Source of the DNA: Noviherbaspirillum pedocola
GTDB lineage: Bacteria; Pseudomonadota; Gammaproteobacteria; Burkholderiales; Burkholderiaceae_D
Length of the DNA stretch: 64,000 nt
NCBI RefSeq assembly: GCF_016632335.1
Contig: NZ_JAEPBG010000006.1
Coordinates: 248,001-312,000, forward strand
Reading direction: 5' to 3'
Position 1 is the first letter of the stretch. Each line of letters starts with the position of its first letter. Positions 1 to 64,000 of the stretch are shown here, in pieces. Made by a program: the position numbers and the translations under genes. The notes under the pieces are model-generated. The model did no database searches. It was not told where the DNA came from and saw only the letters and a list, made by a program, of their open reading frames with translations.

Positions 1-1575
1 CGTGCCAGAGAAGGTACAGATGCCCCATTCAGCGGAACAAGCTGTCCAGTTCGCAGCCGTGCTGGTGGTCGAGGTGGTACTGGTGGTGGGCGTGGTGCTG
101 GTCGTCGGCGTAGTGGCAGTCGTGGAAGACGCGTAGGCGCAGGTTTTGGTGTAGCCCACCGCAGGATCGCCGAAGGTGCTGTTGTTGCAGGCAACCGGGC
201 CTGTCAGGGATTGGTAGAAGTAACTGCCGTTGGCGCCGTACTGGACCTGGCGCGTGCCGGTAAAGCTGCAGGTGCCCCATTCGCTGGCGCAGACAACCCA
301 GCTTGTCGTACTGCTTGTGGTGGAAACCGGCGCAGTGAAGGTCGTGCTGGTCGGCGCTGGCGCGCTGGTAGTCGTGCTGGTAGTGCTGGAGGCTGCAACC
401 TCGTACGCGCCGATATCGATGGTGCCATTGACCGGCCTGGCCTGCGTCTGCGCGGTAGCGAGATATTGGAGCGTCGGCGTCAACGCGAAGCCGGAAGCGG
501 CATTGCCCGGCGCCGAGCCGCCGTCGATCATCGGCGAGCCAGCCGCAGGAGTAAGGTTCCAGTTGGTGCGGTCGACGAACGCCGGCGACACGCTGCGGTA
601 GTTGTTCCTGTCGATCGCATTGGTCTGCGTGGTGGCTGCTCCGGTGCCGCCAAAGACGTTGTTCTGCATCAGGACCGAAGTGGTCACGCCGCTGCCGACC
701 ATAATGAAGGTGCCGTGCGAGCTGTCATCGTTGAGGAAGGTATTGTTGACCACGTACAGGTCCTGGCCGCTGTTGGAAGCGCCTTCCTCGCCATAGGCCA
801 GCATGTTCGGATTCGAGTCGTTGGCCGGCTGGTGGATCACGTTGCCGACCACATACGAGCTGCCGGCATTGGGCAGGTCGATCTCGTAGCTGGGCGAGCC
901 GCCCATGGTGCTGGAGAAGCGGTTGTACAGGATGGTATTGGTGTTGGCACGCGACTTCAGCAGATGGCCGATATTGGCGTCGTGCGAGTAGTTGCCGTGG
1001 AAGGTCAGGCTGTTGACGTGGCCGATGTAGAGGTTGTGGGTGTAGCCGTCGCCAGCGCCGTTGAAGGCGAACTCGGTGTTTTCGATGTCGATGTTGGAGA
1101 CGCCGTCGTTGCTGGTGAGGATGCCGTCCTGGTTGTTGTGGAAGTAGCTGCCGGTGACGGTGAGATGCTGGCCGTCGAGCCGGATGCCGGCGCCGTTGCC
1201 GTCGGCGACGGTGGCGCCGGAGAGTTCGACGTTCTGGACGGTGGTGTTATTGCCTTCGAGGACCCAGATGCCCTTGCCGCCGGCGTTCTGGCCATTGGCA
1301 TCGATATGGGGCCGGCCGTTGACGCCGCGGATGGTGAGGTTGCTCGGATAAATGAAACAGACGTCGCCGGAATAGGAGCCGGAAGCGTCGATCTCGATGG
1401 TGTCGCCATTGGCGGCGGCGGCGAAGGCGCGGCAGGGGGTTGCGTAGGTCTTGCCGGGGCCGACGGACAGCGTGGCTGCCGAAGCGGCCGTGACGCCAAG
1501 CGCCAGGAGCGTCGCCGCTGCCGATGTGATGGAGCGACGTGCGCCGGGCCGGCGCAGGAACTGCGGCTGAAACAT
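1..1575 (-). CDS. Secreted right-handed beta-helix protein (3' end beyond window)
   Basis: The reading frame is open from an ATG at 1575 to the left edge, so the C-terminus is missing. The start has a GAGG ribosome site five bases upstream. A signal peptide (arginine-rich n-region, then AAATLLALGVTAASAA) precedes a stretch rich in Asn/Asp/Gly turns (for example GNNTTVQNVELSGATV) typical of parallel beta-helix polysaccharide-binding or lyase-like proteins. After about residue 400 come Ser/Thr-rich linkers and at least two copies of a cysteine-containing module with the core CxxEWGxCxFxGT; the second copy is cut by the window edge. Secretion is inferred from the signal peptide. A role in polysaccharide binding or degradation is family-level inference; no catalytic residues were identified. 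Confidence 0.75.
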   Translation of the reverse strand, partial: MFQPQFLRRPGARRSITSAAATLLALGVTAASAATLSVGPGKTYATPCRAFAAAANGDTIEIDASGSYSGDVCFIYPSNLTIRGVNGRPHIDANGQNAGGKGIWVLEGNNTTVQNVELSGATVADGNGAGIRLDGQHLTVTGSYFHNNQDGILTSNDGVSNIDIENTEFAFNGAGDGYTHNLYIGHVNSLTFHGNYSHDANIGHLLKSRANTNTILYNRFSSTMGGSPSYEIDLPNAGSSYVVGNVIHQPANDSNPNMLAYGEEGASNSGQDLYVVNNTFLNDDSSHGTFIMVGSGVTTSVLMQNNVFGGTGAATTQTNAIDRNNYRSVSPAFVDRTNWNLTPAAGSPMIDGGSAPGNAASGFALTPTLQYLATAQTQARPVNGTIDIGAYEVAASSTTSTTTSAPAPTSTTFTAPVSTTSSTTSWVVCASEWGTCSFTGTRQVQYGANGSYFYQSLTGPVACNNSTFGDPAVGYTKTCAYASSTTATTPTTSTTPTTSTTSTTSTAANWTACSAEWGICTFSGT

Positions 1576-1839
1576 TGGAACCTCAACTTTCTTGGTATCG
1601 ATTGGCGAAGGTTACTTCCTGGAAATTGCTTCCAATCGACAACATTCTCTTGGGAAAGGTTCCATTGCCTTGCGGCATTTTCGCATTTTCCGCGAATCTC
1701 GCGGACGAACGGTTGACGTGCGCCGTCTAGCGTGTTGTCATGTGATGCAGTATGGAAACATTCACATGCGGCGTGTACCTGCACGACGAACCACCGCGCT
1801 ACGCCTTTGGCCCTTCTGTGGCCTGCGCCGAGGAAGACG

Positions 1840-2085
1840 ATGGATCTCGAAACTTGCTGGTATGAGGTATCGCCGTACATGTATATCGCCGGCGGTACAG
1901 CCTCGATCTTCTACGCGGAAGCGCCGATGGCGCGTCTGCCCGGACTGCTGCTGATCGCAGCGGCCGCAACGATCATTCGCCTGCGGTGGCGGCACCGCCG
2001 CGCCGAGGTTGCCAAGATCCCGCGCGCACATGATGTCGACCAGGGCAAAGCCGATCTGCCCGGCGTGTCGCATCGCCGCAGGTAG
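1840..2085 (+). CDS. Small membrane protein, unknown
   Basis: An 81-residue protein beginning MDLETCWYEV, with AGGAAG about six bases before the ATG at 1840. Residues 14-45 are hydrophobic (GLLLIAAAATII) and are followed by an arginine-rich cytoplasmic-type stretch (RLRWRHRR), so it probably has one or two membrane segments with the tail inside. It lies 38 bp upstream of the DUF4845 gene in the same direction and is probably co-transcribed with it. I do not recognise the family. The frame is also open further upstream, but without a good start. Confidence 0.55.
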   Translation: MDLETCWYEVSPYMYIAGGTASIFYAEAPMARLPGLLLIAAAATIIRLRWRHRRAEVAKIPRAHDVDQGKADLPGVSHRRR

Positions 2086-2123
2086 CCGTACCGGCGCGAA
2101 GCCGGCAACACCGAAGGAGCGTC

Positions 2124-2516
2124 ATGAAAGTCATGGCTTGCAAACTCAAGGACCAGCGCGGCCTGTCGCTGACGGGCCTGATCCTCTCGCTGGCAGTGAT
2201 CGCCGTCGTTGCGATCGTGGCTCTGCAGATCGTTCCGGCGCAGACCGAATACAACTCGATCAAGAAGGCGGTGGCGAGCGCGCGCGCGAGCGGCACGACG
2301 CCTAAGGAAATCCGCGACGCCTTCGATCGGCAAGCGGAAGTCGGCTACATCACGTCGCTCAGCGGCGCCGATCTGGATATTGAACAGAACAACGGGATCT
2401 ATGAAGTTGGCTTTGCGTACCGCAAGGTGATCCCGCTTTTTGGTCCGGCAAGCCTGGTGCTGGACTACCATGCTTCGACCGCGCCCGAAGGGACAATGAA
2501 GACGGCCTCGCGGTAG
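2124..2516 (+). CDS. DUF4845 family membrane protein
   Basis: A 130-residue protein with a very good AAGGAG ribosome site. A short basic N-terminus (KLKDQRGLSLTG) leads into one hydrophobic helix (about 16-40), in the pattern of pilin-like and DUF4845 proteins. The remaining ~90 residues form a soluble domain carrying the family signature around EYNSIKKAV and GADLDIEQN. DUF4845 proteins usually sit between lepB and rnc in betaproteobacteria. None of those genes is here, so this is probably an extra paralog. The family's function is unknown. Confidence 0.75.
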   Translation: MKVMACKLKDQRGLSLTGLILSLAVIAVVAIVALQIVPAQTEYNSIKKAVASARASGTTPKEIRDAFDRQAEVGYITSLSGADLDIEQNNGIYEVGFAYRKVIPLFGPASLVLDYHASTAPEGTMKTASR

Positions 2517-2557
2517 GCAGTCTCCCGGCGCCGCTCGGGCCGGCGGCCGTCGAGGTC

Positions 2558-2917
2558 TTAGCGCGTCGTGCTCGCAGCTTTCATGACGCATTTCGACAGC
2601 TTATCGAAATGCATCAGTGCGGCCTGCGACAGTTCCACCTGCTTGCGGCGCGCATCCTCGGTATCGGAAAGCAGAATCCATCCCTTGGCGCGCATGGACT
2701 TCAGGCGGGTATGGATCGTCGCGGGAGCCCCAAACTCTACGCGAGACATCATTGTGCGTACGGACAGGTCGGCGCCCTCATCGTTGGCACGGGCAATGCT
2801 GCCGAGCATGCGCTCCTCGAGCGGATCGAGCGCCGGCAGGCTGGGCAAACTGCAAATGGCTTCGGCCAGTTCAAGAAACCGCAGATAGGTCGCGCCCAGT
2901 CGAGCTTTCGTCGTCAT
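2558..2917 (-). CDS. MarR-like winged-helix transcriptional regulator
   Basis: I start the gene at the ATG at 2917 because a strong GGAGG lies seven bases upstream; the frame is open 15 codons further without one. The 119-residue product has a helical N-terminus (YLRFLELAEAICSL), a helix-turn-helix region around TMMSRVEFGAPATIHTRLKSM, and a basic wing (DTEDARRKQVELS) followed by a C-terminal helix. That order matches MarR/PadR-type winged helices. Target and ligand are unknown. The AT-rich upstream DNA (2918-3169) carries a small palindrome and a -10-like site, which would suit autoregulation. Confidence 0.6.
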   Translation of the reverse strand: MTTKARLGATYLRFLELAEAICSLPSLPALDPLEERMLGSIARANDEGADLSVRTMMSRVEFGAPATIHTRLKSMRAKGWILLSDTEDARRKQVELSQAALMHFDKLSKCVMKAASTTR

Positions 2918-2971
2918 CAGAACACCTCCGGTTGAGACAGGCATGCCACGCCAGGCACGCATTCGCTCAAA

Positions 2972-2995
2972 ATTCTACAATGAATTTCACATGAA
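2972..2995 (-). promoter_or_regulatory. Possible promoter and palindrome upstream of the MarR-like gene
   Basis: On the minus strand, TGTAGAAT (an extended -10, TAGAAT, at 2977-2972) lies about 55 bases upstream of the start at 2917. It is preceded by the small palindrome TTCATGTGAA (2995-2986). The same string TGTAGAATTTTG recurs about 30 bases upstream of the minus-strand gene starting at 3811. No clear -35 is visible. Confidence 0.3.
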
Positions 2996-3169
2996 TAATT
3001 TTTCGCGCAAGCGTAGAGTGATGCCCTACCACAGTTCATGCAGCCGCATTGCGTTACGAAAATATTGCGGATTTGAAATTCAATATGCTGAAAAAGTTGC
3101 AGCGAAATGTTGCGTTTCCGCGTGATAATTTCGAGTCCGCTATGCTTTAAATAGGAGGTCTTTTACCTG

Positions 3170-3811
3170 CTATGCGCCGCTCTCGTTGATTTTGGGCACA
3201 TCACCCATTTCCTGTTTGATTTCGCTGGATAGCGGTGGGAGAGCGACAGCGCGCATGAGAATGTCGGCGGCCTCGGAGATGGCTTTCCAGTTATCGATGA
3301 TGTCTGCGGGTGCAGCTCTGCCCTGGAAGAGTTGCCGGTGTATCCCGGCCGCATGATATGCCCTGCTGAATGCGTCCCGTGCCTCGGGCTCGAGATAGAG
3401 GCAGTTATTTTCCCACCACTCCTGGCATTCCATCACGACTTTGCCGATCTCATCGGTGTTGGCCGCGGGAAGAATTTTGCGCCAAAGAGCGAAAGCTTTC
3501 TGATGCGCCTCCAAGCGCTTGTCCAATGCAGCTAGGCGCATCTGGTTTGACGTTTTGTGCTCCTCGAGCAGCACGTTAAATTGGTGTGTCAGCGCCTGGA
3601 GCTGTGCGGCGTTTTGGGTCTTGACCGATTCCACAATCTCGGTGAGCCGATGTAGATCTTCCTTGTCGGCGAGGTTTTTACCTTTCTGGCCAGTGTATGC
3701 GGATAGGTATTTTCGGGCGACGAAGAAGAGCAAAGCAACGGCGAGCGATCCGCATGAAATGCCTGAGATAGTGGCTGCGATGAACGTGTCGATAAACGAG
3801 GAGGCTGGCAT
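3170..3811 (-). CDS. Membrane-anchored coiled-coil protein, unknown
   Basis: A 213-residue protein if it starts at MPASSF (3811); a 13-codon longer form is also open and neither has a strong ribosome site. One membrane helix (about residues 8-35, ISGISCGSLAVALLFFVA) is followed by a predicted coiled coil (LHRLTEIVESVKTQNAAQL to about residue 105) and a helical C-terminal domain containing CQEWWENNCLYL. The architecture resembles small proteins with a single anchor and a cytoplasmic helical bundle, but I recognise no family. The gene stands alone between the MarR-like regulator and the operon at 3902-5030. Confidence 0.6.
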   Translation of the reverse strand: MPASSFIDTFIAATISGISCGSLAVALLFFVARKYLSAYTGQKGKNLADKEDLHRLTEIVESVKTQNAAQLQALTHQFNVLLEEHKTSNQMRLAALDKRLEAHQKAFALWRKILPAANTDEIGKVVMECQEWWENNCLYLEPEARDAFSRAYHAAGIHRQLFQGRAAPADIIDNWKAISEAADILMRAVALPPLSSEIKQEMGDVPKINESGA

Positions 3812-3901
3812 GAAAGCTTTGAAGAGGTCTGGGTGCAAAATTCTACACAACGCTGCGCGCCCTCACCGCTTCAAAATCGCAGCCCCCTCGGAAACAGGCA
3901 G

Positions 3902-4156
3902 TCAGGGCGGTGTTTCTTTGTCCCTGACCCTTCCGAAGAAACCGGCCCGGTACAGGCCAAGGATGCTGGTAGCGACGAATCCGGTTTGCTGAAGCAGCAG
4001 ACCGTAGCGGTGAATGCCTAACGCGAATGCAATCATCGCCAGATTCGCGGCGAAAAACGCGAGCCAGCCATAGCGACTGAACCGGGTATGCGTGGCCAGC
4101 AGGAATGCGCCGACAAGTCCGAGCAACGAGCCCGCCCACTCGAAGAACGTGATCAT
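3902..4156 (-). CDS. Small three-helix membrane protein
   Basis: An 84-residue, mostly hydrophobic protein with about three membrane segments (MITFFEWAGSLLGLVGAFLL, YGWLAFFAANLAMIAFALGI and TGFVATSILGLYRAGFF). The RYGWLAFFAAN motif and overall size resemble small inner-membrane proteins of the YgjV/PnuC-like type found in phages and genomic islands; this is only a resemblance. Its ATG overlaps the stop of the upstream gene (ATGA at 4153-4156), so translation is probably coupled. It is the last gene of a three-gene operon (5030 to 3902). Confidence 0.6.
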   Translation of the reverse strand: MITFFEWAGSLLGLVGAFLLATHTRFSRYGWLAFFAANLAMIAFALGIHRYGLLLQQTGFVATSILGLYRAGFFGRVRDKETPP

Positions 4157-4803
4157 CGCAATACCCCTTCGCCTTGTTTGCCATGAGCCTCCTGCAAGAG
4201 GGAATCAAGCGCGGTCCCGAGCGCCTCGCTGCGCCCTTCGCGGTACGCAGGCCACGGCGCAAATGGCTCGCCGAAGGGATGTCCGGCTACGATCGACGTT
4301 GGGCACCGGTAGCGATAGGCGGCGCCTTCGCGTCGCACGAAAACATAGCCGCTTTCACACTGCACTCCGGCTCTTTCGAAGACCATCGCCGACATGACGC
4401 CGGAACCCTTCCCGCGCCAGAACATCAGGTCGTCGGCCGCGGCATAGACGACATAGGCCGCCGAAACGCTCGCCAGCACGAGGAAGCCGAACGTCAGATG
4501 CGCCGTCGCATCCAGGCGCTTGCCGCGCCCCATCAGGTAGGCGATTGGACCAAAAACGCACAGGCCAACGGCTCCTGCGACCAGGGCCAGCAGCGGCGTG
4601 ACATTCACGCTTTTGCCGTTCACCCACTCGACAGGCGGATAGAGCGAAGAAACGAAAGTGGCTGCGAACAGCAAGCCGCTCATCAACACACATTGCACCC
4701 GCCAGTCAGCCGCGGCGATCTGCATCGTGCTGCGAAGCGTCGCCTGGATGAAGAAGGTCGCAGCAGCAAACTGGCACAGCGTAAGCGCGAAAAGGTAAGT
4801 CAT
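4153..4803 (-). CDS. Polytopic membrane protein with cytoplasmic or periplasmic C-terminal domain, unknown
   Basis: A 216-residue protein starting MTYLFALTL at 4803. About four hydrophobic segments occupy residues 1-130. A hydrophilic C-terminal domain follows, with two cysteines (VQCESGYVF and YRYRCPTS) that could form a disulphide if the domain is periplasmic. Both ends overlap neighbours by an ATGA four-base overlap, which defines a tightly coupled operon. The family was not recognised. Confidence 0.6.
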   Translation of the reverse strand: MTYLFALTLCQFAAATFFIQATLRSTMQIAAADWRVQCVLMSGLLFAATFVSSLYPPVEWVNGKSVNVTPLLALVAGAVGLCVFGPIAYLMGRGKRLDATAHLTFGFLVLASVSAAYVVYAAADDLMFWRGKGSGVMSAMVFERAGVQCESGYVFVRREGAAYRYRCPTSIVAGHPFGEPFAPWPAYREGRSEALGTALDSLLQEAHGKQGEGVLR

Positions 4804-5030
4804 GTGCCCTTCCTCCGCTGAATGAAGTAGCACGGTCCGGCAAAGCCCTTGTCGGTGCGTTCTTGCATCAAGCGCTGTTCTTCGCTTCGTGCGTCCTTGT
4901 AATTCAAGCCGCCTTTGACAACGGTTTCCGTCTTGCGACGGCCGAAGCCGATGGAAAGGATGACATCGTAGATTGCGCCTTCTCTTTGCTTGCGCCGCAA
5001 CTCGGCCAGCGTTTCGTCTAGGGAGTTCAA
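4800..5030 (-). CDS. Small unknown protein, probable TTG start
   Basis: I start this 76-residue protein at a TTG (5030) because GAGGA lies at the right distance upstream and the region before it has the composition of a shadow frame. The product is LNSLDETLAELRRKQREG and onwards: a helical charged N-terminus, a conserved-looking hydrophobic core (IYDVILSIGFGRRKTE) and a basic C-terminus ending FIQRRKGT. Its stop overlaps the start of the next gene (ATGA at 4800-4803). Function unknown. Confidence 0.45.
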   Translation of the reverse strand: MNSLDETLAELRRKQREGAIYDVILSIGFGRRKTETVVKGGLNYKDARSEEQRLMQERTDKGFAGPCYFIQRRKGT

Positions 5031-5266
5031 TGGGATTCCTCGGTTGGAGCCGCGCCGCTGCGCGGTCGTGCAACATGGCAAGAATGCCTGACGCGGCTTC
5101 AAACGCAAGCGCGATTCGCGTATCTGGCGAAATTTCTGCAAGGCTTGGGGATGCCCACGGTTCGTCGCGCCAAGCACTCGTTGCGAAACCGGCTCTTTCG
5201 TGAGCAAATGGCGGCATTGCCCGCGCACCGCATGCCTGGGCCGCTCTACTCACAGGGATCAAGCAA

Positions 5267-5677
5267 ATGTCTTCCAAAAAAATCGTGGCTGTGGCCACAG
5301 CGTCTCTCGTCGTCGCAGTCGCAAGCCTTGGCTTCGCCGCCTACGAAGCCCAACGCGCCGGCGAATTGGCCGAAATCGCGGCTGAGGCGCAGATCAATGC
5401 GGACGCCACGCAGCGGCAGTATCTGGCGTCCCTGGACTACCGCATCTCGCGCCTGGAGGAAGGCGGACAAGGCGATGACGGCCAGGGCGACGATGCGGCA
5501 AACGGACAGGGGGGCGACGCCGCACCCGTTTATCAGGACGGCTCGCTTCAGGCCACCAGGCACGATGCACACCATCGACTCGATCGCAAACGTCTGCATG
5601 CGCGAACGCGCGCCGTCGCCTTTGCGCGTCATAGTCACAAGCCGCCGCGCCAGCCCGGCGTGCATCGCACGTCCTGA
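5267..5677 (+). CDS. Small protein with N-terminal membrane anchor and coiled coil
   Basis: A 136-residue protein with one membrane helix (about 6-26, VAVATASLVVAVASLGFAA), an Ala/Glu-rich helical stretch (AQRAGELAEIAAEAQINAD), a Gly/Asp linker (GGQGDDGQGDDAANGQGGD) and a very basic, His/Arg-rich tail. The tail has unusual composition and may be a 3' extension of a shorter ancestral frame. The ribosome site is weak. Function unknown. Confidence 0.45.
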   Translation: MSSKKIVAVATASLVVAVASLGFAAYEAQRAGELAEIAAEAQINADATQRQYLASLDYRISRLEEGGQGDDGQGDDAANGQGGDAAPVYQDGSLQATRHDAHHRLDRKRLHARTRAVAFARHSHKPPRQPGVHRTS

Positions 5678-6015
5678 ACGCATACGTATTGGCGGTCCAG
5701 ACTTCCGGTGCTATGCCGATCTTTGCCCGACGCGCTGCGGATCTGCGTAACAGCAACCACACGTGTCTATCGATTTTCAGTCGTTCTCGTTCCGCGGCAA
5801 CAACGCATCGCGAAAAAGATTGCAAGAGCGCATGAATTTAGGAAATTCCTCAAGGAAATTACGCTAAGCTGGCAAATGCATTAAAGACCATGTCAGCGGC
5901 ATAAATGGCTGCATGTGCGTCGTCCCGGCGAGACGCCAGCAGCCCCGGCCGCAAGCGGCGGGCCTTGTGGCACGCCATTCCATCGCTGTGCGCGTATTTC
6001 CATTCTCACCGGGCC
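5678..6015. other. Intergenic region upstream of the chemoreceptor
   Basis: No convincing gene lies here. An AT-richer section (about 5828-5890) contains the near-palindrome AGGAAATTCCT at 5840-5850. At 5882-5906 TAAAGACC is followed 13 bases after TAAA by GCATAAAT, a weak resemblance to a flagellar sigma-28 promoter. That would suit a chemotaxis gene, but the spacing is two bases short of consensus. Confidence 0.3.
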
Positions 6016-7809
6016 ATGAAATCCATTTCTACACTGAAGCTCGCCCTTCGTTTTACCCTCGGCTTCGGCCTGATCGCTTTAATCATCACCGCCCTATCCA
6101 CCTTTTCACTGATCCGCGTGTCGCAGATCACGACCGTGGTCGAGCAGCAGAATCGCTTAAGGACCGACAAGCTCGAACGGCTCTACACCGCACGCGAGGC
6201 GCTGGACCAGACCGGCCTAGCTGCACGCAATGCCTTCATCTTTCCGGACGGCGAGCGCGCGCGCGAAGAACTCGATCTGCTGGACAAGGAAAAGGCGCTC
6301 TACCTCGATGCGCTCACGGCCATGACGCCGCTGTTCCACGGCGATGAGCATTTCGCCAAGGTGCGGTCCGGGCTGATGTCGATGGCGGATGAACTGCGCC
6401 GTCCCCGCAAATACCGCGAAGCCGGCCAGATGGAGGCATACGGCAAGTTCCTCGTCGAAGAGTGCAGCCCGCTGCGCCGCCGCATCGTGGCCGACATCGC
6501 CGTGGTCATCAAGGAACTGCAGCAGCAGGTCGATACCGAGAGCCAGCGCGCCGAGCATCTGTCCGTACAATCGCAGTCGATAATTCTTGCCGTCTCTGCG
6601 GTAGCGGTGCTGTTGAGCATCCTCATCGGCTGGATCCTGACGCGCAGCCTGCTGCGCCAGCTGGGCGGCGAACCGGAACAGGTCAGCGCCATTGCGCGCC
6701 ACATTGCCCGTGGCGAGCTCACCGCCGAAATTCCGGTCAAGAGCGGCGACACGCGCAGCGTCATGCATGCGATGCAGGACATGCGCGACAACCTGGTGAA
6801 AATCGTTTCCGACGTGCGCGTGGGCACCGAAGCGATTAACCGCGCCGCAGGCGAGATCGCGGCCGGCAACCTGAACCTGTCCACCCGTACCGAGGAGCAG
6901 GCCGCATCGCTAGAAGAGACGGCCGCTGCGATGGAGGAGCTGACCTCGACCGTGGCGCGCAATACGCAAAACGCCGAGGAAGCGAACTCGTTGGCGATAT
7001 CTGCCGCGTCCGTCGCCGGCGATGGCGGCCAGGCGGTGGCGCGCGTCGTTGAAACGATGGGCTTGATCGATGAAGCCGCTCGCCGCATCAGCGACATTAC
7101 CAGCGTCATCGACGGTATCGCGTTCCAGACCAACATCCTGGCGCTCAATGCCGCTGTCGAAGCCGCGCGCGCGGGCGAGCAAGGTCGTGGCTTCGCGGTC
7201 GTCGCCGCAGAGGTCCGCGCATTGGCGCAACGCAGCGCCGGCGCAGCCAAGGAAATCAAGGACCTGATCGGCAAGTCGGTCGACATGGTGGCGCTGGGCA
7301 GCCGGCAGGCCGGTGAAGCCGGCGAGACGATGAGCGAGGTGGTGTCGGGGGTGCAGCAGATGGCCGGCATGATGACCGAAATCATGGAGGCCTCGCGCCA
7401 GCAAAGCGCGGGCATCGTCGAGGTCAATCAGACGATCCTCCAAATCGACGGTTCGACCCAACAGAATGCCACGCTGGTGCAGCAGGCCGCCTCGTCTGCG
7501 GCATCGCTGCAGCACCAGGCAGACAAGCTATCCGGCTCGGTCAATTTCTTCCAGCTCGGCGCAGTACCTGCGGCTGTGCCCTTGAAAGCGCTGCCGAGCG
7601 CTATCGCGCCGACGAATACGCCGCGCGCCGCTGCACCGAAGGCGGCAAAGCCTGGGGCCGCACCTGCCGAGACCAAGGAAGCACCGCCCCGCGCCGCCCC
7701 GGTTGCGAGAGCAGCAGCCAAATCGACCGGGCGTGCGTTGCGCACCGCGCCGCAACCGAAGCCGCGCCTGGCGCCGCATCAAAGCGACGCGGACTGGACT
7801 GAGTTCTAA
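6016..7809 (+). CDS. Methyl-accepting chemotaxis protein with C-terminal DWTEF pentapeptide
   Basis: A 597-residue transmembrane chemoreceptor. The start at [11 protein letters not shown] is chosen because membrane helix 1 (about 11-33) follows directly; upstream codons look non-coding. A periplasmic four-helix-bundle-type ligand domain (34-187) leads to helix 2 (about 188-208), a HAMP domain and the signalling hairpin, with its conserved tip [20 protein letters not shown]. An Ala/Pro-rich linker ends in DADWTEF, which matches the CheR/CheB tethering pentapeptide (NWETF-like) of high-abundance receptors. The ligand is unknown. No other che gene is adjacent; the cheW-receptor pair at 58.9-61 kb is separate. 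Confidence 0.92.
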
Positions 7810-7912
7810 AGCGCAGCCGCCTGGACACCGACAGTGCGTTCAGGCGGCGCGAACACGGAAGGTGCAGGGCCGCCGAAATGCGCCCTGCCGCCGACCGGGT
7901 GACGGCGCCAGC

Positions 7913-9130
7913 CTACATGAGCATGTGTTGCTCGAAACCTTCCGCATCCTCAAAGCGCGTCGACGCGCCCCTGATCGATTCCACCGCAATTTCGGTGCCG
8001 ACCCAGCGCCGGCTCAGACTCTCAGCGGCTCTGCCGGTCGTGCCGCTGCCGAAGAACGGGTCGGCAACCACATCCTCCTTTTCCGTCAGCAGCTCGATCA
8101 GAAATTTCGGCAACGCCAGCGGCATAGGAGCCGTGTGCGGGGGGAGGCCCATGTCTCGCATCCTCCTCTTGTAAGTGTTTTGGTCCGCGCAATTATGAGA
8201 CAGCCTGATGATGTTCCGAGGAATGGTGCCGGCCGTCTCATTGCCAAAGCTTCCCGGACGAATGCGGTAAGCGCCGCCGGCAAACGAGCCAGTGCGCCTC
8301 TCGCCGCCGCCCTCAATCAACCGTGCGTGGCGCTCGGTGTGCGGCTGCAGCACGCGGCGGTTGTCGCTTTTGACACGCTGGGCATCGTTGGAAAGCCAGA
8401 ACACGAAGGAATAGGTCGCGGTCAACTGCACGCGCCGTTTGCTGGCCCATTGCACTGGCGACGGTGGCGCCGACGTGTTTTCCCACACGAGCCGATCCAT
8501 GAGTTCAAGTCCAAGCCGGTCATGCAGCGCCAGCAGCAGGCGCTCGCAGTACATCGAGCGCGCCGGGGACCTGGGCATGTAAATGTTCGGGCTAATTTCG
8601 AGGCACACCGAGGCACCCGGCACGAGACGCTTGATGACTGGCTCCAGCGCCCTGGTGATCCAGTCGACGAATTCCTTTTCCGACACATTTCCGTAATTGC
8701 GGGGATTCGCCAGCGGAAAAGGTGGAGAGGAGACGATCAAAGAGATCGGTATATCGAGGCGGGAAAAAACGGAATCGCAGGAGCCGAGAATTGCCAGCCC
8801 GAGCTTGGTCGAGAACGCGAGGACGCTGTACTGCGGCAAAATCTTATGGAGGTCTTTACCGGCCTTTTCGGTTAATTCCCAGACGCCGCGCTGGCCAGGC
8901 ACATGGCGCAGAATGCCGGCCTGCTTTGCCGACTGCTGCCACCAGCGCAGCTTTCTCTTGATGACATTTCGCGGCGTGCCTGATTTACCGATCGGCACCA
9001 GGGAATTCATGGCTGTATCGTCGAGGTTGGCGCGCAATGCGACCTCGCGATAAAGCTGCTCATTTGTCAGCCTGCCGGCATTGGCTTGATAGCTTTCGAG
9101 AACGGCCTGAAAAAGATTGAGTTGTTCCAT
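7913..9130 (-). CDS. Orphan site-specific DNA methyltransferase (beta-class, N4/N6 amino)
   Basis: A 405-residue protein. Residues about 1-105 form a winged-helix-like module (LTNEQLYREVALRANLD ... GVWELTE) like those fused to Mrr and some modification enzymes. The methyltransferase follows with the catalytic motif first (LIVSSPPFPL, variant of TSPPY) and the SAM-binding motif last (DPFFGSGTTGRAAE). That order defines the beta class of amino-methyltransferases. No restriction endonuclease gene is adjacent, so it looks like an orphan with an epigenetic or anti-restriction role. SPPF rather than DPPY suggests N4-cytosine or N6-adenine specificity cannot be decided by eye. Start at 9130 by domain extent; the ribosome site is weak. 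Confidence 0.85.
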   Translation of the reverse strand: MEQLNLFQAVLESYQANAGRLTNEQLYREVALRANLDDTAMNSLVPIGKSGTPRNVIKRKLRWWQQSAKQAGILRHVPGQRGVWELTEKAGKDLHKILPQYSVLAFSTKLGLAILGSCDSVFSRLDIPISLIVSSPPFPLANPRNYGNVSEKEFVDWITRALEPVIKRLVPGASVCLEISPNIYMPRSPARSMYCERLLLALHDRLGLELMDRLVWENTSAPPSPVQWASKRRVQLTATYSFVFWLSNDAQRVKSDNRRVLQPHTERHARLIEGGGERRTGSFAGGAYRIRPGSFGNETAGTIPRNIIRLSHNCADQNTYKRRMRDMGLPPHTAPMPLALPKFLIELLTEKEDVVADPFFGSGTTGRAAESLSRRWVGTEIAVESIRGASTRFEDAEGFEQHMLM

Positions 9131-9205
9131 TGGGATTCGGGGCGAAGGATCGATAATCCATTTTCGCCCCGAATATGGCCGATGCAACCGGCAAACAGCA
9201 GAGTG

Positions 9206-9484
9206 TCAGACGCGGAATTGATCGGCGTCTTTACCTTGAATCCATGCCGGTTTGCGACCGCGCCCCGACCAGGTATTGCCCTGATCGTCGCGGAACTTCA
9301 CATCGCCGGACGATTTCTTGGCACCTTTCTTTTTCTTGTCTTCCAGATCGTCGATGCTGATGCCGTAGTCGCTCATCAGTGACTTGATCTGACCAATTGC
9401 GCCGTCGATTTCCGCGCGTCGCTGCTCTTCAGCCTGACGCTGCAATTCTGCGATCTTCTCTTGGATTTCCTTGTAGCTTGCCAT
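9206..9484 (-). CDS. H-NS family nucleoid protein
   Basis: A 92-residue protein of typical betaproteobacterial H-NS length. The N-terminal coiled-coil oligomerisation segment (YKEIQEKIAELQRQAEEQRR) is joined by a lysine-rich linker to the C-terminal DNA-binding domain, with the family core TWSGRGRKPAWIQG. Such proteins bind and silence AT-rich, often horizontally acquired DNA. The gene is preceded by an unusually AT-rich 500-bp region, a plausible site of autoregulation. Confidence 0.93.
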   Translation of the reverse strand: MASYKEIQEKIAELQRQAEEQRRAEIDGAIGQIKSLMSDYGISIDDLEDKKKKGAKKSSGDVKFRDDQGNTWSGRGRKPAWIQGKDADQFRV

Positions 9485-9985
9485 CAGTCGTACCCTTCTA
9501 AGGTTAATTAATAGCCAGAAGCTTCAGCTATTGGGGGCGAAGCCTATAACAATTTCCTGACGCCTACAACCCGATTAACAAAGAATTGCACTGTTCATTG
9601 ATTGATTCAGATTCGCATATCGGCGTGAAATACATTTGCGGTAGCGCAGCCCTTGTAATTTCCGTTTCACCGTCAGATTGCTTATCCAATTGCCGCGCCG
9701 CAGATTGCTTCAGAAATCGAAATTCCGCTCTAAAAATTAGCGCAATTACCGGCCTACGCGATTACCCTCATTAATCATTATCCAACGCAAGCCGACATTC
9801 GCCTTGAAAGGCATGGGCCCGGCATACGCATTTTTGAGAAAGAAAAAAAATTTTCAATGAGATCGCGTATTTGATGAAAATTGGAAACAAAGCTGCCGAG
9901 CCGCTTTTGGAAATGGCGGGAGCAGAATTGTTTTCGGTTCCCGTGGTTTTGCGCAGTACGCGGCGTATGCGGTCTGTTCGATTAT
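9485..9985. other. AT-rich intergenic region upstream of H-NS gene
   Basis: This 501-bp stretch is clearly lower in GC than its surroundings and includes runs such as GAGAAAGAAAAAAAATTTTC near 9836. I see no credible gene; short open frames have no ribosome sites. It should hold the minus-strand promoter of the H-NS-like gene and could be an H-NS nucleation site. No defined operator was identified. Confidence 0.5.
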
Positions 9986-10378
9986 CTATGTGGGCGCCTG
10001 GGACATTGCCCCGACCGCCAGAATGTCGCTATGCAGCTGCCATCCTGCGCCGCGAATGAAAATCTCGGTCGATGACCAGTGGTGCACCACTGCCCTTGTG
10101 GCCCATTGTCGCCACTTTTCCAATGTGCAGCGCCCACTCCTTTCAGCGCCAAACGGCTGGCTGCTGTAGCAGAAATGGACGGTACCGTCCTGCACTGACA
10201 CGACATGGCGATACACGGCTGCAGCGCCGCCGGCGCTCGCCATCAGGCAGTCTGCGTACTTCGGATCGATTCTTGGCTCACGGCGCTCCGCTGCGAGCGC
10301 TTCGTTCATTAGCCGAGCCCGTTCTTCGGGCCGCATGGTTTGCAGCGCTTTTTCGATCAGGCGTCGGTCAGGGGACAT
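9986..10378 (-). CDS. Unknown cytoplasmic protein
   Basis: A 130-residue protein starting MSPDRRLIEKAL at 10378, five bases after the stop of the upstream gene at 10383. An N-terminal helix with the repeated pattern MRPEERARLMNEAL is followed by a domain containing VYRHVVSVQDGTVHFCYSS and two tryptophan-rich strands (KWRQWATRAVVHHW). It probably forms an operon with the 85-residue protein upstream. No family recognised. Confidence 0.5.
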   Translation of the reverse strand: MSPDRRLIEKALQTMRPEERARLMNEALAAERREPRIDPKYADCLMASAGGAAAVYRHVVSVQDGTVHFCYSSQPFGAERSGRCTLEKWRQWATRAVVHHWSSTEIFIRGAGWQLHSDILAVGAMSQAPT

Positions 10379-10382
10379 GGTG

Positions 10383-10640
10383 CTAGACCAGCGAAAACAG
10401 GGCGACGTCTTCACTGCAGCACTGCACGAGGTAAGCGACTGCCTTCTGCGCGAGTGGATCGCCGAGTGCGGCGCGCGCCTTGACGTGCGCCGCGGCTGCG
10501 GCATCGTCTGCAAATGCGTCCGTGTCAGCGTCGCGCTGCAGCTCGCATTTGCCTTCGCAATCGAAAATATCCCAGCCGTCGTGGGATGCTTGCCGGCTGT
10601 CTCTGGTGGTCCATGCTACAGAAGTCTGGTTGCTGTTCAT
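10383..10640 (-). CDS. Small unknown protein
   Basis: An 85-residue acidic protein (MNSNQTSVAWTTRDSRQASH ...) with four cysteines in two close pairs (DCEGKC and QCC), possibly a small metal-binding fold. The C-terminal half is alanine-rich and helical. It is the first gene of a two-gene operon with 9986-10378. Function unknown. Confidence 0.45.
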   Translation of the reverse strand: MNSNQTSVAWTTRDSRQASHDGWDIFDCEGKCELQRDADTDAFADDAAAAAHVKARAALGDPLAQKAVAYLVQCCSEDVALFSLV

Positions 10641-10815
10641 ACATTGTCCGGGTAGCTATGCGCGGTATTGCGCTGCCTTGGAGGATGCCACCCGGACCAC
10701 GCCGCGCAACCGTACGCAGCGAGTCGGGTCGCCTTCACTGGGTAGTTACCGGAGCGAACCGCAGTCCTTCTTCATGCGGGCACGAGTCAGACTGCTCAGG
10801 TGGCGCTAGGCACCT

Positions 10816-11178
10816 TCAAAGCTTGTCTACCTCGGTGTGCCAGGCGACCGGCGTTAAGTCGCCGCTGAAGCCCGGCTGGGCTGCCCACTGCGCCACCGGC
10901 AGCGACACCTGCTGCGGCTGGCCGCCGCCTGCAGTGCTGCGCGAGACCTTGATGTCGCTGTCCAGCACATCTCTCCACGATTCGTCGAAGACGTCGACGC
11001 CTTTACCGTCATCGCGGTATAGCTTGCCGTCCACCAGCCTGATTCGAAATGCCTGCGCATAGGCTTGAGCGTCGTCTTCGGACGGAAAGTTGGGGACGGC
11101 AACCTCGACGGTCCAGTCCGGACCGCCCTGGAATACGCCGAAGGCTGTGTAAAGAGTTGGAGGCAAGGCGGTAGTCAT
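10816..11178 (-). CDS. Unknown protein, 120 residues
   Basis: MTTALPPTLYTAFGVFQGG begins a soluble protein with alternating strand-like segments (DWTVEVAVPNF, AFRIRLVDGKLYRDD) and a tryptophan-containing C-terminus. Codon use is typical of the window. There is no membrane segment and no recognised motif. It stands alone, with 123 bp to the next minus-strand gene upstream. Confidence 0.5.
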   Translation of the reverse strand: MTTALPPTLYTAFGVFQGGPDWTVEVAVPNFPSEDDAQAYAQAFRIRLVDGKLYRDDGKGVDVFDESWRDVLDSDIKVSRSTAGGGQPQQVSLPVAQWAAQPGFSGDLTPVAWHTEVDKL

Positions 11179-11301
11179 AATTGTCCCGATTCAGATTGTT
11201 GAACCGCCACGCTAATACAGCGCAGACGCCGAGAAGCGCCTCGCATTAATCCAGCGTCGAAGGGGTCAAATCCCGCCCGTATATGAACGCAATCAGTCAG
11301 G

Positions 11302-11646
11302 TCAGCGTTTCTCAGATTTCATATAAGCAAACATTTCATCAGAGATCCCTTGCGTAACCCGGCCTTCCCTGATGGCGGTGTTTTCGTAATTGCGAAGGGC
11401 TGTTACCTTCAGGCGCTTTTTCCACCATGCCTCGTCGGAGAGCATGCCTTTGGCAATTTCACGCAAGCGGTGCGCATTCGGTGATTGGGCCGTGAGCGAG
11501 CATTTTGGCGGTTCGATTCCCTGCGCCGAGCAATACTCGATCGCCTCGGCTAGTCGGCCCTCGGTTAATAGACCGATACAGTGCTGCGCGTGCTTTCCAG
11601 CCGACTCTTGCGCCAGTTCCACCATCTTCTTGATGTCGTCCGCCAT
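11302..11646 (-). CDS. Short protein resembling the N-terminal part of phage gpA replication endonucleases
   Basis: A 114-residue protein. Residues about 40-105 contain EYCSAQGIEPPKCSL, then a region around MLSDEAWWKKRLKVTALRN, YENTAIREGRV and ISDEMFAYMK. This order resembles the region before the catalytic domain of P2-type replication gene A proteins (precursor family Phage_GPA), with its WW-R-L-R and E-x-G-x-V signatures. The catalytic tyrosines and HUH motif are absent and nothing in the following ~120 bases restores them. It may be a remnant or a domesticated domain. The resemblance is from memory of the family pattern, so treat it as inference. Confidence 0.45.
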   Translation of the reverse strand: MADDIKKMVELAQESAGKHAQHCIGLLTEGRLAEAIEYCSAQGIEPPKCSLTAQSPNAHRLREIAKGMLSDEAWWKKRLKVTALRNYENTAIREGRVTQGISDEMFAYMKSEKR

Positions 11647-11726
11647 AACCGATCTGCCTTTAGGAAAAGGCAGGATTATCGCAGCGTTTTTTTGGGCGTG
11701 GGCCTATAGGCTTGGCCTGCGCCGTT

Positions 11727-12005
11727 CTACAGGTGCCAGGTGCGGTGCGCACCCGGCACCGCGGCGGCGGAAGCGGCTGCGTCCGCTGGGTGGTCCCCCT
11801 CGTAAAACCATGCGATCTTGCCGTTTGTCTTCCAGCCAAGCTCGAGGAGCTTCTTGCGGTCCTCGGCCGACATCGTAGAAAGTAGGAAGTCCTGCAGATT
11901 CAGCGGTGCCGGCCCCGACGAAAAGGCGATCGTCGGATTCGGCGTGTATTTCCTGAAGATCGGCGCGGCGGCCGCGATAACAGATTCGAGTTCGGTCAGA
12001 GTCAT
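11727..12005 (-). CDS. Small unknown protein
   Basis: A 92-residue protein whose start at 12005 is set by a strong GGGAGG. The sequence MTLTELESVIAAAAPIFRKY and the helix MSAEDRKKLLELGWKTNGK suggest a small helical protein with a conserved tryptophan/phenylalanine patch (IAWFYEGDHP). The tail is Ala-rich. No family recognised. Confidence 0.5.
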   Translation of the reverse strand: MTLTELESVIAAAAPIFRKYTPNPTIAFSSGPAPLNLQDFLLSTMSAEDRKKLLELGWKTNGKIAWFYEGDHPADAAASAAAVPGAHRTWHL

Positions 12006-12054
12006 TGAAACCTCCCTTTTCGTGCAATTGACGCGCCCAGTCGGGCGCTGGACC

Positions 12055-12585
12055 TCATAAGCCGGTCCTTTCGATGCCCGGATCCATCCGATCCGGCGCG
12101 TAGAGATTGCGCTTCAGCAGTTCGTCGTCCGATATCTCGAACCGCTCGCGTTCGTCCTCGGAATAGCTACGCACTGGCCCATTCAGCAATACCGTCGACA
12201 GCAGGCGATAGCCCATCCACGCCAGCATCAGCGGAAACGCCACCCCGTATAGCGTTGCCTGCATCACGGTTGCCGCCAGCCCAAATACCGCATTGGTCTT
12301 GCGCACGTTGAGTACGGCCATGCCGATGCAGATCGCCACGCCCGCGCCAATGATTACAAGCATCTGTCTGGCGGTACCGACTGGCAAACCGCGTTCGGCC
12401 AGGTATGTGGTCCCGTAGATCAGCGAGTCGGCAAACATGAACGCCACGAAGGAGCGCTTGGTAAAAAGCCGGAAATTCGCATGTTGTGGCTTGCGGAATG
12501 TCGCCAGGTAGACGACTGCCGATATTGCGACGACTGCGTAGATGACATCAGTTGCGACATTCAACCAGTTCACCGGCGGGTTCAT
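12055..12585 (-). CDS. Multi-pass inner-membrane protein, unknown
   Basis: A 176-residue protein starting MNPPVNWLNVATDVIYAV at 12585, with GGAG seven bases upstream. About four membrane helices lie between residues 8 and 130 (VIYAVVAISAVVYLATF, MLVIIGAGVAICIGMAVLNV, VAFPLMLAWMGYRLL), then an acidic and basic cytoplasmic-type tail (EDERERFEISDDELL). No transporter or enzyme signature was seen. Confidence 0.55.
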   Translation of the reverse strand: MNPPVNWLNVATDVIYAVVAISAVVYLATFRKPQHANFRLFTKRSFVAFMFADSLIYGTTYLAERGLPVGTARQMLVIIGAGVAICIGMAVLNVRKTNAVFGLAATVMQATLYGVAFPLMLAWMGYRLLSTVLLNGPVRSYSEDERERFEISDDELLKRNLYAPDRMDPGIERTGL

Positions 12586-12955
12586 GGCGTCTCCTTCGAA
12601 TATTGTTCTCACACAGCATGCCACCAGCGGCCCCTACCGCAACCGCTTTGCGCCGCAAATCTCCTCCGTGGGTGCGGATATGCGCAAAAGGAAGGAAAAA
12701 AGCGACAGCCTGTTTCTTTGGAGAAAAATATGCGAAGATAGTCCCACAGACTTCACAGCCCGGCAAACAGTTTCCTTGCGCGCGACGCCCCGGGCGCTGG
12801 CGCCGGTCGCAGCAGCTGGATTACGCAGCAGATCTCAGGTTGCTGAACTCTTTACGGAAATCCGGAATGACTGATTGCGATCGTGACGACATAACGGCTG
12901 ATTCCGCTGCCAGCGGCAACCTCACGTCCGCACCGGGCGGCAGCAGGAGTAATAA
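12586..12955. other. Divergent intergenic region, no gene seen
   Basis: This 370-bp region lies between a minus-strand membrane protein and the plus-strand CheY-like gene and must contain promoters for both. An A/T-richer patch (about 12680-12740) is the likeliest promoter area. I could not identify matched -35/-10 pairs with confidence. Confidence 0.3.
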
Positions 12956-13360
12956 ATGAGCACGGAACTACGCGTACTCGTAGTCGACGACATGGCCAGC
13001 ATGCGCCGCGTTGTATCCGCACTTCTTGTGTCCATCGGCTATTCCAACGTTGTGGAGGCCGACAATGGCAACACGGCGCTGGTTCATCTGCGGCGCGATC
13101 GTTACGACTGCGTGGTATCGGACTGGAACATGCCAGGCATGACGGGCATCGATCTGTTGCGCACGATGCGCGACGATCCGAAGCTCAAAGAAATCCCCGT
13201 GTTGCTCGTCACAGCCGAGGCGAGCCGGGAAAACGTGCTGTGCGCGGCGCAGTCGGGCGCGAGCGGCTACATCGTCAAGCCGTTCAACAGCGCCACGCTC
13301 GAATCGAAGATGAGCGCGATCATGCGCCGGCATGGCAAGGAAGTGCCGAAGCGGAATTAG
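12956..13360 (+). CDS. CheY-like single-domain response regulator
   Basis: A 134-residue receiver domain with no output domain. The acidic pocket is present (VLVVDDM), as are the phosphoacceptor Asp in VVSDWNMPGMTG, the switch threonine in LLVTAEA and the conserved lysine in IVKPF, so it should be phosphorylatable. The SDWNMP motif is typical of true CheY proteins that act on flagellar motors. It has a good GGAG site. It converges with the phytochrome-linked regulator at 13400-13855; no cheA is present. Confidence 0.9.
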   Translation: MSTELRVLVVDDMASMRRVVSALLVSIGYSNVVEADNGNTALVHLRRDRYDCVVSDWNMPGMTGIDLLRTMRDDPKLKEIPVLLVTAEASRENVLCAAQSGASGYIVKPFNSATLESKMSAIMRRHGKEVPKRN

Positions 13361-13399
13361 CACGGTGAAGGCGGCTGCCCGCAGGGCATGCAGCCATGG

Positions 13400-13855
13400 C
13401 TAACTGCGGCGCAGCACTTTGGCATGGCCGGGCGGCGGTTCATTGACCAGAGCCCAGAAGATGCCGAGGTCAGCGATGGCCTTCATGAAGTCGTGGAAAT
13501 GCACTGGCTTGACGACATAAGCGTTCACGCGCAGGTGATAGCTGCGCAAGACATCCTGCTCTTCCTGGCTTGTCGTCAGCATCACCACCGGCAATCCTTG
13601 CAGCTCTTCCGATTTCCGTATTTCGCTCAATACCTCCAGCCCGTCCAGCTTGGGCAGCTTCAGGTCCAGCAGAACCACCGCTGGCTTGCCCTCGGGGCGA
13701 TCCGCATACTCTCCGCGGCGGTACAGGTAGTCCAGCGCTTGCGCACCGTCATAGGCAACGACCACTTCATTGGCCAACTGGCTGCGCTCCAGCGCAATCA
13801 TCGTCAGCTCCAGGTCCTTCGGGTTGTCCTCGACCAGCAGTATGGGTTTGAGCAT
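13400..13855 (-). CDS. Rcp1-type response regulator partnered with bacteriophytochrome
   Basis: A 151-residue single-domain response regulator with the receiver Asp in VVLLDLKLPKLDG, switch residues in VMLTTS and lysine in VVKPV. The 'ALDYLYRRGEY' insertion and long C-terminal helix match the Rcp1/phytochrome-response-regulator subfamily. It begins nine bases after the bacteriophytochrome stop on the same strand and should be the direct phosphoacceptor of that kinase. Confidence 0.88.
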   Translation of the reverse strand: MLKPILLVEDNPKDLELTMIALERSQLANEVVVAYDGAQALDYLYRRGEYADRPEGKPAVVLLDLKLPKLDGLEVLSEIRKSEELQGLPVVMLTTSQEEQDVLRSYHLRVNAYVVKPVHFHDFMKAIADLGIFWALVNEPPPGHAKVLRRS

Positions 13856-13864
13856 TGTGTGCCT

Positions 13865-16132
13865 TTACGCTGGAAGCGTCTTGGGTATCGAGAACGAAAA
13901 CACGGCGCCCTGATCCGGCGTCCCTTCCGCCCATGCATGGCCGCCATGACGCTCGACGATGCGGCGCACGTTGGCAAGACCGATGCCGGTGCCTTCAAAT
14001 TCGTCCATCCGGTGTAGGCGCTGGAACACAGCGAAGAGCTTGTGCGCATATTCCATCGAAAAACCGACGCCATTGTCGCGCACATGGAAGATGAACGCAT
14101 CATCGCTTTGTTCACTGGAGATGCTGATTTCCGCAACCTCCCGGCCACGGCTGTACTTGACCGCGTTAGCGACCAGATTGAATACCGCAAGCTCGATGAA
14201 TGTCGGATCGCATTCAATTGTCGGCAGCGGATCGATTTTCCAATGGATCGTGCGGTCCTTTGCTTCGGTTTGCACTCTCTTCACTGCGTTTTTCACGATG
14301 GAGTTCATATCGGTCGCTTTCGGATGCAGGGCCGCTCGGCCCATCTGCGAAAACGACAGCAAATCGTCAACGAGCTTCCCAGCGAAGCGTGCTGCCTCGC
14401 CGACATAGCGCAGGTGGCGGTTCGCTTGCTCGTCCAGTTTCCCGGCCTGTGAATCGAGCAGCAGATCCGTGTAGCCAACGATGTGCCGCATCGGCGCACG
14501 AAGATCGTGCGAAACCGAGTAGGAGAAAGACTCCAATTCCTTGTTGGCGCGGCCAAGTTCATCGGCCAGTGCTGCCATTTCTTCCGCACGGGCCAGGACA
14601 ATGCCGAGGATGGCGCCGCGAAACTCCAATGCCGTCTCGATCTCGCTTTCTTGCCAGGGGTCAGATGTGCCACGCACTGTCTGGCGCCAGGACTCGAAGC
14701 TTTTTCGCGGCGAAAGCGGCGTCGCCTCCTTCTGCAGCATGGCCTTATGCTCGGGGTTGCCGGCCCATTCCACCGTCCGAACGACTTCAGGGCGGAACCA
14801 AATCACGTAGTGCTGGTAGTTGCCCGAGATCGCGACGGCAAGCATGCCGCTGGCGCAGGTCCTGTATCGTTCTGCCGCCGGGTAATCGCGCGAGAGCGCC
14901 CGGGTGTGAAAGACTTCCCCGGCTTCTGCTCCCTTGTGAACGGCAAGCCACTCGACCAGCTTGGTGACCTCTGTTGCATCGGGTGTGTCGCCGAACAGGA
15001 TGGTGCGTCCTTCGAACACCAGGGCCGCGCCAGTGGCGTTCATCAAGTTCAGGAGATCCGCCGACGCATGACCCATGCTCGACACGAATTCGTCTCCCTG
15101 GCTCAGTGCCGCCAGCAAGGAAACGAGCTTGCCGCGCAATGCAAGTCGGTAGGCATAATCCTTTCCCTCAATGATCGACTCGATCCGCAATGCAAGAATC
15201 TGACCAAGCTGTTCGCACGCAGTGCGCACCTCAAAGGGGAGATACTTCGCCGTCGCGTTGTGGCAGGAAATCATGCCCCAGAGGCGTCCCTTGATCACGA
15301 GAGAAATCGACATCGAGGCGATCGTGCCCATGTTCTTCATGTACTGCACGTGGACTGGCGAGACAGCGCGCAGTACTGCATGCGACAGATCGGTGGGCGC
15401 GTTCGTTACGGGATCCAGCGGCGGCACCAGCGGCGACGGCTGATAGTTGGCGTTGGGGATCAGACGTATCGGGTTGGTGGTATAGAGCTTGCGCGCTTGC
15501 GCCGGGATATCCGAGGCGGGGAAGCGTTGTCCAATGTAGGAGGGATAGCTTGGCTCCAGGGTCTCGGCGATCACCTGCGAATCGTCGTTATGGTCGAACA
15601 CATACAGGAAGACGCGGCCAAACCCGGTGACCTCGCGCAGCACGCGCACTGCATAATCGCTCAGCGCCTCGACCTCGCTCACATGCGCGACCCGTTTCAG
15701 GAAGGCGCCCAGCAGCGAATACAGCGACCGGAAATCGGCGGGATGGCTGCGGTCCACGGGCTCGAATTCGACCAGCTTGGCCTTTCCGACGCAATGCGCG
15801 ATGACGTCAAAGCAGCCGATATCGGTGAGTTCGACGATACCCACGTATATCGGGTCGTTTTGCTCGATGGTGGCCGCGAGGGCGGTCGCAACGGCATCCG
15901 CACCTTTTTCGCCAATGAGACTTTCCAGCCGCTGCCCCAGGATGCCGGCAGCCGGCATGCCGAAAACATCGGCGGTATTCGCGCTGATCTGCTGTATCAC
16001 GCAGTCTCCCTCGGAAACTGACAGGAGGAATCCGTGCGGTTGAATGGAGCCCGGGATATGGATCGGCTCGCGGTCGCATTCAGTCAAGTCGACTTGCTCG
16101 GAGAAAGGGTATTGGGAAGCGGGATTCGGCAT
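13865..16132 (-). CDS. bphP: Bacteriophytochrome histidine kinase
   Basis: A 755-residue red/far-red photoreceptor kinase. I start at MPNPASQYPF (16132) because the family N-terminus follows at once: Cys19 in LTECDREPIHIPGSIQPHG is the biliverdin-attachment cysteine. PAS and GAF domains follow (GAF motif FPASDIPAQARKLY), then PHY. The kinase core contains the phospho-histidine in YSVSHDLRAPM, the N box (NLVANAVKYS) and the G boxes (DNGVGF, GTGIGLANV). All catalytic elements look intact. It probably signals to the adjacent Rcp1-type regulator. No haem oxygenase (bphO) gene is nearby, so biliverdin must be supplied from elsewhere. Confidence 0.93.
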   Translation of the reverse strand: MPNPASQYPFSEQVDLTECDREPIHIPGSIQPHGFLLSVSEGDCVIQQISANTADVFGMPAAGILGQRLESLIGEKGADAVATALAATIEQNDPIYVGIVELTDIGCFDVIAHCVGKAKLVEFEPVDRSHPADFRSLYSLLGAFLKRVAHVSEVEALSDYAVRVLREVTGFGRVFLYVFDHNDDSQVIAETLEPSYPSYIGQRFPASDIPAQARKLYTTNPIRLIPNANYQPSPLVPPLDPVTNAPTDLSHAVLRAVSPVHVQYMKNMGTIASMSISLVIKGRLWGMISCHNATAKYLPFEVRTACEQLGQILALRIESIIEGKDYAYRLALRGKLVSLLAALSQGDEFVSSMGHASADLLNLMNATGAALVFEGRTILFGDTPDATEVTKLVEWLAVHKGAEAGEVFHTRALSRDYPAAERYRTCASGMLAVAISGNYQHYVIWFRPEVVRTVEWAGNPEHKAMLQKEATPLSPRKSFESWRQTVRGTSDPWQESEIETALEFRGAILGIVLARAEEMAALADELGRANKELESFSYSVSHDLRAPMRHIVGYTDLLLDSQAGKLDEQANRHLRYVGEAARFAGKLVDDLLSFSQMGRAALHPKATDMNSIVKNAVKRVQTEAKDRTIHWKIDPLPTIECDPTFIELAVFNLVANAVKYSRGREVAEISISSEQSDDAFIFHVRDNGVGFSMEYAHKLFAVFQRLHRMDEFEGTGIGLANVRRIVERHGGHAWAEGTPDQGAVFSFSIPKTLPA

Positions 16133-16440
16133 TTGAATGGTGACAGAGGCAATGGAAGTGCAGGCGGCCAGCATAAGCGATGGGTACGGCCGGGGCACTG
16201 AGGACAGACGCAGCTATTGCTGCAAACTTGATGTTGCGCCTTCGAATAGGGCGCGCAAGGCAGTGCTCGGTGTGCATCGACGCTGCAGAGGCAGACATGA
16301 AAAAACCCGCGATCGTCTCCGATGCGGGTTTCCTCTGAGTCTCCTGCGCAGCCTGCCTTGGGGCATGGATTTTGTATGTCACATTTTGATACATTTGTTC
16401 CAAACCGTCATCTTGCACTGCACAATATATGTTTGGGTGA
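16133..16440. other. Leader/upstream region of bphP
   Basis: This region lies between the phytochrome start and the repeat structures of the insertion sequence. It contains one terminator-like hairpin (16299-16330, minus orientation) and a segment with AT-rich DNA around 16378-16440 that could hold a minus-strand promoter. No protein-coding gene is convincing. The layout could represent a short untranslated RNA or an attenuated leader of bphP. Confidence 0.35.
16299..16330 (-). terminator. Rho-independent terminator-like hairpin in the bphP leader
   Basis: On the minus strand the arms AACCCGCATCG and CGATCGCGGGTT close over a GAGA loop and are followed by six T residues. It sits about 170 bases upstream of the bphP start and in the same direction. 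It either ends a short upstream transcript or attenuates transcription into bphP. Confidence 0.65.
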
Positions 16441-16452
16441 AAAAAAACCCGC

Positions 16453-16461
16453 ACCGTGGAT
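16453..16461. repeat. Target-site duplication, left copy (9 bp)
   Basis: The sequence accgtggat lies immediately outside the left terminal inverted repeat and recurs in direct orientation just outside the right one (19091-19099). A 9-bp duplication is direct evidence of insertion by a transposase. Confidence 0.85.
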
Positions 16462-16486
16462 CTACCCGTTCTAAAAAGGTGTTGGT
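16462..16486 (+). repeat. Left terminal inverted repeat of the IS
   Basis: Twenty-five bases identical to the reverse complement of 19066-19090. The outer end starts CTACCCG and the inner end is GTGTTGGT. It lies 38 bp before the transposase start and probably overlaps the transposase promoter region. Confidence 0.92.
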
Positions 16487-16524
16487 AAGCGGGTTGTAAT
16501 TCCGTAAAATCCCTTGACGGTGTA

Positions 16525-18438
16525 ATGCTTTCAGGGGATTTTGTTTTGCCGAAGATATTTCCGGGAGAAGATGGCGCAGAGGGAGGGGAGTCTACTGACT
16601 CGCCCGAAAAGCCGCGCTCTTCCTCGAAAAAATCAGCCGGTGCAGCAGGGTCTTCCATTCCCCGCATCCCGCCGCCGGTCGAGGGCATCCAGGTCAACTT
16701 CTGCAAGGCCCCAACCTGTTCCAACTTCGGCGTCCCGCCTAACCCCATCAGCAGGCGTGGACCGGGCTCCTCTAGCCACGACACCTACGTGCTGTCGGGC
16801 GGAATCAGTAAGCGCGGCACTCCTCGCACAGCCATCAAGTGCAAGCTGTGTGGCGATACACCCCCGCTCAAATCCAACTTGGCTATCGCTCAGGAAGTCG
16901 CGCGGCTCATGGCCTATCTCGACGGCGAACCTGAGCCGTCCTGCCAGAACTCGGCTTGTGCCCAGTTCGGCTTGGGAGTTCACTCCAACCGAAGCCGGTA
17001 CATGAGCCATGGCCGTACCGCTCATGGCTCCCCGCGCTTCCGCTGCAAGGAGTGCGGGTCTACTTTTGCGGTCGGCGGCCCCACTACTGGCCAGAAGAAG
17101 CCCCATGAGAACCGGGAAATCTTCATGGAACTGGTCAACAAGGCTCCGTTCCGCCGCATCATGGAAAAGCGCGACATCTGCGCAGCCACGCTCTACGGCA
17201 AGATTGACTTCCTGTTCGCCCAATGCCTGCTCTTCCTGGGCGACCGGGAAGGCAAGTTACTGGAGCGGCTGCCTTTGGGTCACCTGTCTATTTCCGTAGA
17301 CCGGCAGGACTACTACACCAACTGGACCCGGCGGGAGGACAAGCGCAATATCCCGCTACATTCGGTCGTCTCGGCCGACAACCGCACTGGCTACGTTTTC
17401 GGAGCGCACCTGAACTTTGACCCCCGCTTTGACCCGGAAGAGGTCGAAGCGGATGTCCGGTTGGACGATGACGACCTGCTGCCGCAGGAATACCGGCGTA
17501 ATGCCCGGTTCTGGCTCAAAAGCGACTATGACGCTTCCATAGCGGCGACCGCTGCAAGGAAGCGGTATAAGGGGAAGAAAACGGTGCTCGATGCGGCTGC
17601 GGCTCGGTATGCCACGGCGGCCGACCGGGAGGACGTCGAGGTATCGGACGAATTTGACAGGGAGATGCAGTTGCCGGGTACCGGGATGCAGGTTCACGGT
17701 GAGTACACCCTCTACGCTCATTTCCAGGTACTCAAAAGGTCGCTGGCCGGCGCACAAAGCATCACTTTCTATCTTGACCAGGATGCTGGCATGCGGGCGG
17801 CCTGCTTTGCTGCCTTCCATGAGGAGATTCAGCACGACTTCGTTCATGCCTTCTTCGTTACGGTCAAGAAGGAAATGACCAAAGGCCAGAAGTTGGCGGC
17901 CTTCAATGAGGCGCAGAAGCGGTTTGCGGCTGCCAAGGCGTCGATGGGGCTGCTGGACGACGAGTTCATCAAGATTGCGCTCATCAAGGAGCAGTTGCCA
18001 TTGATGAAGGAAATCGGCGGCTACAAAGACAAGTGGCTCCTGCATCCGCTGCCGACCATGAACGAGCCTGAAAAGGCCTTGGCCTACTTAACCGCTCGGC
18101 CGGATTCCCAAGTGAGCGAGGACCAGTTGGCGAAGATGTACCTGTACGGCTCGATGTACGGGGCCGACCGGTTCATGGAGCTGATTCGCCGCCGGCTGAG
18201 CCCTTTGGAGCGAGCCCTATCAAGCTCCAGCGCGGCCGGCCGTATGTGGTACGGCTATGCGCCCTACAACCCCCGAATCATTGAGAAGCTGCTGCTCCTG
18301 CTTCGGGTCTACTGGAACTATTGTTTTGTGCCGAAGGGCAGTAAAGACGGCAAAACACCGGCTGAGCGGCTGGGGCTGGCAAAAGGGAAACTACGTGTCG
18401 AAGACATCCTCTACTTCGACGGAAACAAGAAGCCGTAG
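16525..18438 (+). CDS. Zinc-ribbon DDE transposase
   Basis: A 637-residue protein filling most of the IS. Two Cys4-like zinc modules occupy the N-terminal third (C60/C65 with C106/C109; C140/C145 with C174/C177, the latter in FRCKECGSTF), presumably for end recognition. An RNase H-like catalytic core follows, with a first Asp in LSISVDRQDYYTNW (about 259), a second in FYLDQD (about 418-420) and a candidate Glu near 587 (PRIIEKLLLLL). The C-terminal YWNYCFVPK...KTPAERLGLAKG strongly resembles the ends of IS481/IS240-type DDE transposases. Assignment of the DDE triad is by pattern only. The start ATG has no obvious ribosome site. Confidence 0.82.
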   Translation: MLSGDFVLPKIFPGEDGAEGGESTDSPEKPRSSSKKSAGAAGSSIPRIPPPVEGIQVNFCKAPTCSNFGVPPNPISRRGPGSSSHDTYVLSGGISKRGTPRTAIKCKLCGDTPPLKSNLAIAQEVARLMAYLDGEPEPSCQNSACAQFGLGVHSNRSRYMSHGRTAHGSPRFRCKECGSTFAVGGPTTGQKKPHENREIFMELVNKAPFRRIMEKRDICAATLYGKIDFLFAQCLLFLGDREGKLLERLPLGHLSISVDRQDYYTNWTRREDKRNIPLHSVVSADNRTGYVFGAHLNFDPRFDPEEVEADVRLDDDDLLPQEYRRNARFWLKSDYDASIAATAARKRYKGKKTVLDAAAARYATAADREDVEVSDEFDREMQLPGTGMQVHGEYTLYAHFQVLKRSLAGAQSITFYLDQDAGMRAACFAAFHEEIQHDFVHAFFVTVKKEMTKGQKLAAFNEAQKRFAAAKASMGLLDDEFIKIALIKEQLPLMKEIGGYKDKWLLHPLPTMNEPEKALAYLTARPDSQVSEDQLAKMYLYGSMYGADRFMELIRRRLSPLERALSSSSAAGRMWYGYAPYNPRIIEKLLLLLRVYWNYCFVPKGSKDGKTPAERLGLAKGKLRVEDILYFDGNKKP

Positions 18439-18528
18439 CGGGTGAAGATAGCGCGCGCAACATGAAAGACTCACCTCAGGCTCCTGTTGGCAAGGGGCAG
18501 ACATTGATTCTTTAAAAGAGGGATACGT

Positions 18529-18906
18529 CTATATCGTTTCCTCTAGCCACAAGATTGCCTGTGCCATGTCGTTATAGAAGACTCGGTACGCACCTTCGCC
18601 GAATTGCCCAAAAGCGATTCGAGCCAGATAAGCGATACGAGTATTGGGGACCAAAATGGCTCTTCGTAGCGGAATGGGACCTATCTGTTCCCAAGCCTCC
18701 GAGTCCATTTTCTGTTGTAACAGAACCATATCGACCGTAGGGTCTTCCATCTCCAATGCGTCATATAACACCTTGACCTGACTCGTGTCCTTCACGAGTT
18801 CGAAAATACGATGCTGACACTCTTTCAATATCTCTTCATCGCATCGTCCACGTAGGCGTGCCAGAACGATTTCGCCTACCGGCTCTACCCAAAGCTGCTG
18901 ATTCAT
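18529..18906 (-). CDS. STAS/SpoIIAA-like passenger protein
   Basis: A 125-residue protein from the ATG at 18906 (MNQQLWVEPVGEIVLARL); the frame continues upstream to 19017 but that part looks non-coding and the ribosome site is weak. The pattern strand-ARLRGRCDEE-helix-VKVLYDALEMEDPT-strand-RRAILVPNTRIAYLARIAFG fits STAS/SpoIIAA-like folds, which act as phospho-switch antagonists or small-molecule binders. It lies within the IS, convergent with the transposase, so it travels with the element. A role in stress signalling or in regulating transposition is speculation. Confidence 0.65.
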   Translation of the reverse strand: MNQQLWVEPVGEIVLARLRGRCDEEILKECQHRIFELVKDTSQVKVLYDALEMEDPTVDMVLLQQKMDSEAWEQIGPIPLRRAILVPNTRIAYLARIAFGQFGEGAYRVFYNDMAQAILWLEETI

Positions 18907-19007
18907 CTTCAAAGTCACCGACGTTATAGCTGGACTCGATACTTTATCAGAAGCGTCGGGTATAGCGTACCTGCATCCTTGTTGGCTGTTTGACCATTTA
19001 GGCAAGA

Positions 19008-19039
19008 AAGCCCCCAAAACCTATCGGGTTTGGGGGCTT
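19008..19039. terminator. Hairpin near the right end of the IS
   Basis: AAGCCCCCAAAACC pairs with GGGTTTGGGGGCTT over a TATC loop. Pyrimidine-rich flanks on both strands make it a possible bidirectional terminator. It lies upstream of the passenger gene and would block outside transcription from entering the element from the right. Confidence 0.6.
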
Positions 19040-19065
19040 CTCAATCAAAATGCGCCTAAGGCTTC

Positions 19066-19090
19066 ACCAACACCTTTTTAGAACGGGTAG
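19066..19090 (-). repeat. Right terminal inverted repeat of the IS
   Basis: Perfect 25-bp inverted copy of 16462-16486, ending with CGGGTAG at the outer edge and followed directly by the 9-bp duplication. Confidence 0.92.
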
Positions 19091-19099
19091 ACCGTGGAT
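19091..19099. repeat. Target-site duplication, right copy (9 bp)
   Basis: accgtggat, identical to 16453-16461. Removing the IS and one copy restores a perfect minus-strand terminator hairpin made of 16440-16452, the target site and 19100-19110. Confidence 0.85.
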
Positions 19100-19103
19100 A
19101 CGG

Positions 19104-19140
19104 GCGGGTTGCAATCCATCCTTGGTAGGTTGGAGGAGAC
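19104..19140 (+). repeat. Inverted repeat arm A (partner at 19321-19357)
   Basis: A 37-bp segment (GCGGGTTGCAATCCATCC ... TGGAGGAGAC) that is an imperfect reverse complement of 19321-19357, with a few mismatches and a two-base gap. Each arm ends outward in a GC hairpin with an eight-base T run. Together they bracket about 180 bp and resemble a small non-autonomous (MITE-like) element. Confidence 0.7.
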
Positions 19141-19320
19141 GGTTCGAAGATTACCTTCACTTCTACATCTGATCCATCAGCGGAACACCTAATCGCTTGT
19201 AAGAATTTTCTTGCAGTGCACAAGGAAAACGTTCGGTCTCTACTGGTATTCACGGATACGATATTTGGTATTGGGAAATGGAATTTCCGCATCGCCCGCG
19301 TGGTCGCTATAGTTGCACTT

Positions 19321-19357
19321 GTCTCCTCCACCCTCCCAAGGATGGATTAACCCGCTC
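19321..19357 (-). repeat. Inverted repeat arm B (partner at 19104-19140)
   Basis: GTCTCCTCCACCCTCCCAAG and onwards through GATGGATTAACCCGC, the mirror of arm A. It runs directly into the plus-strand terminator at 19349-19377. Confidence 0.7.
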
Positions 19358-19377
19358 CCTGTGAGCGGGTTTTTTTT
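19349..19377 (+). terminator. Rho-independent terminator (plus strand)
   Basis: AACCCGCTC pairs with GAGCGGGTT over a CCTGT loop, followed by eight T residues. It faces the minus-strand GGDEF/EAL gene but is oriented to stop plus-strand transcripts coming from the IS side. Confidence 0.8.
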
Positions 19378-19416
19378 GCTCTACGCATCGAGAACGATCA
19401 GGCTCGCCGGCAGCAT

Positions 19417-22074
19417 CTATGGCCGTATCGCAGGGAAAAGCTTCTTTCGCTGGATCAGCGCGGCAGCATTGTCCGGCGGCACCGGCTTCGAGATGAAATA
19501 ACCCTGGATTTCATTGCAGCCCAACGCCTGTAGCGTGTGCAGCTGTTCGACGGTCTCGACGCCTTCGGCTACAACGAGCATGTCTATCGCATGCGCCATT
19601 GACACAATCGCGCGGAATAGCTCGACCCCGGACGGCTTCGCCAGTTGCGAAGTGAATGCACGGTCTACTTTCAGGCCCTGCATGTCCAGATGCTGCAACT
19701 GCGACAGCGAAGAATAGCCTGTACCGAAGTCGTCTACGTACAGGCTGAGCTCCATTCGCTGCAGCGCTGCAATTTCCTCTGCTGCGATCTTGCTCCCGGC
19801 TACCGTTTCGGATTCCGTGATCTCAATCTCGAGCAAGGCGGGCTCGATCGCATATGCCTTCATGCAGTAATGAACTGTGCTGCTCACACTGCCGCCATTG
19901 ATCTGCCTCGCAGAGACGTTCACCGCGACTGGCACGAGCGGTATACCGTCGCGGCGCCACTGCGCCAACTGGCGACATGCCTGGTGAATGACCTGTTCGC
20001 CAAGCGGTACGATGAGCCCTGTCTCTTCAGCGACTGAAATAAACGCATCCGGCGGCACCATGCCGTGCTCAGGATGCTTCCAGCGTACCAGTGCTTCGAG
20101 GCTCGTGATCTCGCCTGTGACAGCGTCGACGCGTGGCTGGTAGTGCAGCAGCAGCTCTTCATGCTCGATGGCATGCTTCAGCTCCTTCTGCCAGTTCAAT
20201 CTGCGGACCAACTGATCGGACAGGTGAGCATCGAAAAACCGGTAGCCGCCCTTGCCTGCTTCCTTCGCCGAGTACATTGCGATATCGGCGTTCTTCATCA
20301 GCGTTTGCATATTGTCGCCGTCGCGCGGAAACACGCTGATACCGATCGACGCCTTAATGGTATGCGCGTGGCCGCCGGCGACTACGAATGGCTCTCGGAG
20401 CCGCTCGATGATGCGGTTTGCGATAGTCGCCGCGTCGCTTTCGCCGTCGATGGATTCGAGCACAAGCATGAATTCATCGCCGCCCAGGCGCACGGCGCTG
20501 TCTGTGGGGCGTAAAACGCCCTGCAAACGCATGGCGGCGGCACTGAGCAGTTCGTCTCCGGCCGCATGCCCAAGCGTGTCGTTAAGCAGCTTGAAGTCGT
20601 CAAGATCGACGAAGAGCAGCGATAGGGGGCGGTGCGCATGTTGTACCCTCTCGATAGCTCTGGGCAGGTATTGCGTCAACCAGTGCCGGTTTGGCAATGA
20701 CGTCAGCGCATCAGTGTGCGCCAATTGCTCGAGTCTGGCTTCATGCTCCTTTATCGTGGAGATATCCTTGACCGTAATGGCAAGGCCAACACCGGTCTTC
20801 GCCATGCGGCGTTGGACCCAGCGCGGCGGGTGCGCAGTACGTTTGGGGACGTAGATCTCATCCTCCAGATAGCCAACTTCCATCGCGCGCCGAAACTCCG
20901 GAAGCGGATTAGCCACTTCGCCATTGCCGTAAAGCTGGCTCAAGGTCATGCCTACGAGTCTGTCACGTTCGATGCCTTGGTTTACCGCGCCCTGGTCGTT
21001 GCAGTCCTCGATGACGAAGTCAGTGATGTTCGCCGCGGCGTCTTGCACAGGTCGCAGGATGTAAAACGCATCTTGGGTATTTTCAGTCGCGATCCGGTAA
21101 GCATCACGCACCTCGCTTCTATATTTCCTTTGCTGGTTCCGCCACCGCGTGTAGAGCGTTGCAGCGGCGGCCAGCAGCACGAGAAACAGAGTGCCGATAG
21201 CGAGAATCATTACCAGCTCGCGCTTGCGGGGGGCAAAGGCCTCATTGCGCGCCGGTATCGACATTCCGGCCATTGAGAACACGGGATATCCCCGGACTTT
21301 TTGCCATGCCACCACGCGCGGGATATGGTCGTAGAACCGCTCCTTTGGCGCGATGCCTACTCCGGAATCACGTGTGAAGTCGGTATAAGAGTCGGCCATG
21401 GGGCCACGGGCACTTTTGTCCGCAGGTGTCTTCGCAGCAAGAAATACGCCGTCGCTCTTGCGAACCGCGATGAAATCGTCCCTATCCGCAGCACTGGCAT
21501 CGCGAAACGACACCAGGTAGTCGGGATCAATAGCGACGATAACGATGCCGTCGAACATGCCGCGAGCGTCCTCAAGACGGCGCGAAAGAACGATCTTCGG
21601 CTGCTTGGTTCGCATCCCAATCAGGGGGTCCGAGATCAGCAGCCCTGCGTTGGCATTGCGTTGATGTTCGAGAAAATGCGCAGTCTTGCTGATACAAGGC
21701 GTTTTGCGATCGAACGGGGTGGTGCTGGTCACCAGGCAGCCATGACGGTCGACGATGGAAACGATCAGTTTGTTCTCATCCGGGATCAGCCCGGCAGCAA
21801 CCTGCCGCTCCAGTTTTACATTGCCGTGCGTTTCTCCCCAGTGGAATTTCAGGCTGAGCAGCAGATAATCGATTTGGGAGAGCGTGCGGTCGAGCTGTTC
21901 GGCATAGGCCTTCGCCTGCGCGGAGACGGACGCTCGCATCTCCTTATCGATCCGGGCCTTCTCTTGGGCGATGGTTCCGAACACCCATGCCCACAACAAT
22001 CCGATGAAGAGCACAACCGACGCTATCGGAATAATGCTGGGTACGGCCTGAGTGCGTAGCGAAGAAGAAACCAT
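19417..22074 (-). CDS. Membrane GGDEF-EAL protein with periplasmic sensor and PAS domain
   Basis: An 885-residue cyclic-di-GMP enzyme. Helix 1 (about 14-34) and helix 2 (about 285-307) bracket a periplasmic Cache-like sensor. A PAS-type domain follows, then a GGDEF domain with intact RLGGDEF and an inhibitory-site RxxD five residues before it (RPTDSAVRLGGDEF). The EAL domain contains EALVRW and DDFGTGYSSL. Both domains therefore look catalytically competent; net synthesis or hydrolysis cannot be told by eye. It is divergent from the response-regulator GGDEF gene at 22362, sharing a ~290-bp upstream region. Confidence 0.92.
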   Translation of the reverse strand: MVSSSLRTQAVPSIIPIASVVLFIGLLWAWVFGTIAQEKARIDKEMRASVSAQAKAYAEQLDRTLSQIDYLLLSLKFHWGETHGNVKLERQVAAGLIPDENKLIVSIVDRHGCLVTSTTPFDRKTPCISKTAHFLEHQRNANAGLLISDPLIGMRTKQPKIVLSRRLEDARGMFDGIVIVAIDPDYLVSFRDASAADRDDFIAVRKSDGVFLAAKTPADKSARGPMADSYTDFTRDSGVGIAPKERFYDHIPRVVAWQKVRGYPVFSMAGMSIPARNEAFAPRKRELVMILAIGTLFLVLLAAAATLYTRWRNQQRKYRSEVRDAYRIATENTQDAFYILRPVQDAAANITDFVIEDCNDQGAVNQGIERDRLVGMTLSQLYGNGEVANPLPEFRRAMEVGYLEDEIYVPKRTAHPPRWVQRRMAKTGVGLAITVKDISTIKEHEARLEQLAHTDALTSLPNRHWLTQYLPRAIERVQHAHRPLSLLFVDLDDFKLLNDTLGHAAGDELLSAAAMRLQGVLRPTDSAVRLGGDEFMLVLESIDGESDAATIANRIIERLREPFVVAGGHAHTIKASIGISVFPRDGDNMQTLMKNADIAMYSAKEAGKGGYRFFDAHLSDQLVRRLNWQKELKHAIEHEELLLHYQPRVDAVTGEITSLEALVRWKHPEHGMVPPDAFISVAEETGLIVPLGEQVIHQACRQLAQWRRDGIPLVPVAVNVSARQINGGSVSSTVHYCMKAYAIEPALLEIEITESETVAGSKIAAEEIAALQRMELSLYVDDFGTGYSSLSQLQHLDMQGLKVDRAFTSQLAKPSGVELFRAIVSMAHAIDMLVVAEGVETVEQLHTLQALGCNEIQGYFISKPVPPDNAAALIQRKKLFPAIRP

Positions 22075-22361
22075 AATGGGATGACGTTGCGGCAGCGGCG
22101 ATCCGTGTTTTCAAAAAATCGAGCGTCATCGATTGCCAAATGGAAAAATACGCAAAGATGTTAACTTTTCGCAATCATACAGCGTTACAGAAATCGTGCG
22201 GAATGCGTCACACGAAACAGAAGAGCGCCTGTTTCGCTGGCGCGTATCGCGCACAGAAAGCTGCATACCTGTTGTTGAATAATTTAAGATTGCCGTTTTT
22301 TCCGGCGCGAACCGCATTGGCGGTCGATATCAACGTTCGCCATAGCAAAGGTATCTGCCCC

Positions 22362-23285
22362 TTGAAACTACTTGTCGTCGATGACTGCGTCCGGCATGCG
22401 CAATCTCTCGCTGAGCTGCTGCGTATGCGTGGATATGCCGAGGTAACGGTGGTCACGGACCCAAGCGCGGTAGCAGCGTTGCATGCTGCCCAAGACTACG
22501 ACCTGATTTTGCTTGATATATGCATGCCGGGGCTCGATGGCCTGGCTGTCATGGAGCGCCTGCAGGCAGAGTCGAACGGCCATCTGTTACCGATCTTTGT
22601 CGTGACCGGGTACGGCAGCCGTCGAAACGAAGCGCTCGCCGCCGGCGCGCTGGATGTCGTCACCAAGCCATACGACCTGAACGAGCTGGATCTACGTCTA
22701 CGCAACGCTCTACGCGTTAGGACGCTCGTCAAGGATCTGTCCCGACGCTCTGAAGAACATCGCTTAATGGCACTCCATGATGCGCTGACCGGCCTACCGA
22801 ATCGTCGTTTGCTCCTCGATCGGATCGACACCGCGCTTCATCTGGCAAAGCGAAACAGCAAGCATATGGCGCTGCTCTACATCGATCTGGACGGTTTCAA
22901 GGAAATCAACGACCGCCTGGGTCACGCAGCCGGCGACGAACTGTTGCAACACGTGGCCAGACGCTTGTCGCACAGTGTGCGGCAGGCAGACACCGTGGGA
23001 CGCCTTGGCGGCGACGAATTCGTGATGGTGCTTTCGGAGATCCGTTCGCCGGAAGAGGCTTCTGTGCCGGCCGACAAGGTGATTCACACCTTGTCATCCG
23101 CTTTCGCTGTGGGCGGGCGTGAGGTCGGGATCAGCGCCAGCGTCGGCATCGCCGTCTATCCTCAACACGGGAGCGCAGCGTCAGATCTGCTCGCGCATGC
23201 TGACGCCGCACTGTATGCCATGAAGATTTCAGGCAAGAATGGCTATCGGTATGCCGTTGATATCGCCGTTGACGGAAAGGCGTAG
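22362..23285 (+). CDS. Response regulator with GGDEF output domain (WspR-like diguanylate cyclase)
   Basis: I start at a TTG (22362) because the receiver domain begins there (LKLLVVDDCVRHAQ) and the upstream 74 open codons look non-coding; an AAAGG lies about 11 bases before it. The ~307-residue protein has a receiver domain with Asp in LILLDICMPGLDG and Lys in VTKPYD, a helical linker and a GGDEF domain with RLGGDEF and an RxxD inhibitory site (RQADTVGRLGGDEF). It should make cyclic-di-GMP when phosphorylated. It is divergent from the GGDEF-EAL gene, suggesting paired control of one cyclic-di-GMP pool. Confidence 0.88.
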   Translation: MKLLVVDDCVRHAQSLAELLRMRGYAEVTVVTDPSAVAALHAAQDYDLILLDICMPGLDGLAVMERLQAESNGHLLPIFVVTGYGSRRNEALAAGALDVVTKPYDLNELDLRLRNALRVRTLVKDLSRRSEEHRLMALHDALTGLPNRRLLLDRIDTALHLAKRNSKHMALLYIDLDGFKEINDRLGHAAGDELLQHVARRLSHSVRQADTVGRLGGDEFVMVLSEIRSPEEASVPADKVIHTLSSAFAVGGREVGISASVGIAVYPQHGSAASDLLAHADAALYAMKISGKNGYRYAVDIAVDGKA

Positions 23286-23298
23286 CGTAATGAATAGT

Positions 23299-24102
23299 TT
23301 ACCGACGGTGCGCAGCTTCATACAGCGGCATCACGGTCGGCATCAGCGCAGACAGCGACTCGATGCGGCTTGCATCCGACGGATGCGTGGAAAGAAACTC
23401 GGGCGGCGCCTTGCCCTGCGAGGCCGTTGCCATCTTTTGCCACAGCGTGATCGCCGCGCGCGGGTCGAAGCCGGCGCGTGCGGCCAGCTCAAGCCCCATC
23501 TGGTCGGCTTCGACTTCGTTCTGACGGCTGTTCGGCAGCGTGAAAAGTAGCTGCGACGCCTGATTCGCCAGACCAACGGTACCGGCCGCGCCTGGTGCAG
23601 CGACCGAGGCGATCTGCACTGCCGTGTTCTTCAACATTGCCTGCGACAGCTTTTCCCGCCCGTGCTCGCGCAACGCATGCGCGACTTCATGGCCAAGCAC
23701 CACAGCGACCTCGTCGTCGGTGAGATGCAGCGTTCTGGGCAAGCCCGTGTACAGGATGATTTTGCCGCCTGGCGCGCAGGCCGCATTGATCTTCGGATCG
23801 TTGATGAGAGCGAATTGCCAGTGCCAGGCATCGGCATCATCGCGGAACGTATTCGCCTGCGCCTTCACGCGCATTGCAATCGCCTTCAGCCGGTCATACT
23901 CCGGGCCTTGCGTGATGAGCTTGCCTTGCATCTTGGCCTGCACCGCCATCTGCAGGTAGCTGTCCGCCGCAATCTTGTCCACCTTCTCGGAAGACACCCA
24001 GAGCGTCTGCTGGCGCGTCACTCCTACGGCGCCTGGCCTGGTGCTGGAAGCGCAGCCGGTGGCGACGAATGTGACCGCCGCGATTGCGAGCAGCTTTTTC
24101 AT
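23299..24102 (-). CDS. M48-family zinc metallopeptidase lipoprotein
   Basis: A 267-residue protein with a lipoprotein signal (VTFVATGCASS, lipidated Cys17). The catalytic zinc motif GHEVAHALREH has H138, E139 and H142, with a third ligand Glu near 197 (NEVEADQMGLEL). The layout matches LoiP/YcaL/BepA-type outer-membrane quality-control peptidases. Its ATG overlaps the stop of the 24099-24401 gene, so they are coupled. Confidence 0.9.
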   Translation of the reverse strand: MKKLLAIAAVTFVATGCASSTRPGAVGVTRQQTLWVSSEKVDKIAADSYLQMAVQAKMQGKLITQGPEYDRLKAIAMRVKAQANTFRDDADAWHWQFALINDPKINAACAPGGKIILYTGLPRTLHLTDDEVAVVLGHEVAHALREHGREKLSQAMLKNTAVQIASVAAPGAAGTVGLANQASQLLFTLPNSRQNEVEADQMGLELAARAGFDPRAAITLWQKMATASQGKAPPEFLSTHPSDASRIESLSALMPTVMPLYEAAHRR

Positions 24103-24401
24103 CGCACGCTCCCGATTTGAAATACGTTCTTCATGTCGGCGGTACGTCCTTCCGGTGAAGCCACAAACGCATGCTGGTCGATTTCTTCGCCATCTTCATC
24201 GTGAAGCGTCACCTCGCCACTCCAGCGCAGCACGCGCAAATGCGCACCCATCCAGGCGAGATAGTCCTCGTACGATTGAGTTTGCCAGAGTTCGCGGTTC
24301 TGAAAATTGCGGCCGGACAGGTTATTGAAGATGACGCGGCATGAAACGTCGTCGCCGGTCATGATCTGCTGTCCGTTTAGCCTGAGTGAGAATTCAGCCA
24401 T
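24099..24401 (-). CDS. Unknown 100-residue protein coupled to the M48 peptidase
   Basis: Starts MAEFSLRLNGQQIMTGDDVS at 24401 after GGAG. Strand-rich N-terminus, then EDYLAWMGAHLRVLRWSGEV and an acidic segment (HDEDGEEIDQH). There is no signal peptide. The four-base ATGA overlap with the peptidase gene implies joint translation and possibly a shared task. Family not recognised. Confidence 0.55.
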   Translation of the reverse strand: MAEFSLRLNGQQIMTGDDVSCRVIFNNLSGRNFQNRELWQTQSYEDYLAWMGAHLRVLRWSGEVTLHDEDGEEIDQHAFVASPEGRTADMKNVFQIGSVR

Positions 24402-24487
24402 CGTCGAGTCTCCAAAGTCGATGGCTACAAGGGTAGCTGGCAAAGCATGGCGCGCAAGCCGTCGATATGCCGCGCACGCCATAGCGA

Positions 24488-25147
24488 CTATGCGGCCGGC
24501 GCGCAGTCGATCAGGCCATGAGTGATGGCGTAATGCATCAGTTCGCCGTTGTGCCGCAATTTCATCTTCGCCAAAAGGCGGGTGCGGTACTGTGAAACCG
24601 TCTTGATCGACAGGCTCAGCTCGCTGGCAATGTCGACCGGGCGCTTGCCGGAAGCCAGTTTGATCAGCGTCTCGAACTCCCGGTTCGACAGCAGTTCGTG
24701 CGGCGCCGGGTTGTCTCCATCGCCGGCAAGCTGGGCCAGCGCCTCGGCCAGCGTCGGGGTGATGTACTTGCGGCCCGACACCACATGACGCACGGCGGCA
24801 AGCAGTTCGCCCGGATGGATATGCTTGGACAGGAAACCCGCCGCACCGCATTTCAGCGCGCGCACGGCAAACTGCTGCTCCTCGTGCATCGACAGCATCA
24901 GCACTTTGAGACCCGGAAATTCCTTGCGGATCTGCGCCAGGAGGTCGAAGCCGCTGCGCCCGGGCATCGAAATGTCCAGCAGCACGACATCTGCCGCGCA
25001 AGACCGAAGCAGCGTCAGCGCTTGCTGTCCATCTGCCGCTTCGCCCGCGAAGGTCATATCGCCGGCGTCGTTGACGACGTGCCGGATACCTTCGCGAACG
25101 AAGGGGTGGTCATCGACGGTGACCACGCGAATCGGATGGTCGCTCAT
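24488..25147 (-). CDS. NarL/FixJ-type response regulator
   Basis: A 219-residue two-domain regulator. The receiver has TVDDHPFVREG, phosphoacceptor Asp in VVLLDISMPGRSG and Lys in LSKHIHPGEL. The C-terminal LuxR-type helix-turn-helix is around LSNREFETLIKLASGKR and SIKTVSQYRTRLLAKM. It belongs to the group of VraR/RcsB/UvrY-like activators. No sensor kinase is adjacent. Its start overlaps the stop of the gene at 25144-25389. Confidence 0.92.
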   Translation of the reverse strand: MSDHPIRVVTVDDHPFVREGIRHVVNDAGDMTFAGEAADGQQALTLLRSCAADVVLLDISMPGRSGFDLLAQIRKEFPGLKVLMLSMHEEQQFAVRALKCGAAGFLSKHIHPGELLAAVRHVVSGRKYITPTLAEALAQLAGDGDNPAPHELLSNREFETLIKLASGKRPVDIASELSLSIKTVSQYRTRLLAKMKLRHNGELMHYAITHGLIDCAPAA

Positions 25148-25389
25148 GCGCGCGCGCTGACCCTGCGGGGTTGCACGTTGCCACCCTTTACGGCGGCAAG
25201 GCACTGCTCGCACCACTCGCTCGGGTCCGATTGCACCATCCGGGCATGCATGAGCGTTGGGTGATATTGGGTGACCTTATGATCTTCGCACACGACAGCC
25301 CACTCCCCTTGCGTGCTGTCCAACCCGGCCTGCTCGCTGTGGTACAGCGTAATGACCGTGCCGGTTCGACGGTTCCCGCGGCGCATCAT
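25144..25389 (-). CDS. Small conserved protein of unknown function
   Basis: About 81 residues if it starts at the MM pair (25389), which follows AGGG; the frame is open to 25443. The core RTGTVITLYHSEQAGLD ... WAVVCEDH ... EWCEQCL recalls a widespread small family with a histidine and paired cysteines near the C-terminus that may bind zinc. It overlaps the NarL-type regulator by four bases and is probably its operon partner. Confidence 0.5.
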   Translation of the reverse strand: MMRRGNRRTGTVITLYHSEQAGLDSTQGEWAVVCEDHKVTQYHPTLMHARMVQSDPSEWCEQCLAAVKGGNVQPRRVSARA

Positions 25390-25985
25390 GCACCCTGGAA
25401 TACCTGCGTGGTTGTAGATGGCTGGGGTAAGGTGGCGTGGCATGGCGATAAGGCTTGTCTATTAAGGTTATGAGGCCGCATGGAGCCGGGATGCCCTGCT
25501 ACTGAACAGGGCAAAGGTTACTTTCGGATAGGGAACCGGAGCCCGTGAAACCAACGTGAATTCCGCCGGAATTCATGTTTTCCATGATGCCATCATATTA
25601 GCGATTTCGTCGCCATAATTCCGTATATTCGCCTTTCCTTATCTCCATAGTTACCAAACTCCAACATCCTCCTATGCACGCACGAACATACGCCCACGGC
25701 CATGTGCGTGAAAAGTTGGTGCCCGCATCGGCCCCAGCGTGAACGTCGGCGCATTTGAGATAGATGCCGCGCAGAAATAAAAAAGTTACTCCAAGGCGAA
25801 TTATTATGCAGAACTTGCGACAAAATCGACAAAATGGCTAATTTTGATGCTGTTGAGCCGAAATTCGTTGTAGATTCACTTAGCTAAAAATTTTCGCGTT
25901 ATTGGAAAAACTGTAGAGACGCTTGGAACCATGCGTCCTGAATAACGAAATAGAAACACCTCATCGCCTTCACGCTTGGACTGCC
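25390..25985. other. Long intergenic region, no gene seen
   Basis: About 600 bp of lower-GC DNA. It contains a stable stem (TGCCCTG/CAGGGCA, 25492-25512) without a T run and a small palindrome (TGAATTCCGCCGGAATTCA, 25557-25575). The stretch 25600-25920 is AT-rich and probably holds the promoter of the methyltransferase gene. I looked for known riboswitch cores and did not find one. Confidence 0.4.
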
Positions 25986-26834
25986 ATGCTCCGACTCGAC
26001 AAGATCATCTGGAACGAATACAAGACCAAGAGCTATCCGCCCCGTATCAATGAGCCTTCAGAGGCGATGGACGATCCGGAGCAGATCCGCTCTTATGTTG
26101 CAGCTTACGAGTGGGGCGGTCCGAGCTCGGCGCTGCAGCTGCATCACCTGCGCAACCTGTCTCGCATGATCAAGCCGGGCGACACCATCCTCGATCTTGC
26201 GTGCGGCCCCGGCCCGCTGCTTCTCGAGCTTGCCGTTCTCTATCCCGAATGCCATTTCATCGGCGCGGACCTGTCGCCCAACATGCTTCAGCATCTCGAA
26301 GAGGAAGCCCGCGCGCGCGGCTTGAGCAACGTTTCGATCCTGTGCGAAGACATCCGAACGCTGCCGAGCTTGTCTGAAACCAAGGTCGATCTGATCATCA
26401 CGACCTCCGCCCTGCATCATGTGCCAACGGAAGACGGCTTGCGCCAGGTATTTCACCGCATGGCGACCCTGCTGCGCGAAGGCGGCGGCTTCTATATCTT
26501 CGATTTCGGTCTGCTGAAGTCGCCAAAGACCCGCGAGATCCTGGTCAATGAAGTCGCACGTCTCGCGCAGCCGATCACGGTGCAGGACTACGACGTCTCA
26601 TTGCAGGCCGCCTACCCGATTCCCACAGTGGTGTCGCTTGCAGAGCAGGAGCTACCCAAGCCTTTTACGACTGAAGTCTGCTCGATTGCGGATATTTTTT
26701 ACTTCATCCGTACCGGCGTTCGCAGCGAACCATCGGCGCGCGCGCTTGCATACATCGACAAGCGCTGGAAGGACCTATCGCTCACCCTGAAGGGCGAGCA
26801 CATCATGCTGCGTACGCTGCGCAAGACCATCTGA
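25986..26834 (+). CDS. Class I SAM-dependent methyltransferase
   Basis: A 282-residue protein from the ATG at 25986; a TTG at 25923 would add 21 residues and cannot be excluded. The Rossmann-type SAM site is clear: motif I ILDLACGPGPLLLELA, an acidic strand end HFIGADLSPNML, and motif IV VDLIITTSALHHVP. The C-terminal third is unlike small-molecule methyltransferases of known pathways, so the substrate is unknown. The gene stands alone and meets the minus-strand gene 26838 tail to tail with three bases between. Confidence 0.82.
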   Translation: MLRLDKIIWNEYKTKSYPPRINEPSEAMDDPEQIRSYVAAYEWGGPSSALQLHHLRNLSRMIKPGDTILDLACGPGPLLLELAVLYPECHFIGADLSPNMLQHLEEEARARGLSNVSILCEDIRTLPSLSETKVDLIITTSALHHVPTEDGLRQVFHRMATLLREGGGFYIFDFGLLKSPKTREILVNEVARLAQPITVQDYDVSLQAAYPIPTVVSLAEQELPKPFTTEVCSIADIFYFIRTGVRSEPSARALAYIDKRWKDLSLTLKGEHIMLRTLRKTI

Positions 26835-26837
26835 ACG

Positions 26838-27239
26838 CTAACCGCCGCGCGCCAGGCGCCGCGCCCGTGCAGCGGACATCTTCGGCGGATTCGGTAATGG
26901 CAGCAGGTCGTTCTGGCGCAGCCGGCAGTTTTCGCAATCGCACTCCACTCGGGTGCGGCTATCCACCACCGCAACCCGCTCGCCCTGCGGGATGTACCGA
27001 ATTTCAATTTCGGTCACGCACCCTGCCTCGCGAAAGACCTGCGCGCGCCAGTGCGCGTGGCCCGAACAGAAGTGTGCGGCAGATTTTGCGACCCCTTCGG
27101 AGGTCGTCCAGCGCAATACGAAATAGGGCACGCACTTGAGCGGCCAGTGATTGCGCAGCAGCCGCGCATGCGGATCCGGATGGCACAGCGCATTGAAGTC
27201 ACGCACCTCTCTCTCGGTCCATTCGTACACAAGATTCAT
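26838..27239 (-). CDS. Unknown protein with cysteine pair
   Basis: A 133-residue protein starting MNLVYEWTEREVRDFN at 27239, with GGAGCGGAGG directly before it. It contains HFCSGHAHWRAQVF and a CDCENC motif about 30 residues from the C-terminus that could bind a metal, then a proline-rich and basic tail (ARARRLARGG). No family recognised. Confidence 0.5.
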   Translation of the reverse strand: MNLVYEWTEREVRDFNALCHPDPHARLLRNHWPLKCVPYFVLRWTTSEGVAKSAAHFCSGHAHWRAQVFREAGCVTEIEIRYIPQGERVAVVDSRTRVECDCENCRLRQNDLLPLPNPPKMSAARARRLARGG

Positions 27240-27427
27240 CCTCCGCTCCATACAAATTCGATGAGGCCATCCTACGTCTCGCAACGGTCAGAGCACGCCA
27301 TGGCGTGCAGGCAGCACGCTTAAGATCCTCCATCATCAAATCTTTCTCGTTTTATTACCTGGCAAGACTTCAGGCGATACGATTTGTTGACGATAATGCT
27401 TTCGGAATCCTGAACGGAAGGTCGACG

Positions 27428-27955
27428 ATGGCATCGCGGCAGGCGCATGTGGCAACCGGATGGGCGGCAGGCGTGATCGCGGCCGCGCTCGTTGCGCATG
27501 CCGGCATGGTCGGCCCCTTCCATGTCTGGTGCGTGTGCGCTTTTATCGCCGGTATCTCGGGCGGTACCGCGCCGGACTGGCTTGAGGTCGCCTGGTGGTC
27601 GCGCCGGCGCAGGCTGTGGATCAAGCACCGCACCCTGACCCATTGGGGCGTCGCGTGGATTGCCTTGGTCATGGGGTCCTATTGGGCAATGCCGTGCTAC
27701 CCATACGCTGCGGTTCCTTTCGGCTTTGCCGTCGGTGGCCTGATGCATTTGGTCTGCGACACGCCGAACCCTTACGGCGTACCCTGGCTGCTGCACCGTG
27801 TTTCCCTGAACTGGTGGAAGAGCGGACGTTGCGACCTGTTCGTGGTCACGTTCGCATGGGCCGCGGCCGTGGCAGCGGCCGATATGGTCTGGTTTCGCAG
27901 TGTTCATGTTCGCGCTGCGATTGTGCTAATGCAGTCGTGGCACCCATTCGCATGA
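27428..27955 (+). CDS. YdjM-like inner-membrane metal-dependent hydrolase
   Basis: A 175-residue membrane protein with GGAAGG before the ATG. Its features match the LexA-regulated YdjM family (DUF457): an N-terminal histidine in RQAHVATGWAAG, Asp in GTAPDWLEV, His motif KHRTLTHWG and HLVCDTPNPYG, all placed next to membrane helices. Members are putative zinc hydrolases of unknown substrate. The downstream gene at 27997 follows after 41 bp. Confidence 0.82.
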   Translation: MASRQAHVATGWAAGVIAAALVAHAGMVGPFHVWCVCAFIAGISGGTAPDWLEVAWWSRRRRLWIKHRTLTHWGVAWIALVMGSYWAMPCYPYAAVPFGFAVGGLMHLVCDTPNPYGVPWLLHRVSLNWWKSGRCDLFVVTFAWAAAVAAADMVWFRSVHVRAAIVLMQSWHPFA

Positions 27956-27996
27956 GACGGCTGCGCGTTCACCTCATCAACCAAGAGAATTCGCTC

Positions 27997-28926
27997 ATGG
28001 GCCGACATCGATCCCATCTGCGCCATCCGGCGCTCGCCTCGGAAGGATACGTCCTTGCAGAAGGCCTACTGCACACGCTGCGGCTGCGGGCCGAGCACCT
28101 TGACCTGGAAGACCACGACAAGCGCCTGATGAACATTCTTGCGCACGCGCTCAAGGGCTTTCGCCGGGAATACGACGACGCGGTGCCCGACCCCCGACAC
28201 CAACGCGCCTGGGATGAATACTGGCGCGCTACGGGCGATCGCATTGCGGCGTTCTTCAGCTTCCTTGACGTGCCGTACGCGGAAAAGGGCGAGGCCTCTC
28301 ATCTTGGAGCGAAATTCGAGGAGCACATCAGGAAGTGGTACATACCGCCTGGCCTGCCGCGCGAGCAATTCCGTTGGCCAAGCTACTACCCGACGCCGGA
28401 CGAAAAGCATGTTCTTGCGATGGCCGAAGCCGAGGGCAAGTTGCGCCGGCCGAACTACGCGGAAGACCCTTCCGAAAGAAATACCGGGCGCGGATTTCAT
28501 CCATCGCATCTGATGTGCGAACCCCAATCAACAATGGCTCCCTTCGACGAATCGTGGCTAAGGGAACCTGAAATGCGCCTACCGGGTGTGCCCTACGTCG
28601 TCAAAGTCAAACGTGGTCCGCACCTGTCATACCGCAGCGCGTTCTTTGCGGCAAAGCGGTTCGCGGAAGAACTGGAGCAGATTGCCGGCAGCCATGAATG
28701 CGTCGTCGCAGTTCTGCGCAAGATCGAGCGTATGGGGCTCCTACGCCGGCGTGGTGCCTGGAACCCAGCAACGCCAGAGTTTGTCCAGACGTTTTACGCA
28801 CAGACCGACTCCGCGGCGAAGGCGGCGATATTAGGAATTGGGAAGGAGGCCACCGGCACGAAGTTTGAGTTGGCGCTTCCGAAAGCTCATCTCGGCTGCA
28901 GGCCGGTGTTCCAGTTGCCTGCCTAG
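27997..28926 (+). CDS. Unknown 309-residue protein
   Basis: Starts MGRHRSHLRHPALASEG. The N-terminal half is helical and charged with several tryptophans (AWDEYWRATGDRIAAFF, FRWPSYYPTPDE); the C-terminal half has strand-rich segments (VPYVVKVKRGPHLSYRS, KFELALPKAHLG). No catalytic motif was recognised. It is probably in an operon with the YdjM-like gene and overlaps the minus-strand gene 28923 by four bases at the 3' end. Confidence 0.5.
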   Translation: MGRHRSHLRHPALASEGYVLAEGLLHTLRLRAEHLDLEDHDKRLMNILAHALKGFRREYDDAVPDPRHQRAWDEYWRATGDRIAAFFSFLDVPYAEKGEASHLGAKFEEHIRKWYIPPGLPREQFRWPSYYPTPDEKHVLAMAEAEGKLRRPNYAEDPSERNTGRGFHPSHLMCEPQSTMAPFDESWLREPEMRLPGVPYVVKVKRGPHLSYRSAFFAAKRFAEELEQIAGSHECVVAVLRKIERMGLLRRRGAWNPATPEFVQTFYAQTDSAAKAAILGIGKEATGTKFELALPKAHLGCRPVFQLPA

Positions 28927-29330
28927 CGCAGATAGATCAGCGTATCGCCGTCGACGATCGCAGTCACGCCACCCTTGAGCTGCAGCTGGCACATCACCGG
29001 AGCGTCCTCGCCGGCGGGCGGCTCAACCATTACGGCCCTGCACATGGGAACCATGCGGTATTCGAGCATTTCGCCCCTCTCATGCACCAGCACCATGGGG
29101 GTACGCCCGGCTCCGCTAAAGTCGCCGGTGCATTGCGGCGTATCGGCAAAGCATACTGCCGTCGTGACATTGACGAACTTGAGCAGAGGTGGCGCGGCCG
29201 GGTGGAGGGACGTGATGGCGCCGAGTTCTTCGCCCCGCGCGCGGGCTAGGCGATAACGCCTGCGCTCGCATACGTTGGTTCGACGACTGACCGGCTTCGA
29301 TGTGGCGACTGCGGGGGATGAAAGGGGCAT
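28923..29330 (-). CDS. Unknown protein, 135 residues
   Basis: A basic N-terminal region (SRRTNVCERRRYRLARAR) is followed by a strand-rich domain (LLKFVNVTTAVCFADTPQC, MVLVHERGEMLEYRMVPM, VTAIVDGDTLIYLR) with three cysteines. The C-terminal half looks like a small beta-barrel. Not recognised. It overlaps its convergent neighbour by four bases. Confidence 0.45.
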   Translation of the reverse strand: MPLSSPAVATSKPVSRRTNVCERRRYRLARARGEELGAITSLHPAAPPLLKFVNVTTAVCFADTPQCTGDFSGAGRTPMVLVHERGEMLEYRMVPMCRAVMVEPPAGEDAPVMCQLQLKGGVTAIVDGDTLIYLR

Positions 29331-29449
29331 GGGATTCTCCTTTCACTATCCTCACAGAAATCTTGTCTCCAATCAATATCCTTTTCAAAGCTTGTGCGCT
29401 GCGGCGACGCGCGGCGCGAATTGGCGCCTGTGCGGCACGGACCGCGTTA

Positions 29450-30103
29450 TCACAGCGCTTCCCAGCCTTGGTTCGTCAACTTCATGCGCATCGGAACAGC
29501 CAACGTCCCGCTACCGTCGAGCACTTTTTTGATTGGAGGATAGGCGGCCTGAATGTCTGGCCGCTTGCTCCACTCGGCAATATCGTTCAGACGATAAGTA
29601 TAGAAGACCGAGGTCTCTTCATAGCTGCCCAGCTTCATCGGCTGGTCCCACTTCTGCACCTTATCGAGCGTGACCTTGGCAAAACAGAGCGCAGAAGCTT
29701 TCACGCGCACCATCGAGCCCTGGTTGTTCATCGATCTGATTTCCTGCTCTCTGGTGAACGGTTTCGCGGCATCGGTCAATGAGTATCGCCGCACGTGCGC
29801 CTTGAGCGGTTTTGCTGACATTGAAGGTTGGTCCACCAAAGCATCAGTCGATTGGGTCAGGCCGGCCTGCTCGAGCGCGGCCATCTGGACCGCCTTCCCC
29901 TGATGGGTGCTAGCAGCTACGCGCTGGTCGAAGTCTGTGATATCGACCGGCCACTCCATCGCCGGAGCGCAAACATCCGGGGATTTCGCCAACTGCTGCG
30001 AGACCACCGCACTAAAGTTCGCATCGTTCGCGTCTGTCTTGTTACCACAAGCGCAAAGCAACATCGCGCTGACTGCCGTCACATACATGCCGCTGACTCG
30101 CAT
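29450..30103 (-). CDS. Predicted lipoprotein, unknown
   Basis: A 217-residue protein from the ATG at 30103, which follows GAGGAGA. The signal sequence MRVSGMYVTAVSAMLLCACG carries a lipobox (LCAC), so it should be lipid-anchored. The mature part has two cysteines far apart and a C-terminal strand region (GTLAVPMRMKLTNQGW). No known domain. Confidence 0.6.
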   Translation of the reverse strand: MRVSGMYVTAVSAMLLCACGNKTDANDANFSAVVSQQLAKSPDVCAPAMEWPVDITDFDQRVAASTHQGKAVQMAALEQAGLTQSTDALVDQPSMSAKPLKAHVRRYSLTDAAKPFTREQEIRSMNNQGSMVRVKASALCFAKVTLDKVQKWDQPMKLGSYEETSVFYTYRLNDIAEWSKRPDIQAAYPPIKKVLDGSGTLAVPMRMKLTNQGWEAL

Positions 30104-30318
30104 CACGTCTCCTCGTGTATCGATGAAGCAATGAGTCACGAGTGTACGTTCAGAAATTCGGCAACTTGATTTAACGGCGAAAGAAACCGCTAAAAAGCGA
30201 CAAACATTGATTTTGCGCTAGTCGCCCGTGCGGCAATTCATAATAAAAAATTGCTGCAAGGCGTAATTCGGGGCATTCACACAACACACGGCGACGGGAG
30301 GGTAATGAGGCAGTCGGA

Positions 30319-30582
30319 CTATTGAGACGCGAGGGATTCGGCGATGGCCTGCAATTCGCGGTCATCTGCCAGCATCGCCCGAACGATTGCGACCTTGCGC
30401 AGGCGTTCGTCCGCTGAGAGCGCCGGGTACGGACCGCGAGCTTTCAAAAGCGCGATGAACGTGTCGTAGCAGCTTTGCAGGTAGTCGAAGGTATCCCAAC
30501 GGCCCTGCCGCGCCGCCTCTAGCATCTGGTGCATCGTCGACGCGAGGTCCTCATATTGCGCGAGAAGCGATGGCTGGCTCAT
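30319..30582 (-). CDS. FliT-like small helical protein
   Basis: An 87-residue all-helical protein whose pattern (AQYEDLASTMHQMLEAARQG-WD-...-LLKARG, then RKVAIVRAMLADDRELQAIA) fits FliT-type flagellar chaperones, which bind FliD and FlhDC. FliT genes are usually next to fliD; here no flagellar gene is near, so it may be an orphan copy or an unrelated helical bundle. Confidence 0.45.
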   Translation of the reverse strand: MSQPSLLAQYEDLASTMHQMLEAARQGRWDTFDYLQSCYDTFIALLKARGPYPALSADERLRKVAIVRAMLADDRELQAIAESLASQ

Positions 30583-30740
30583 GGCGGTCTCCGATCGGTA
30601 GTACTCTCGTTATCGGCGGGATACCGCGGGATTTTAGAGTGGGTGCGCATGTTCGACTTTTGTCAAAGGCGGTGTGACCCATTTGCCTAGAGTGATGCGT
30701 CTGTACGCTATCCATGCTCCCGACATCGGAGGATCTCGAC

Positions 30741-31328
30741 ATGCTTGATCGATCACCGTTTTATGCGAACTGGCCGCCCAAGCAATGGCAACAGCAATTC
30801 GCCCCATTTGAACGTTTTCCTGCACCTGACTTGCGCGTAGCCGACTTTTCGGAGCCGGCGCCGAACGGAGTCGACCCGAAATGGGAAGGATGGGTCTACG
30901 TCAAGGCAAATATCTGGCGCGACGAATGCAAGGTCGGCTATACGGACGGACCCATTGCAGGAAGACTCTCCGAGACGGGTGCCCCGGACCTGATCCTTCA
31001 TGCCGCCTTCGCAGTGCCGTGGAGCGGCAATAACTGGGCTCATTGGGCCGAGCAACACTGCTTCGATCGTCTCGGCCGGCATAACATGAAGCCGCACCTG
31101 CCGACTGGTGAGACCAGTGAGCTGTTTCCATGGTCGGCCGAGTACACTACCGAGCTCGTCGCCAGAGCGATGCAGGAATTCTACGACCATCTATGGGCGC
31201 TCTGTGATTTTCGAGTCGACGTCAACGCGATGCGATACGAGCCGATCCTCCGGCCAGCGGCGATTAAAAACGCAGGCGTCATGAACGCTCCCTATTTCGC
31301 AAGACGGTTTAACCCTTTCGGTTACTAA
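30741..31328 (+). CDS. T5orf172/GIY-YIG-like domain protein
   Basis: A 195-residue protein; the start at 30741 is chosen over an upstream ATG because GGAGG lies eight bases before it. The central part WVYVKANIWRDECKVGYT ... ARP-spaced RLSETGAPDLILHAAF, then EQHCFDRLGRHN and SELFPW, follows the T5orf172/MUG113 pattern, a GIY-YIG-related nuclease superfamily. The first tyrosine and GYT correspond to the GIY-YIG strands; the Glu in AEQHCF would be the metal ligand. Enzyme activity is inference. Confidence 0.5.
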   Translation: MLDRSPFYANWPPKQWQQQFAPFERFPAPDLRVADFSEPAPNGVDPKWEGWVYVKANIWRDECKVGYTDGPIAGRLSETGAPDLILHAAFAVPWSGNNWAHWAEQHCFDRLGRHNMKPHLPTGETSELFPWSAEYTTELVARAMQEFYDHLWALCDFRVDVNAMRYEPILRPAAIKNAGVMNAPYFARRFNPFGY

Positions 31329-31368
31329 AATCGGCTATACGCTGCGGGCGTCCAGTAAGACTGCGTGT

Positions 31369-32547
31369 TCATACTTGCAGGTTCATCGCCCATACCAGGG
31401 CGGCAAGATGCGCGGCGTTGACCTGCTCTGCTTCCATGAACAGCCTGTCGGCAAGCCGGCGGCTGTTCCCGCTGTCGTCTTCGCAGCTCTCGGCAAGCGC
31501 GAGGAACGGGCCATAGACGCCGCGGCGGTCAGTCAGCGCATGGGCCAGCGGCTCGGCAAGCGGCACCTTTTCCAGTACCTTTTGCATCGGCATGCCAAGC
31601 ATTTGGTCGAGCAGCGAAAACATTCCCGCGACGAACAGGTTTTCGGATTCGTACTTTGGCACCAGGCCCTGACCGAGAAGCTCGACAAGACGGCCGCGTA
31701 TGACCGCTGTCTGCATCAGCGCCGCGGAATAGGTGCTCGAAGAAGAGGATGCGAGCAGCACGGACAGCCAACGGTAAAGCGCCCGGTAGCCAAGCATCGT
31801 GACCGCATGGCGCAGCGAGGTGATTTCCGCGCCCGGGCTCACGCCGGCCGAGTTGATGTAGCGGAAAAGCTTGAACGACACTGCCGGCTCGCGCTTCAAC
31901 GCCGCCTCGATGTCGCGCACATCCGCGTTCCTGTTCACCAGGTTGATGATCTGCAGGATGTTGGATTGCGTCGAGTTCAGGCCACCAGCATGAGGTGGCA
32001 CCGGCGCTCGCACCAGGCGGCCGGCATAGACGTCGATGCCGGCCGCAGCGCAGGACTCGTACTGCGCCCAGCTGGCGATGTTGCGCAGCGCGACGCGGGA
32101 GTCACGGCTGCGCAGACCGGCGACGTCAGAGAGCTGCGCACGAAGGTAGGTAGCCGAACCATCGAGTTCAAAGAAGGTTGCGTGTGCGGCCAGTGCCAGC
32201 TCAGCCGGAACCCCGCGCACGCCAATTCCGAAGCCTCGCCGCCTGAGCGCAGTGCAGGTGTCGGCATCCAGGCTATCCTCGGCGTCGAGGTTGAATGTGA
32301 CCGATGGCGCCCAAAGCGTTTGCGGCACTGCGCTGCGCAGCACCTCGGGCGTCGCCGGCACAACCAAATGCCCACGCAGCAGTGTCCATCCCTGTGCGGC
32401 GTCATTCAGTTCCGACGCCAGCAGTAGGAGCAGGCGCTCGCAATCATGGCCTGTCGAAGCGATGGCTTGCCAGTTCAGGCTATAGGCGAGCACCTTCCTT
32501 GCGGGGTCAAGCAGCGGTTCTCGCGTGAGGAACAGGGGCGCCTGCAT
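31369..32547 (-). CDS. HDOD-domain protein with degenerate EAL-like N-terminus (YuxH-like)
   Basis: A 392-residue signalling protein. The N-terminal ~180 residues follow an EAL-like fold (MQAPLFLTREPLLDPARKVL ... LRRRGFGIGVRG) without the EAL catalytic motif. The C-terminal half is an HDOD domain (ILQIINLVNRNADVRDIEAA ... ISLRHAV-like MLGYRALYRWLSVLLAS). This architecture matches cyclic-di-GMP-related CdgR/YuxH-type regulators with no enzymatic activity. Its ATG lies one base after the stop of the hybrid kinase gene, so it is its operon partner. Confidence 0.85.
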   Translation of the reverse strand: MQAPLFLTREPLLDPARKVLAYSLNWQAIASTGHDCERLLLLLASELNDAAQGWTLLRGHLVVPATPEVLRSAVPQTLWAPSVTFNLDAEDSLDADTCTALRRRGFGIGVRGVPAELALAAHATFFELDGSATYLRAQLSDVAGLRSRDSRVALRNIASWAQYESCAAAGIDVYAGRLVRAPVPPHAGGLNSTQSNILQIINLVNRNADVRDIEAALKREPAVSFKLFRYINSAGVSPGAEITSLRHAVTMLGYRALYRWLSVLLASSSSSTYSAALMQTAVIRGRLVELLGQGLVPKYESENLFVAGMFSLLDQMLGMPMQKVLEKVPLAEPLAHALTDRRGVYGPFLALAESCEDDSGNSRRLADRLFMEAEQVNAAHLAALVWAMNLQV

Positions 32548-32548
32548 G

Positions 32549-35113
32549 CTACTTCAGGGTCAGGCTTGCGATGACCGCGACCAGCTCTGCCGTGTCTACC
32601 GGCTTTGTCACGCTGGCATTGAAGCCGGCGCGAAATATCCTTGCCCGGTCCTGTGCTGCGGGCAAGTCGAACAGCGCGATCGCGGGAAGTCGTGCAATCC
32701 CCTGCTGCTTTTCCAGCGCCCGTACCTTGCGGATGAGGTCGAAGCCATCTTCGACCGGCATGGCGATATCGCTGAGGAGAATTTCGGGGACCTCGCGGGC
32801 GAGCATATCGAGCGCCGTGCGTACCGACGCCGCGACGGTGACCTGTGCGCCGGCCTGTATCAATGCTTCGCGCAGATGCGCCTGCATGGCGTCGTCGTCA
32901 TCGACTACCAGCACGCGGATCCCCGCGAGGTCCAGTTCCAGCGCCTCGCCGCCATCGACGTCGACTTCATTGTCCGCCTCCGCGACCTCGCTACCATCAC
33001 TCTCGGGCAACAGCACGGTGAACTCCGCGCCGCTGCCAATACCCTCGCTGTGCGCCGAAATGGCGCCGCCGTGTTGCTCGACCAGAGCCTTGGCGATTGC
33101 AAGGCCAAGGCCAAGGCCGCCGTGCTTCCTGGCGATCGAGCCATCCTCCTGCCTGAAACGGTCGAACAGGTAGGGCATGAACTCCGGCGCGATGCCCCGG
33201 CCGGTATCGGCCACGCGCAGCGCGAAGCGTTCGGATTCCCGGGCGACCGATACCGTCACCGCCGCACCTGCCTGGGAAAACTTCAGCGCATTCGACAGCA
33301 GGTTCCAGATCACCTGGTGCATGCGAAGCGGGTCAGCGAAAACGATTGCCTCCTGCAGTTTCATCTGCAGGACCACGCGCACGCCAAGGGATTCGGTCAA
33401 TGGCCTCAGACTTTCCGCCGCCTCGCGCACCAGGCGCAGCAGGTCGACATGGGACATGCGCAACGGCATTTTGCCCGCGATGATGCCGCCCATGGCGAGC
33501 AGATCGTCTACGAGCCGGGCCTGCGCCTTTGCGTTGCGCTCGATCACCGCGATTGCCTTTGCGAGCAGCGGGTCGCCGTGGTGGCTGCGCGCCAGGATCG
33601 TGCTCCATCCGATGATCGAATTCAGCGGCGTGCGCAATTCATGCGACACCGCAGACAGGAATTCTTCTTTCAGCCGGCTCTCGCGCTCCGCGGCGGCGCG
33701 CGCGATCCGCTCCGACTCGAGCAGGCTTTCGCGCATCTCATACAGGCGCGAGTTAACGATGCCGACCGACGCCTGCATGGCGATGCTTTCGACCATGCGC
33801 GAATGCCGTTCGGAGAACCTGCCCGCCAGAGCGTGGCCGAGCACGATTGCGCCGTAGACCTCGCCGGCGCTGCCGTACACCGGCACGGCGAGGTAGCTTC
33901 GCAGCGGCGGCAGACCGTTCGGAATGTCGCGGCTGAGCGCAGCATCCGCGCTGATATCGTCGCTGCGCCGGATGCCGGATGCGGCGAACTCGGGCGACAA
34001 AATTCCGTTGCTGCCCTCCCCGGCCACCTGCGCGAACGCCGCGCGCGGCAGGCCGGATACCGCGTACAGCGAATAATCGTGACCCTCGGCGCTGGAGACG
34101 GTGTGGAAGAATGCGCCGAACTGCGCACCCGTGACGCCGACGGCCGCGTCGGTGACAACCTGCATGAGCGGCTCAAGGCGAAGCTCGGAGGCGACCGACG
34201 CGCTGACGTGGTGCAACTCCTCAAGCATGCGCACATGTTCGAACAGCGCCATTTCCGAGTTCTTGCACAACGTGATGTCAATAGCGGTGCCGACCCAATG
34301 GTCGATGCTGCCGGCATAGTCGAAGCGCGGTACGCCTCTCACCAGGAACCATTTGAATTCCTGCTCGGCTGCGCTCATCAGGCGCAATTCAACTTCGAGC
34401 GGCTCGCGCCGGCTGCTCGCGTCGTTCCACGCATCTTTCAGGCGCTCGCGATCGTCCGGATGGACCATGCTGAGGTAGGAACTGCCAAGCGACTCGTCAG
34501 GGCGGCAATTCGTCAGACGGTACCAATAGTTCGTGAAATGTGTGATTGCGCCGTTCGCGTCAGCCTTCCAGGCAATCTGCGGCGACATATCAACCAAGTC
34601 GCCCGCGGCGTCACCGAGGCTGGACACCTGAAAAATCTGGCGGCTTGCCTGCACGACCGCATCGATGCGTGCGAAGCGCTGCTTTCCCACTTCAACCTGC
34701 GCGCTGATATCGGACATGATCAGCATGGCGCCGGCGACCTCTCCGTCAGCGTGCATCAAGACCTGGCCGCGGGCCAGCACTGTGACGATGGGCTTGCCGT
34801 TGCGCGGGCGGATCGCGAACTTCATATCATGCACCGCGCCGTCGCGCAGGGCGCGCATCAGGGGGAAGTTGTCGGCGTCGTAAGGGGACACGCCATCGGC
34901 ATGAAGCAGGTCGTACTGCGAAGGCCACAGTCCAAGCGCGATCGCCGGACCGTCAAGGCCATGAAGCACCGCTGCAGCGCGGTTGAAGTAACGGATGCGC
35001 CCGCTGGCGTCGCACGCAATCACGCCTTCGGCAAACTGGTCGAGCATCGCACGGAAAAAGCCATTGTCCAGCGGCAGGTTTCCTAGCGTGGTCGGCTCGG
35101 CAAACTGGTGCAT
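32549..35113 (-). CDS. Hybrid sensor histidine kinase (PAS-PAS-GAF-HisKA-HATPase-REC)
   Basis: An 854-residue cytoplasmic kinase without membrane helices. Two PAS domains (about 20-285; the second with YLSMVHPDDRERL), a GAF domain (about 300-450), the phospho-His in AVSHELRTPLNS, N box NLLSNALKFS, G boxes DTGRGI and GGLGLGLAIAK, and a C-terminal receiver with Asp in ILLSDIAMPVEDG and Lys in VTKPVD. The usual switch Thr region reads ALFDLP, so the receiver may be atypical. It is followed immediately by the HDOD gene, suggesting a link to cyclic-di-GMP or post-transcriptional output. The input signal is unknown. Confidence 0.92.
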   Translation of the reverse strand: MHQFAEPTTLGNLPLDNGFFRAMLDQFAEGVIACDASGRIRYFNRAAAVLHGLDGPAIALGLWPSQYDLLHADGVSPYDADNFPLMRALRDGAVHDMKFAIRPRNGKPIVTVLARGQVLMHADGEVAGAMLIMSDISAQVEVGKQRFARIDAVVQASRQIFQVSSLGDAAGDLVDMSPQIAWKADANGAITHFTNYWYRLTNCRPDESLGSSYLSMVHPDDRERLKDAWNDASSRREPLEVELRLMSAAEQEFKWFLVRGVPRFDYAGSIDHWVGTAIDITLCKNSEMALFEHVRMLEELHHVSASVASELRLEPLMQVVTDAAVGVTGAQFGAFFHTVSSAEGHDYSLYAVSGLPRAAFAQVAGEGSNGILSPEFAASGIRRSDDISADAALSRDIPNGLPPLRSYLAVPVYGSAGEVYGAIVLGHALAGRFSERHSRMVESIAMQASVGIVNSRLYEMRESLLESERIARAAAERESRLKEEFLSAVSHELRTPLNSIIGWSTILARSHHGDPLLAKAIAVIERNAKAQARLVDDLLAMGGIIAGKMPLRMSHVDLLRLVREAAESLRPLTESLGVRVVLQMKLQEAIVFADPLRMHQVIWNLLSNALKFSQAGAAVTVSVARESERFALRVADTGRGIAPEFMPYLFDRFRQEDGSIARKHGGLGLGLAIAKALVEQHGGAISAHSEGIGSGAEFTVLLPESDGSEVAEADNEVDVDGGEALELDLAGIRVLVVDDDDAMQAHLREALIQAGAQVTVAASVRTALDMLAREVPEILLSDIAMPVEDGFDLIRKVRALEKQQGIARLPAIALFDLPAAQDRARIFRAGFNASVTKPVDTAELVAVIASLTLK

Positions 35114-35255
35114 TTCGCTCCCTGGAAAATCACCGCTGCGTCACTTGTCCGAGGAAGACATAGCGCAGCTGACAAGGCGAGAGTATACGGCCTTGGCGGA
35201 AATCACTGCCGGATTTTTTTCCCTCTGGGCACTAGGAGCGAAACAGAGGCGTGCA

Positions 35256-35501
35256 TTAGTTACACTTTTTCCGAAATGGAAACACGTTGGCGACTGCGTC
35301 CGGTTTGGGTGGCGACAGGCGATATGACATTGCGACGCGATCGGGCAGCGGGGTGCCACGGCTACGGATGGCATGTCCGACCAGCGCCAGCAATTCTTCG
35401 CGCGACAAGTCCGCGCATTCCGGGTCGATCATTGCAGCCGTGAGGATCGCCTGCAGCCGGTCATCGGACAGGCTGCAGACGGGTGGAATTTCGACGAACA
35501 T
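35256..35501 (-). CDS. Small unknown protein
   Basis: An 81-residue protein (MFVEIPPVCSLSDDRLQAIL) with a GAGGTGTA ribosome site. It is mostly helical (DPECADLSREELLALVGHAI), with a basic C-terminus (FPFRKKC). It follows the DUF1643 gene by 10 bp in the same direction and is probably co-transcribed. Not recognised. Confidence 0.5.
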   Translation of the reverse strand: MFVEIPPVCSLSDDRLQAILTAAMIDPECADLSREELLALVGHAIRSRGTPLPDRVAMSYRLSPPKPDAVANVFPFRKKCN

Positions 35502-35511
35502 GGGCTACACC

Positions 35512-36048
35512 TCAAATGGGAGCGGATGCATCAGCATACGCGCCGGCATGCGGCATGGCGACCGGCTTGCGGCGCGAATCGTGATCCAACGCATGTGAAA
35601 TGATGCCGGCTTCGCGCAGCAGCGCCAGCACTGCGGCATCGCGCCCACCCTCGACAGCCTCTTCGCCCCAGCTACGCACTACCACGGCGGCGCTACGTGC
35701 TGCCGCAAGGATGGCGACGTCGTTGTCCGTGCTGCTGCGCTCGTCACCGGTACGCGCGGCGGCGCGACATGCGAAAAGGCAGACGACATAGAACCCGCCG
35801 TACCCGGCCTGCTGCGCCAGCTGCTGAAACTTTCGCACCGAGGCATCGTCGCGAGTATCGTCCGCCCCTTCAGGCGCGAGCGCAATGAATGTCACCTTCG
35901 GACGTTGCGCGTCCCAGATGCGCCAGAGCAGATAGCGGTAGCGACCACAATCCGAGACGCGTACGCCAACTGTATCCGGCAGCAGCGGCAAGGTCCTCGT
36001 ATCGAAGAAGAATTGCGGCATGGCGGGATCTCGGCTTGGCATCGGCAT
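35512..36048 (-). CDS. DUF1643 family protein
   Basis: A 178-residue protein (or 169 from the second methionine). The family pattern is clear: CGRYRYLLWRIWDAQRPKVTFIAL, then LAPEGADDTRDDASVRK and GGFYVVCLFACRA. In most DUF1643 proteins the loop reads LNPSxAD..DDPT; here Asn and Ser are replaced (APEG), so any activity may differ. DUF1643 proteins often occur in phages and islands and resemble DNA-glycosylase-like folds, but function is not established. It begins three bases after the M14 peptidase stop. Confidence 0.75.
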   Translation of the reverse strand: MPMPSRDPAMPQFFFDTRTLPLLPDTVGVRVSDCGRYRYLLWRIWDAQRPKVTFIALAPEGADDTRDDASVRKFQQLAQQAGYGGFYVVCLFACRAAARTGDERSSTDNDVAILAAARSAAVVVRSWGEEAVEGGRDAAVLALLREAGIISHALDHDSRRKPVAMPHAGAYADASAPI

Positions 36049-36051
36049 TGG

Positions 36052-37005
36052 TCAGTTCGTTTTCAGGTTTCCTCGCTGCGCGGCACGGTTCGACGTGCTC
36101 GGCGCGTTGGCGCTGGCGAGTGTCTGGCGCGGCGCATGCTTCCTTATCCATGCCAGCATGTCGTCCCAGATGCGTTCGACTTCGTGCTGCGGCGGCATAT
36201 CCAGGGCATGCGCAAGCTCGATCGTAATGACCGGAACTCCCAACAGCACACCGCTGTAATTGCCCAGCGAGCCGGGGTACACGCCGACCGGGTTCAGTGT
36301 CAGCGCGCCGAAACGCTTTGGTGCCGCAACGGGACCATCATAGTCGAGTAGCGCATACGGCGCGTGCACAGAGATGATGACGTCTGGATGGAAGCGCGTG
36401 ATCTCAGCGTCTATCCACCGCGATTCCGGTTCAGACAGCGGCGCCGGGCCCGGATAGCGGCGCGGATCGCGGTGGGTATTGTTGACCCAGTAAGCTGGCG
36501 CTTCGGTGCGCCAGTTCGCGGTATCGAAATTGCGGTTCAAGTCGACGCCGCGGCCGTTGAGCCGGGTCGGTCTCCCGGCAAGCATGCCGTCCGGGTTCGC
36601 GAGCGGCACGACCTCCCAAACGAATTCGCGGCCGCCATCCGCATGGATGTGCCGCATCCATTTGAGGACGATAGCCGACGCGGTAAGTTCGTCACCGTGG
36701 ATGCCGCCGATGAGCAAAATACGACGCGGCGGATCTTCCTGTGGCGCCGCAGCGGCGTCGAAGCGCGCGACGAAAAGCGGCACGCCACTACGGGATTTGC
36801 CACCTCCCGGCTCGAAGTCGAATTCCTGGCATGGCACATCGGCCACCGGCGCCAGGCGCGCAACGACGCGGCTGCACCATTGCTGCTTGGTCCATGCAGA
36901 GCCGCTGCTGGCGCCAGCATGCGCCACATGCACTGCTGTGAAAAGTGCGATAGCCGCGCAAATGCGGAAAAAGGCGGGAGGTTTTCGGTGCGGGTAAGTC
37001 TTCAT
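36052..37005 (-). CDS. M14-family zinc carboxypeptidase (MpaA-like), secreted
   Basis: A 317-residue protein with a signal peptide (about 1-30, ICAAIALFTAVHVAHA). Zinc ligands are H103 and E106 in GGIHGDELTAS and a later His in ISVHAPYALLDYDG. The substrate-binding RNFDT and the catalytic Glu in VITIELAHAL are present. The arrangement fits MpaA-type enzymes that cleave gamma-D-Glu-diaminopimelate in murein peptides. Periplasmic location is inferred from the signal peptide. Confidence 0.88.
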   Translation of the reverse strand: MKTYPHRKPPAFFRICAAIALFTAVHVAHAGASSGSAWTKQQWCSRVVARLAPVADVPCQEFDFEPGGGKSRSGVPLFVARFDAAAAPQEDPPRRILLIGGIHGDELTASAIVLKWMRHIHADGGREFVWEVVPLANPDGMLAGRPTRLNGRGVDLNRNFDTANWRTEAPAYWVNNTHRDPRRYPGPAPLSEPESRWIDAEITRFHPDVIISVHAPYALLDYDGPVAAPKRFGALTLNPVGVYPGSLGNYSGVLLGVPVITIELAHALDMPPQHEVERIWDDMLAWIRKHAPRQTLASANAPSTSNRAAQRGNLKTN

Positions 37006-37087
37006 GGAATTTGAATGCGCCTTGACCGTTCATAGGCTCTGGAAGCTGCGAACGGTATGGTGCTTGAGGGTCATTGCCGAAGTGGCC

Positions 37088-37744
37088 TCAGAACACGCTC
37101 GCCGCGGTCTGCGTCGCGGCTTGCCGACGCTGCGGTGCGGCCATGGGGCGCTCCAGAATCGTGTTGGTGCGTGACTTCAGCCCGAGTCGAGAAGCCTCCA
37201 TGCCGCCGTTCGCAAAGGCATCCGTGATGTTTTGCGCGACCGACTCGCTGGCGAGATAGGTCTGCACGAACGTGCGAACCGCGATCAGGTCGGGCTTGCC
37301 GTTGAACTGTTTGGCCTCGACAGTCATCAGCCCCAGCTTCGGGACATAGGCAACGCTGACCCGGTTCATCAGGCGCGGTGCAGCGGCTACGCGCTGCTCG
37401 AGCATGCTGCGATACGCATCGATCGTGCCGCGCAGGATAGCGGCGTTCGTGGCGCTGTAGAACAGGTATTCATGGCGATAGTCATGGATCGTCAGAATCA
37501 CCCGATCCCAGGACTCGATATCGGCGATATGCCGGGTGTCGCCGTCGACTGCCTGTCGCAACGTCAGGAAGCCTGCCGGGTGCTTGATGCACGGCGCATA
37601 GGTATTGCCGCTGTATAGCTCCGGCGGAAGAAGTTCGACAGAAAAGGCGGCGAATCCGTCAGCGGCAATGCGCTTTGCCAGCGCCTTTTCAGAAAATTCT
37701 GCGCTTGCCATGAACTTGCGCGGCGCGTGCATTGGATCCGACAT
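37088..37744 (-). CDS. Unknown 218-residue protein
   Basis: MSDPMHAPRKFMASAEFSEK begins a soluble protein with an N-terminal helix region, a strand-rich centre (YAPCIKHPAGFLTLRQAV, WDRVILTIHDYRHEYLFY) and a basic C-terminus rich in Arg/Ala/Gln. It lies nine bases after the stop of the 418-residue protein and is almost certainly co-transcribed. No recognised domain. Confidence 0.5.
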   Translation of the reverse strand: MSDPMHAPRKFMASAEFSEKALAKRIAADGFAAFSVELLPPELYSGNTYAPCIKHPAGFLTLRQAVDGDTRHIADIESWDRVILTIHDYRHEYLFYSATNAAILRGTIDAYRSMLEQRVAAAPRLMNRVSVAYVPKLGLMTVEAKQFNGKPDLIAVRTFVQTYLASESVAQNITDAFANGGMEASRLGLKSRTNTILERPMAAPQRRQAATQTAASVF

Positions 37745-37753
37745 GGTTGATTC

Positions 37754-39010
37754 CTATTCGTCGTGGTTTCGGTGAGGCGTTGCGCCAAGGTGCTGGTCGA
37801 GGTAGGGGCGCAGATACGGGATGGCGGCGCGCATCATCTCTTCGCACACCATCCGCACGAACGGACGCATCGGATGCGGCTGCGCCGCGTCGGTGTCCTC
37901 TACCACTGCGAACGTCTGCGCCAGATGCGCCAGCGCCGGCGCAGGCTCGGAACGAACAGTTGCCTTCGGCGCGGCCTCGACGGAGCGCGCCGGCGCGGAA
38001 AGGTGCGCATCGGTTGCCGGTGCGTCGCTGGCGTCAAGCTGGACCTGGCTGGCGGCTTCAACCTTAATGTCGGGCGCGGCGACCGGGGTTGCCGCCGGCT
38101 CCTGTGCAAACGCCTCCACGGCTGGCTGTGCGATGGTCGCTTGCGGAGCTGCCGTCTTCGCTTCCGGCGCTTCGACAGCGGTGGCCGGTAGCGTGACAGG
38201 CGCTCCCGTCTGTGCCGGAGCAAGCCGGTAATGCGCGCCGTACCGCTGTGCAAATTCCTGTTCGACGGCGCTTCTTCGCTCATCGCCCGCGTTTCCGGGC
38301 TCGACGCGCCTCAGCTGCCGCCGCGAGACACTACCCGCATAGTCGGGGTCGCTCTTTCGTAACACATCAAACACGGCCTCAAGCACGGTCATATCCGTGC
38401 GCCTGTTTGCGCGAAGATCGTCAAGACTGCGACGCCGCGACGGGGCGAGTGATTCCTGCGCCATGGCGAGCGCGTCCACGGTGACAGCGTGGATCGCGCC
38501 GTCTACTCTGAATCCCGGGCTGGCGCGATAGAGATAGGTCGCAACGGACTGCCACTCGTTCGGGTTCCATTTGATCGTTTCCGTTATCGCACCGGGATAG
38601 TGCTCGTGCGCAGGCCCAGACAGCATCGCCTGCGCACCCTGAACAGGCGAATCGTCGTTTATGGTCGCGGCCTGCCCCGGCTGCCCGACGATGCGCCCTT
38701 CGGAACACAAGCCGCGATACAGCTCGACCAACTTGATGCGCGTGACGTCGAAATTCTGCGCGATCGAGATCAGCGGCCGGCGGCGCTCCTTTGACAGACA
38801 GTCCTGCGCTTCGAATACATGCCGGGCCTTTAATCCCCTAGCCGTCTCCAATGCAAACAGGTCCGGATGCTCGCAGTAGATAGCGCTGACAATCTGCTGC
38901 AGTTCCGGTTCGAGCCAGCGCACTTGCTGCTGCGCGCGGCGACTGGAGTGGGGGGCTAATACCGCGGCGCTGGCGCTTTGGCGCGACTGCAAGAATGATT
39001 TGTTAAGCAT
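37754..39010 (-). CDS. Unknown 418-residue protein, possible DNA-binding N-terminus
   Basis: Residues 30-115 are helical and basic (ARHVFEAQDCLSKERRRPL, ISIAQNFDVTRIKLVEL), with a helix-turn-helix-like spacing. The middle (WNPNEWQSVATYLYRASPGF) and a second charged helix region (APSRRRSLDDLRANRRTDM) are followed by a ~130-residue Ala/Pro/Glu-rich low-complexity stretch and a C-terminal cap (MVCEEMMRAAIPYLRPYLDQ). It heads an operon with the 218-residue protein. A regulatory role is a guess. Confidence 0.5.
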   Translation of the reverse strand: MLNKSFLQSRQSASAAVLAPHSSRRAQQQVRWLEPELQQIVSAIYCEHPDLFALETARGLKARHVFEAQDCLSKERRRPLISIAQNFDVTRIKLVELYRGLCSEGRIVGQPGQAATINDDSPVQGAQAMLSGPAHEHYPGAITETIKWNPNEWQSVATYLYRASPGFRVDGAIHAVTVDALAMAQESLAPSRRRSLDDLRANRRTDMTVLEAVFDVLRKSDPDYAGSVSRRQLRRVEPGNAGDERRSAVEQEFAQRYGAHYRLAPAQTGAPVTLPATAVEAPEAKTAAPQATIAQPAVEAFAQEPAATPVAAPDIKVEAASQVQLDASDAPATDAHLSAPARSVEAAPKATVRSEPAPALAHLAQTFAVVEDTDAAQPHPMRPFVRMVCEEMMRAAIPYLRPYLDQHLGATPHRNHDE

Positions 39011-39282
39011 CGTGTCGCTTTAAAGAAACGAAAAGGCCGGAGGTATTCAAGCCGATCTCGCGAATTGTGCAGGGGCCACGCGCGCGTCGCATGTACCCGA
39101 CAAAAAACAGGAAAGATAAACGTCTAAAGGATAAAAATAAGCGACAGCTTTACTTTATGCAAGAGCTTGCGCGTAAAACGATGAAATTTAGCGAATCGGC
39201 ACGCTCAACGCTAAAGGGCGGGATTGTCGGGGGTCTTTGCGGCGGTATTCGCCGAGCGATCCAGGACTGGCACAGGTTGGCG

Positions 39283-39591
39283 CTATCCGCCTTCGCAGGG
39301 GTGCATGTCTTCAAAGGGTTCGTTGACCTCTCGCCGCCGGCGTGCCTGCTTGGTGCGACGCACTTCGTGGGAGGCGGCGCCGTATGTACCGAAGCCTGCG
39401 ATGCTGCGATCAAGTTCCGCTGCGAGATCGAATGCTGCCTGCTGGGTCAGCCCGCTTTGCACCGTTTTGCGGTTTTCCGTGCTTCGGGTCTTCATCGGCG
39501 GCACATAGACCACACGATACCCCTCACGTTCGGCGCAGCAGGCCTCGGAGTGTCGGGCGACGGCTTCGGTTCGGATAAGCGTTTCTGGCAT
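39283..39591 (-). CDS. Small unknown basic protein
   Basis: A 102-residue protein (MPETLIRTEAVARHSEACCA) with AGGAT before the start. The middle helix SGLTQQAAFDLAAELDRSI and the tail RRTKQARRRREVNEPFEDM look genuine, and codon use favours this strand over the overlapping plus-strand frame. Function unknown. Confidence 0.45.
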   Translation of the reverse strand: MPETLIRTEAVARHSEACCAEREGYRVVYVPPMKTRSTENRKTVQSGLTQQAAFDLAAELDRSIAGFGTYGAASHEVRRTKQARRRREVNEPFEDMHPCEGG

Positions 39592-39689
39592 GGCGGCATC
39601 CTGATCTGCATGTCGAGAAAAGGATGCCAGCGGCGAGCTCAGGGCGGGCCGCTGAAAAACGACGAAATTTCACGCGATTCGGCGGCCGT

Positions 39690-40142
39690 CTAATGCCCCG
39701 GTTCGCGAGCCTGGTCAATGGGCAGCATCCCGGTGCGCTCCAGCCAGTAGTCGCCTTCACGCTCAATCAGCTCGCCGCCGACAAGCACATTGCTGTCGTT
39801 CCATTGTTTGATCGCGCGCGGCGTCGCGTTGCGGTCGACGGCTTCGCAGATGATCATGTAGTTCGCCGCAGGATTGCCGGCGCCATCCTTGCGACTGTGG
39901 GACAGAATGCTTTGCACCTGCTTCCAGCGCTCGTTCCAGCCCCGGTCGCCCGAATGTTCGTTGTAGTAGCCAAAGTCGGTCAGGCGCAGGTACACCTTTC
40001 CGTCTTCAAGCCACCGCTGGTCATCCCACACGCGCAGAAACAGTGCATTGTCGGCTTCGCGCACCGCGCCCCACGACCAGCGCACGTTGGAAAGCGGCGC
40101 TTGCAGCCGCACGAACAGGTCGCTCATGGAATTTCTGGCCAT
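39690..40142 (-). CDS. Unknown protein of a defence/island-associated small family
   Basis: A 150-residue protein with the pattern VRWSWGAVREADNALFLRVW, then VYLRLTDFG, GWNERWKQVQSI and ANYMIICEAVDRNATPRAI. I recall homologues with the same SWGAV...FLRVW...GxNER...PRxI pattern as uncharacterised proteins in genomic islands. Its ATG follows the stop of the 483-residue gene with no gap, so the two are coupled. Confidence 0.5.
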   Translation of the reverse strand: MARNSMSDLFVRLQAPLSNVRWSWGAVREADNALFLRVWDDQRWLEDGKVYLRLTDFGYYNEHSGDRGWNERWKQVQSILSHSRKDGAGNPAANYMIICEAVDRNATPRAIKQWNDSNVLVGGELIEREGDYWLERTGMLPIDQAREPGH

Positions 40143-41594
40143 TCAGCGATCCTCGGACTTGCCAAGGAACGCGACCTCTCCCGCATCCAGGATCTCAGCC
40201 AAGCGGCCACTGGGTGTTTCGCGATAGCGCCGCACCATGTCGCAGCAGGCCAGCGCTGCCGCGCGCTCGGCGATGCGCTCGTTCACCGCCGCCATTACCT
40301 TTTCGGGATCTTCGGGCGAATCGCTCATTTCACCCAGCAGGAATTCCGTGTCGCCGCCGTCTTCCCCGGTCGTGATGAAATGGTTCTGGATGAATACGGC
40401 GACTTCGACGCCAAGCGCACCGGCATGCTCGATCGCCTGCACGAATTCAAGGAAGCGGCGAACCCCCTCCCCGGTCGATACGTCGTGCGCGCGCGCGAAG
40501 TCAGCATAATCGGACTTGCCCTTGGCTTCGAGGTAGCTGCCAAGCCGGGCCGGCGCCTGCTGCATGGCATCGCAGACTTCGTTGAACGCCTGCGCGCCCT
40601 GCGCGAACTGCACCAATGAGCTACTTTGCTCATCATCGTCATCCGAAAAATCCTGCATTTCGTTGATGAACGTCGCCAATGGCAGCTGCTCAAGTCGCTG
40701 CGTGGAAATGACCGCGCAATCCGTGACTTGGTGCCAACCTTCCTCTGCCTCGATTAAGGCCATGTCGAGCATTTCGATCAGGGCGCGCTCTTCGTCCGTG
40801 CTGGTCGTTCCGTGCAGCGTCAATGTGATCCCTTCAGCCGCGCCGCAAGGTCCTGTGTCGCATTGCCAGTGGATCGTAGGCTGGTTCAGGTAGGACCGTA
40901 TTGCCGAACCGACGAATACCAGATCGGGCTCGCTCATTTCGCCGTCGCACATGAACGTCACCAAACGCAATTCGAGATGCGTGATGATCTGCTCCTGCAC
41001 GATAGGCACCAGGCGGAGCACAGCAATGGCGTACGGGTCGCCGGGGGAAACGCCGTCTGTAGGCTTGCCCGTATATGCTGCCAGAACGCGTATTCCGGTG
41101 GCGGGATCGAGGATCGCCGCGCCTTCTTCCTTGCCAAAGGAGAGTTCGGCTAGCGTGTCGCGCTGAATGTCACCGCCGACCACGGCGAGGTATCGCTCAC
41201 CCTCTTCTTCGGCGGCCGCGGTTCCGGTCCAGCCCTGCGGAAACAGTTGATCGGCCAGTGACTTCGTTGCGTTCAAGCGCAGGAAATACGCTGTTGTCGG
41301 CCGGATGCGGGTTACCGCCTGCGCCGCCTCATCTTCGTCAATGCCGAGAAAACGTGCAAGTCGCGCCACCTGATACAGCACGCGGCTTTGAACGACTTCG
41401 GTGCTGCAGACTTCGTCCGGCAGCGAAGGGAGTTCATCGCCTGAATCGGTGACGTCCGCCAAGTGCTTCCATGAATCGTACCCGGCCAGGGCGGCGGCGG
41501 CATCGCGGGCCTTGCGTATTGGTGCGCGAATGACTGAGGCGACCCGCTTGCTGAGTGCTTCAGCCTGCGCCAGGTTAGCGAAGAAAATGCGCAT
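40143..41594 (-). CDS. Unknown 483-residue protein
   Basis: I start at MRIFFANLAQAEALSKRVAS (41594) because GGGAG lies upstream. The N-terminus (AAALAGYDSWKHLADV) recalls the short 'GYxSWxxL' helical module at the start of glyoxalase-superfamily-related and island proteins. The long acidic body includes a DDDDEQSSS stretch and several strand-helix units, with no recognised catalytic motif. It is followed without a gap by the 150-residue gene. Confidence 0.5.
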   Translation of the reverse strand: MRIFFANLAQAEALSKRVASVIRAPIRKARDAAAALAGYDSWKHLADVTDSGDELPSLPDEVCSTEVVQSRVLYQVARLARFLGIDEDEAAQAVTRIRPTTAYFLRLNATKSLADQLFPQGWTGTAAAEEEGERYLAVVGGDIQRDTLAELSFGKEEGAAILDPATGIRVLAAYTGKPTDGVSPGDPYAIAVLRLVPIVQEQIITHLELRLVTFMCDGEMSEPDLVFVGSAIRSYLNQPTIHWQCDTGPCGAAEGITLTLHGTTSTDEERALIEMLDMALIEAEEGWHQVTDCAVISTQRLEQLPLATFINEMQDFSDDDDEQSSSLVQFAQGAQAFNEVCDAMQQAPARLGSYLEAKGKSDYADFARAHDVSTGEGVRRFLEFVQAIEHAGALGVEVAVFIQNHFITTGEDGGDTEFLLGEMSDSPEDPEKVMAAVNERIAERAAALACCDMVRRYRETPSGRLAEILDAGEVAFLGKSEDR

Positions 41595-41788
41595 GATCGA
41601 TCTCCCGTTGACGGAATGACCGGCGCGCATGCGAGTAAAGCATCGTACGCAGCGCCGGGGCTCTAAGTGCGCAACACATGGCTTCCTGGATCTCAGACTA
41701 GCACACCGCAGCCTTTCCGGAAGGCGCAAATGTGACCGTCTTCGAATGTGCTCAACTCGCAAACGGCGAAGGACAAGCGAACCACTCG

Positions 41789-41809
41789 CGTTGGTATCAA
41801 CGATATACT
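41789..41809 (+). promoter_or_regulatory. Promoter with palindromic operator upstream of the RHH-like gene
   Basis: CGTTGGTATCAACG (41789-41802, arms CGTTG/CAACG) is followed by one base and the -10 hexamer TATACT (41804-41809), 31 bp before the ATG at 41840. The same arrangement occurs at 43502-43522 upstream of the Mom-like operon. Confidence 0.6.
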
Positions 41810-41839
41810 GGCCTTTCCGAACAGTTTGCCCACACCGCC

Positions 41840-42070
41840 ATGGCGACGAAGAAACGAACCGATAACACGAGCACAGAGCGCAGCGAGCGTCTGAATGAGA
41901 ACATCAAGGCCGCAGGTGGCGCCGGTTTCATGGTGCGTTTTCCCACCGCGGAAGAATTCGGCCGACTGCAGGACTTGATCGCATGGGGATATGGCACCAA
42001 CCGCAACGATGTGCTGCGAAAGTTGGTCGCGGATAAGCACGCGGCTATGAGGAAAAAGCGGTCGCCCTAA
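41840..42070 (+). CDS. Small ribbon-helix-helix-like regulator
   Basis: A 76-residue protein beginning MATKKRTDNTSTERSERLNE. The basic N-terminus, then a strand-like GFMVRFPTAEEFGRLQDLI and helix RNDVLRKLVADKHAAMRKK, fit an Arc/MetJ-type ribbon-helix-helix DNA-binding protein. There is little ribosome-site signal, but a -10 site lies 31 bp upstream, so the start is constrained. It is a plausible repressor of its own promoter and of the matching promoter at 43495-43522. Confidence 0.5.
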   Translation: MATKKRTDNTSTERSERLNENIKAAGGAGFMVRFPTAEEFGRLQDLIAWGYGTNRNDVLRKLVADKHAAMRKKRSP

Positions 42071-42109
42071 CGGCCCGAGGGGGGCCTGCCACGGTTGACC
42101 GCGCCATCG

Positions 42110-43243
42110 CTACGCGCTCGGCGGCGCCTTCAATCCGAAAAGCTTGGCGCGATCGTACGACACCATCACCTTGGCCTTCGGGATCACGGCAGTAATGGCG
42201 AATTTCCCCTGCGCGGTGTCGCGCGGCACTGGCTCGCCCAGCGGCATGCCATCCGGATTCACGAGGCTGCATACCAGTGGCGTGTGCGCTTGCAGCCCGC
42301 GCCGCACCACCACCGCGCTTTCGCCGTTGGCGAGCTTGACGTGGCTTCCTGGCGGATAGATGCCGATTTCCTTGATCAGCGTGCCGGCAAGCGACTGATC
42401 GAGACGCGCATCCTGCAACAGTTCCCTCGCGGCGATCTGAGGCGGCTTGGCGTCGCGGTAGGCGCGCGCGGATACCTTGGCCAGATAGATGTCGGCATGG
42501 TGTACAAGCTGCGCGATGGCCGAGGAACTTGTCCCGGACTCCAGATCTTCGGGATGGTGCTCCTCCACCGCGCAAAGCCAGTCGGCATCGTGCACGCCCA
42601 TCGCCTCGAGTACCGCCCTGCTGCGTGCGCCGTGATTGCGCAGGACCTGTCGCTGCGCCGCGGTGATGGGTTGGGTTTGCGCGGCAAGCGACGCCTGCGC
42701 CTTCAGGATCGCGATATTCATGGTGAGCGCGCACCGGCAGACGTTGCTCCTGTCCTGCGCGCTCCATTCCAGCCTGGCCGCCATGATCGAGCACAGCGCA
42801 GCTACGCGAAGATGGTGGGCAACGACATAGTGGCTCATGTCCATCTGCGTCATCTCGAAGATCAGCACGTCCGGCTTTTTCGCGGCCAGCGCGACGATAC
42901 GCTCGCCCAGGTGCATCACCTCGTCCACATGCGCCGCAGTCTGCGCGCCGATATGCCGGCAGTCGTCCATGAAGGCGAGCGTGAGCCGGGCAAAGCTCCT
43001 GCTGACTTCCTCCCATTCGAGAAAAGGGTCAAACACCTGCCGCTTGAGGTCGGGCTTGGGCTTGGCGACTTCCTGCGCATTCGCGTACATGCCCTTCTCA
43101 AGCAGGTGTGCGAGCTGGGTCTCGCTGATGATGACGAATCCGCGATGCAGCAGCAGCTGGCCCTTCGCTGAAAACACGTCCCATGGCAGCGGTTGATGGA
43201 CCCTGACCTGATCGGGGCCGATCTCGCATAACCGGATTTCCAT
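42110..43243 (-). CDS. Degenerate HD-GYP-like protein
   Basis: A 377-residue protein starting MEIRLCEIGPDQVRVHQPL (43243) after GGGAG. The N-terminus and spacing resemble the DUF3391-HD-GYP phosphodiesterases. Where the HD-GYP core should read HD and HHExxDGxGYP, here the helices read ALTMNIAILKAQ and VEEHHPEDLESG, so metal and substrate residues appear lost. It ends in a beta-barrel-like region (GSHVKLANGESAVVV, AVIPKAKVMVSYDRAK). A cyclic-di-GMP-binding or scaffold role without catalysis is inferred. Confidence 0.65.
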   Translation of the reverse strand: MEIRLCEIGPDQVRVHQPLPWDVFSAKGQLLLHRGFVIISETQLAHLLEKGMYANAQEVAKPKPDLKRQVFDPFLEWEEVSRSFARLTLAFMDDCRHIGAQTAAHVDEVMHLGERIVALAAKKPDVLIFEMTQMDMSHYVVAHHLRVAALCSIMAARLEWSAQDRSNVCRCALTMNIAILKAQASLAAQTQPITAAQRQVLRNHGARSRAVLEAMGVHDADWLCAVEEHHPEDLESGTSSSAIAQLVHHADIYLAKVSARAYRDAKPPQIAARELLQDARLDQSLAGTLIKEIGIYPPGSHVKLANGESAVVVRRGLQAHTPLVCSLVNPDGMPLGEPVPRDTAQGKFAITAVIPKAKVMVSYDRAKLFGLKAPPSA

Positions 43244-43494
43244 ACAGCTCCCTCTGACAACGCCGTTGATGAGTAGAGATGCCGACTGCAGTAAAGACCG
43301 CATCGTGGAATGCGCACCGACCATTTGTTGGAATTCGTTCTTGTGGCAAGCAGCCCGGCCGGTGCAGGCTATGCGCGCTGTTTTTCATGTTGCCATAAGA
43401 AAACTTCACCGACAACCCGCAACGTCTGCTTCAACACCCGCGCCTGCAAATCGTCTTGCACCGTACCGAAATGGCGACATGCCGTGCGCTCGGG

Positions 43495-43522
43495 TTGACG
43501 CCGTTGATATCAACGCTATACT
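43495..43522 (+). promoter_or_regulatory. Promoter with palindromic operator upstream of the Mom-like operon
   Basis: -35 TTGACG (43495-43500), 16-bp spacer, -10 TATACT (43517-43522). The spacer contains the perfect 14-bp palindrome CGTTGATATCAACG (43502-43515), placed as a repressor site would be. It drives the three genes 43566-45135 and closely matches the site at 41789-41809. The remainder of the 43244-43565 gap shows no gene. Confidence 0.65.
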
Positions 43523-43565
43523 TGAATCCATCGATGCGCACACGCATCCAAGCCGAGGAATGACG

Positions 43566-43886
43566 ATGGGCTATGACAATCCGCTTTTCCAACTGCCGGC
43601 AGCGAAGAAGCTGCTCGAGCTTCCGCTGGCGCAGCGCATGGAGATTGCCGCGCTGTTCTCCGAACTGCGTGTCCAGGCCAATGAGCAAGCCGAGAACGCG
43701 TGGGCCAGGCGTAAAAGTCCGATGGCCGCCTACTGGCGCGCGACAAGCACTTATTGCCGCCACTACTCGCACCTGCTGCGTCAAAAAGACCCGCGGGTGC
43801 TGCGTGCGGCGCGCACTGAAGCCGGTGCTGACGATATCGGCGCAGGCGACTCCTTGGGTCAGCTCCTGCAGCAGGATGCGCCATGA
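43566..43886 (+). CDS. Unknown protein, first gene of the Mom-like operon
   Basis: A 106-residue helical protein (MGYDNPLFQLPAAKKLLELP) starting at 43566, where GAGGA is seven bases upstream; an ATG two codons earlier is too close. Contains RMEIAALFSELRVQANEQAE and HLLRQKDPRVLRAARTEAG, typical of all-helical island proteins. It overlaps the next gene by four bases (ATGA). Confidence 0.5.
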   Translation: MGYDNPLFQLPAAKKLLELPLAQRMEIAALFSELRVQANEQAENAWARRKSPMAAYWRATSTYCRHYSHLLRQKDPRVLRAARTEAGADDIGAGDSLGQLLQQDAP

Positions 43887-44263
43887 GGGGCAACCACCAT
43901 ATCGTCGGCCGCAACGAAGCGCCGGAGTGGCCCGCTATCCATATCGCCTCGGATGGAGAGCGCGTCATCCTCGCGCGGTACCGCATCGCGCCGGTGAGCC
44001 TTGCCGCAGTCGCGTGGCTCGACGACAAGGACCGCGCAATGTGCGCCAAGCGCCGCCCAGTTGGCATCTATCGCGGCGACGAACTGGTCGCAATTGCCCG
44101 CGACGTCTTTTCGGTGGATGAAACGAAAGTCTATCTGGCCAACGGCATGCGCAGGAAGGTCTTGTTCGGTGTGGCTGGCGAAGAGTTGACGAACTATGAC
44201 CGCTCGATCCTTGTGGTCCATGAAATGCTATGTGAAGCATCGCTGACGGAGGACTGCCAGTGA
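43883..44263 (+). CDS. Unknown protein, second gene of the Mom-like operon
   Basis: A 126-residue protein with strand-rich segments (WPAIHIASDGERVILARYRI, RRPVGIYRGDELVAIARDVF) and a Cys/Glu-rich end (MLCEASLTEDCQ). It overlaps both neighbours by four bases. In phage Mu, mom is preceded and activated by the overlapping small gene com. This protein lacks Com's zinc finger, so only the position is similar. Confidence 0.5.
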   Translation: MRGNHHIVGRNEAPEWPAIHIASDGERVILARYRIAPVSLAAVAWLDDKDRAMCAKRRPVGIYRGDELVAIARDVFSVDETKVYLANGMRRKVLFGVAGEELTNYDRSILVVHEMLCEASLTEDCQ

Positions 44264-45135
44264 CGGAAACCCGACCGCTATTTTCACGCGATCAGCTCTG
44301 CCAGCGCTGGACCAGGAAGCGCGTCAGCTTTCGCCCGGCGGGAGAGCCTTTCAACACCTCGCGACATGAAGTCGTGCTGATCGGCGAGGCAGAAGCAAAG
44401 GCATTTTGCGGCGCACACCACTACTCGGGCTCGATGCCGCCGGCGCGTGTGCGAGTCGGCATGATGCGCAAGATGCCGTTCCAGCGCGACGAATTGGTTG
44501 GACTTGCCCTGTTCTCGGTGCCGATGCAGGCAGCATCCCTGTCGAAGTGGCTGAAGGCCGATATGGAGACCGGCGTCGAGTGCGGACGATTTCTGTGCAC
44601 CGACGTTGTCGAAGGTAATGGCGAGTCCTTCCTGATCGCCGCTGCGAATCGCATCCTGGCGCGTGAAACGCGCATCACGTCTGTTTTAGCCTACGCAGAC
44701 CCGCTGCCGCGCTATGATGAAGACGCCAACCTCATCAAATATGGGCATGTTGGCGTGATTTACATGGCGTCAAACGCACGCCTGTTGGGACGTTCGAAGC
44801 CCCGCACGTTAATCATCACTCCAAGCGGCCATGTCGTGTCCGAACGGTCGCTGGCAAAAATCCGTAAGCAGGAATCAGGGTCTGCCTATGCCTATCGCCA
44901 GCTGCTCGTCGCGGGCGCACCTGAACGGCGCTTCGGAGAAGACCCTGCAGATTATGTGACGCGGGCTCTTGCCGAAGGTCCGTTTCGCCGCCTGCCGCAT
45001 CCGGGGAACTACGTGTACGGCTGGAGTTGCGGCAACCGGCTTGAGCGGCGCATGGTGAACAATCGGCTGGGCGAAGGCCTGCCGTATCCAGGCAGACCTA
45101 TTCCCCATAGCGAAAGCGTGACCGCGGTAACGTAA
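44260..45135 (+). CDS. Mom-like DNA-modification protein (GNAT fold)
   Basis: A 291-residue protein with a GTG start (44260) and a GGAGG site. Characteristic segments are HHYSGSMPPARVRVGM (53-68), LVGLALFSVP, ECGRFLC (107-113), VLAYADPLPR and GHVGVIYMASNARLLGRS. Together they match the pattern of phage Mu Mom and relatives, which carbamoylmethylate adenine to shield DNA from restriction. The C-terminal RHHSGSAYA-free tail differs from Mu, so the exact modification is unknown. It is the last of three overlapping genes under a palindrome-bearing promoter. Identification is by pattern recall without a search. Confidence 0.55.
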   Translation: MTETRPLFSRDQLCQRWTRKRVSFRPAGEPFNTSRHEVVLIGEAEAKAFCGAHHYSGSMPPARVRVGMMRKMPFQRDELVGLALFSVPMQAASLSKWLKADMETGVECGRFLCTDVVEGNGESFLIAAANRILARETRITSVLAYADPLPRYDEDANLIKYGHVGVIYMASNARLLGRSKPRTLIITPSGHVVSERSLAKIRKQESGSAYAYRQLLVAGAPERRFGEDPADYVTRALAEGPFRRLPHPGNYVYGWSCGNRLERRMVNNRLGEGLPYPGRPIPHSESVTAVT

Positions 45136-45187
45136 GCAATGAGAACGGTTGCGCTGCGCTCGGCTACGTGCGCGCACAACTTCAGCG

Positions 45188-45718
45188 TCAGACCGACACG
45201 TTGATCGTTGAACCCGTAGTGCTGGTCTGCGTGGTGGAAGCAGAGGCGCTATAGGTTGCCATCTCGTCCTGCGTCGAGCTGGAAGACGTGGAGGATTCGG
45301 CTGACTCGGTCTTGTGGCCGTGGTGATGGTGGCCGCCCTGAACGTGTTGCGTACCTTGGGCGCCGTGCGTCGGGCCATTAGCTTCAGCCGCCTTATGGTC
45401 CTGCTGAAGCTTCGCCAGCGCCTGTTTCGCGGCATCAGCGTCCCCGCTCTGAAGCGCCTGGCCGATCGCGGCCATATCCTGAACCCGTTGGCTGGTGCCG
45501 GTGGCGCTGGTAGTCGAACTCGTGGCAGTAGATGCGGACGTGCTGCTGCCGGGTTTGTTCTTTTGCAGCGCGTCGAATGCGGCCTTCGCACTGGTAAGGT
45601 CGCCGCTGTTGATGCTGTCGACCAGAGACTTCATGGCGCTACCACGCGACGATCCCTGGTTCGTGGTGGATGACGGGGACTGGTAAGCCGAGCTTGTCGA
45701 GAGTGCGGAAATAGACAT
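45188..45718 (-). CDS. Low-complexity Ser/Thr-rich protein with His motif
   Basis: A 176-residue protein made of Ser/Thr/Ala-rich stretches, two short helical repeats (SLVDSINSGDLTSAKAAFDA and MAAIGQALQSGDADAAKQAL) and a histidine cluster (GGHHHHGHK). The two similar repeats suggest internal duplication. No signal peptide. Similar proteins occur as uncharacterised genes in Burkholderiales; metal binding is only a guess from the histidines. Confidence 0.55.
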   Translation of the reverse strand: MSISALSTSSAYQSPSSTTNQGSSRGSAMKSLVDSINSGDLTSAKAAFDALQKNKPGSSTSASTATSSTTSATGTSQRVQDMAAIGQALQSGDADAAKQALAKLQQDHKAAEANGPTHGAQGTQHVQGGHHHHGHKTESAESSTSSSSTQDEMATYSASASTTQTSTTGSTINVSV

Positions 45719-45970
45719 GGTGTTCCTCTTGATGGGTTTTCAGGAGCGCCGACCGCCTGATGCCGGTTGGCGCTGTGACCTTCTATCGGCATGCCCGGCA
45801 AAAGCTTGCGTCTGACATTAAGGCCTTTACACAACTTTACATATCCCGGTACCGGTCGGGGCATGACTGCTGCATCGTTTGCCCGCGCTTTTGCCGCTGC
45901 CGGGCGCTGCGCATGTGTCACTCTTGCATCTTGCCGACATCGCAGCAGTGCTGCGTTAACAATTCCGGAA

Positions 45971-46444
45971 ATGAAAAACAAACTGAACCGGCTGGTGCAG
46001 AAACTTGCCCTTGGCGGACTGCTCGGCGCCTTCTTCGGCACCTGCGCCGTCCTGACGATAGACCTCTTTTCGACATCGTTCCTGCATCGCTACGGCATTG
46101 CGGTGATCGGAATGTCGATCATCCTGTTGGCGGTTGCCGCCGCGCTCTGCCCCGAATGGATGTTCCGCCTTTATGGCGCAAGCGCGGATGTCATGACATT
46201 GCGGCGTGAGCCGCCGGAGACGGTGCTATCCCGCCTGCGATACGTCATTGGGCAGACCGAGGGCGGACTGGACGCACGCATCAACGCCTGCATCGAGATG
46301 CGTGCCCTGCTCGCTGCGTCGGCGCCTGAGCTACTGGCCGCGCATTCCAACCTGTTGGATTGGCTCGCCGCCAACGAGCGCTACCTGCGGCAAATTGCGA
46401 GTGCACTGCCCCGCGAGCGCAACGCACCGCGGAATCCTTCCTAA
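45971..46444 (+). CDS. Small membrane protein, unknown
   Basis: A 157-residue protein (MKNKLNRLVQKLALGGLLGA) with two membrane helices in the first 65 residues (LGGLLGAFFGTCAVLTIDLF, IAVIGMSIILLAVAAALC) and a helical cytoplasmic part with repeated Leu/Ala. Start at 45971 by hydrophobic pattern; GGAA lies just before. No family recognised. Confidence 0.5.
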   Translation: MKNKLNRLVQKLALGGLLGAFFGTCAVLTIDLFSTSFLHRYGIAVIGMSIILLAVAAALCPEWMFRLYGASADVMTLRREPPETVLSRLRYVIGQTEGGLDARINACIEMRALLAASAPELLAAHSNLLDWLAANERYLRQIASALPRERNAPRNPS

Positions 46445-46522
46445 AACGCGAGCGACTTGCCGCCCCGTTGTTTCCATCCATAAATAAAATTGTTGCCCTG
46501 GACTCCTCTACAGGTGCAACAA

Positions 46523-47473
46523 ATGATTCGATTCATCGCCACGCTCGCCCTCGTCTGCGCTGCCGCGAGCGCAAGCGCGTTTTCGCTCGGCTCGCGCCAT
46601 GCGCTGGTCATCGACGCGCAGTCCGGTGAAGTGCTGCTGGAGAAGTCGCCCGATTCGGTGGTACCGATTGCCTCGCTTACGAAGCTGATGACCGCCATGG
46701 TAGTGCTCGATGCGATGCCAGACATGGATGAGCAGGTCGAAATCACCGATGACGACGTCGACACGCTGAAGCACAGTTCGTCGCGCGTCCCGGTGGGCGC
46801 GGTACTGCCACGGCGCACGCTGCTCGAGCTGGCCTTGATGTCGTCGGATAACCGAGCTGCGCATGCACTGGCCCGCACCTACCCGGGCGGCATGCAAGCC
46901 TTTCTGGACCAGGTCCATGCCAAGCAGCAGGAAATCGGCATGGAACATACCGTGCTCATCGAGCCGACCGGCTTGTCTCCGCACAACCGCTCTACGGCGC
47001 AGGACGTGGCCAGGATGGCACTGGCCGCCAGCAACTATCCGCAGATCCGGGAAATCACCACTTCCGCTGCAGATGACATCGAAATCAATGGCGCGGATCG
47101 ACCGTTCCACAACACGAACAGGTTTGTGGGCAATGCAAAGTGGAACATCCTGCTTTCAAAAACTGGCTATACCCGTGAGGCGGGGCGGTGCATCGTCATG
47201 CATGTGCATGCCGCCGGCCGCAACGCGATCATGGTGCTGCTCAATGCCAGCGAGACGGTCGTACGCTCCACGGATGCAATCAAGTTGCGAAGCCTTGTCG
47301 ATGGCTCGCCGTTTCTGGAAGCCTCGTACACACCGCCGTTGCCGAAGGTGCGGCTTCATCACGTCGTTGGGGTGGTAAAGACCAGTCACCACCGCCACAT
47401 GGAAGCCGTGCATGCGCGCGCACAGCACCATGCGGGCAGGCATGCCGCTACGCGGCACAAGCACAAGCGATGA
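46523..47473 (+). CDS. pbpG: D-alanyl-D-alanine endopeptidase (penicillin-binding protein 7 family)
   Basis: A 316-residue secreted protein with a signal peptide (FIATLALVCAAASASAF). All three serine DD-peptidase motifs are present: SLTK (S51-K54), SDN (108-110) and KTG in LLSKTGYT. The tail after about residue 275 is His/Arg-rich and probably not catalytic. It should act on periplasmic murein cross-links. The strand and position give no operon partner. Confidence 0.9.
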   Translation: MIRFIATLALVCAAASASAFSLGSRHALVIDAQSGEVLLEKSPDSVVPIASLTKLMTAMVVLDAMPDMDEQVEITDDDVDTLKHSSSRVPVGAVLPRRTLLELALMSSDNRAAHALARTYPGGMQAFLDQVHAKQQEIGMEHTVLIEPTGLSPHNRSTAQDVARMALAASNYPQIREITTSAADDIEINGADRPFHNTNRFVGNAKWNILLSKTGYTREAGRCIVMHVHAAGRNAIMVLLNASETVVRSTDAIKLRSLVDGSPFLEASYTPPLPKVRLHHVVGVVKTSHHRHMEAVHARAQHHAGRHAATRHKHKR

Positions 47474-47498
47474 ATCTGCATTGAATCGGCCCGGTGGG

Positions 47499-47693
47499 CT
47501 ACCGCACAGGACGCGGCGGCTTGCGCTGTGCCAGACAGCGATTGCAGGTGAACTGCATCTGCCTGCCCCGCGGGATGAATGTGCCTTCGGTAATCGGCAC
47601 CATGCCGCCATGATTGACGCAGGAACGCCTTTCGACGGTGGCAGGCTGCGAGGTCTCGGCGGTAGCGGCAGGGGACGGATCTGGATGCGTCAT
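47499..47693 (-). CDS. Small zinc-finger-like protein
   Basis: A 64-residue protein (MTHPDPSPAATAETSQPATV) whose second half has CVNHGG and CNRC, a possible C2H-C2 zinc site, and a proline/arginine tail. A longer form (start 47756) is open but looks non-coding. The function is unknown. Confidence 0.4.
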   Translation of the reverse strand: MTHPDPSPAATAETSQPATVERRSCVNHGGMVPITEGTFIPRGRQMQFTCNRCLAQRKPPRPVR

Positions 47694-47730
47694 GGCGAAA
47701 GGCTGCGATATGGTTGAAGGAAACTCCGGC

Positions 47731-48003
47731 CTACTTGCCGGGGATCTGAGCGGCATTCGCGGCGCGCGGGCGGCTACGTTCCCATTCCCGGCGAAATTGC
47801 CACGCTCTGTTTGTCAGAACCACGCACAGCAACTCGGCCAGTATGCCGGTCCAGTGAAACCCCGCTGCGGCAAACAGCACCGAGACCAGGATCAGGAATA
47901 GCGCAAAGTAGCGAAAACGGGATTGGCTCGCAGGCACGGTCGCCCATACCGCGGTCGTATTCAGTGCCGCAGCGACCATCCAGAAGCCAGCGGATATATG
48001 CAT
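47731..48003 (-). CDS. Small membrane protein
   Basis: A 90-residue protein with about three hydrophobic helices (MHISAGFWMVAAALNTTAVW, YFALFLILVSVLFAAAGF, GILAELLCVVLTNRA) and a basic tail. It is 37 bp upstream of the zinc-finger-like gene on the same strand. Not recognised. Confidence 0.5.
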   Translation of the reverse strand: MHISAGFWMVAAALNTTAVWATVPASQSRFRYFALFLILVSVLFAAAGFHWTGILAELLCVVLTNRAWQFRREWERSRPRAANAAQIPGK

Positions 48004-48080
48004 GCGATTCCCAGATTAGATTGGTGTCACGTGAAGGTATGGCGGCGGGTACGGCTTCACAACGACCATCATCCGCACCA

Positions 48081-48485
48081 TCACAGTTGCGGCGGCCGGC
48101 CCGTGACGACGTAGGCGATCAGCTTTTCCAGGCGCGTGGGCGTCTCAATCCAGCCAACAGGCGCGTCGTCGATCGCAGTGTTATGGGTGCTCAGCCACTG
48201 GCGCATCAGCGTGTCCTCCGGGAATTTTAAGCGTAGCGCGTCGAACAGTTCGACAAGCAGTGTGGAACGCTTCCAGCGCTCCTCTTCGCTGCGCCGAAGC
48301 TGGAACTCCCCGGTCAGCACTCGCGCGGCGACGCTGTTTTGCAGGTTGAGCAAAGCGCCCACCGTCATTGCGGTCAGGCCCATGCTGACTGATGCGCGAC
48401 TCAATTTCGCGGAGAGGTCCGCGGCCTCCTGACGCTTATGGGTAGGCGCCGTCTCGCCGGCGGGGTAGGTAGATGCTGATGCCAT
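48081..48485 (-). CDS. Protein with a MbcA/ParS/Xre-type antitoxin-like C-terminus
   Basis: A 134-residue protein. The C-terminal part (TLMRQWLSTHNTAIDDAPVG, then RLEKLIAYVV) follows the toxin-binding pattern of MbcA/ParS antitoxins (WL..PN..L.G..P). The N-terminal half is helical. No RES toxin is adjacent; the nearest RES gene is 61359-61994 and has its own antitoxin. The similarity is moderate. Confidence 0.45.
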   Translation of the reverse strand: MASASTYPAGETAPTHKRQEAADLSAKLSRASVSMGLTAMTVGALLNLQNSVAARVLTGEFQLRRSEEERWKRSTLLVELFDALRLKFPEDTLMRQWLSTHNTAIDDAPVGWIETPTRLEKLIAYVVTGRPPQL

Positions 48486-48488
48486 TTG

Positions 48489-48830
48489 TTATTCGTCCTC
48501 ATCGACTGTTTTTATTACTGAATGACCGTGCAGGCGCTTGATAGTTCGCTCGCGCTTGGCGGCGTCCTGCGCGCACTCCTGGCTACAGAAAAGACTTGGC
48601 ATGATCTTCGTCGTCACGTTACGCCCTTCTGCGAAGGCAGCGGCCACCTCTGCGGCGGTCAGCGCTACCTCGAATTCCTCCACTGGCGTGCCGCATCCAT
48701 TCAGGCAGGTGCCGTCTGCATTGCGCAGCGACAGGCCGTATTCGCGCGCGGCCGCGTTGAGCTGCTTGGCGATCTGGGAGTCGAGGATTTCCTGTGCGCG
48801 CTGACAGGCATAATCGGCTTCATCGGGCAT
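48489..48830 (-). CDS. C4-type zinc protein, DksA/TraR-like
   Basis: A 113-residue protein with an N-terminal helix (ADYACQRAQEILDSQIAKQL), a CxxxCG and a later CSQEC motif giving four to five cysteines. This combination resembles TraR/DksA-type zinc proteins combined with a DUF2116-like ribbon. It could modulate RNA polymerase or bind nucleic acid. It lies three bases upstream of the antitoxin-like gene, so both are co-transcribed. Confidence 0.5.
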   Translation of the reverse strand: MPDEADYACQRAQEILDSQIAKQLNAAAREYGLSLRNADGTCLNGCGTPVEEFEVALTAAEVAAAFAEGRNVTTKIMPSLFCSQECAQDAAKRERTIKRLHGHSVIKTVDEDE

Positions 48831-48857
48831 GGTCGTCGTCTCCGCGGCAGCGTTCCG

Positions 48858-49886
48858 TCAGCTTACGAGATAGCCGCTGGTGGAAAGGGCCATGTCGTGC
48901 TGAAGTTTGGTGATGCAGGCCTCGGACTGCGTATCCTTGAAGCGGTCCATCGAGGCGATCAACTGGCGCGGCCAACGGTTTTGCTGCGATTGGTGGTTGA
49001 CCAGGTCGGCCAGAAGCGTCAGCGTGCCGGCATCCCACCACACGTCCGACGGCACGCTGACGGAAACGAGTTTGCGGCGAAGGCGGGCGAGGAGCTTGTG
49101 CGACAGCGCAGCGGACCGGGTATCGACGCAACTGTTGCGCACGACCGTAAAGAAGTGATGCGCGCTGCCGCCCTTGGGAAGTTTCGCCATGCACTTCTTA
49201 TGCATGGCCATCAGCAGAAAGGCGAGCTGCAACCGCTCGGCCCAGCCCCACGAAATGTGGGGCGGCGCGAAGGCAACGATTGGCGAGATATGGTACGCGT
49301 CTTCGGCGAGCAAGCCGGCGCGGTAGTAGGCGATTTGCATGATGGAATACAGGCGCATCCATTCCCACGGCCGTAATCGCGTATCCAGCTCGGGATTGCG
49401 GCAGAGGGCTGCCACGTCCCCTAGATTTCTGCCGTCCTTGATGCGGTTTGCAGCGCTCGAAATCATCATCAGGTTCTGCGGCGTATAGCCGCCATCGTTG
49501 ATGATGCGGTCCACCGACCAGTCGCTTCCGCCGAGCGTGCCGACGGTGAGCGGCACGCGCGTAATCGGGCAGTGGGATGAACAGATGCTGTGCAAAAATT
49601 GAGGCGTGACGGCATCGTCGAAGACGCGCCGGCGCAAAAGGGCATTGAAGCGGATCTGCAGCCACTTGCGCACGAAAAGGTCCGTGTCGATGGTGCCGCG
49701 CCGGAAATGCTGCGCGCCCTCGGCATGGCCGCGCAGCACGCACGCCTCCTCATCGCTGGGTGGACGCATGCCGTACGCCGCGTAATCCCAGCCGAGGTTG
49801 TAGCCGATATGCTCAAAGGACAGGCGCTCGGGCGCGGGCTCGGCAACGGCCTGCGGGATGGGTTTGTCAGTGAGCACGGCGGCCAT
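48858..49886 (-). CDS. HNH-like protein with altered catalytic residues
   Basis: A 342-residue protein. Residues about 100-155 resemble an HNH region: CPITRVPLTVG, then DWSVDRIINDGGYTPQNLMM and AANRIKDG. The spacing and the YxPxN-N-K pattern match phage-type HNH endonucleases, but the first histidine of the HNH triad is replaced (SVDRI), so cleavage may be lost or altered. The rest is helical with no recognised domain. The gene follows 49896-50489 by nine bases. Confidence 0.5.
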   Translation of the reverse strand: MAAVLTDKPIPQAVAEPAPERLSFEHIGYNLGWDYAAYGMRPPSDEEACVLRGHAEGAQHFRRGTIDTDLFVRKWLQIRFNALLRRRVFDDAVTPQFLHSICSSHCPITRVPLTVGTLGGSDWSVDRIINDGGYTPQNLMMISSAANRIKDGRNLGDVAALCRNPELDTRLRPWEWMRLYSIMQIAYYRAGLLAEDAYHISPIVAFAPPHISWGWAERLQLAFLLMAMHKKCMAKLPKGGSAHHFFTVVRNSCVDTRSAALSHKLLARLRRKLVSVSVPSDVWWDAGTLTLLADLVNHQSQQNRWPRQLIASMDRFKDTQSEACITKLQHDMALSTSGYLVS

Positions 49887-49895
49887 GATGTTCCC

Positions 49896-50489
49896 CTATC
49901 TAAGCATGCGGTCCTGCGCCGATTGCCGTGAGACCACATACAGCGGCGCGTTTGCAGACGGCATGAACATGGCCAAGCGGAATTCCCCATTCGCATCAAC
50001 ATAGCCCACGCGCACCGAATGCTGCTGGCCGCGTGCGCGCATGAAGGCGGCAGTAGCGCGCCCTTCGCAGGATTGCTCGGGAACGGCCGCGGAAAGTTGC
50101 CGGCCAAGGCGCTCGGATTCCCAGACGTTGTTCTGGCGCAGGTAGCGGAATAGTTCGACCTGTCCCGGCGCTTCCCGAGGGTCGCGCACCGCCAGATCCG
50201 GCTGGGCATAGCCGCCGATCCACGCGCACTGCCCCGGCATCTCGATGAAGAACACGCGCTTGAATACCCGGTCGATCTCGCCGTTGCGACTTGCCGTCAG
50301 CGTGGCGGTGTACGCATGCACGCCGGAGGTAGTCATTCCGACCTCATGGCAATCGGATGCCTCGAAGTGCAGCTCGCCGCAGCCATGCGTTACCCCGCTG
50401 CCGACGGCGCCGTGTCCGGAGACGCTGCCACCTTGGCGGCTGAAGAAGCGCAGCATTTTTGCGCGGAATTCGCAGGGGCGGTTTTGCAT
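49896..50489 (-). CDS. Unknown 197-residue protein
   Basis: Starts MQNRPCEFRAKMLRFFSRQG at 50489; a longer frame upstream is less credible. It contains several strand-forming segments (VHAYTATLTASRNGEIDRVF, FRLAMFMPSANAPLYVVS) and four cysteines. Together with the HNH-like gene it forms a two-gene operon. Function unknown. Confidence 0.5.
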   Translation of the reverse strand: MQNRPCEFRAKMLRFFSRQGGSVSGHGAVGSGVTHGCGELHFEASDCHEVGMTTSGVHAYTATLTASRNGEIDRVFKRVFFIEMPGQCAWIGGYAQPDLAVRDPREAPGQVELFRYLRQNNVWESERLGRQLSAAVPEQSCEGRATAAFMRARGQQHSVRVGYVDANGEFRLAMFMPSANAPLYVVSRQSAQDRMLR

Positions 50490-50769
50490 GTCTGACACCA
50501 ATCGAAGTCCGCGCTTGAGCGTTTTACACGCCGGCTCGCGCCGCGCACGGGATGGCATCGATTATTGAGCAGCAGGCATCCACCGGATTTTCGAATGGAC
50601 GCAAGTTTTTCGCGGATTTCGCGAATACCGAAGGCGGCCATGAGTTGGGACACGCCTTTGCAACTGTCGCCGGAAAAACTACGCGGTCGGATCAAATCAA
50701 GATCGGCGCGGCGATACAGATATAAGATAGGCAACTTTAGCGTCCCTCACTGTCCACCGGAGACGAACC

Positions 50770-51672
50770 ATGGATCGCACGGTCAAGCACTGGAAAGACG
50801 TACCGAAGCTGCACAAACTGCCCCTTCTTGCGATTAACGTGAAGAACGACACGCAAGAGCGTCTGGATAAGAACGAGCCGCTTTTCAAGCAGGGCAAGGC
50901 TGGGGATTGGCATCTGCCGGCGGAGGTGATCGCCTCCCCGAAGGATACGTTCGTCATGCTTTTCTACGGAGTCAGGCTGCGCGACAAGCTGAAGGAAAAC
51001 CGCAGCATCATCTATGTCGGAAAGATCACACGGATCAAGGAATGCGAATCCGCGGGAAGACGGCCGCGCTACGTCATCTCCATCGAAAAGCCCTGGCAGA
51101 AAGTCGCGATGACGGATGTGAATTTCAAACAGTTCATGGAGGGCTTCGTCTTCAGCCCGCAAAGCGCCACGCACTGGATCGACGGCAGGCTCGCCTCGTC
51201 GGTGCCGCAACTGCGCGGCGCGGAAGTAAGGCAAATGGCGCGCGAGGGACAAGCAAGCGTAGAAGCAGTTGTGCTGCGACGCATGGGCCATCACCAGTAC
51301 GCCCGAGAGGTCAAGGATAAGTGGGACAATCGCTGTGCGTTGACCGGCGCTGATTCCGGCCACTTGCTGGAAGCAGCGCATCTCATCCCATGGGATCACT
51401 CCGGCAGTGGCGACAATGTCAACGCCAACAATGGGTTGTGCTTGTGCTCCCATTTGCACAGGATGCTCGACAGATTTCAGATAGCCTTCGATGGCAACGG
51501 CCGCCTGCACATGGACCGTCGACTCAGCACAGAGACGCGTGATGTGCTGCTCGCCTCCGGTCATATCAAGCTGCGCGAAACGAATCACCAAGCGGAGCTG
51601 CGGAAATTTTTGGACAAGCACTTTGCCAATGCGAAGCTGGAGAACCCGGATCTTCGCCTTGTGCGCCGCTAA
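50770..51672 (+). CDS. HNH_2-family endonuclease
   Basis: A 300-residue protein. The N-terminal ~150 residues form an unrecognised, strand-rich domain (WHLPAEVIASPKDTFVMLFY). The C-terminal part contains CALTGADSGHLLEAAHLIPW and LCLCSHLHRMLDRFQIAF, the Pfam HNH_2 pattern with conserved His, Asp/Asn and His. Similar proteins occur in restriction and defence loci. A possible promoter (GATACAGATATAAGAT) lies just upstream. Substrate is unknown. Confidence 0.72.
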   Translation: MDRTVKHWKDVPKLHKLPLLAINVKNDTQERLDKNEPLFKQGKAGDWHLPAEVIASPKDTFVMLFYGVRLRDKLKENRSIIYVGKITRIKECESAGRRPRYVISIEKPWQKVAMTDVNFKQFMEGFVFSPQSATHWIDGRLASSVPQLRGAEVRQMAREGQASVEAVVLRRMGHHQYAREVKDKWDNRCALTGADSGHLLEAAHLIPWDHSGSGDNVNANNGLCLCSHLHRMLDRFQIAFDGNGRLHMDRRLSTETRDVLLASGHIKLRETNHQAELRKFLDKHFANAKLENPDLRLVRR

Positions 51673-51913
51673 GCAAGTACTTGAACCTTCCCGCCGACCG
51701 TTGCTATGCCCGCCACACCCGCAGATGCGGTACAAGGGTGTTCCGTCAATCCGAACATTTGCGCCGACCGTCCGGGGCACATGCAAATTTTTTCCCTTTT
51801 TCTTCCCTGAACACGCCAAAGATTGTATTTTCGCTATGCGGTTTTGAGTTTTAAAATCGCTACGCTGTTATGTCGCCACGCGGCATCCCTATACATAATT
51901 TTTGGAGAATCAT

Positions 51914-54304
51914 GTGTTCGATCTTTCGAAGCATCGCTACGGCTCCATCCTTTCCAAACTCACCCACCGCACATCCGTCTTCGCCGCTGCGCTTGCATTG
52001 ACCGCCTGCCATGGGGGTGGGGATGGCAGCGGCAGCACCATCCCTGCCGTTGCGGCAGATACTGCACACCAATTCAAGGTGACCCGCACCACGGAAGGCA
52101 TGGCGCAGATCACGGCGCCGAACCTCGCCGCAGCCTCAGCAGGCCTCGGCTACTCGTACGCGCAGGACAACTTCTGCCTGCTGCAGGATTACCTCCTGAC
52201 CGTCAACGGAGAACGCTCGAAGTACCTGGGTCCTACTGCCACGGTACTTACCCAAGTCGCGCACGTGCAGACCAAGAACCTCGAGAGTGACTTCTTCTAC
52301 AAGTTTTATGTGGACGCGGCCAGCGCTGACGCGCTGTATGCGAAGGTCGACCAGGCATCCACGGACATGATTGCCGGCTATGTCGCCGGCGTGAACCGCT
52401 ATTTTCAGGAGACGGGTGCGGACAAGGTTGACGCGACCTGCCGCGGAAAGCCGTGGCTGCGTGCCATGACCCTGACCGACATGCACAAGGTGCTGGTCGA
52501 CAAGGCGATTTTGTCCAGCGGCGCGAACTTCATCGAGCCTATCGCCGGCGCACAGCCGCCTGCCGCGGCTACTGCGGCGCTGGCAACGAAGATCAAGCTG
52601 GCTGGCGCAACGCCGGCATCCCTTGGCCTGCCGCCGCCGCCGATCGCCAGCAACGGCTGGGCGTTCGGGCGCGACAAGGTCGAAGGCGGCGGCGCTGTGC
52701 TGATGGGTAATCCTCATTTCCCGTGGGTAACGACGAACCGTTTCTTTGAGGCGCGCATGACCGTTCCCGGTCTTTACGACGTCACCGGCGTGGCGCTGGG
52801 CGGCCTGCCGATCATGAGCATTGGCTACAACAAGTCCTTCTCCTGGTCGCACACGATCTCCACCGGCAAGCGCTTCACGCTTTACGAGCTGGCGCTGAAG
52901 TCGGGCGATCCCCGCACCTATATCGTCGACGGCGTCGAAAAGCCGATGACTCCGGTCGATGTACCGGTCGACGTGCTCAGCAACGGCGCGGTGACGACGC
53001 AGACCCGGCGCCTGTACAAGACCGATTTCGGCGCGATGCTGGTCATTCCGACTGCCGGCCTGTCCTGGTCCGCGACCCGCGCCTATGCGCTGTCCGATGT
53101 GAACCTGACCAATAACCGCTTCCTGCCGACGTGGCTAAAGCTCGGACAGGCCACCACGGTGCGCGAGGCACAATCCGTCCTATCGCAGACCCTTGGCATT
53201 CCGTGGGTGAACACCATTGCGGCCGATTCCACCGGCGAGGTGCTATACGCGGACATCACGCCGGTACCGAACATCGACACGCCGGACCTGACGCGTTGCG
53301 CGCCATCGCCGCAGGCGGCTGCTCTGCTCAATATCGCGGGTCTGGTAGTGCTCAATGGCTCGACGGCGCAGTGCAAATGGACAGTCGATCCGACCACGCC
53401 GGTGCCGGGCGTGATCCCGGCCTCGAAGCTGGCCTCGGCGGTGCGCACCGATTTCGTCTCCAACGAAAACGACAGCTACTGGCTTGCGAACCCGGCTATC
53501 ACCTGGCCGACCTTCTCGCCAATGCTCGGTCCGGTGAATGTGGCCCAGCGCCCGCGCACCCGTGCCGCGCTTACCACGTTTCAGCGCCGCTTCGCCGGCA
53601 CCGACGGCTTGCCGGGAAATCTGATGAGTGCGGACAAGCTGCAGACGATCTGGTACCGCAACGAGAACTACATGTCCAGCATCGTGCTCGACGACTTGCT
53701 TGCGCTGTGCGCGTCGAACCCGACGGTCACGCTTGCCAGCGGCACCACGGTTTCGACCGCTGCTGCCTGCACAGCGCTGTCGGCATGGGACAGGCGCAGC
53801 AATCAGGAGTCCAAGGGCGCGCATGTCTTCCGCGAGTTCTGGCGCAGCGCTAGCACCGTCGCGAACGTGTACGCGGTGCCGTTCTCGGCAAGCGATCCTG
53901 TCAATACGCCGCGTGGCCTGAACACGGGAGACGCGACAGCGAAGGCTGCGATACTGCAGGCGTTCGGCAAGGCGATCGACACCTTCCAGACCGCCGGTGT
54001 CGCGATGGATGCGACGCTTGGATCGATACAGTATGTGACGGTCAACGGCCAGCAAATTCCCTACAGCGCAGGTGAGGAATTCGAAGGAACACCCAACAAA
54101 CAGGAGTCCTACGGCTTCGTCAACGGCCACTACGAGCCGCTGCTAGGTAGCAGCTATGTGCAGTTCGTCAATCTCGCCCCGTCCGGCACCACGGTTCAGG
54201 GCATCCTTACCTATTCACAGAGCACCGATCCGTCCTCGCCGTACTTCGGCAACCAGGTAAAGACCTACTCGGCCAAGCAACTTTACACACTGCCTACGCC
54301 GTAG
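51914..54304 (+). CDS. Penicillin/AHL acylase family lipoprotein (Ntn hydrolase)
   Basis: A 796-residue protein from a GTG at 51914, where GGAG precedes it; a TTG four codons upstream is less likely. A lipoprotein signal (ALTACHGGG) leads into an alpha subunit (GYSYAQDNFCLLQDYLLTVN typical of the family) and the beta subunit beginning at Ser246 in IASNGWAFG, the autocatalytic nucleophile. The layout matches aculeacin/AHL acylases such as PvdQ/QuiP. An acyl-homoserine-lactone or amide substrate is inferred from the family only. Confidence 0.8.
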   Translation: MFDLSKHRYGSILSKLTHRTSVFAAALALTACHGGGDGSGSTIPAVAADTAHQFKVTRTTEGMAQITAPNLAAASAGLGYSYAQDNFCLLQDYLLTVNGERSKYLGPTATVLTQVAHVQTKNLESDFFYKFYVDAASADALYAKVDQASTDMIAGYVAGVNRYFQETGADKVDATCRGKPWLRAMTLTDMHKVLVDKAILSSGANFIEPIAGAQPPAAATAALATKIKLAGATPASLGLPPPPIASNGWAFGRDKVEGGGAVLMGNPHFPWVTTNRFFEARMTVPGLYDVTGVALGGLPIMSIGYNKSFSWSHTISTGKRFTLYELALKSGDPRTYIVDGVEKPMTPVDVPVDVLSNGAVTTQTRRLYKTDFGAMLVIPTAGLSWSATRAYALSDVNLTNNRFLPTWLKLGQATTVREAQSVLSQTLGIPWVNTIAADSTGEVLYADITPVPNIDTPDLTRCAPSPQAAALLNIAGLVVLNGSTAQCKWTVDPTTPVPGVIPASKLASAVRTDFVSNENDSYWLANPAITWPTFSPMLGPVNVAQRPRTRAALTTFQRRFAGTDGLPGNLMSADKLQTIWYRNENYMSSIVLDDLLALCASNPTVTLASGTTVSTAAACTALSAWDRRSNQESKGAHVFREFWRSASTVANVYAVPFSASDPVNTPRGLNTGDATAKAAILQAFGKAIDTFQTAGVAMDATLGSIQYVTVNGQQIPYSAGEEFEGTPNKQESYGFVNGHYEPLLGSSYVQFVNLAPSGTTVQGILTYSQSTDPSSPYFGNQVKTYSAKQLYTLPTP

Positions 54305-54410
54305 TCCTGCCGGAAATGCGCCGCGCGCCGCGGTGTCCAATGGCCGGCGCTGTCCAATGCCGTTGGACGGTATCGCCGGCTGGACGAAGCTGCTTGTGAC
54401 TTCATCAGGC

Positions 54411-54448
54411 AAAAAAAATGCGCCCCTCCCGAATTCGGAAGGGGCGCA
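54411..54448 (-). terminator. Rho-independent terminator downstream of 54477
   Basis: TGCGCCCCTTCCGAATTCGG-type stem (54419-54448) followed on the minus strand by an eight-base T run (54418-54411). It ends the minus-strand gene 54477-54803. Confidence 0.8.
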
Positions 54449-54476
54449 GTCGTTTTGCAGGTCGCACTTGCCTATC

Positions 54477-54803
54477 TCATGCAGTCGGCGTGGCGAACTT
54501 GACCAGCTTTTCATGCAGCTGCGCGAACTGTGTGCAGATCTGCGCAGGCGGTGTTTGCTTGACCGTAGGGCGGCTTGCCGGCGACTGCTGGAATTCCCAG
54601 TGGACGTCGACGTGCACATGGCCGCATTTCTTGTCGCAGATTGCTTCGCGCCGCCACGTCTGCCCTGCCCCGCCTTCCGGCGAAAAGATCAGCGCAACGT
54701 GACGCCAGTCGCGGTCGTCGGAAACAACGATCAGCTCGTACGGCGCCGGCCCGGTTGACTGCGCGGCGGGTTGAAGCTGCTGCGGTTTGGTGATGGCGTT
54801 CAT
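54477..54803 (-). CDS. Unknown 108-residue protein
   Basis: Starts MNAITKPQQLQPAAQSTGPA at 54803 after GGAG. It contains DDRDWRHVALIFSPEGGAGQ, a Cys/His stretch (CDKKCGHVHVDVHW) that could bind zinc, and a helical end. A terminator follows directly. It leads the minus-strand set of unknown genes 54-58.8 kb. Confidence 0.5.
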   Translation of the reverse strand: MNAITKPQQLQPAAQSTGPAPYELIVVSDDRDWRHVALIFSPEGGAGQTWRREAICDKKCGHVHVDVHWEFQQSPASRPTVKQTPPAQICTQFAQLHEKLVKFATPTA

Positions 54804-54856
54804 TTTGTAGGCTCCAAAGAAAAACGCGGCATCACGGCCGCGTCTCATGAAAATTG

Positions 54857-54880
54857 AAAAGCCCCGGGGATCCGGGGCTT
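54857..54880 (-). terminator. Hairpin terminator downstream of 54920
   Basis: AGCCCCGG and CCGGGGCT pair over a short loop, followed by CTTTTC on the minus strand. It lies between the stop of gene 54920-55219 and the next gene. Confidence 0.6.
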
Positions 54881-54919
54881 GTGGGGATTGAGGTTTGCCG
54901 CGCTTGGCGGCGGGAATGG

Positions 54920-55219
54920 CTATACGTAGACGAACTGGCATTTGGCCGGTGTGACGGCCAGAATCGCGGCCACGATAGCGTCCCACGTTACCTTTCGGCT
55001 CGGCTTGGCGACGGTGACTTTCATGCGCCATTGCATGCAGCCCTGGGCTTCCCAGTCGATGAATTCGGGAGGCGTGGTTTGCACTTCACAGTGCCCGACT
55101 TTTTCAAGCGTGGCGCGCAGCGTCTTGATGCGTCCGTCGAGATGGAGCAGCAGCCCATCCTTGTCCAGCGGCAGGCGCCGCGAGTCGGCAATGTGCATCA
55201 TGGTCAGAACGCGAGGCAT
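54920..55219 (-). CDS. Unknown 99-residue protein
   Basis: MPRVLTMMHIADSRRLPLDK begins a small protein with strand-helix alternation (GRIKTLRATLEKVGHCEVQT, WRMKVTVAKPSRKVTWDAI). It is bracketed by terminators, so it is a separate transcription unit. Not recognised. Confidence 0.5.
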   Translation of the reverse strand: MPRVLTMMHIADSRRLPLDKDGLLLHLDGRIKTLRATLEKVGHCEVQTTPPEFIDWEAQGCMQWRMKVTVAKPSRKVTWDAIVAAILAVTPAKCQFVYV

Positions 55220-55375
55220 GTTCGGTTACTCCTTTTGCTAGGTACGGCAGCTGGCAACAGCGCGCTATTCTGCGGACTCCACGCGCGCCGGTGCCGGCAA
55301 TTGCATCGGTATTTTTTGCCGCATTACACTGGCGAATGGCGGTGACACCCCGCCAAGCATGCCGCCCGGTGAGCG

Positions 55376-55768
55376 CTACGCGGCTTCGGCAAGCCGCAAT
55401 TCGCGCGCCGGACAAACGACTTCCTCGACGTACCGAATGCGCAGGGCTGTGCGCTCCTCTTGCGGCAGGGATCGAAAATGCGCCAGCGCATGCGGGCCCG
55501 GAAAAACGTAATCCGCGACAGTCTGGGCTTCCAGGTACAGGAAGTCCGTCAAGCCATAGATGATTTCTCCCGCAGCACGCGCCTTGGCAATCTCCTCGCC
55601 CCGCACACGCTCGGCGACGTCGCGCTTTTCAAAATACTGGGTTTCGAAACCGTCGTCGTAGACTTCGATCGGAACGCCGTTGGAAAGCGCGGCCTCGATG
55701 CGCGTACGGACCAGGCGGTAGCGGATACCGGGGATGCGGTGAAAGTAGGTTTGCACGACGAAATTCAT
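55376..55768 (-). CDS. Unknown 130-residue protein
   Basis: MNFVVQTYFHRIPGIRYRLV starts a mixed alpha/beta protein with a central acidic helix (DDGFETQYFEKRDVAERVRG) and a helix-rich end (RIRYVEEVVCPARELRLAEA). It lies 32 bp downstream of the first paralog gene (55801), on the same strand, and is probably co-transcribed. Not recognised. Confidence 0.5.
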   Translation of the reverse strand: MNFVVQTYFHRIPGIRYRLVRTRIEAALSNGVPIEVYDDGFETQYFEKRDVAERVRGEEIAKARAAGEIIYGLTDFLYLEAQTVADYVFPGPHALAHFRSLPQEERTALRIRYVEEVVCPARELRLAEAA

Positions 55769-55800
55769 GGGGACTCCTTTCGGTTGATCGGGGCCACCGC

Positions 55801-56169
55801 TTATGCTTCGTCGACCTGGACGCGGTCGACCAGCACCTTGTCGTAGCTGACGATGGCGGCATCGAGCGCCTGGCTGCAGCCGACGTACTCGACGCCGTGC
55901 TTGCGCAGCAGTTCGAGCAGCGTTTCATCGGCAAAGCCATCGTGGGAATCGAGGTCGCCGATGTTCAGGTCGCAGCAGCTGAAATCCCACACGTCGCGGC
56001 CCTTATCGGTACTGGCAACCCACTCGGTCACCGCAGCCTTCAGGGCTTCGACGGCGTCGGAAGGCTGTTTTTCGGTGCGAAGGCGCAGCATGCAAAGGTT
56101 TTCAACCTCGCCTTGGCCATTGCGCAGGAATACGAGCGTCAGAACGGAATCGTTGGTCGGGGAATGCAT
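55801..56169 (-). CDS. Paralog 1 of an undescribed ~110-residue domain family
   Basis: A 122-residue protein starting MHSPTNDSVLTLVFLRNGQG at 56169. It shares with 56374-57300 and 57313-57774 the pattern: hydrophobic strand, cysteine/leucine strand (CMLRLRTE), AAVTEWVASTDKGRDVW, IGDLDSHDGFADETLLELL, KHGVEYVGC and KVLVDRV. The three are tandem copies. Function unknown. Confidence 0.7.
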   Translation of the reverse strand: MHSPTNDSVLTLVFLRNGQGEVENLCMLRLRTEKQPSDAVEALKAAVTEWVASTDKGRDVWDFSCCDLNIGDLDSHDGFADETLLELLRKHGVEYVGCSQALDAAIVSYDKVLVDRVQVDEA

Positions 56170-56373
56170 GGTCGGTCCTTGTCGGAAGCGGCAGGGTTGC
56201 TGCCGCATGGTGGATGCGCTGCCCATAGTGGCCACAGCGGTGTCTTTCCGTGCCGCGTCGCGGCTGGGGAAATCGACTGGACTGCATTCCGATGCCGGCG
56301 GCATGAAAACACAGGTGCGAAAGGAAAGCGGGGCGCAGACGCGCCCCGCGAGGTAGTCGGAGATGGAGTGATG

Positions 56374-57300
56374 TCAGGTGGTGAGCGAACTGCCCGTCCT
56401 CACCGCTTTGGCGATGATTTCTGCTTGCAGCCGCGCCACAGAGGCCAAGTCGGTGCCGGCAAGCTCGAAATCCCAGTCCACGGGCGTATAGGCGCGCAAC
56501 GCGACGCATCCGGTGTCGGTCGCATCGGCGCAGGCCACGGTCAGCTCGGCTGCGGGATAGCGCTGCTGCACGATGTCGAGTTCTCGTGCAAATTCTGCAA
56601 GCACCTTCTGGAACAGTTCGGAGGGCCAGTAGTGGCCGCCGTTGCGAAGGTCAATCGCCGCCCTGGCATTGCCTCTCCAGTGGGGCAGCGCGATTTCGTG
56701 CATCACGCCCAGCGTGCTTCCGTACCCGGCAAGGTAGGACATGCCAGCCACAGGGCCGAGGAAGCGGCGCGGATCGTTCGACTTCGGCGCGGCCGCGTCG
56801 GGAAACATCTCGCGCAGGTACAGCGCCACATCGAAGCCTTCGACGAAGAAGGTGCGGTCACTGTTCCAGCGGCCCTCTGTATCGGTCAGGCGCACCGGCC
56901 GCGCAATCTGGGCGGTGACGATAGGCGCCTGCATCGGCATCGCATCAGGGTCGTGCACCACGAAGGTGTCCTCGAAGGAATAGGCGGCATCGTGTGCAAC
57001 GGGCTCGCAGCGAATGAACTCCACGCCGCTGGTATGCAGCGCGGCGACAAGTGCCGCATCGCTGAAGGCGTCGTGTGCGACAAGTTCGCCGATCGTCACG
57101 TTGCCAAGCGCTGCTTCCCATACGCGGCGCCCGCAAGGCGTGGTGGCAACCCAGCTCGTGACCGCAGACCTGATTGCCTTGAAGGCTACATCGTGTCCAT
57201 GTGCGGTGCGAACGACCAGCAGCACAATGCCGCGAACCTCCGTGCGCTCGATGCGGCAGAAGGCCAGCGTAAGCACAGGCTTGGTGATGGTGTTTTTCAT
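56374..57300 (-). CDS. Paralog 2 with long C-terminal extension
   Basis: A 308-residue protein whose first ~115 residues carry the shared pattern (SAVTSWVATTPCGRRVW, IGELVAHDAFSDAALVAAL, TSGVEFIRC, DTFVVHDPD). The remaining ~190 residues (HYWPSELFQKVLAEFARELD and PVDWDFELAGTDLASVARLQ) are an added domain with no recognised motif. It follows 57313-57774 by 12 bp. Function unknown. Confidence 0.65.
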   Translation of the reverse strand: MKNTITKPVLTLAFCRIERTEVRGIVLLVVRTAHGHDVAFKAIRSAVTSWVATTPCGRRVWEAALGNVTIGELVAHDAFSDAALVAALHTSGVEFIRCEPVAHDAAYSFEDTFVVHDPDAMPMQAPIVTAQIARPVRLTDTEGRWNSDRTFFVEGFDVALYLREMFPDAAAPKSNDPRRFLGPVAGMSYLAGYGSTLGVMHEIALPHWRGNARAAIDLRNGGHYWPSELFQKVLAEFARELDIVQQRYPAAELTVACADATDTGCVALRAYTPVDWDFELAGTDLASVARLQAEIIAKAVRTGSSLTT

Positions 57301-57312
57301 GGTTCCTCCGCG

Positions 57313-57774
57313 TTATGCAGGTACGGCAAAGGCGTCCGCGTCGGTCCATGGAAGATTCACGCGCGCCGCGGTGGCCTGGCGAAGACGCGCCGGCATGGTA
57401 GGCGCTGGCAGTTGGACCTTCTCGGGGTCCACCAGCACGCGATCGATCGCGATGTTCGGCTCGTCGTAGGTACCGTGGCAGGCTTCGAAGTCGATGCCGT
57501 GATTGCGCATGCAGGCGCGCAGCAGGGCATCGTCAAACACGTCCGTTGCAGCCAGGTCGGAGATGAAGATCGCGCCGCCGCATTCCTGCCACAGCGCGCG
57601 GCCCTCTTCGGTGCTGGCAATCCATTCGGTGAGCGCGGCAGACAATGCGCGGGTGGTCTCTTCCATGCTGGCCAGTTCGGTGCGCACAATCAGCAGACAG
57701 CTTCTGGCGACATTCCGGCTGCCCTGCTCGGTGAAGACGATGAACATCGTCGGCTTTTGTTCGGTGGGTTTCAT
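57313..57774 (-). CDS. Paralog 3 of the tandem domain family
   Basis: A 153-residue protein starting MKPTEQKPTMFIVFTEQGSR at 57774. It carries ALTEWIASTEEGRALW, ISDLAATDVFDDALLRACM, NHGIDFEAC and DRVLVDPEKV, the same block order as its two neighbours. Its C-terminus differs. It lies directly upstream of paralog 2, so all three probably share a transcript. Confidence 0.7.
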   Translation of the reverse strand: MKPTEQKPTMFIVFTEQGSRNVARSCLLIVRTELASMEETTRALSAALTEWIASTEEGRALWQECGGAIFISDLAATDVFDDALLRACMRNHGIDFEACHGTYDEPNIAIDRVLVDPEKVQLPAPTMPARLRQATAARVNLPWTDADAFAVPA

Positions 57775-58109
57775 GACCGGTGCTCCTTTCTGGTGCCGGG
57801 AGTGCCGCACATGGCGGGCATCGGCAACGATTGGGAAAGGGTCAACGCGCAGGCTGCGCAATCGACCGGATTCGATTTCTGCCGGGACCGGCAGGAAAAG
57901 AAACCGAGCGGGGGGCTCGCTGATGCAGTCGCGCATGGGCGAGCCGGTGTGTGGAGGTCAGACAGGTGATTCTGCCGCGTGGCGACGATTCGAGCATAGT
58001 CCACTCCACCGTTGATTTCAAGAAAATATCCCGTAAAACCCGACTGGCCGACTGCTCCGTTTTCTACGCAACGCGGCATGGTGCCAAGCCGCACCTGTTC
58101 TTCATTCGC

Positions 58110-58241
58110 CTACGACCGGAGCGCGCCCACGGCCGACTGCGGCGGCTGTCCGGTGGCGATCCAGCGCACCAGGTCCGGCCCGATCTCGTACGCAAAGAAA
58201 AGGACCGTCGCCAGCACGCCGAACGCAAGCATGGATCGCAT
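58110..58241 (-). CDS. Very small single-helix membrane protein
   Basis: A 43-residue protein, MRSMLAFGVLATVLFFAYEI and so on, with one hydrophobic helix (about 4-20) and a GAGGA ribosome site. It lies 13 bp after the stop of 58255-58770. Short but with a credible start and composition; likely a small membrane accessory protein. Confidence 0.45.
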   Translation of the reverse strand: MRSMLAFGVLATVLFFAYEIGPDLVRWIATGQPPQSAVGALRS

Positions 58242-58254
58242 GGCGAGTCCTCGA

Positions 58255-58770
58255 TCAGCCTGCGGCTGGCGGCGCAGGATCCTGCGCGCCGGTATCCTTC
58301 GGCGGGCAGGCGTTCTTGCCACCGATGCCCAGGCGCTTGCAGAGCGCGCCGTAGAGCTGCGCGCCCGGCGAGCGGGACAGCACTTCCCGCTGCAGTTCAT
58401 ACGCATGCAGGTTGCGCAGTAGCTCGCGCTGCTGCTCGATCTCCCGCCGGTGCATCGCGAGCTCGTCCTGCAGATGCGCGATGGTCTGCTGGTTTTTCAG
58501 GTGATTGTTGACCAGTTCGCCGACCAGGCTGTTGGCGCCCGAGTCCATGGCCACTTCGATGTTTTCGGTGGTGATGCCGCGCATGGCGCGAATGCAGGCG
58601 GTAAGGCGGCGTGCATTCGCGCTGCGAATCGTCGCGTCACCGAACAGCACGCCGATCTGCACGCCGGCGCTGTTGTACAGATATTCGCCATCGCTGCGCC
58701 ATTCGCCGGTAGTGACATCGCTGGGCGGCGCCGGGAGCGGATGTAGGGCGGGTTGGTTCTGATGCGTCAT
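58255..58770 (-). CDS. Unknown 171-residue protein with coiled coil
   Basis: N-terminus proline-rich (HPLPAPPSDVTTGEW), then SAGVQIGVLFGDATIRSANA and a helical coiled-coil stretch (TIAHLQDELAMHRREIEQQR). The C-terminus contains a cysteine and proline-rich tail. A similar domain occurs in unknown island or phage proteins, but I cannot name it. It precedes the 43-residue gene. Confidence 0.5.
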   Translation of the reverse strand: MTHQNQPALHPLPAPPSDVTTGEWRSDGEYLYNSAGVQIGVLFGDATIRSANARRLTACIRAMRGITTENIEVAMDSGANSLVGELVNNHLKNQQTIAHLQDELAMHRREIEQQRELLRNLHAYELQREVLSRSPGAQLYGALCKRLGIGGKNACPPKDTGAQDPAPPAAG

Positions 58771-58879
58771 CGCTTTCCTCGCAGTTTCACGAAGGAAATT
58801 GTATTCCGCGGTTCAGTTGCTGCGGCTGGCGAAACGCGCTGTAAAAGCGGCGGTACTTGCGCGGCGCTTTTGAAATGCA

Positions 58880-58907
58880 AACGGCGGAACCGACAGGCTC
58901 CGCCGTT
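58880..58907 (-). terminator. Terminator-like hairpin downstream of the chemoreceptor
   Basis: AACGGCGGA and TCCGCCGTT form a strong stem with a ten-base loop. The T run on the minus strand is weak. It follows the stop of the chemoreceptor gene at 58939 and probably ends the cheW-receptor transcript. Confidence 0.5.
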
Positions 58908-58938
58908 CCCGTTACAGCACTACCGGCGCGGCTGTCGC

Positions 58939-60495
58939 TCAGGCTCCATCGGGCGTTTTGAAGAAGCCCACTTCGTTGGCCAGGTGCGCTGCTTGGGCCT
59001 GCAGGCTCTCGGCGGCCGCAGCCGCCTCTTCGACCAGCGCGGCGTTCTGCTGCGTGACTTGGTCCATCTGTCCGATGACGGTATTGACCTGATCGATGCC
59101 GGCGCTCTGCTCCTGCGTAGCGGCCATGATCTCGGCCATGATGTCGGTGACCCGCTTCACGCTCTCGACGATTTCGTCCATCGTCGTGCCGGCCTGGTTG
59201 ACCAGCTTGCTGCCGGCGTCGACCTTCTCTACCGAGGTGTTGATCAGCTCCTTGATTTCCTTGGCGGCTGCGGCACTGCGTTGCGCGAGAGTGCGCACCT
59301 CGGTGGCAACCACGGCGAAGCCGCGGCCCTGCTCGCCGGCGCGCGCCGCTTCCACTGCTGCGTTCAACGCAAGGATATTCGTCTGGAAGGCAATGCCGTC
59401 GATGACGCCGATGATATCGGCGATCTTGCGGGCAGAATGGTTGATGGAGTTCATCGTGGTGACGACTTCGGACACCACCTTGCCGCCCTTGACTGCCACA
59501 TCCGATGCCGACACAGCCAGCGTATTTGCTTGCCGGGCGTTGTCGGCGGTCTGTCGAACCGTGGAGGTGAGTTCCTCCATCGAGGATGCGGTCTCTTCGA
59601 GCGAGGCCGCCTGTTCTTCGGTACGCGAGGACAGATTGAGGTTGCCTTGGGCGATCTCGCTGGAACGGTTCGCCACTTCGCGCGCGCTGGCCTGCACGCC
59701 GGAGACAACGCGCAAGAGGCCGGCGTTCATTGCGCGCAAGCCGCCCATGAGCCGTGCGACTTCATCGCGGCCACGGTCGTCGATGCGCGTGGTCAGGTCG
59801 CCGTCGGCGATGCTGCCGGTGACGGCCACGGCGATGTGCAATGAGCGGGTGATGCTGCGGGTAATCAGCGCGGCGCACACGATGGCGAATGCGGCCAGAA
59901 GAATCGTCAAGCCAACCAGCAACTTAAGGCCGGTCTGGTATGCCTCGTTGATCTGCTGTGCGTACTGGTCCATCTCCTTGCGCTGGTACTGCACCATTTC
60001 GCGCAAGCCCTCCTCGTATTTCGTCGAAGACGGAACGTAGCGCTCTTCCAGAATCCGGTTCGAGCCCTCGATATCGCCGTCGTTCTTGAGTTTGATGGCA
60101 TCGTTGCGGGACTTCAAATATTCTTTGCGCAGCTCCAGGATGTGGGCGTAGACCGCCTTTTCCTGTGGCGAGATCAGCACGGCCTCCAGCTTCTTTTGAA
60201 TCTCGTCGTTGCTGCGGGTGACCTCGGCGGCATCCTTGGCGAAGTACTGCGCCAGCGACAGGTCGCTGCTCTTGATGATCGCGTTCGTGCGGCGCACCGA
60301 GCCGAAGGTATTGCGGTACATGTCGGCGGCAAGCCGCTCCTTGGCGATTGGCTTTTCCATCATCTGGCGCGTTGCATCCGCCACAGTCTTGAGCTGTGCG
60401 ATGCCGACCAGGACAGCGACGATGGCCAGCAGCAGGACGATGCCGAAGCCAAAGATCAACCGGGTGCTGATTTTTACGTTGGAAAGCACTTTCAT
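58939..60495 (-). CDS. Methyl-accepting chemotaxis protein (no C-terminal pentapeptide)
   Basis: A 518-residue transmembrane receptor. Helix 1 (about 12-32) and helix 2 (about 192-212) bracket a periplasmic four-helix bundle (TarH-type). HAMP and signalling hairpin follow, with the conserved tip [20 protein letters not shown]. It ends KTPDGA without a CheR/CheB pentapeptide, so it probably depends on other receptors for adaptation. It lies 45 bp downstream of cheW in the same operon. Confidence 0.93.
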
Positions 60496-60540
60496 TGCAG
60501 GAGTCCTTGGAGGGTCGAGATGAAACGGTGTGGGGCGGGC

Positions 60541-61026
60541 TTAGTCGATGAGGCCGAAGTCGGCGGCCGATACCATGGCGTCGATGTCGATCAAGATCAG
60601 CAGGCGCTCGGCGATGGCGCCCAGGCCGATCAGGTATTCGGTGTCGATGGCCGAGCCCATGTCGGGAGCCGGCTTGATCTGTTCCGGGGCGAGCGTGGTG
60701 ACATCCGACACGCTATCGACGACGATGCCGGTCACGCGGCCATTGATGGACAGGATGATGACGACGGTGAAATTGTTGTAGACCGGCGTGCCGATTTTGA
60801 GCTTGATGCGCAGGTCGACAATCGGCACGATCACGCCGCGCAGGTTCATCACGCCCAAGATGTGCGCCGGCGCGCTGGCGATGCGGGTGACAGCCTCAAA
60901 GCCCCTGATTTCCTGCACCTTCAGGATATCGATGCCGTATTCCTCTTTGCCGAGCCGGAAAGCGAGGTACTCCATCACCGCCTTGTTCGGCTGAGCGGGC
61001 AGTGCTTTGTCGGTGGCGTTCGTCAC
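60541..61026 (-). CDS. cheW: CheW coupling protein
   Basis: A 161-residue protein. I use a GTG start at 61026 because AAGGA lies at the correct spacing and family proteins begin near here. The sequence EYLAFRLGKEEYGIDILKV, then GVMNLRGVIVPIVDLR and VDSVSDVTTLAPEQIKP, is typical of CheW. It links chemoreceptors to CheA. It is in an operon with the chemoreceptor 58939-60495; no cheA is in the window. Confidence 0.92.
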   Translation of the reverse strand: MTNATDKALPAQPNKAVMEYLAFRLGKEEYGIDILKVQEIRGFEAVTRIASAPAHILGVMNLRGVIVPIVDLRIKLKIGTPVYNNFTVVIILSINGRVTGIVVDSVSDVTTLAPEQIKPAPDMGSAIDTEYLIGLGAIAERLLILIDIDAMVSAADFGLID

Positions 61027-61358
61027 ATCTGGTCCTTGTTTAATTACTTGGATTTCCACTCGGCAATTATGTTTGCCGATGGATCGATGTGGCATTCCAA
61101 TGCGTCGGAAAAAGCGGAACGATTCGTTGGCTTAAAGAAATGATGAGGCCTGCGTGAAGCGGCCTGCATGGCGATGCGTACCTGATGTGCAGTCGGAAGA
61201 AGATCGTGTGGCAGCGGCGCGAACGAGACGCGCGGTGGGCCTGCGCTTCGCGCGAATGCACAGGCCACCTCTGCCTGCGCGCATCAAGGCAAACCCCGGC
61301 GTGCGCCAGTAATCCTCTAGGCTGTTTGGCTAATGCCAAAGGCCGGCAGTGCAGCCCG
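61027..61358. other. Intergenic region between cheW and the RES toxin gene
   Basis: No gene is convincing here. It lies upstream of cheW and downstream of the RES gene, so it should hold the cheW promoter. I could not identify a clear sigma-28 or sigma-70 site. Confidence 0.3.
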
Positions 61359-61994
61359 TTAGAAAGCGCTGGGACCAGGTGGTGTGACGGTAATACGGTA
61401 CCGGCTCAGCGTCATTGCAAGCTCATTCCATCGCGCCATTGGCGTGCTGGCGCGTTTGAGGATCTTCGGCGCGGCGCGATCGAACAAGGCGATTGCCGGG
61501 TGGCCGGTGAACCGCGATCGGTAGTAGATGCCGTCGACGCCGTCCTTGTGAGAGTGGACAGCAAGGCTCCACAGGTTAGGGACGTCATACGGGTAGGCCG
61601 TCGTAATGGAGTTGTCGGCACGGCACTGGACCAATCCCTCGACAAAATCGACAAGCCTGAGCTCCTGCACCACTTCAAGTCGCGCCACGGAGCGCGAAGT
61701 GATCGCGGCCTGCGGGAGGCATACATCCTCGTTCCCGGGTATCCGCGAGGGCAAATCGCGCAACACCGTTTCGGCGAAACACACGGCAAATTCCTCCGCG
61801 CAGTACAAGACGCCGAACTCCCCAGCCGGCGCATCAAAACGATAACGAACGTCATCCACTCCGGCGGGAGGCCGGTTGAAGTAGATCGGGTCCTTATCGC
61901 TACGGTGCGAGCGCAACAAGATGCTTCCCGCATCCACCTTCTTTACCGGCAGCGGAATACTGTCGAAGTTTGAGGGCGGCTGCGGACAGGTCAT
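61359..61994 (-). CDS. RES-domain toxin
   Basis: A 211-residue protein with the RES pattern: an arginine in ILLRSHR (28/31), YRFDAPAGEFGVLYCAEE (51-68), Glu75 in CFAETVLRD and Ser160 in DGIYYRSRF, the conserved R-E-S triad. RES toxins degrade or ADP-ribosylate NAD-related targets (NAD depletion or phosphoribosyl-pyrophosphate synthetase modification). The start overlaps the stop of the upstream antitoxin gene (ATGA at 61991-61994), a typical toxin-antitoxin arrangement with the antitoxin first. Confidence 0.82.
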   Translation of the reverse strand: MTCPQPPSNFDSIPLPVKKVDAGSILLRSHRSDKDPIYFNRPPAGVDDVRYRFDAPAGEFGVLYCAEEFAVCFAETVLRDLPSRIPGNEDVCLPQAAITSRSVARLEVVQELRLVDFVEGLVQCRADNSITTAYPYDVPNLWSLAVHSHKDGVDGIYYRSRFTGHPAIALFDRAAPKILKRASTPMARWNELAMTLSRYRITVTPPGPSAF

Positions 61995-62869
61995 CCTTCC
62001 TCTCCGAGCATCGTGGAGATGTAAGCGCTGGCCGCACGCACCACCTTTTCGATATCCACGCCCGGGTCGGCAATGACTTCCTTGGGCGCAAGCCCGTCAA
62101 GCCTGTAGTTCGGCTGCGTCATGAACGCATGGATTGCCCAACAGTCCTGATACCGCTCCTTGAATGGCGCCAGCACGCGCGCCAACCGCGTAGTCGGCAC
62201 GTCCAACTGCCATCGCGGGTAACGGTGACCGCGCTGTCGCGACGGCTCGAGCAACGCATACAGGCGAGCGCTCTTGCGCGCATCGTTGACTGCCTGCTCA
62301 CTCATGCCACTGACGTTCGCCGCTTCCGAAAGGCTCAGATTTTCGGCTGCATCCGCCATCTGTCTTTCAACGTACTGGCGGCCACGCGACAGGCTCTCGC
62401 GCATTTGATGGCTAGGAAACTCCTCTTCCTTGCTTTGCGCCTGCACGGACTCCGCAGCAGACGGCGCATACGAGTACATCCTGAGCGGTGCTACAAGACT
62501 GCCGAACACCACATCTGCGGCCAAATCAAGTCCCGCACGCTCGATCTCTTCCCTTTTCTGGGGGTCCTGAAGGAGCACGGAAAGCTCTGCAAATAGACGA
62601 TCCGCGACGTTCCTGTAGAGCAAGCCGATCTTTTTATCCGGCTTTTCGCGCGTCTGTGCCACCGGGACCAGGACTACATACTCGCCAACGGCAAGGGACT
62701 CCGCGGACTGCGCATCGACTGCGATTGCCTCGTGACGCTCGTCGGCCTCAACATCTGAAGCTGAGATAAGTTGCAATTTGCGTTCAGAATGGGCGCGAGA
62801 TTTAGACTCAGCAAGGCTCCGCTCTAACACCATAAGCACGGGCCGGTTGTTGTCTTGCTGGGTATCCAT
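61991..62869 (-). CDS. Long Xre-like antitoxin of the RES toxin
   Basis: A 292-residue protein, about twice the usual length of RES-partner antitoxins. The central part has a helix-turn-helix-like LSLSEAANVSGMSEQAVND (178-196), and the C-terminal ~75 residues (RYPRWQLDVPTTRLARVLAP, WAIHAFMTQPNYRLDGLAPK) follow the toxin-binding pattern. The N-terminal ~170 residues are an extra region of unknown fold with charged and hydrophobic helices. It should neutralise the RES toxin and repress the operon. Confidence 0.75.
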   Translation of the reverse strand: MDTQQDNNRPVLMVLERSLAESKSRAHSERKLQLISASDVEADERHEAIAVDAQSAESLAVGEYVVLVPVAQTREKPDKKIGLLYRNVADRLFAELSVLLQDPQKREEIERAGLDLAADVVFGSLVAPLRMYSYAPSAAESVQAQSKEEEFPSHQMRESLSRGRQYVERQMADAAENLSLSEAANVSGMSEQAVNDARKSARLYALLEPSRQRGHRYPRWQLDVPTTRLARVLAPFKERYQDCWAIHAFMTQPNYRLDGLAPKEVIADPGVDIEKVVRAASAYISTMLGEEG

Positions 62870-63015
62870 AGCTATCTCCTGTATCTGAACTAACTAAATT
62901 ACATAAAGTTCATAAACCTATTATGGCCTCATCCAGCCGATAGTCAAGAAGCTGGAACCCGGCGAATTTTGTTTCCGAGCAGACGGATCGATTGGCTTTG
63001 CCCGGGATATGGACG

Positions 63016-63042
63016 AAAAAAAAGCCGCCCGGAAGGCGGCCT
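63016..63042 (-). terminator. Rho-independent terminator downstream of 63071
   Basis: GCCGCC and GGCGGC form a short stem (63024-63040) followed on the minus strand by an eight-base T run. It ends the minus-strand gene at 63071. Confidence 0.75.
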
Positions 63043-63070
63043 TTACGCAAGGCAACATACGCCGAAGCGT

Positions 63071-63902
63071 TTATGCGTTGTGTTGCTGGCTACTGCGGTT
63101 GTTCGCCACGTCGTCGGCGCAAATGAAGACAAGCAGTGCATGCGCATCCACGGCTGCCCATCCGGCTTCCAAACTCTCTTTGGCATGGTAGAACATCATC
63201 TCTGCGACCTGCAGCGTCAGCTCGTCGTCTTCTATGTGCTCGCCATCGTCGGGCCGGTATCCGACATTCTCCTCGTACCAATCGTTCTGCTGATCGCGCG
63301 TCATGTGCGCCGCGTCACGGATCATTTGGAATGGCGTCACTTGCGGCTTGAATGCTTCGATGGCGCGGCAGATTTCGACGAAATCCTCTGAATCGAGAAG
63401 ATCACGCAGATGGCTTATTTCGTGATCGTAGAGGCCCAGCGAGAACCGCATTCGTTCAGAGAACTCGCGATCGGCCGCTTCCTTGAAATCAATCCAGATC
63501 CGCAAGTACTGGCCGTTTGGCAGGAGCTTGTCGAAGGACGGGCAGGCGTCGTTGTGCCAGGAAGCGTCCTCAAAGCCTTCGGGCAGGGACACGCCAAGGT
63601 CGCCGAAGCCCGGAAACTCCCGCTGATACAGCGGCATGTCCGGCTCGGTTGCGGCACTTGCGCAGGTAGAGGCCACATACTCGCGGTCGCGGTAGCCGCA
63701 TCCCGGTGCAATACCGTAGCAGGCGATATCGAGGTCCTTGTGCCAGTCGGGCGCAAGGCCGCACTGGCGCGCATGTTCGGCCAAGGCGCTGTTGAGCGCA
63801 GCGCGCGCCACTGTCCGTAGTGTCGTAGCCGTCGAAGTTGAAAGGGCCGGCCTCAAGCACGGCGCGGTAGAGTGTTGCGCAAACGGGTTGGTTATTTGTC
63901 AT
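63071..63902 (-). CDS. Unknown protein with apparent frameshift
   Basis: The natural start is an ATG at 63902 (MTNNQPVCATLYRAVLEAGP), but its frame becomes shadow-like after ...NFDGYDT near 63820. The main frame (TLRTVARAALNSALAEHARQ and the following ~240 residues) has no credible start of its own; only a TTG at 63856 opens it. One base deleted or two inserted at about 63817-63822 would join the two parts into one ~275-residue protein. The C-terminal part contains acidic and helical stretches (DDGEHIEDDELTLQVAEMMF) of no recognised family. Either a sequencing error or a true broken gene. Confidence 0.6.
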
Positions 63903-63913
63903 GGCGATCTCGA

Positions 63914-63938
63914 AAAGAAAAGGCCGCGTGAAGCGGCC
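63914..63938 (-). terminator. Hairpin downstream of the gene entering from the right edge
   Basis: GGCCGC (63922-63927) and GCGGCC (63933-63938) pair over a short loop; the minus strand then reads CTTTTCTTTTC. It separates the partial gene at the right edge from the frameshifted gene and could be a weak terminator. Confidence 0.5.
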
Positions 63939-63961
63939 AAGGTGTTTGCAATCTCGGTGTG

Positions 63962-64000
63962 TCAGAGATCCGGGTAGACCAGCTTGCCGTGGATATCGAT
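63962..64000 (-). CDS. Partial gene at right edge (C-terminal 12 codons)
   Basis: The minus strand reads IDIHGKLVYPDL then a TGA stop at 63962. Only the end of the gene is present, and its frame is set by the stop and by the terminator-like hairpin just downstream. No function can be assigned. Confidence 0.4.
   Translation of the reverse strand: MDIHGKLVYPDL

Follow-up and report, generated by a model that had tools for sequence, protein, structure and literature searches.

Phage Mu mom is described as an anti-restriction gene whose untimely or high expression results in cell death (PMC4461284; PMC7824862). The restraint of mom genes outside Mu seems little described, and the open literature searched yielded no paper joining a mom gene with a ribbon-helix-helix (RHH) protein, an operator and a plasmid. 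How such a gene could be held in check is the question raised by the locus analysed here, which lies in a 64,000-nucleotide stretch of the Noviherbaspirillum pedocola genome (the window) and represents a concrete candidate repressor-operator pair for a mom gene outside Mu.

Genes and promoters of the locus

The following features, all identified from sequence, make up the locus:

41789..41802, + strand: candidate operator 1, CGTTGGTATCAACG, before the regulator gene (6/7 pairs)
41804..41809, + strand: TATACT, -10 hexamer before the regulator gene (best -35 candidate poor)
41840..42070, + strand: gene for a 76-aa ribbon-helix-helix-like regulator (homologue alignments; RHH_1 sub-threshold in 4/11 family members, not this one)
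42110..43324, - strand: 404-aa ORF between the two promoters (weakly HD-phosphodiesterase-like)
43495..43500, + strand: TTGACG, -35 hexamer of the Mom operon promoter
43502..43515, + strand: candidate operator 2, CGTTGATATCAACG, in the 16-bp spacer (perfect palindrome)
43517..43522, + strand: TATACT, -10 hexamer of the Mom operon promoter
43566..43886, + strand: ORF1, 106 aa, first gene after the Mom operon promoter
43883..44263, + strand: ORF2, 126 aa, middle gene of the Mom operon
44260..45135, + strand: mom homologue, 291 aa, GTG start (PF25680, phrog_1384)

Each palindrome is followed by a single base (A for operator 1, C for operator 2) and by TATACT, exactly at the positions reported in the first-pass annotation, and all pairs of operator 2 match, as had been claimed. 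Operator 2 fills the spacer between the TTGACG and TATACT hexamers. No recognisable -35 was found for the regulator promoter, the best candidate being ACCACT at 17 bp with 2/6 matches.

The previously described gene layout, a 76-aa regulator and a three-gene operon ending in a Mom-like gene, was recovered in the open reading frames. Assignment of the last product to Mom, a family characterised by modification of adenine in DNA, is firm (PF25680, 60.5 bits with a cut-off of 27.1; phrog_1384, E 3.7e-23), and an anti-restriction role is predicted for it by homology. ORF1 shares 54% identity over 94 aa with a stretch of IncP-1-type plasmids that includes a small gene flanked by traK and traJ, and had no match in Pfam and PHROG searches, and ORF2 remained matchless in Pfam, PHROGs, NCBIfam, PADLOC and a plasmid collection. 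The 404-aa ORF showed weak similarity to a NosR-family model (E 5e-4) and to HD_5 (E 0.06).

The description of the regulator as RHH-like in the first-pass annotation agrees with sub-threshold Pfam RHH_1 matches in four of the 11 family members (E 5e-4, 6e-4, 0.018 and 0.076), the best of which scored 20.4 and 20.1 bits with a cut-off of 20.5, but it found no counterpart in the window protein itself, which, like its paralogue on contig C7 and five other family members, lacks a Pfam RHH match. A weak ParD-type score (E 0.0044) was obtained for one member of the family. A single-sequence AlphaFold2 model of the regulator, poor at pLDDT 58, contains helices at residues 11-25, 37-48 and 55-73 in a monomer without a strand, and solved structures gave weak, unconvincing matches. 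RHH regulators typically have a short palindromic or repeated operator, usually at their own promoter, and candidate sites of this kind are present at the regulator's promoter and at one other promoter both in the window and on C7, as well as close to the genes of homologues. We refer to the protein as RHH-like at a sub-threshold level of similarity.

Occurrence of the palindrome and of regulator homologues

Exact copies of CGTTGRTATCAACG occur at three places in the whole genome (7,238,072 bases), the third of which belongs to a further module of regulator and mom, located on a different contig (C7). The composite promoter-operator TTGACNNNGTTKRTAYMAACGNTATAMT, allowing up to three mismatches, was matched three times in the 7.24 Mb searched, compared to zero matches for the reversed control, and all three matches fall within the two modules; the regulator promoter of the window is missing from them because it lacks a -35. 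The first-pass annotation had held that many unrelated promoters carrying the palindrome and the -10 box would speak against its model, and this genome-wide count did not find them. On the 319.5-kb window contig, 2 of 16 TATAMT sites are preceded, one base upstream, by a 14-mer with at least 6/7 palindromic pairs, and these two are operators 1 and 2.

Looser forms of the 14-mer are common in the genome. With up to two mismatches, 61 forward and 66 reverse matches were obtained, whereas the reversed control gave 21 and 19, respectively. With up to three mismatches the window contains 19, compared to an average of 7.7 in 100 shuffled sequences, one of which reached 19. Places with one mismatch outside the modules are located on C21 and C32; the C21 place lies within a long repetitive stretch, and inspection of its context revealed no promoter. 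The site together with its promoter is rare enough for regulon members to be findable by simple search.

The C7 module encodes paralogues 68% and 69% identical to the window proteins, including a Mom paralogue scoring 65.3 bits against PF25680 (above the 27.1 cut-off), and retains the operator in both its promoters. Although the paralogues have diverged to this extent, the promoter-operators of the two modules are nearly identical. No gene of the 404-aa type separates regulator and mom on C7. Overall, two family regulators and two PF25680 genes were found in the genome, with 14 of 53 first-look regulator candidates scored, and the operator is present at the start of each gene or operon.

At least 11 regulator homologues were identified, each with a nearby promoter-like site carrying a palindrome in its spacer (10 of the 11 by a fixed filter, and G358, with an imperfect palindrome of 4/6 pairs, by eye), and others were possibly missed because many genomes had only part of their first-look candidates scored. 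As background, the filter passed 4/155 of the remaining promoter-like sites of contigs C56 (the window contig) and C7, and 0/35 in 18 control loci. The palindromes are of three types, each following branches of the regulator protein tree, a link that amounts to about two changes and not to 11 independent events, and the -35, spacing and -10 stay similar while the palindrome sequence changes along the tree. With three operator types in a near-fixed promoter frame, the family is a natural experiment, on a small scale, in how proteins and DNA sites match. The gene that follows the operator differs among homologues and encodes other small or unrelated proteins.

An operator written down beforehand as a prediction was found in one of three new homologues, G019, the promoter of which reads TTGACA-AC-GTTTATATAAAC-GG-TATAAT; the other two have neither predicted operator and carry the third palindrome type at the same promoter place. 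GTTTATATAAAC occurs once in the 3.7-Mb G269, once in the 4.0-Mb G467, and once, twice and three times in plasmids of 140, 115 and 207 kb, respectively. Seven of these eight places lie within the regulator's region and the eighth precedes a ParB-family gene; a gene of this family on plasmid 1 of Aromatoleum EbN1 is an example of a possible regulon member. A looser 12-mer was present at six further places in G269 compared to five for the reversed control, and no promoter was discerned by eye at the four of the six that were inspected. The composite pattern matched three of six records with a homologue, and those of G467, Massilia and Aromatoleum escaped it because their spacer is 17 bp long.

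Five weak matches (L066, L067, L068, L071 and L072; E 2e-7 to 7e-4) were excluded from the 11 homologues. L066, L071 and L072 are plausible remote homologues for which no such promoter was found in about 3.1 kb each by a filter that would also miss the promoter of G358. L067 and L068 look spurious and likewise lack the promoter. The integrase-side site GTTTATGTAAAC of L016 and the 4342 site of L050 have poor hexamers and were left uncounted as promoters. L051 has one extra filter match at 7504, without the GTT core. In Simplicispira, genes with RelE/ParE-type toxin and HigA antitoxin annotations precede the regulator gene.

The regulator is not a general companion of mom genes. Eight other plasmid mom loci, picked among 30 listed of 90 matching records, all lack the regulator within about 10.7 kb and a coding-strand spacer palindrome in the 5 kb upstream, and the idea of a universal mom operator was rejected on these grounds. 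In phage records, tblastn with Mom as query matched at least 24 records, at 27-32% among the matches listed, and the regulator was not found with the window protein and a homologue as queries. In viral contigs, none of 136 pattern matches to the regulator and none of 81 to Mom were confirmed, and the GTTT-type pattern had no match. The DNA pattern GTTGRTAYCAACGNTATAMT was found in 8 viral and 23 genome-contig stretches, four of the latter representing one related Phyllobacterium sequence. These loci are taken as chance matches because a profile search of all 31 detected no regulator homologue and TTGAC was at the -35 place in none of the contexts printed. Both module contigs carry PRTRC cassette genes, and no paper joining PRTRC with Mom was found in the open literature. 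Neither PF03432 relaxase nor PF13614 ParA was detected on either contig, and no tRNA genes were found on them in the pieces of up to 20 kb and the window that were scanned.

Proposed mechanism and alternative explanations

The 76-aa protein probably binds the candidate operators, represses rather than activates, and regulates its own gene. The idea put forward in the first-pass annotation, one small repressor controlling both itself and a DNA-modification operon, gains independent sequence-level support from the second module, the rarity of the site, the homologue promoters and the tree. We propose that a plasmid-type RHH-like repressor binds the palindrome GTTGrTAyCAAC, probably as a dimer. 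The Mom operon promoter contains this palindrome between its -35 and -10 boxes, so that a bound repressor would block RNA polymerase or open-complex formation; autoregulation would come from the second operator copy, which lies at the much weaker promoter of the repressor gene. At steady state, the strong promoter TTGACG-16 bp-TATACT would be kept off, in keeping with the cell death caused by the Mu relative of mom when it is highly expressed at the wrong time.

The Mom promoter would fire when the repressor is missing or diluted. The occasion we prefer is the arrival of the element in a new cell, where Mom would mark incoming DNA against restriction until the repressor accumulates. Such transient mom expression on entry is a tentative proposal, to which we give somewhat less than even weight. 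Also less likely than not is the wider proposal of a new small plasmid repressor family with three operator specificities and nearly fixed promoter geometry that would run establishment-type regulons in Betaproteobacteria, with Mom as payload on PRTRC-bearing replicons, where a burst of Mom on entry would hypermodify incoming DNA against restriction and then be shut off because Mom would be toxic.

Several other explanations were considered. The palindrome could be the site of an unrelated host regulator, with the RHH-like gene a mere neighbour, since a third protein could bind both promoters and the genome has many looser versions of the 14-mer. We regard this as very unlikely: exact copies with a promoter are confined to the two modules, the design accompanies the regulator gene rather than mom across plasmids and genomes, and it is the operator sequence that varies along the regulator tree in an otherwise similar promoter. 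Very unlikely is an activator or dual regulator of the Mom operon, for although some RHH proteins (AmrZ, H. pylori NikR) are reported also to activate and Mu mom is described as requiring activator C, operator 2 lies inside a promoter whose hexamers are close to consensus, a position in which binding should block polymerase, and MobC, a known RHH protein with a spacer palindrome, is described as a repressor (PMC4175270).

An antitoxin that also neutralises Mom, ORF1 or ORF2 would recall RHH antitoxins such as RelB, reported to autorepress via palindromes (PMC2812701), and would suit the ParD-type score of one family member, the toxin-antitoxin annotations in Simplicispira and the reported toxicity of overexpressed Mom in the Mu system (PMC4461284). 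The protein comprises only 76 aa, however, the genes following the operators of homologues encode different small or unrelated proteins, and a 1.2-kb ORF on the opposite strand separates regulator and operon in the window, all of which makes a toxin-antitoxin pair highly improbable. Frpo-like promoters, which are described as driving leading-region genes including anti-defence genes in conjugative plasmids, would turn the palindrome into a hairpin in the entering single strand and not a protein operator. As single strands, the window sites are predicted to fold no better than shuffled sequence (z -0.36, -0.61 and -0.81), on which grounds this explanation was rejected, and the palindrome type tracks the regulator tree; we attach very little probability to it. 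Repression by the RHH-like protein remains our preferred reading.

Comparison with known systems

In E. coli relBE, the promoter region of the gene for the RHH protein RelB carries a 12-bp palindromic half-site, TTGTAATTACAA (PMC2812701). As described there, two adjacent 12-bp sites span -10 to +17 and RelB has a toxin partner (PMC2812701), whereas the present promoters have one 12-bp spacer core. A parallel in operator position is MobC of the IncU plasmid RA3. This RHH protein is described as repressing its own gene via an imperfect palindrome located between the -35 and -10 boxes (PMC4175270), the place that the palindrome also occupies in the promoters of the present family. MobC is reported to be a 176-aa transfer auxiliary with a C-terminal clade motif, encoded in an operon beside oriT, in contrast to a 76-aa protein on a contig without PF03432 relaxase; its palindrome differs, and the account of MobC cited here does not name a DNA-modification target (PMC4175270).

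With phage Mu, the locus shares a Mom-family payload (PMC4461284; PMC7824862). Control in Mu is described as involving activator C, OxyR with DNA methylation, and Com, whereas a repressor-type operator is predicted here. Pfam includes a Com model. Neither ORF1 nor ORF2 has a Pfam match and GATC is absent from 43300-43530, and Mu-type Dam/Com control was rejected on these grounds.

Reg of the Bacillus pumilus plasmid p576 and clade II pLS20-family plasmids is a predicted RHH repressor that is reported to repress strong promoters of anti-restriction and other genes via shared operators, with looser control of its own gene (PMC8708921). Binding sites for Reg are reported immediately upstream of the -35 and, in some promoters, downstream of the start, and its payload is ArdC in Bacillus (PMC8708921), compared to a palindrome within the spacer and Mom in Betaproteobacteria. 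As for Reg (PMC8708921), one candidate repressor gene is accompanied by the same putative operator at its own promoter and at that of a gene with a predicted anti-restriction role, and by analogy the locus perhaps functions as an establishment switch.

Two regulator-mom modules in one genome

The first-pass annotation had proposed that one small repressor, acting through a shared palindromic operator, controls both its own gene and the Mom operon (ORF1, ORF2 and mom). Rereading of the sequence bore out both sites, each consisting of a palindrome, one base and TATACT:

41789-41802, operator before the regulator gene: CGTTGGTATCAACG, then A, then TATACT; a -10 element without any worthwhile -35
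41840-42070, + strand, regulator gene (76 aa), ribbon-helix-helix (RHH)-like
43502-43515, operator before the Mom operon: CGTTGATATCAACG, then C, then TATACT; the palindrome exactly fills the 16-bp spacer between TTGACG (43495-43500) and TATACT (43517-43522)

Exact matches to CGTTGRTATCAACG occur at three places in the genome (7,238,072 bases, 80 contigs). When as many as three mismatches were allowed, the composite pattern TTGACNNNGTTKRTAYMAACGNTATAMT matched three times genome-wide and its reversed control not at all. Because both counts are this low, unrelated promoters bearing the palindrome are not numerous. Looser relatives of the 14-mer (up to two mismatches) are common genome-wide, numbering 61 on one strand and 66 on the other, where the reversed control gave 21 and 19; palindromic self-matching explains part of this approximately threefold excess (127 versus 40).

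The third exact site lies on contig C7, where an imperfect fourth (CGTTGAGACCAACG) is found 346 bp before it, and these sites precede a mom homologue (ATG 90554) and the gene for a 78-aa regulator (ATG 90194). The C7 proteins share 68% identity over 73 residues (regulator) and 69% over 283 residues (Mom) with those of the window. On C7 the regulator gene directly adjoins mom; in the window they are separated by a 404-aa opposite-strand ORF and the two small genes ORF1 and ORF2. Genome searches identified two genes of PF25680 and two of the regulator family, and the operator is located at the start of each of the four or of its operon. Each module has a better promoter for mom than for the regulator, whose own promoter-operator lacks a -35 in the window and has a broken palindrome centre on C7. 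The second module is adjoined (stretch L006, 6073-7977) by a gene of 412 aa that matched nothing in Pfam or PADLOC and by a DUF6884/YaaA-like gene of 219 aa (PADLOC PDC-M57A, E 8e-14; DpdC, E 1e-12), a pair that perhaps provides a further DNA-modification or defence function.

The window Mom matched PF25680 with 60.5 bits (cut-off 27.1) and also phrog_1384. Mom of phage Mu is reported to acylate adenine at N6 (PMC7824862), to protect phage DNA from restriction by the host and to cause cell death when its expression is untimely or high (PMC4461284). ORF1 matched 62 plasmid records; among the 20 matches listed it is similar (54% over 94 aa) to a stretch of IncP-1-type plasmids that includes a small gene next to traJ. 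ORF2 had no match in Pfam, PHROGs, NCBIfam, PADLOC or the plasmid collection. The window regulator alone matched no model convincingly, and its single-sequence structure prediction was poor (pLDDT 58). Four of the 11 regulator-family members fall just under the RHH_1 cut-off (best 20.4 versus 20.5 bits), with matches starting near the presumed strand, and judged by sequence the regulator appears RHH-like. Elsewhere in the window, an Mrr N-terminal domain is fused to an N6/N4 DNA methylase (7913-9187), and a RES-domain protein gene and the 292-aa ORF that immediately precedes it (61359-62869) are possibly a RES-type toxin-antitoxin pair.

Palindromes in promoter spacers across the regulator family

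Searches of 392 genomes of the bacterial family, 399 of the order and 369 of the class, plus plasmids, phages and viral contigs, identified nine homologues outside this genome: one each on plasmids of Massilia putida (NZ_CP019037.1, coordinates as in genome G380), Simplicispira suum, Aromatoleum aromaticum EbN1 (plasmid 1) and Acidovorax carolinensis (pACP4.3), two in genome G269, and one each in genomes G467, G019 and G358. The regulator family is rare, occurring in at least five of the 392 family genomes, this one included (E 1e-4, part of the first-look candidates scored).

A nearby promoter-like site with a spacer palindrome was found for all 11 members, ten by a fixed filter and that of G358 (4/6 pairs) by eye. 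Most spacers measure 16 bp, those of G467, Massilia and Aromatoleum 17 bp. In Massilia, Simplicispira, G019, G269 (both copies), G467, G358 and Aromatoleum, the palindromic promoter lies close 3' of the regulator gene and is directed at the next gene; the 12-bp core follows the stop codon by 10 (Massilia), 4 (Simplicispira), 4 (G019) and 40 bp (Aromatoleum). Acidovorax pACP4.3 has two such promoters ~4.0 and ~3.1 kb upstream of the regulator (stretch L051, 974-5282), and the genes after them run to a site-specific DNA methyltransferase with the regulator last, another link of the family to DNA modification.

Palindrome types and strand motifs of the regulator family
Type 1: GTTGrTAyCAAC; V-R-F; window, C7, Massilia
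Type 2: GTTTATATAAAC; V-D-L/F or T-D-F; G269, G467, Simplicispira, Aromatoleum, Acidovorax, G019
Type 3: CCGG-centred, GTAACCGGCTAC or GTTTCCGGTTAC; V-E-A-x-L; second G269 copy, G358

In a small unrooted protein tree, the type-1 and type-3 groups formed branches with support of 0.90 and 1.00, respectively, with type 2 as the remainder, so that these sequences would represent about two specificity changes and not eleven independent cases. Operators predicted beforehand for three further homologues matched in one: G019 (V-D-F) has the predicted TTGACA-AC-GTTTATATAAAC-GG-TATAAT. Neither predicted 12-mer is present at the second G269 copy or in G358, where a different palindrome at the same place was noticed afterwards. 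Among promoter-like sites with a 16-17-bp spacer and up to three mismatches, such a palindrome (at least 5/6 pairs) was present in 4 of the 155 other sites on C56 (the window's contig) and C7 and in none of the 35 from 18 control loci, a threshold at which the C7 regulator's own operator (4/6 pairs) scored as a miss. Six records or genomes were scanned in full, which located GTTTATATAAAC once each in G269 and G467 and one, two and three times in three plasmids, with seven of the eight sites in the regulator's region. The exception, the third on Aromatoleum plasmid 1 (NC_006823.1, 134012-134023), has a -35-like TTGATT and lies ~59 kb from the regulator; ~65 bp after it begins a gene of the ParB family that may also belong to the regulon. 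The Massilia plasmid contains one more GTTGATATCAAC, which falls within the first part of a small gene and lacks promoter hexamers.

Three plausible remote homologues lack the promoter-palindrome design within ~3.1 kb each. Exact GTTGRTAYCAACGNTATAMT occurs in 23 stretches of genome contigs (257 billion bases searched) and in eight of viral contigs, and no regulator homologue was detectable near any of the 31, in collections that may omit records very close to this genome. Integrases may be frequent neighbours of the family: in Massilia (L014, 8342-9219) the regulator gene overlaps one annotated as a tyrosine recombinase, and in G467 (L016, 1740-2261 and 2246) it follows an ORF that resembles such a gene by eye, with GTTTATGTAAAC upstream. 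On the Simplicispira plasmid (L049, 4420-5219), annotated RelE/ParE-type toxin and HigA antitoxin genes directly precede it.

Replicon context and proposed control of mom

Neither the regulator nor an upstream spacer palindrome is present at any of the eight further plasmid mom loci that were examined, so the regulator-operator pair is one way to control mom, not the way. Both C56 and C7 contain PRTRC cassette genes, and no tRNA gene was found across their 466 kb. In Sphingopyxis granuli pRW412a (L064, 1-5855), a mom homologue stands just after the PRTRC cassette, three genes past the PRTRC ThiF gene, and a recurrent mom-PRTRC association is possible. Together, these features suggest that C56 and C7 are extrachromosomal replicons. 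Neither a PF03432 relaxase nor a PF13614 ParA was found on either contig, however, so entry by conjugation is hypothetical.

Each of the components is already known: RHH repressors that have palindromes in promoters, establishment regulons, and Mom. In the mostly open-access literature searched, we found no publication combining Mom with RHH operator control on plasmids or joining PRTRC and Mom. Single-strand folding of the window sites was no better than that of shuffled sequence, which speaks against a Frpo-type promoter.

With its operator within the spacer of a near-consensus promoter, a bound regulator dimer would block polymerase. MobC of RA3, an RHH protein, is reported to repress itself from a palindrome at such a -35/-10 spacer position (PMC4175270). 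The proposed arrangement, strong target promoters under a repressor that is made at a low level and controls its own gene, resembles that of Reg of p576, which reportedly represses its own promoter less strictly than an anti-restriction promoter, so that the target fires briefly as DNA enters a repressor-free cell (PMC8708921). By analogy with Reg, Mom would be a payload fired briefly upon such entry.
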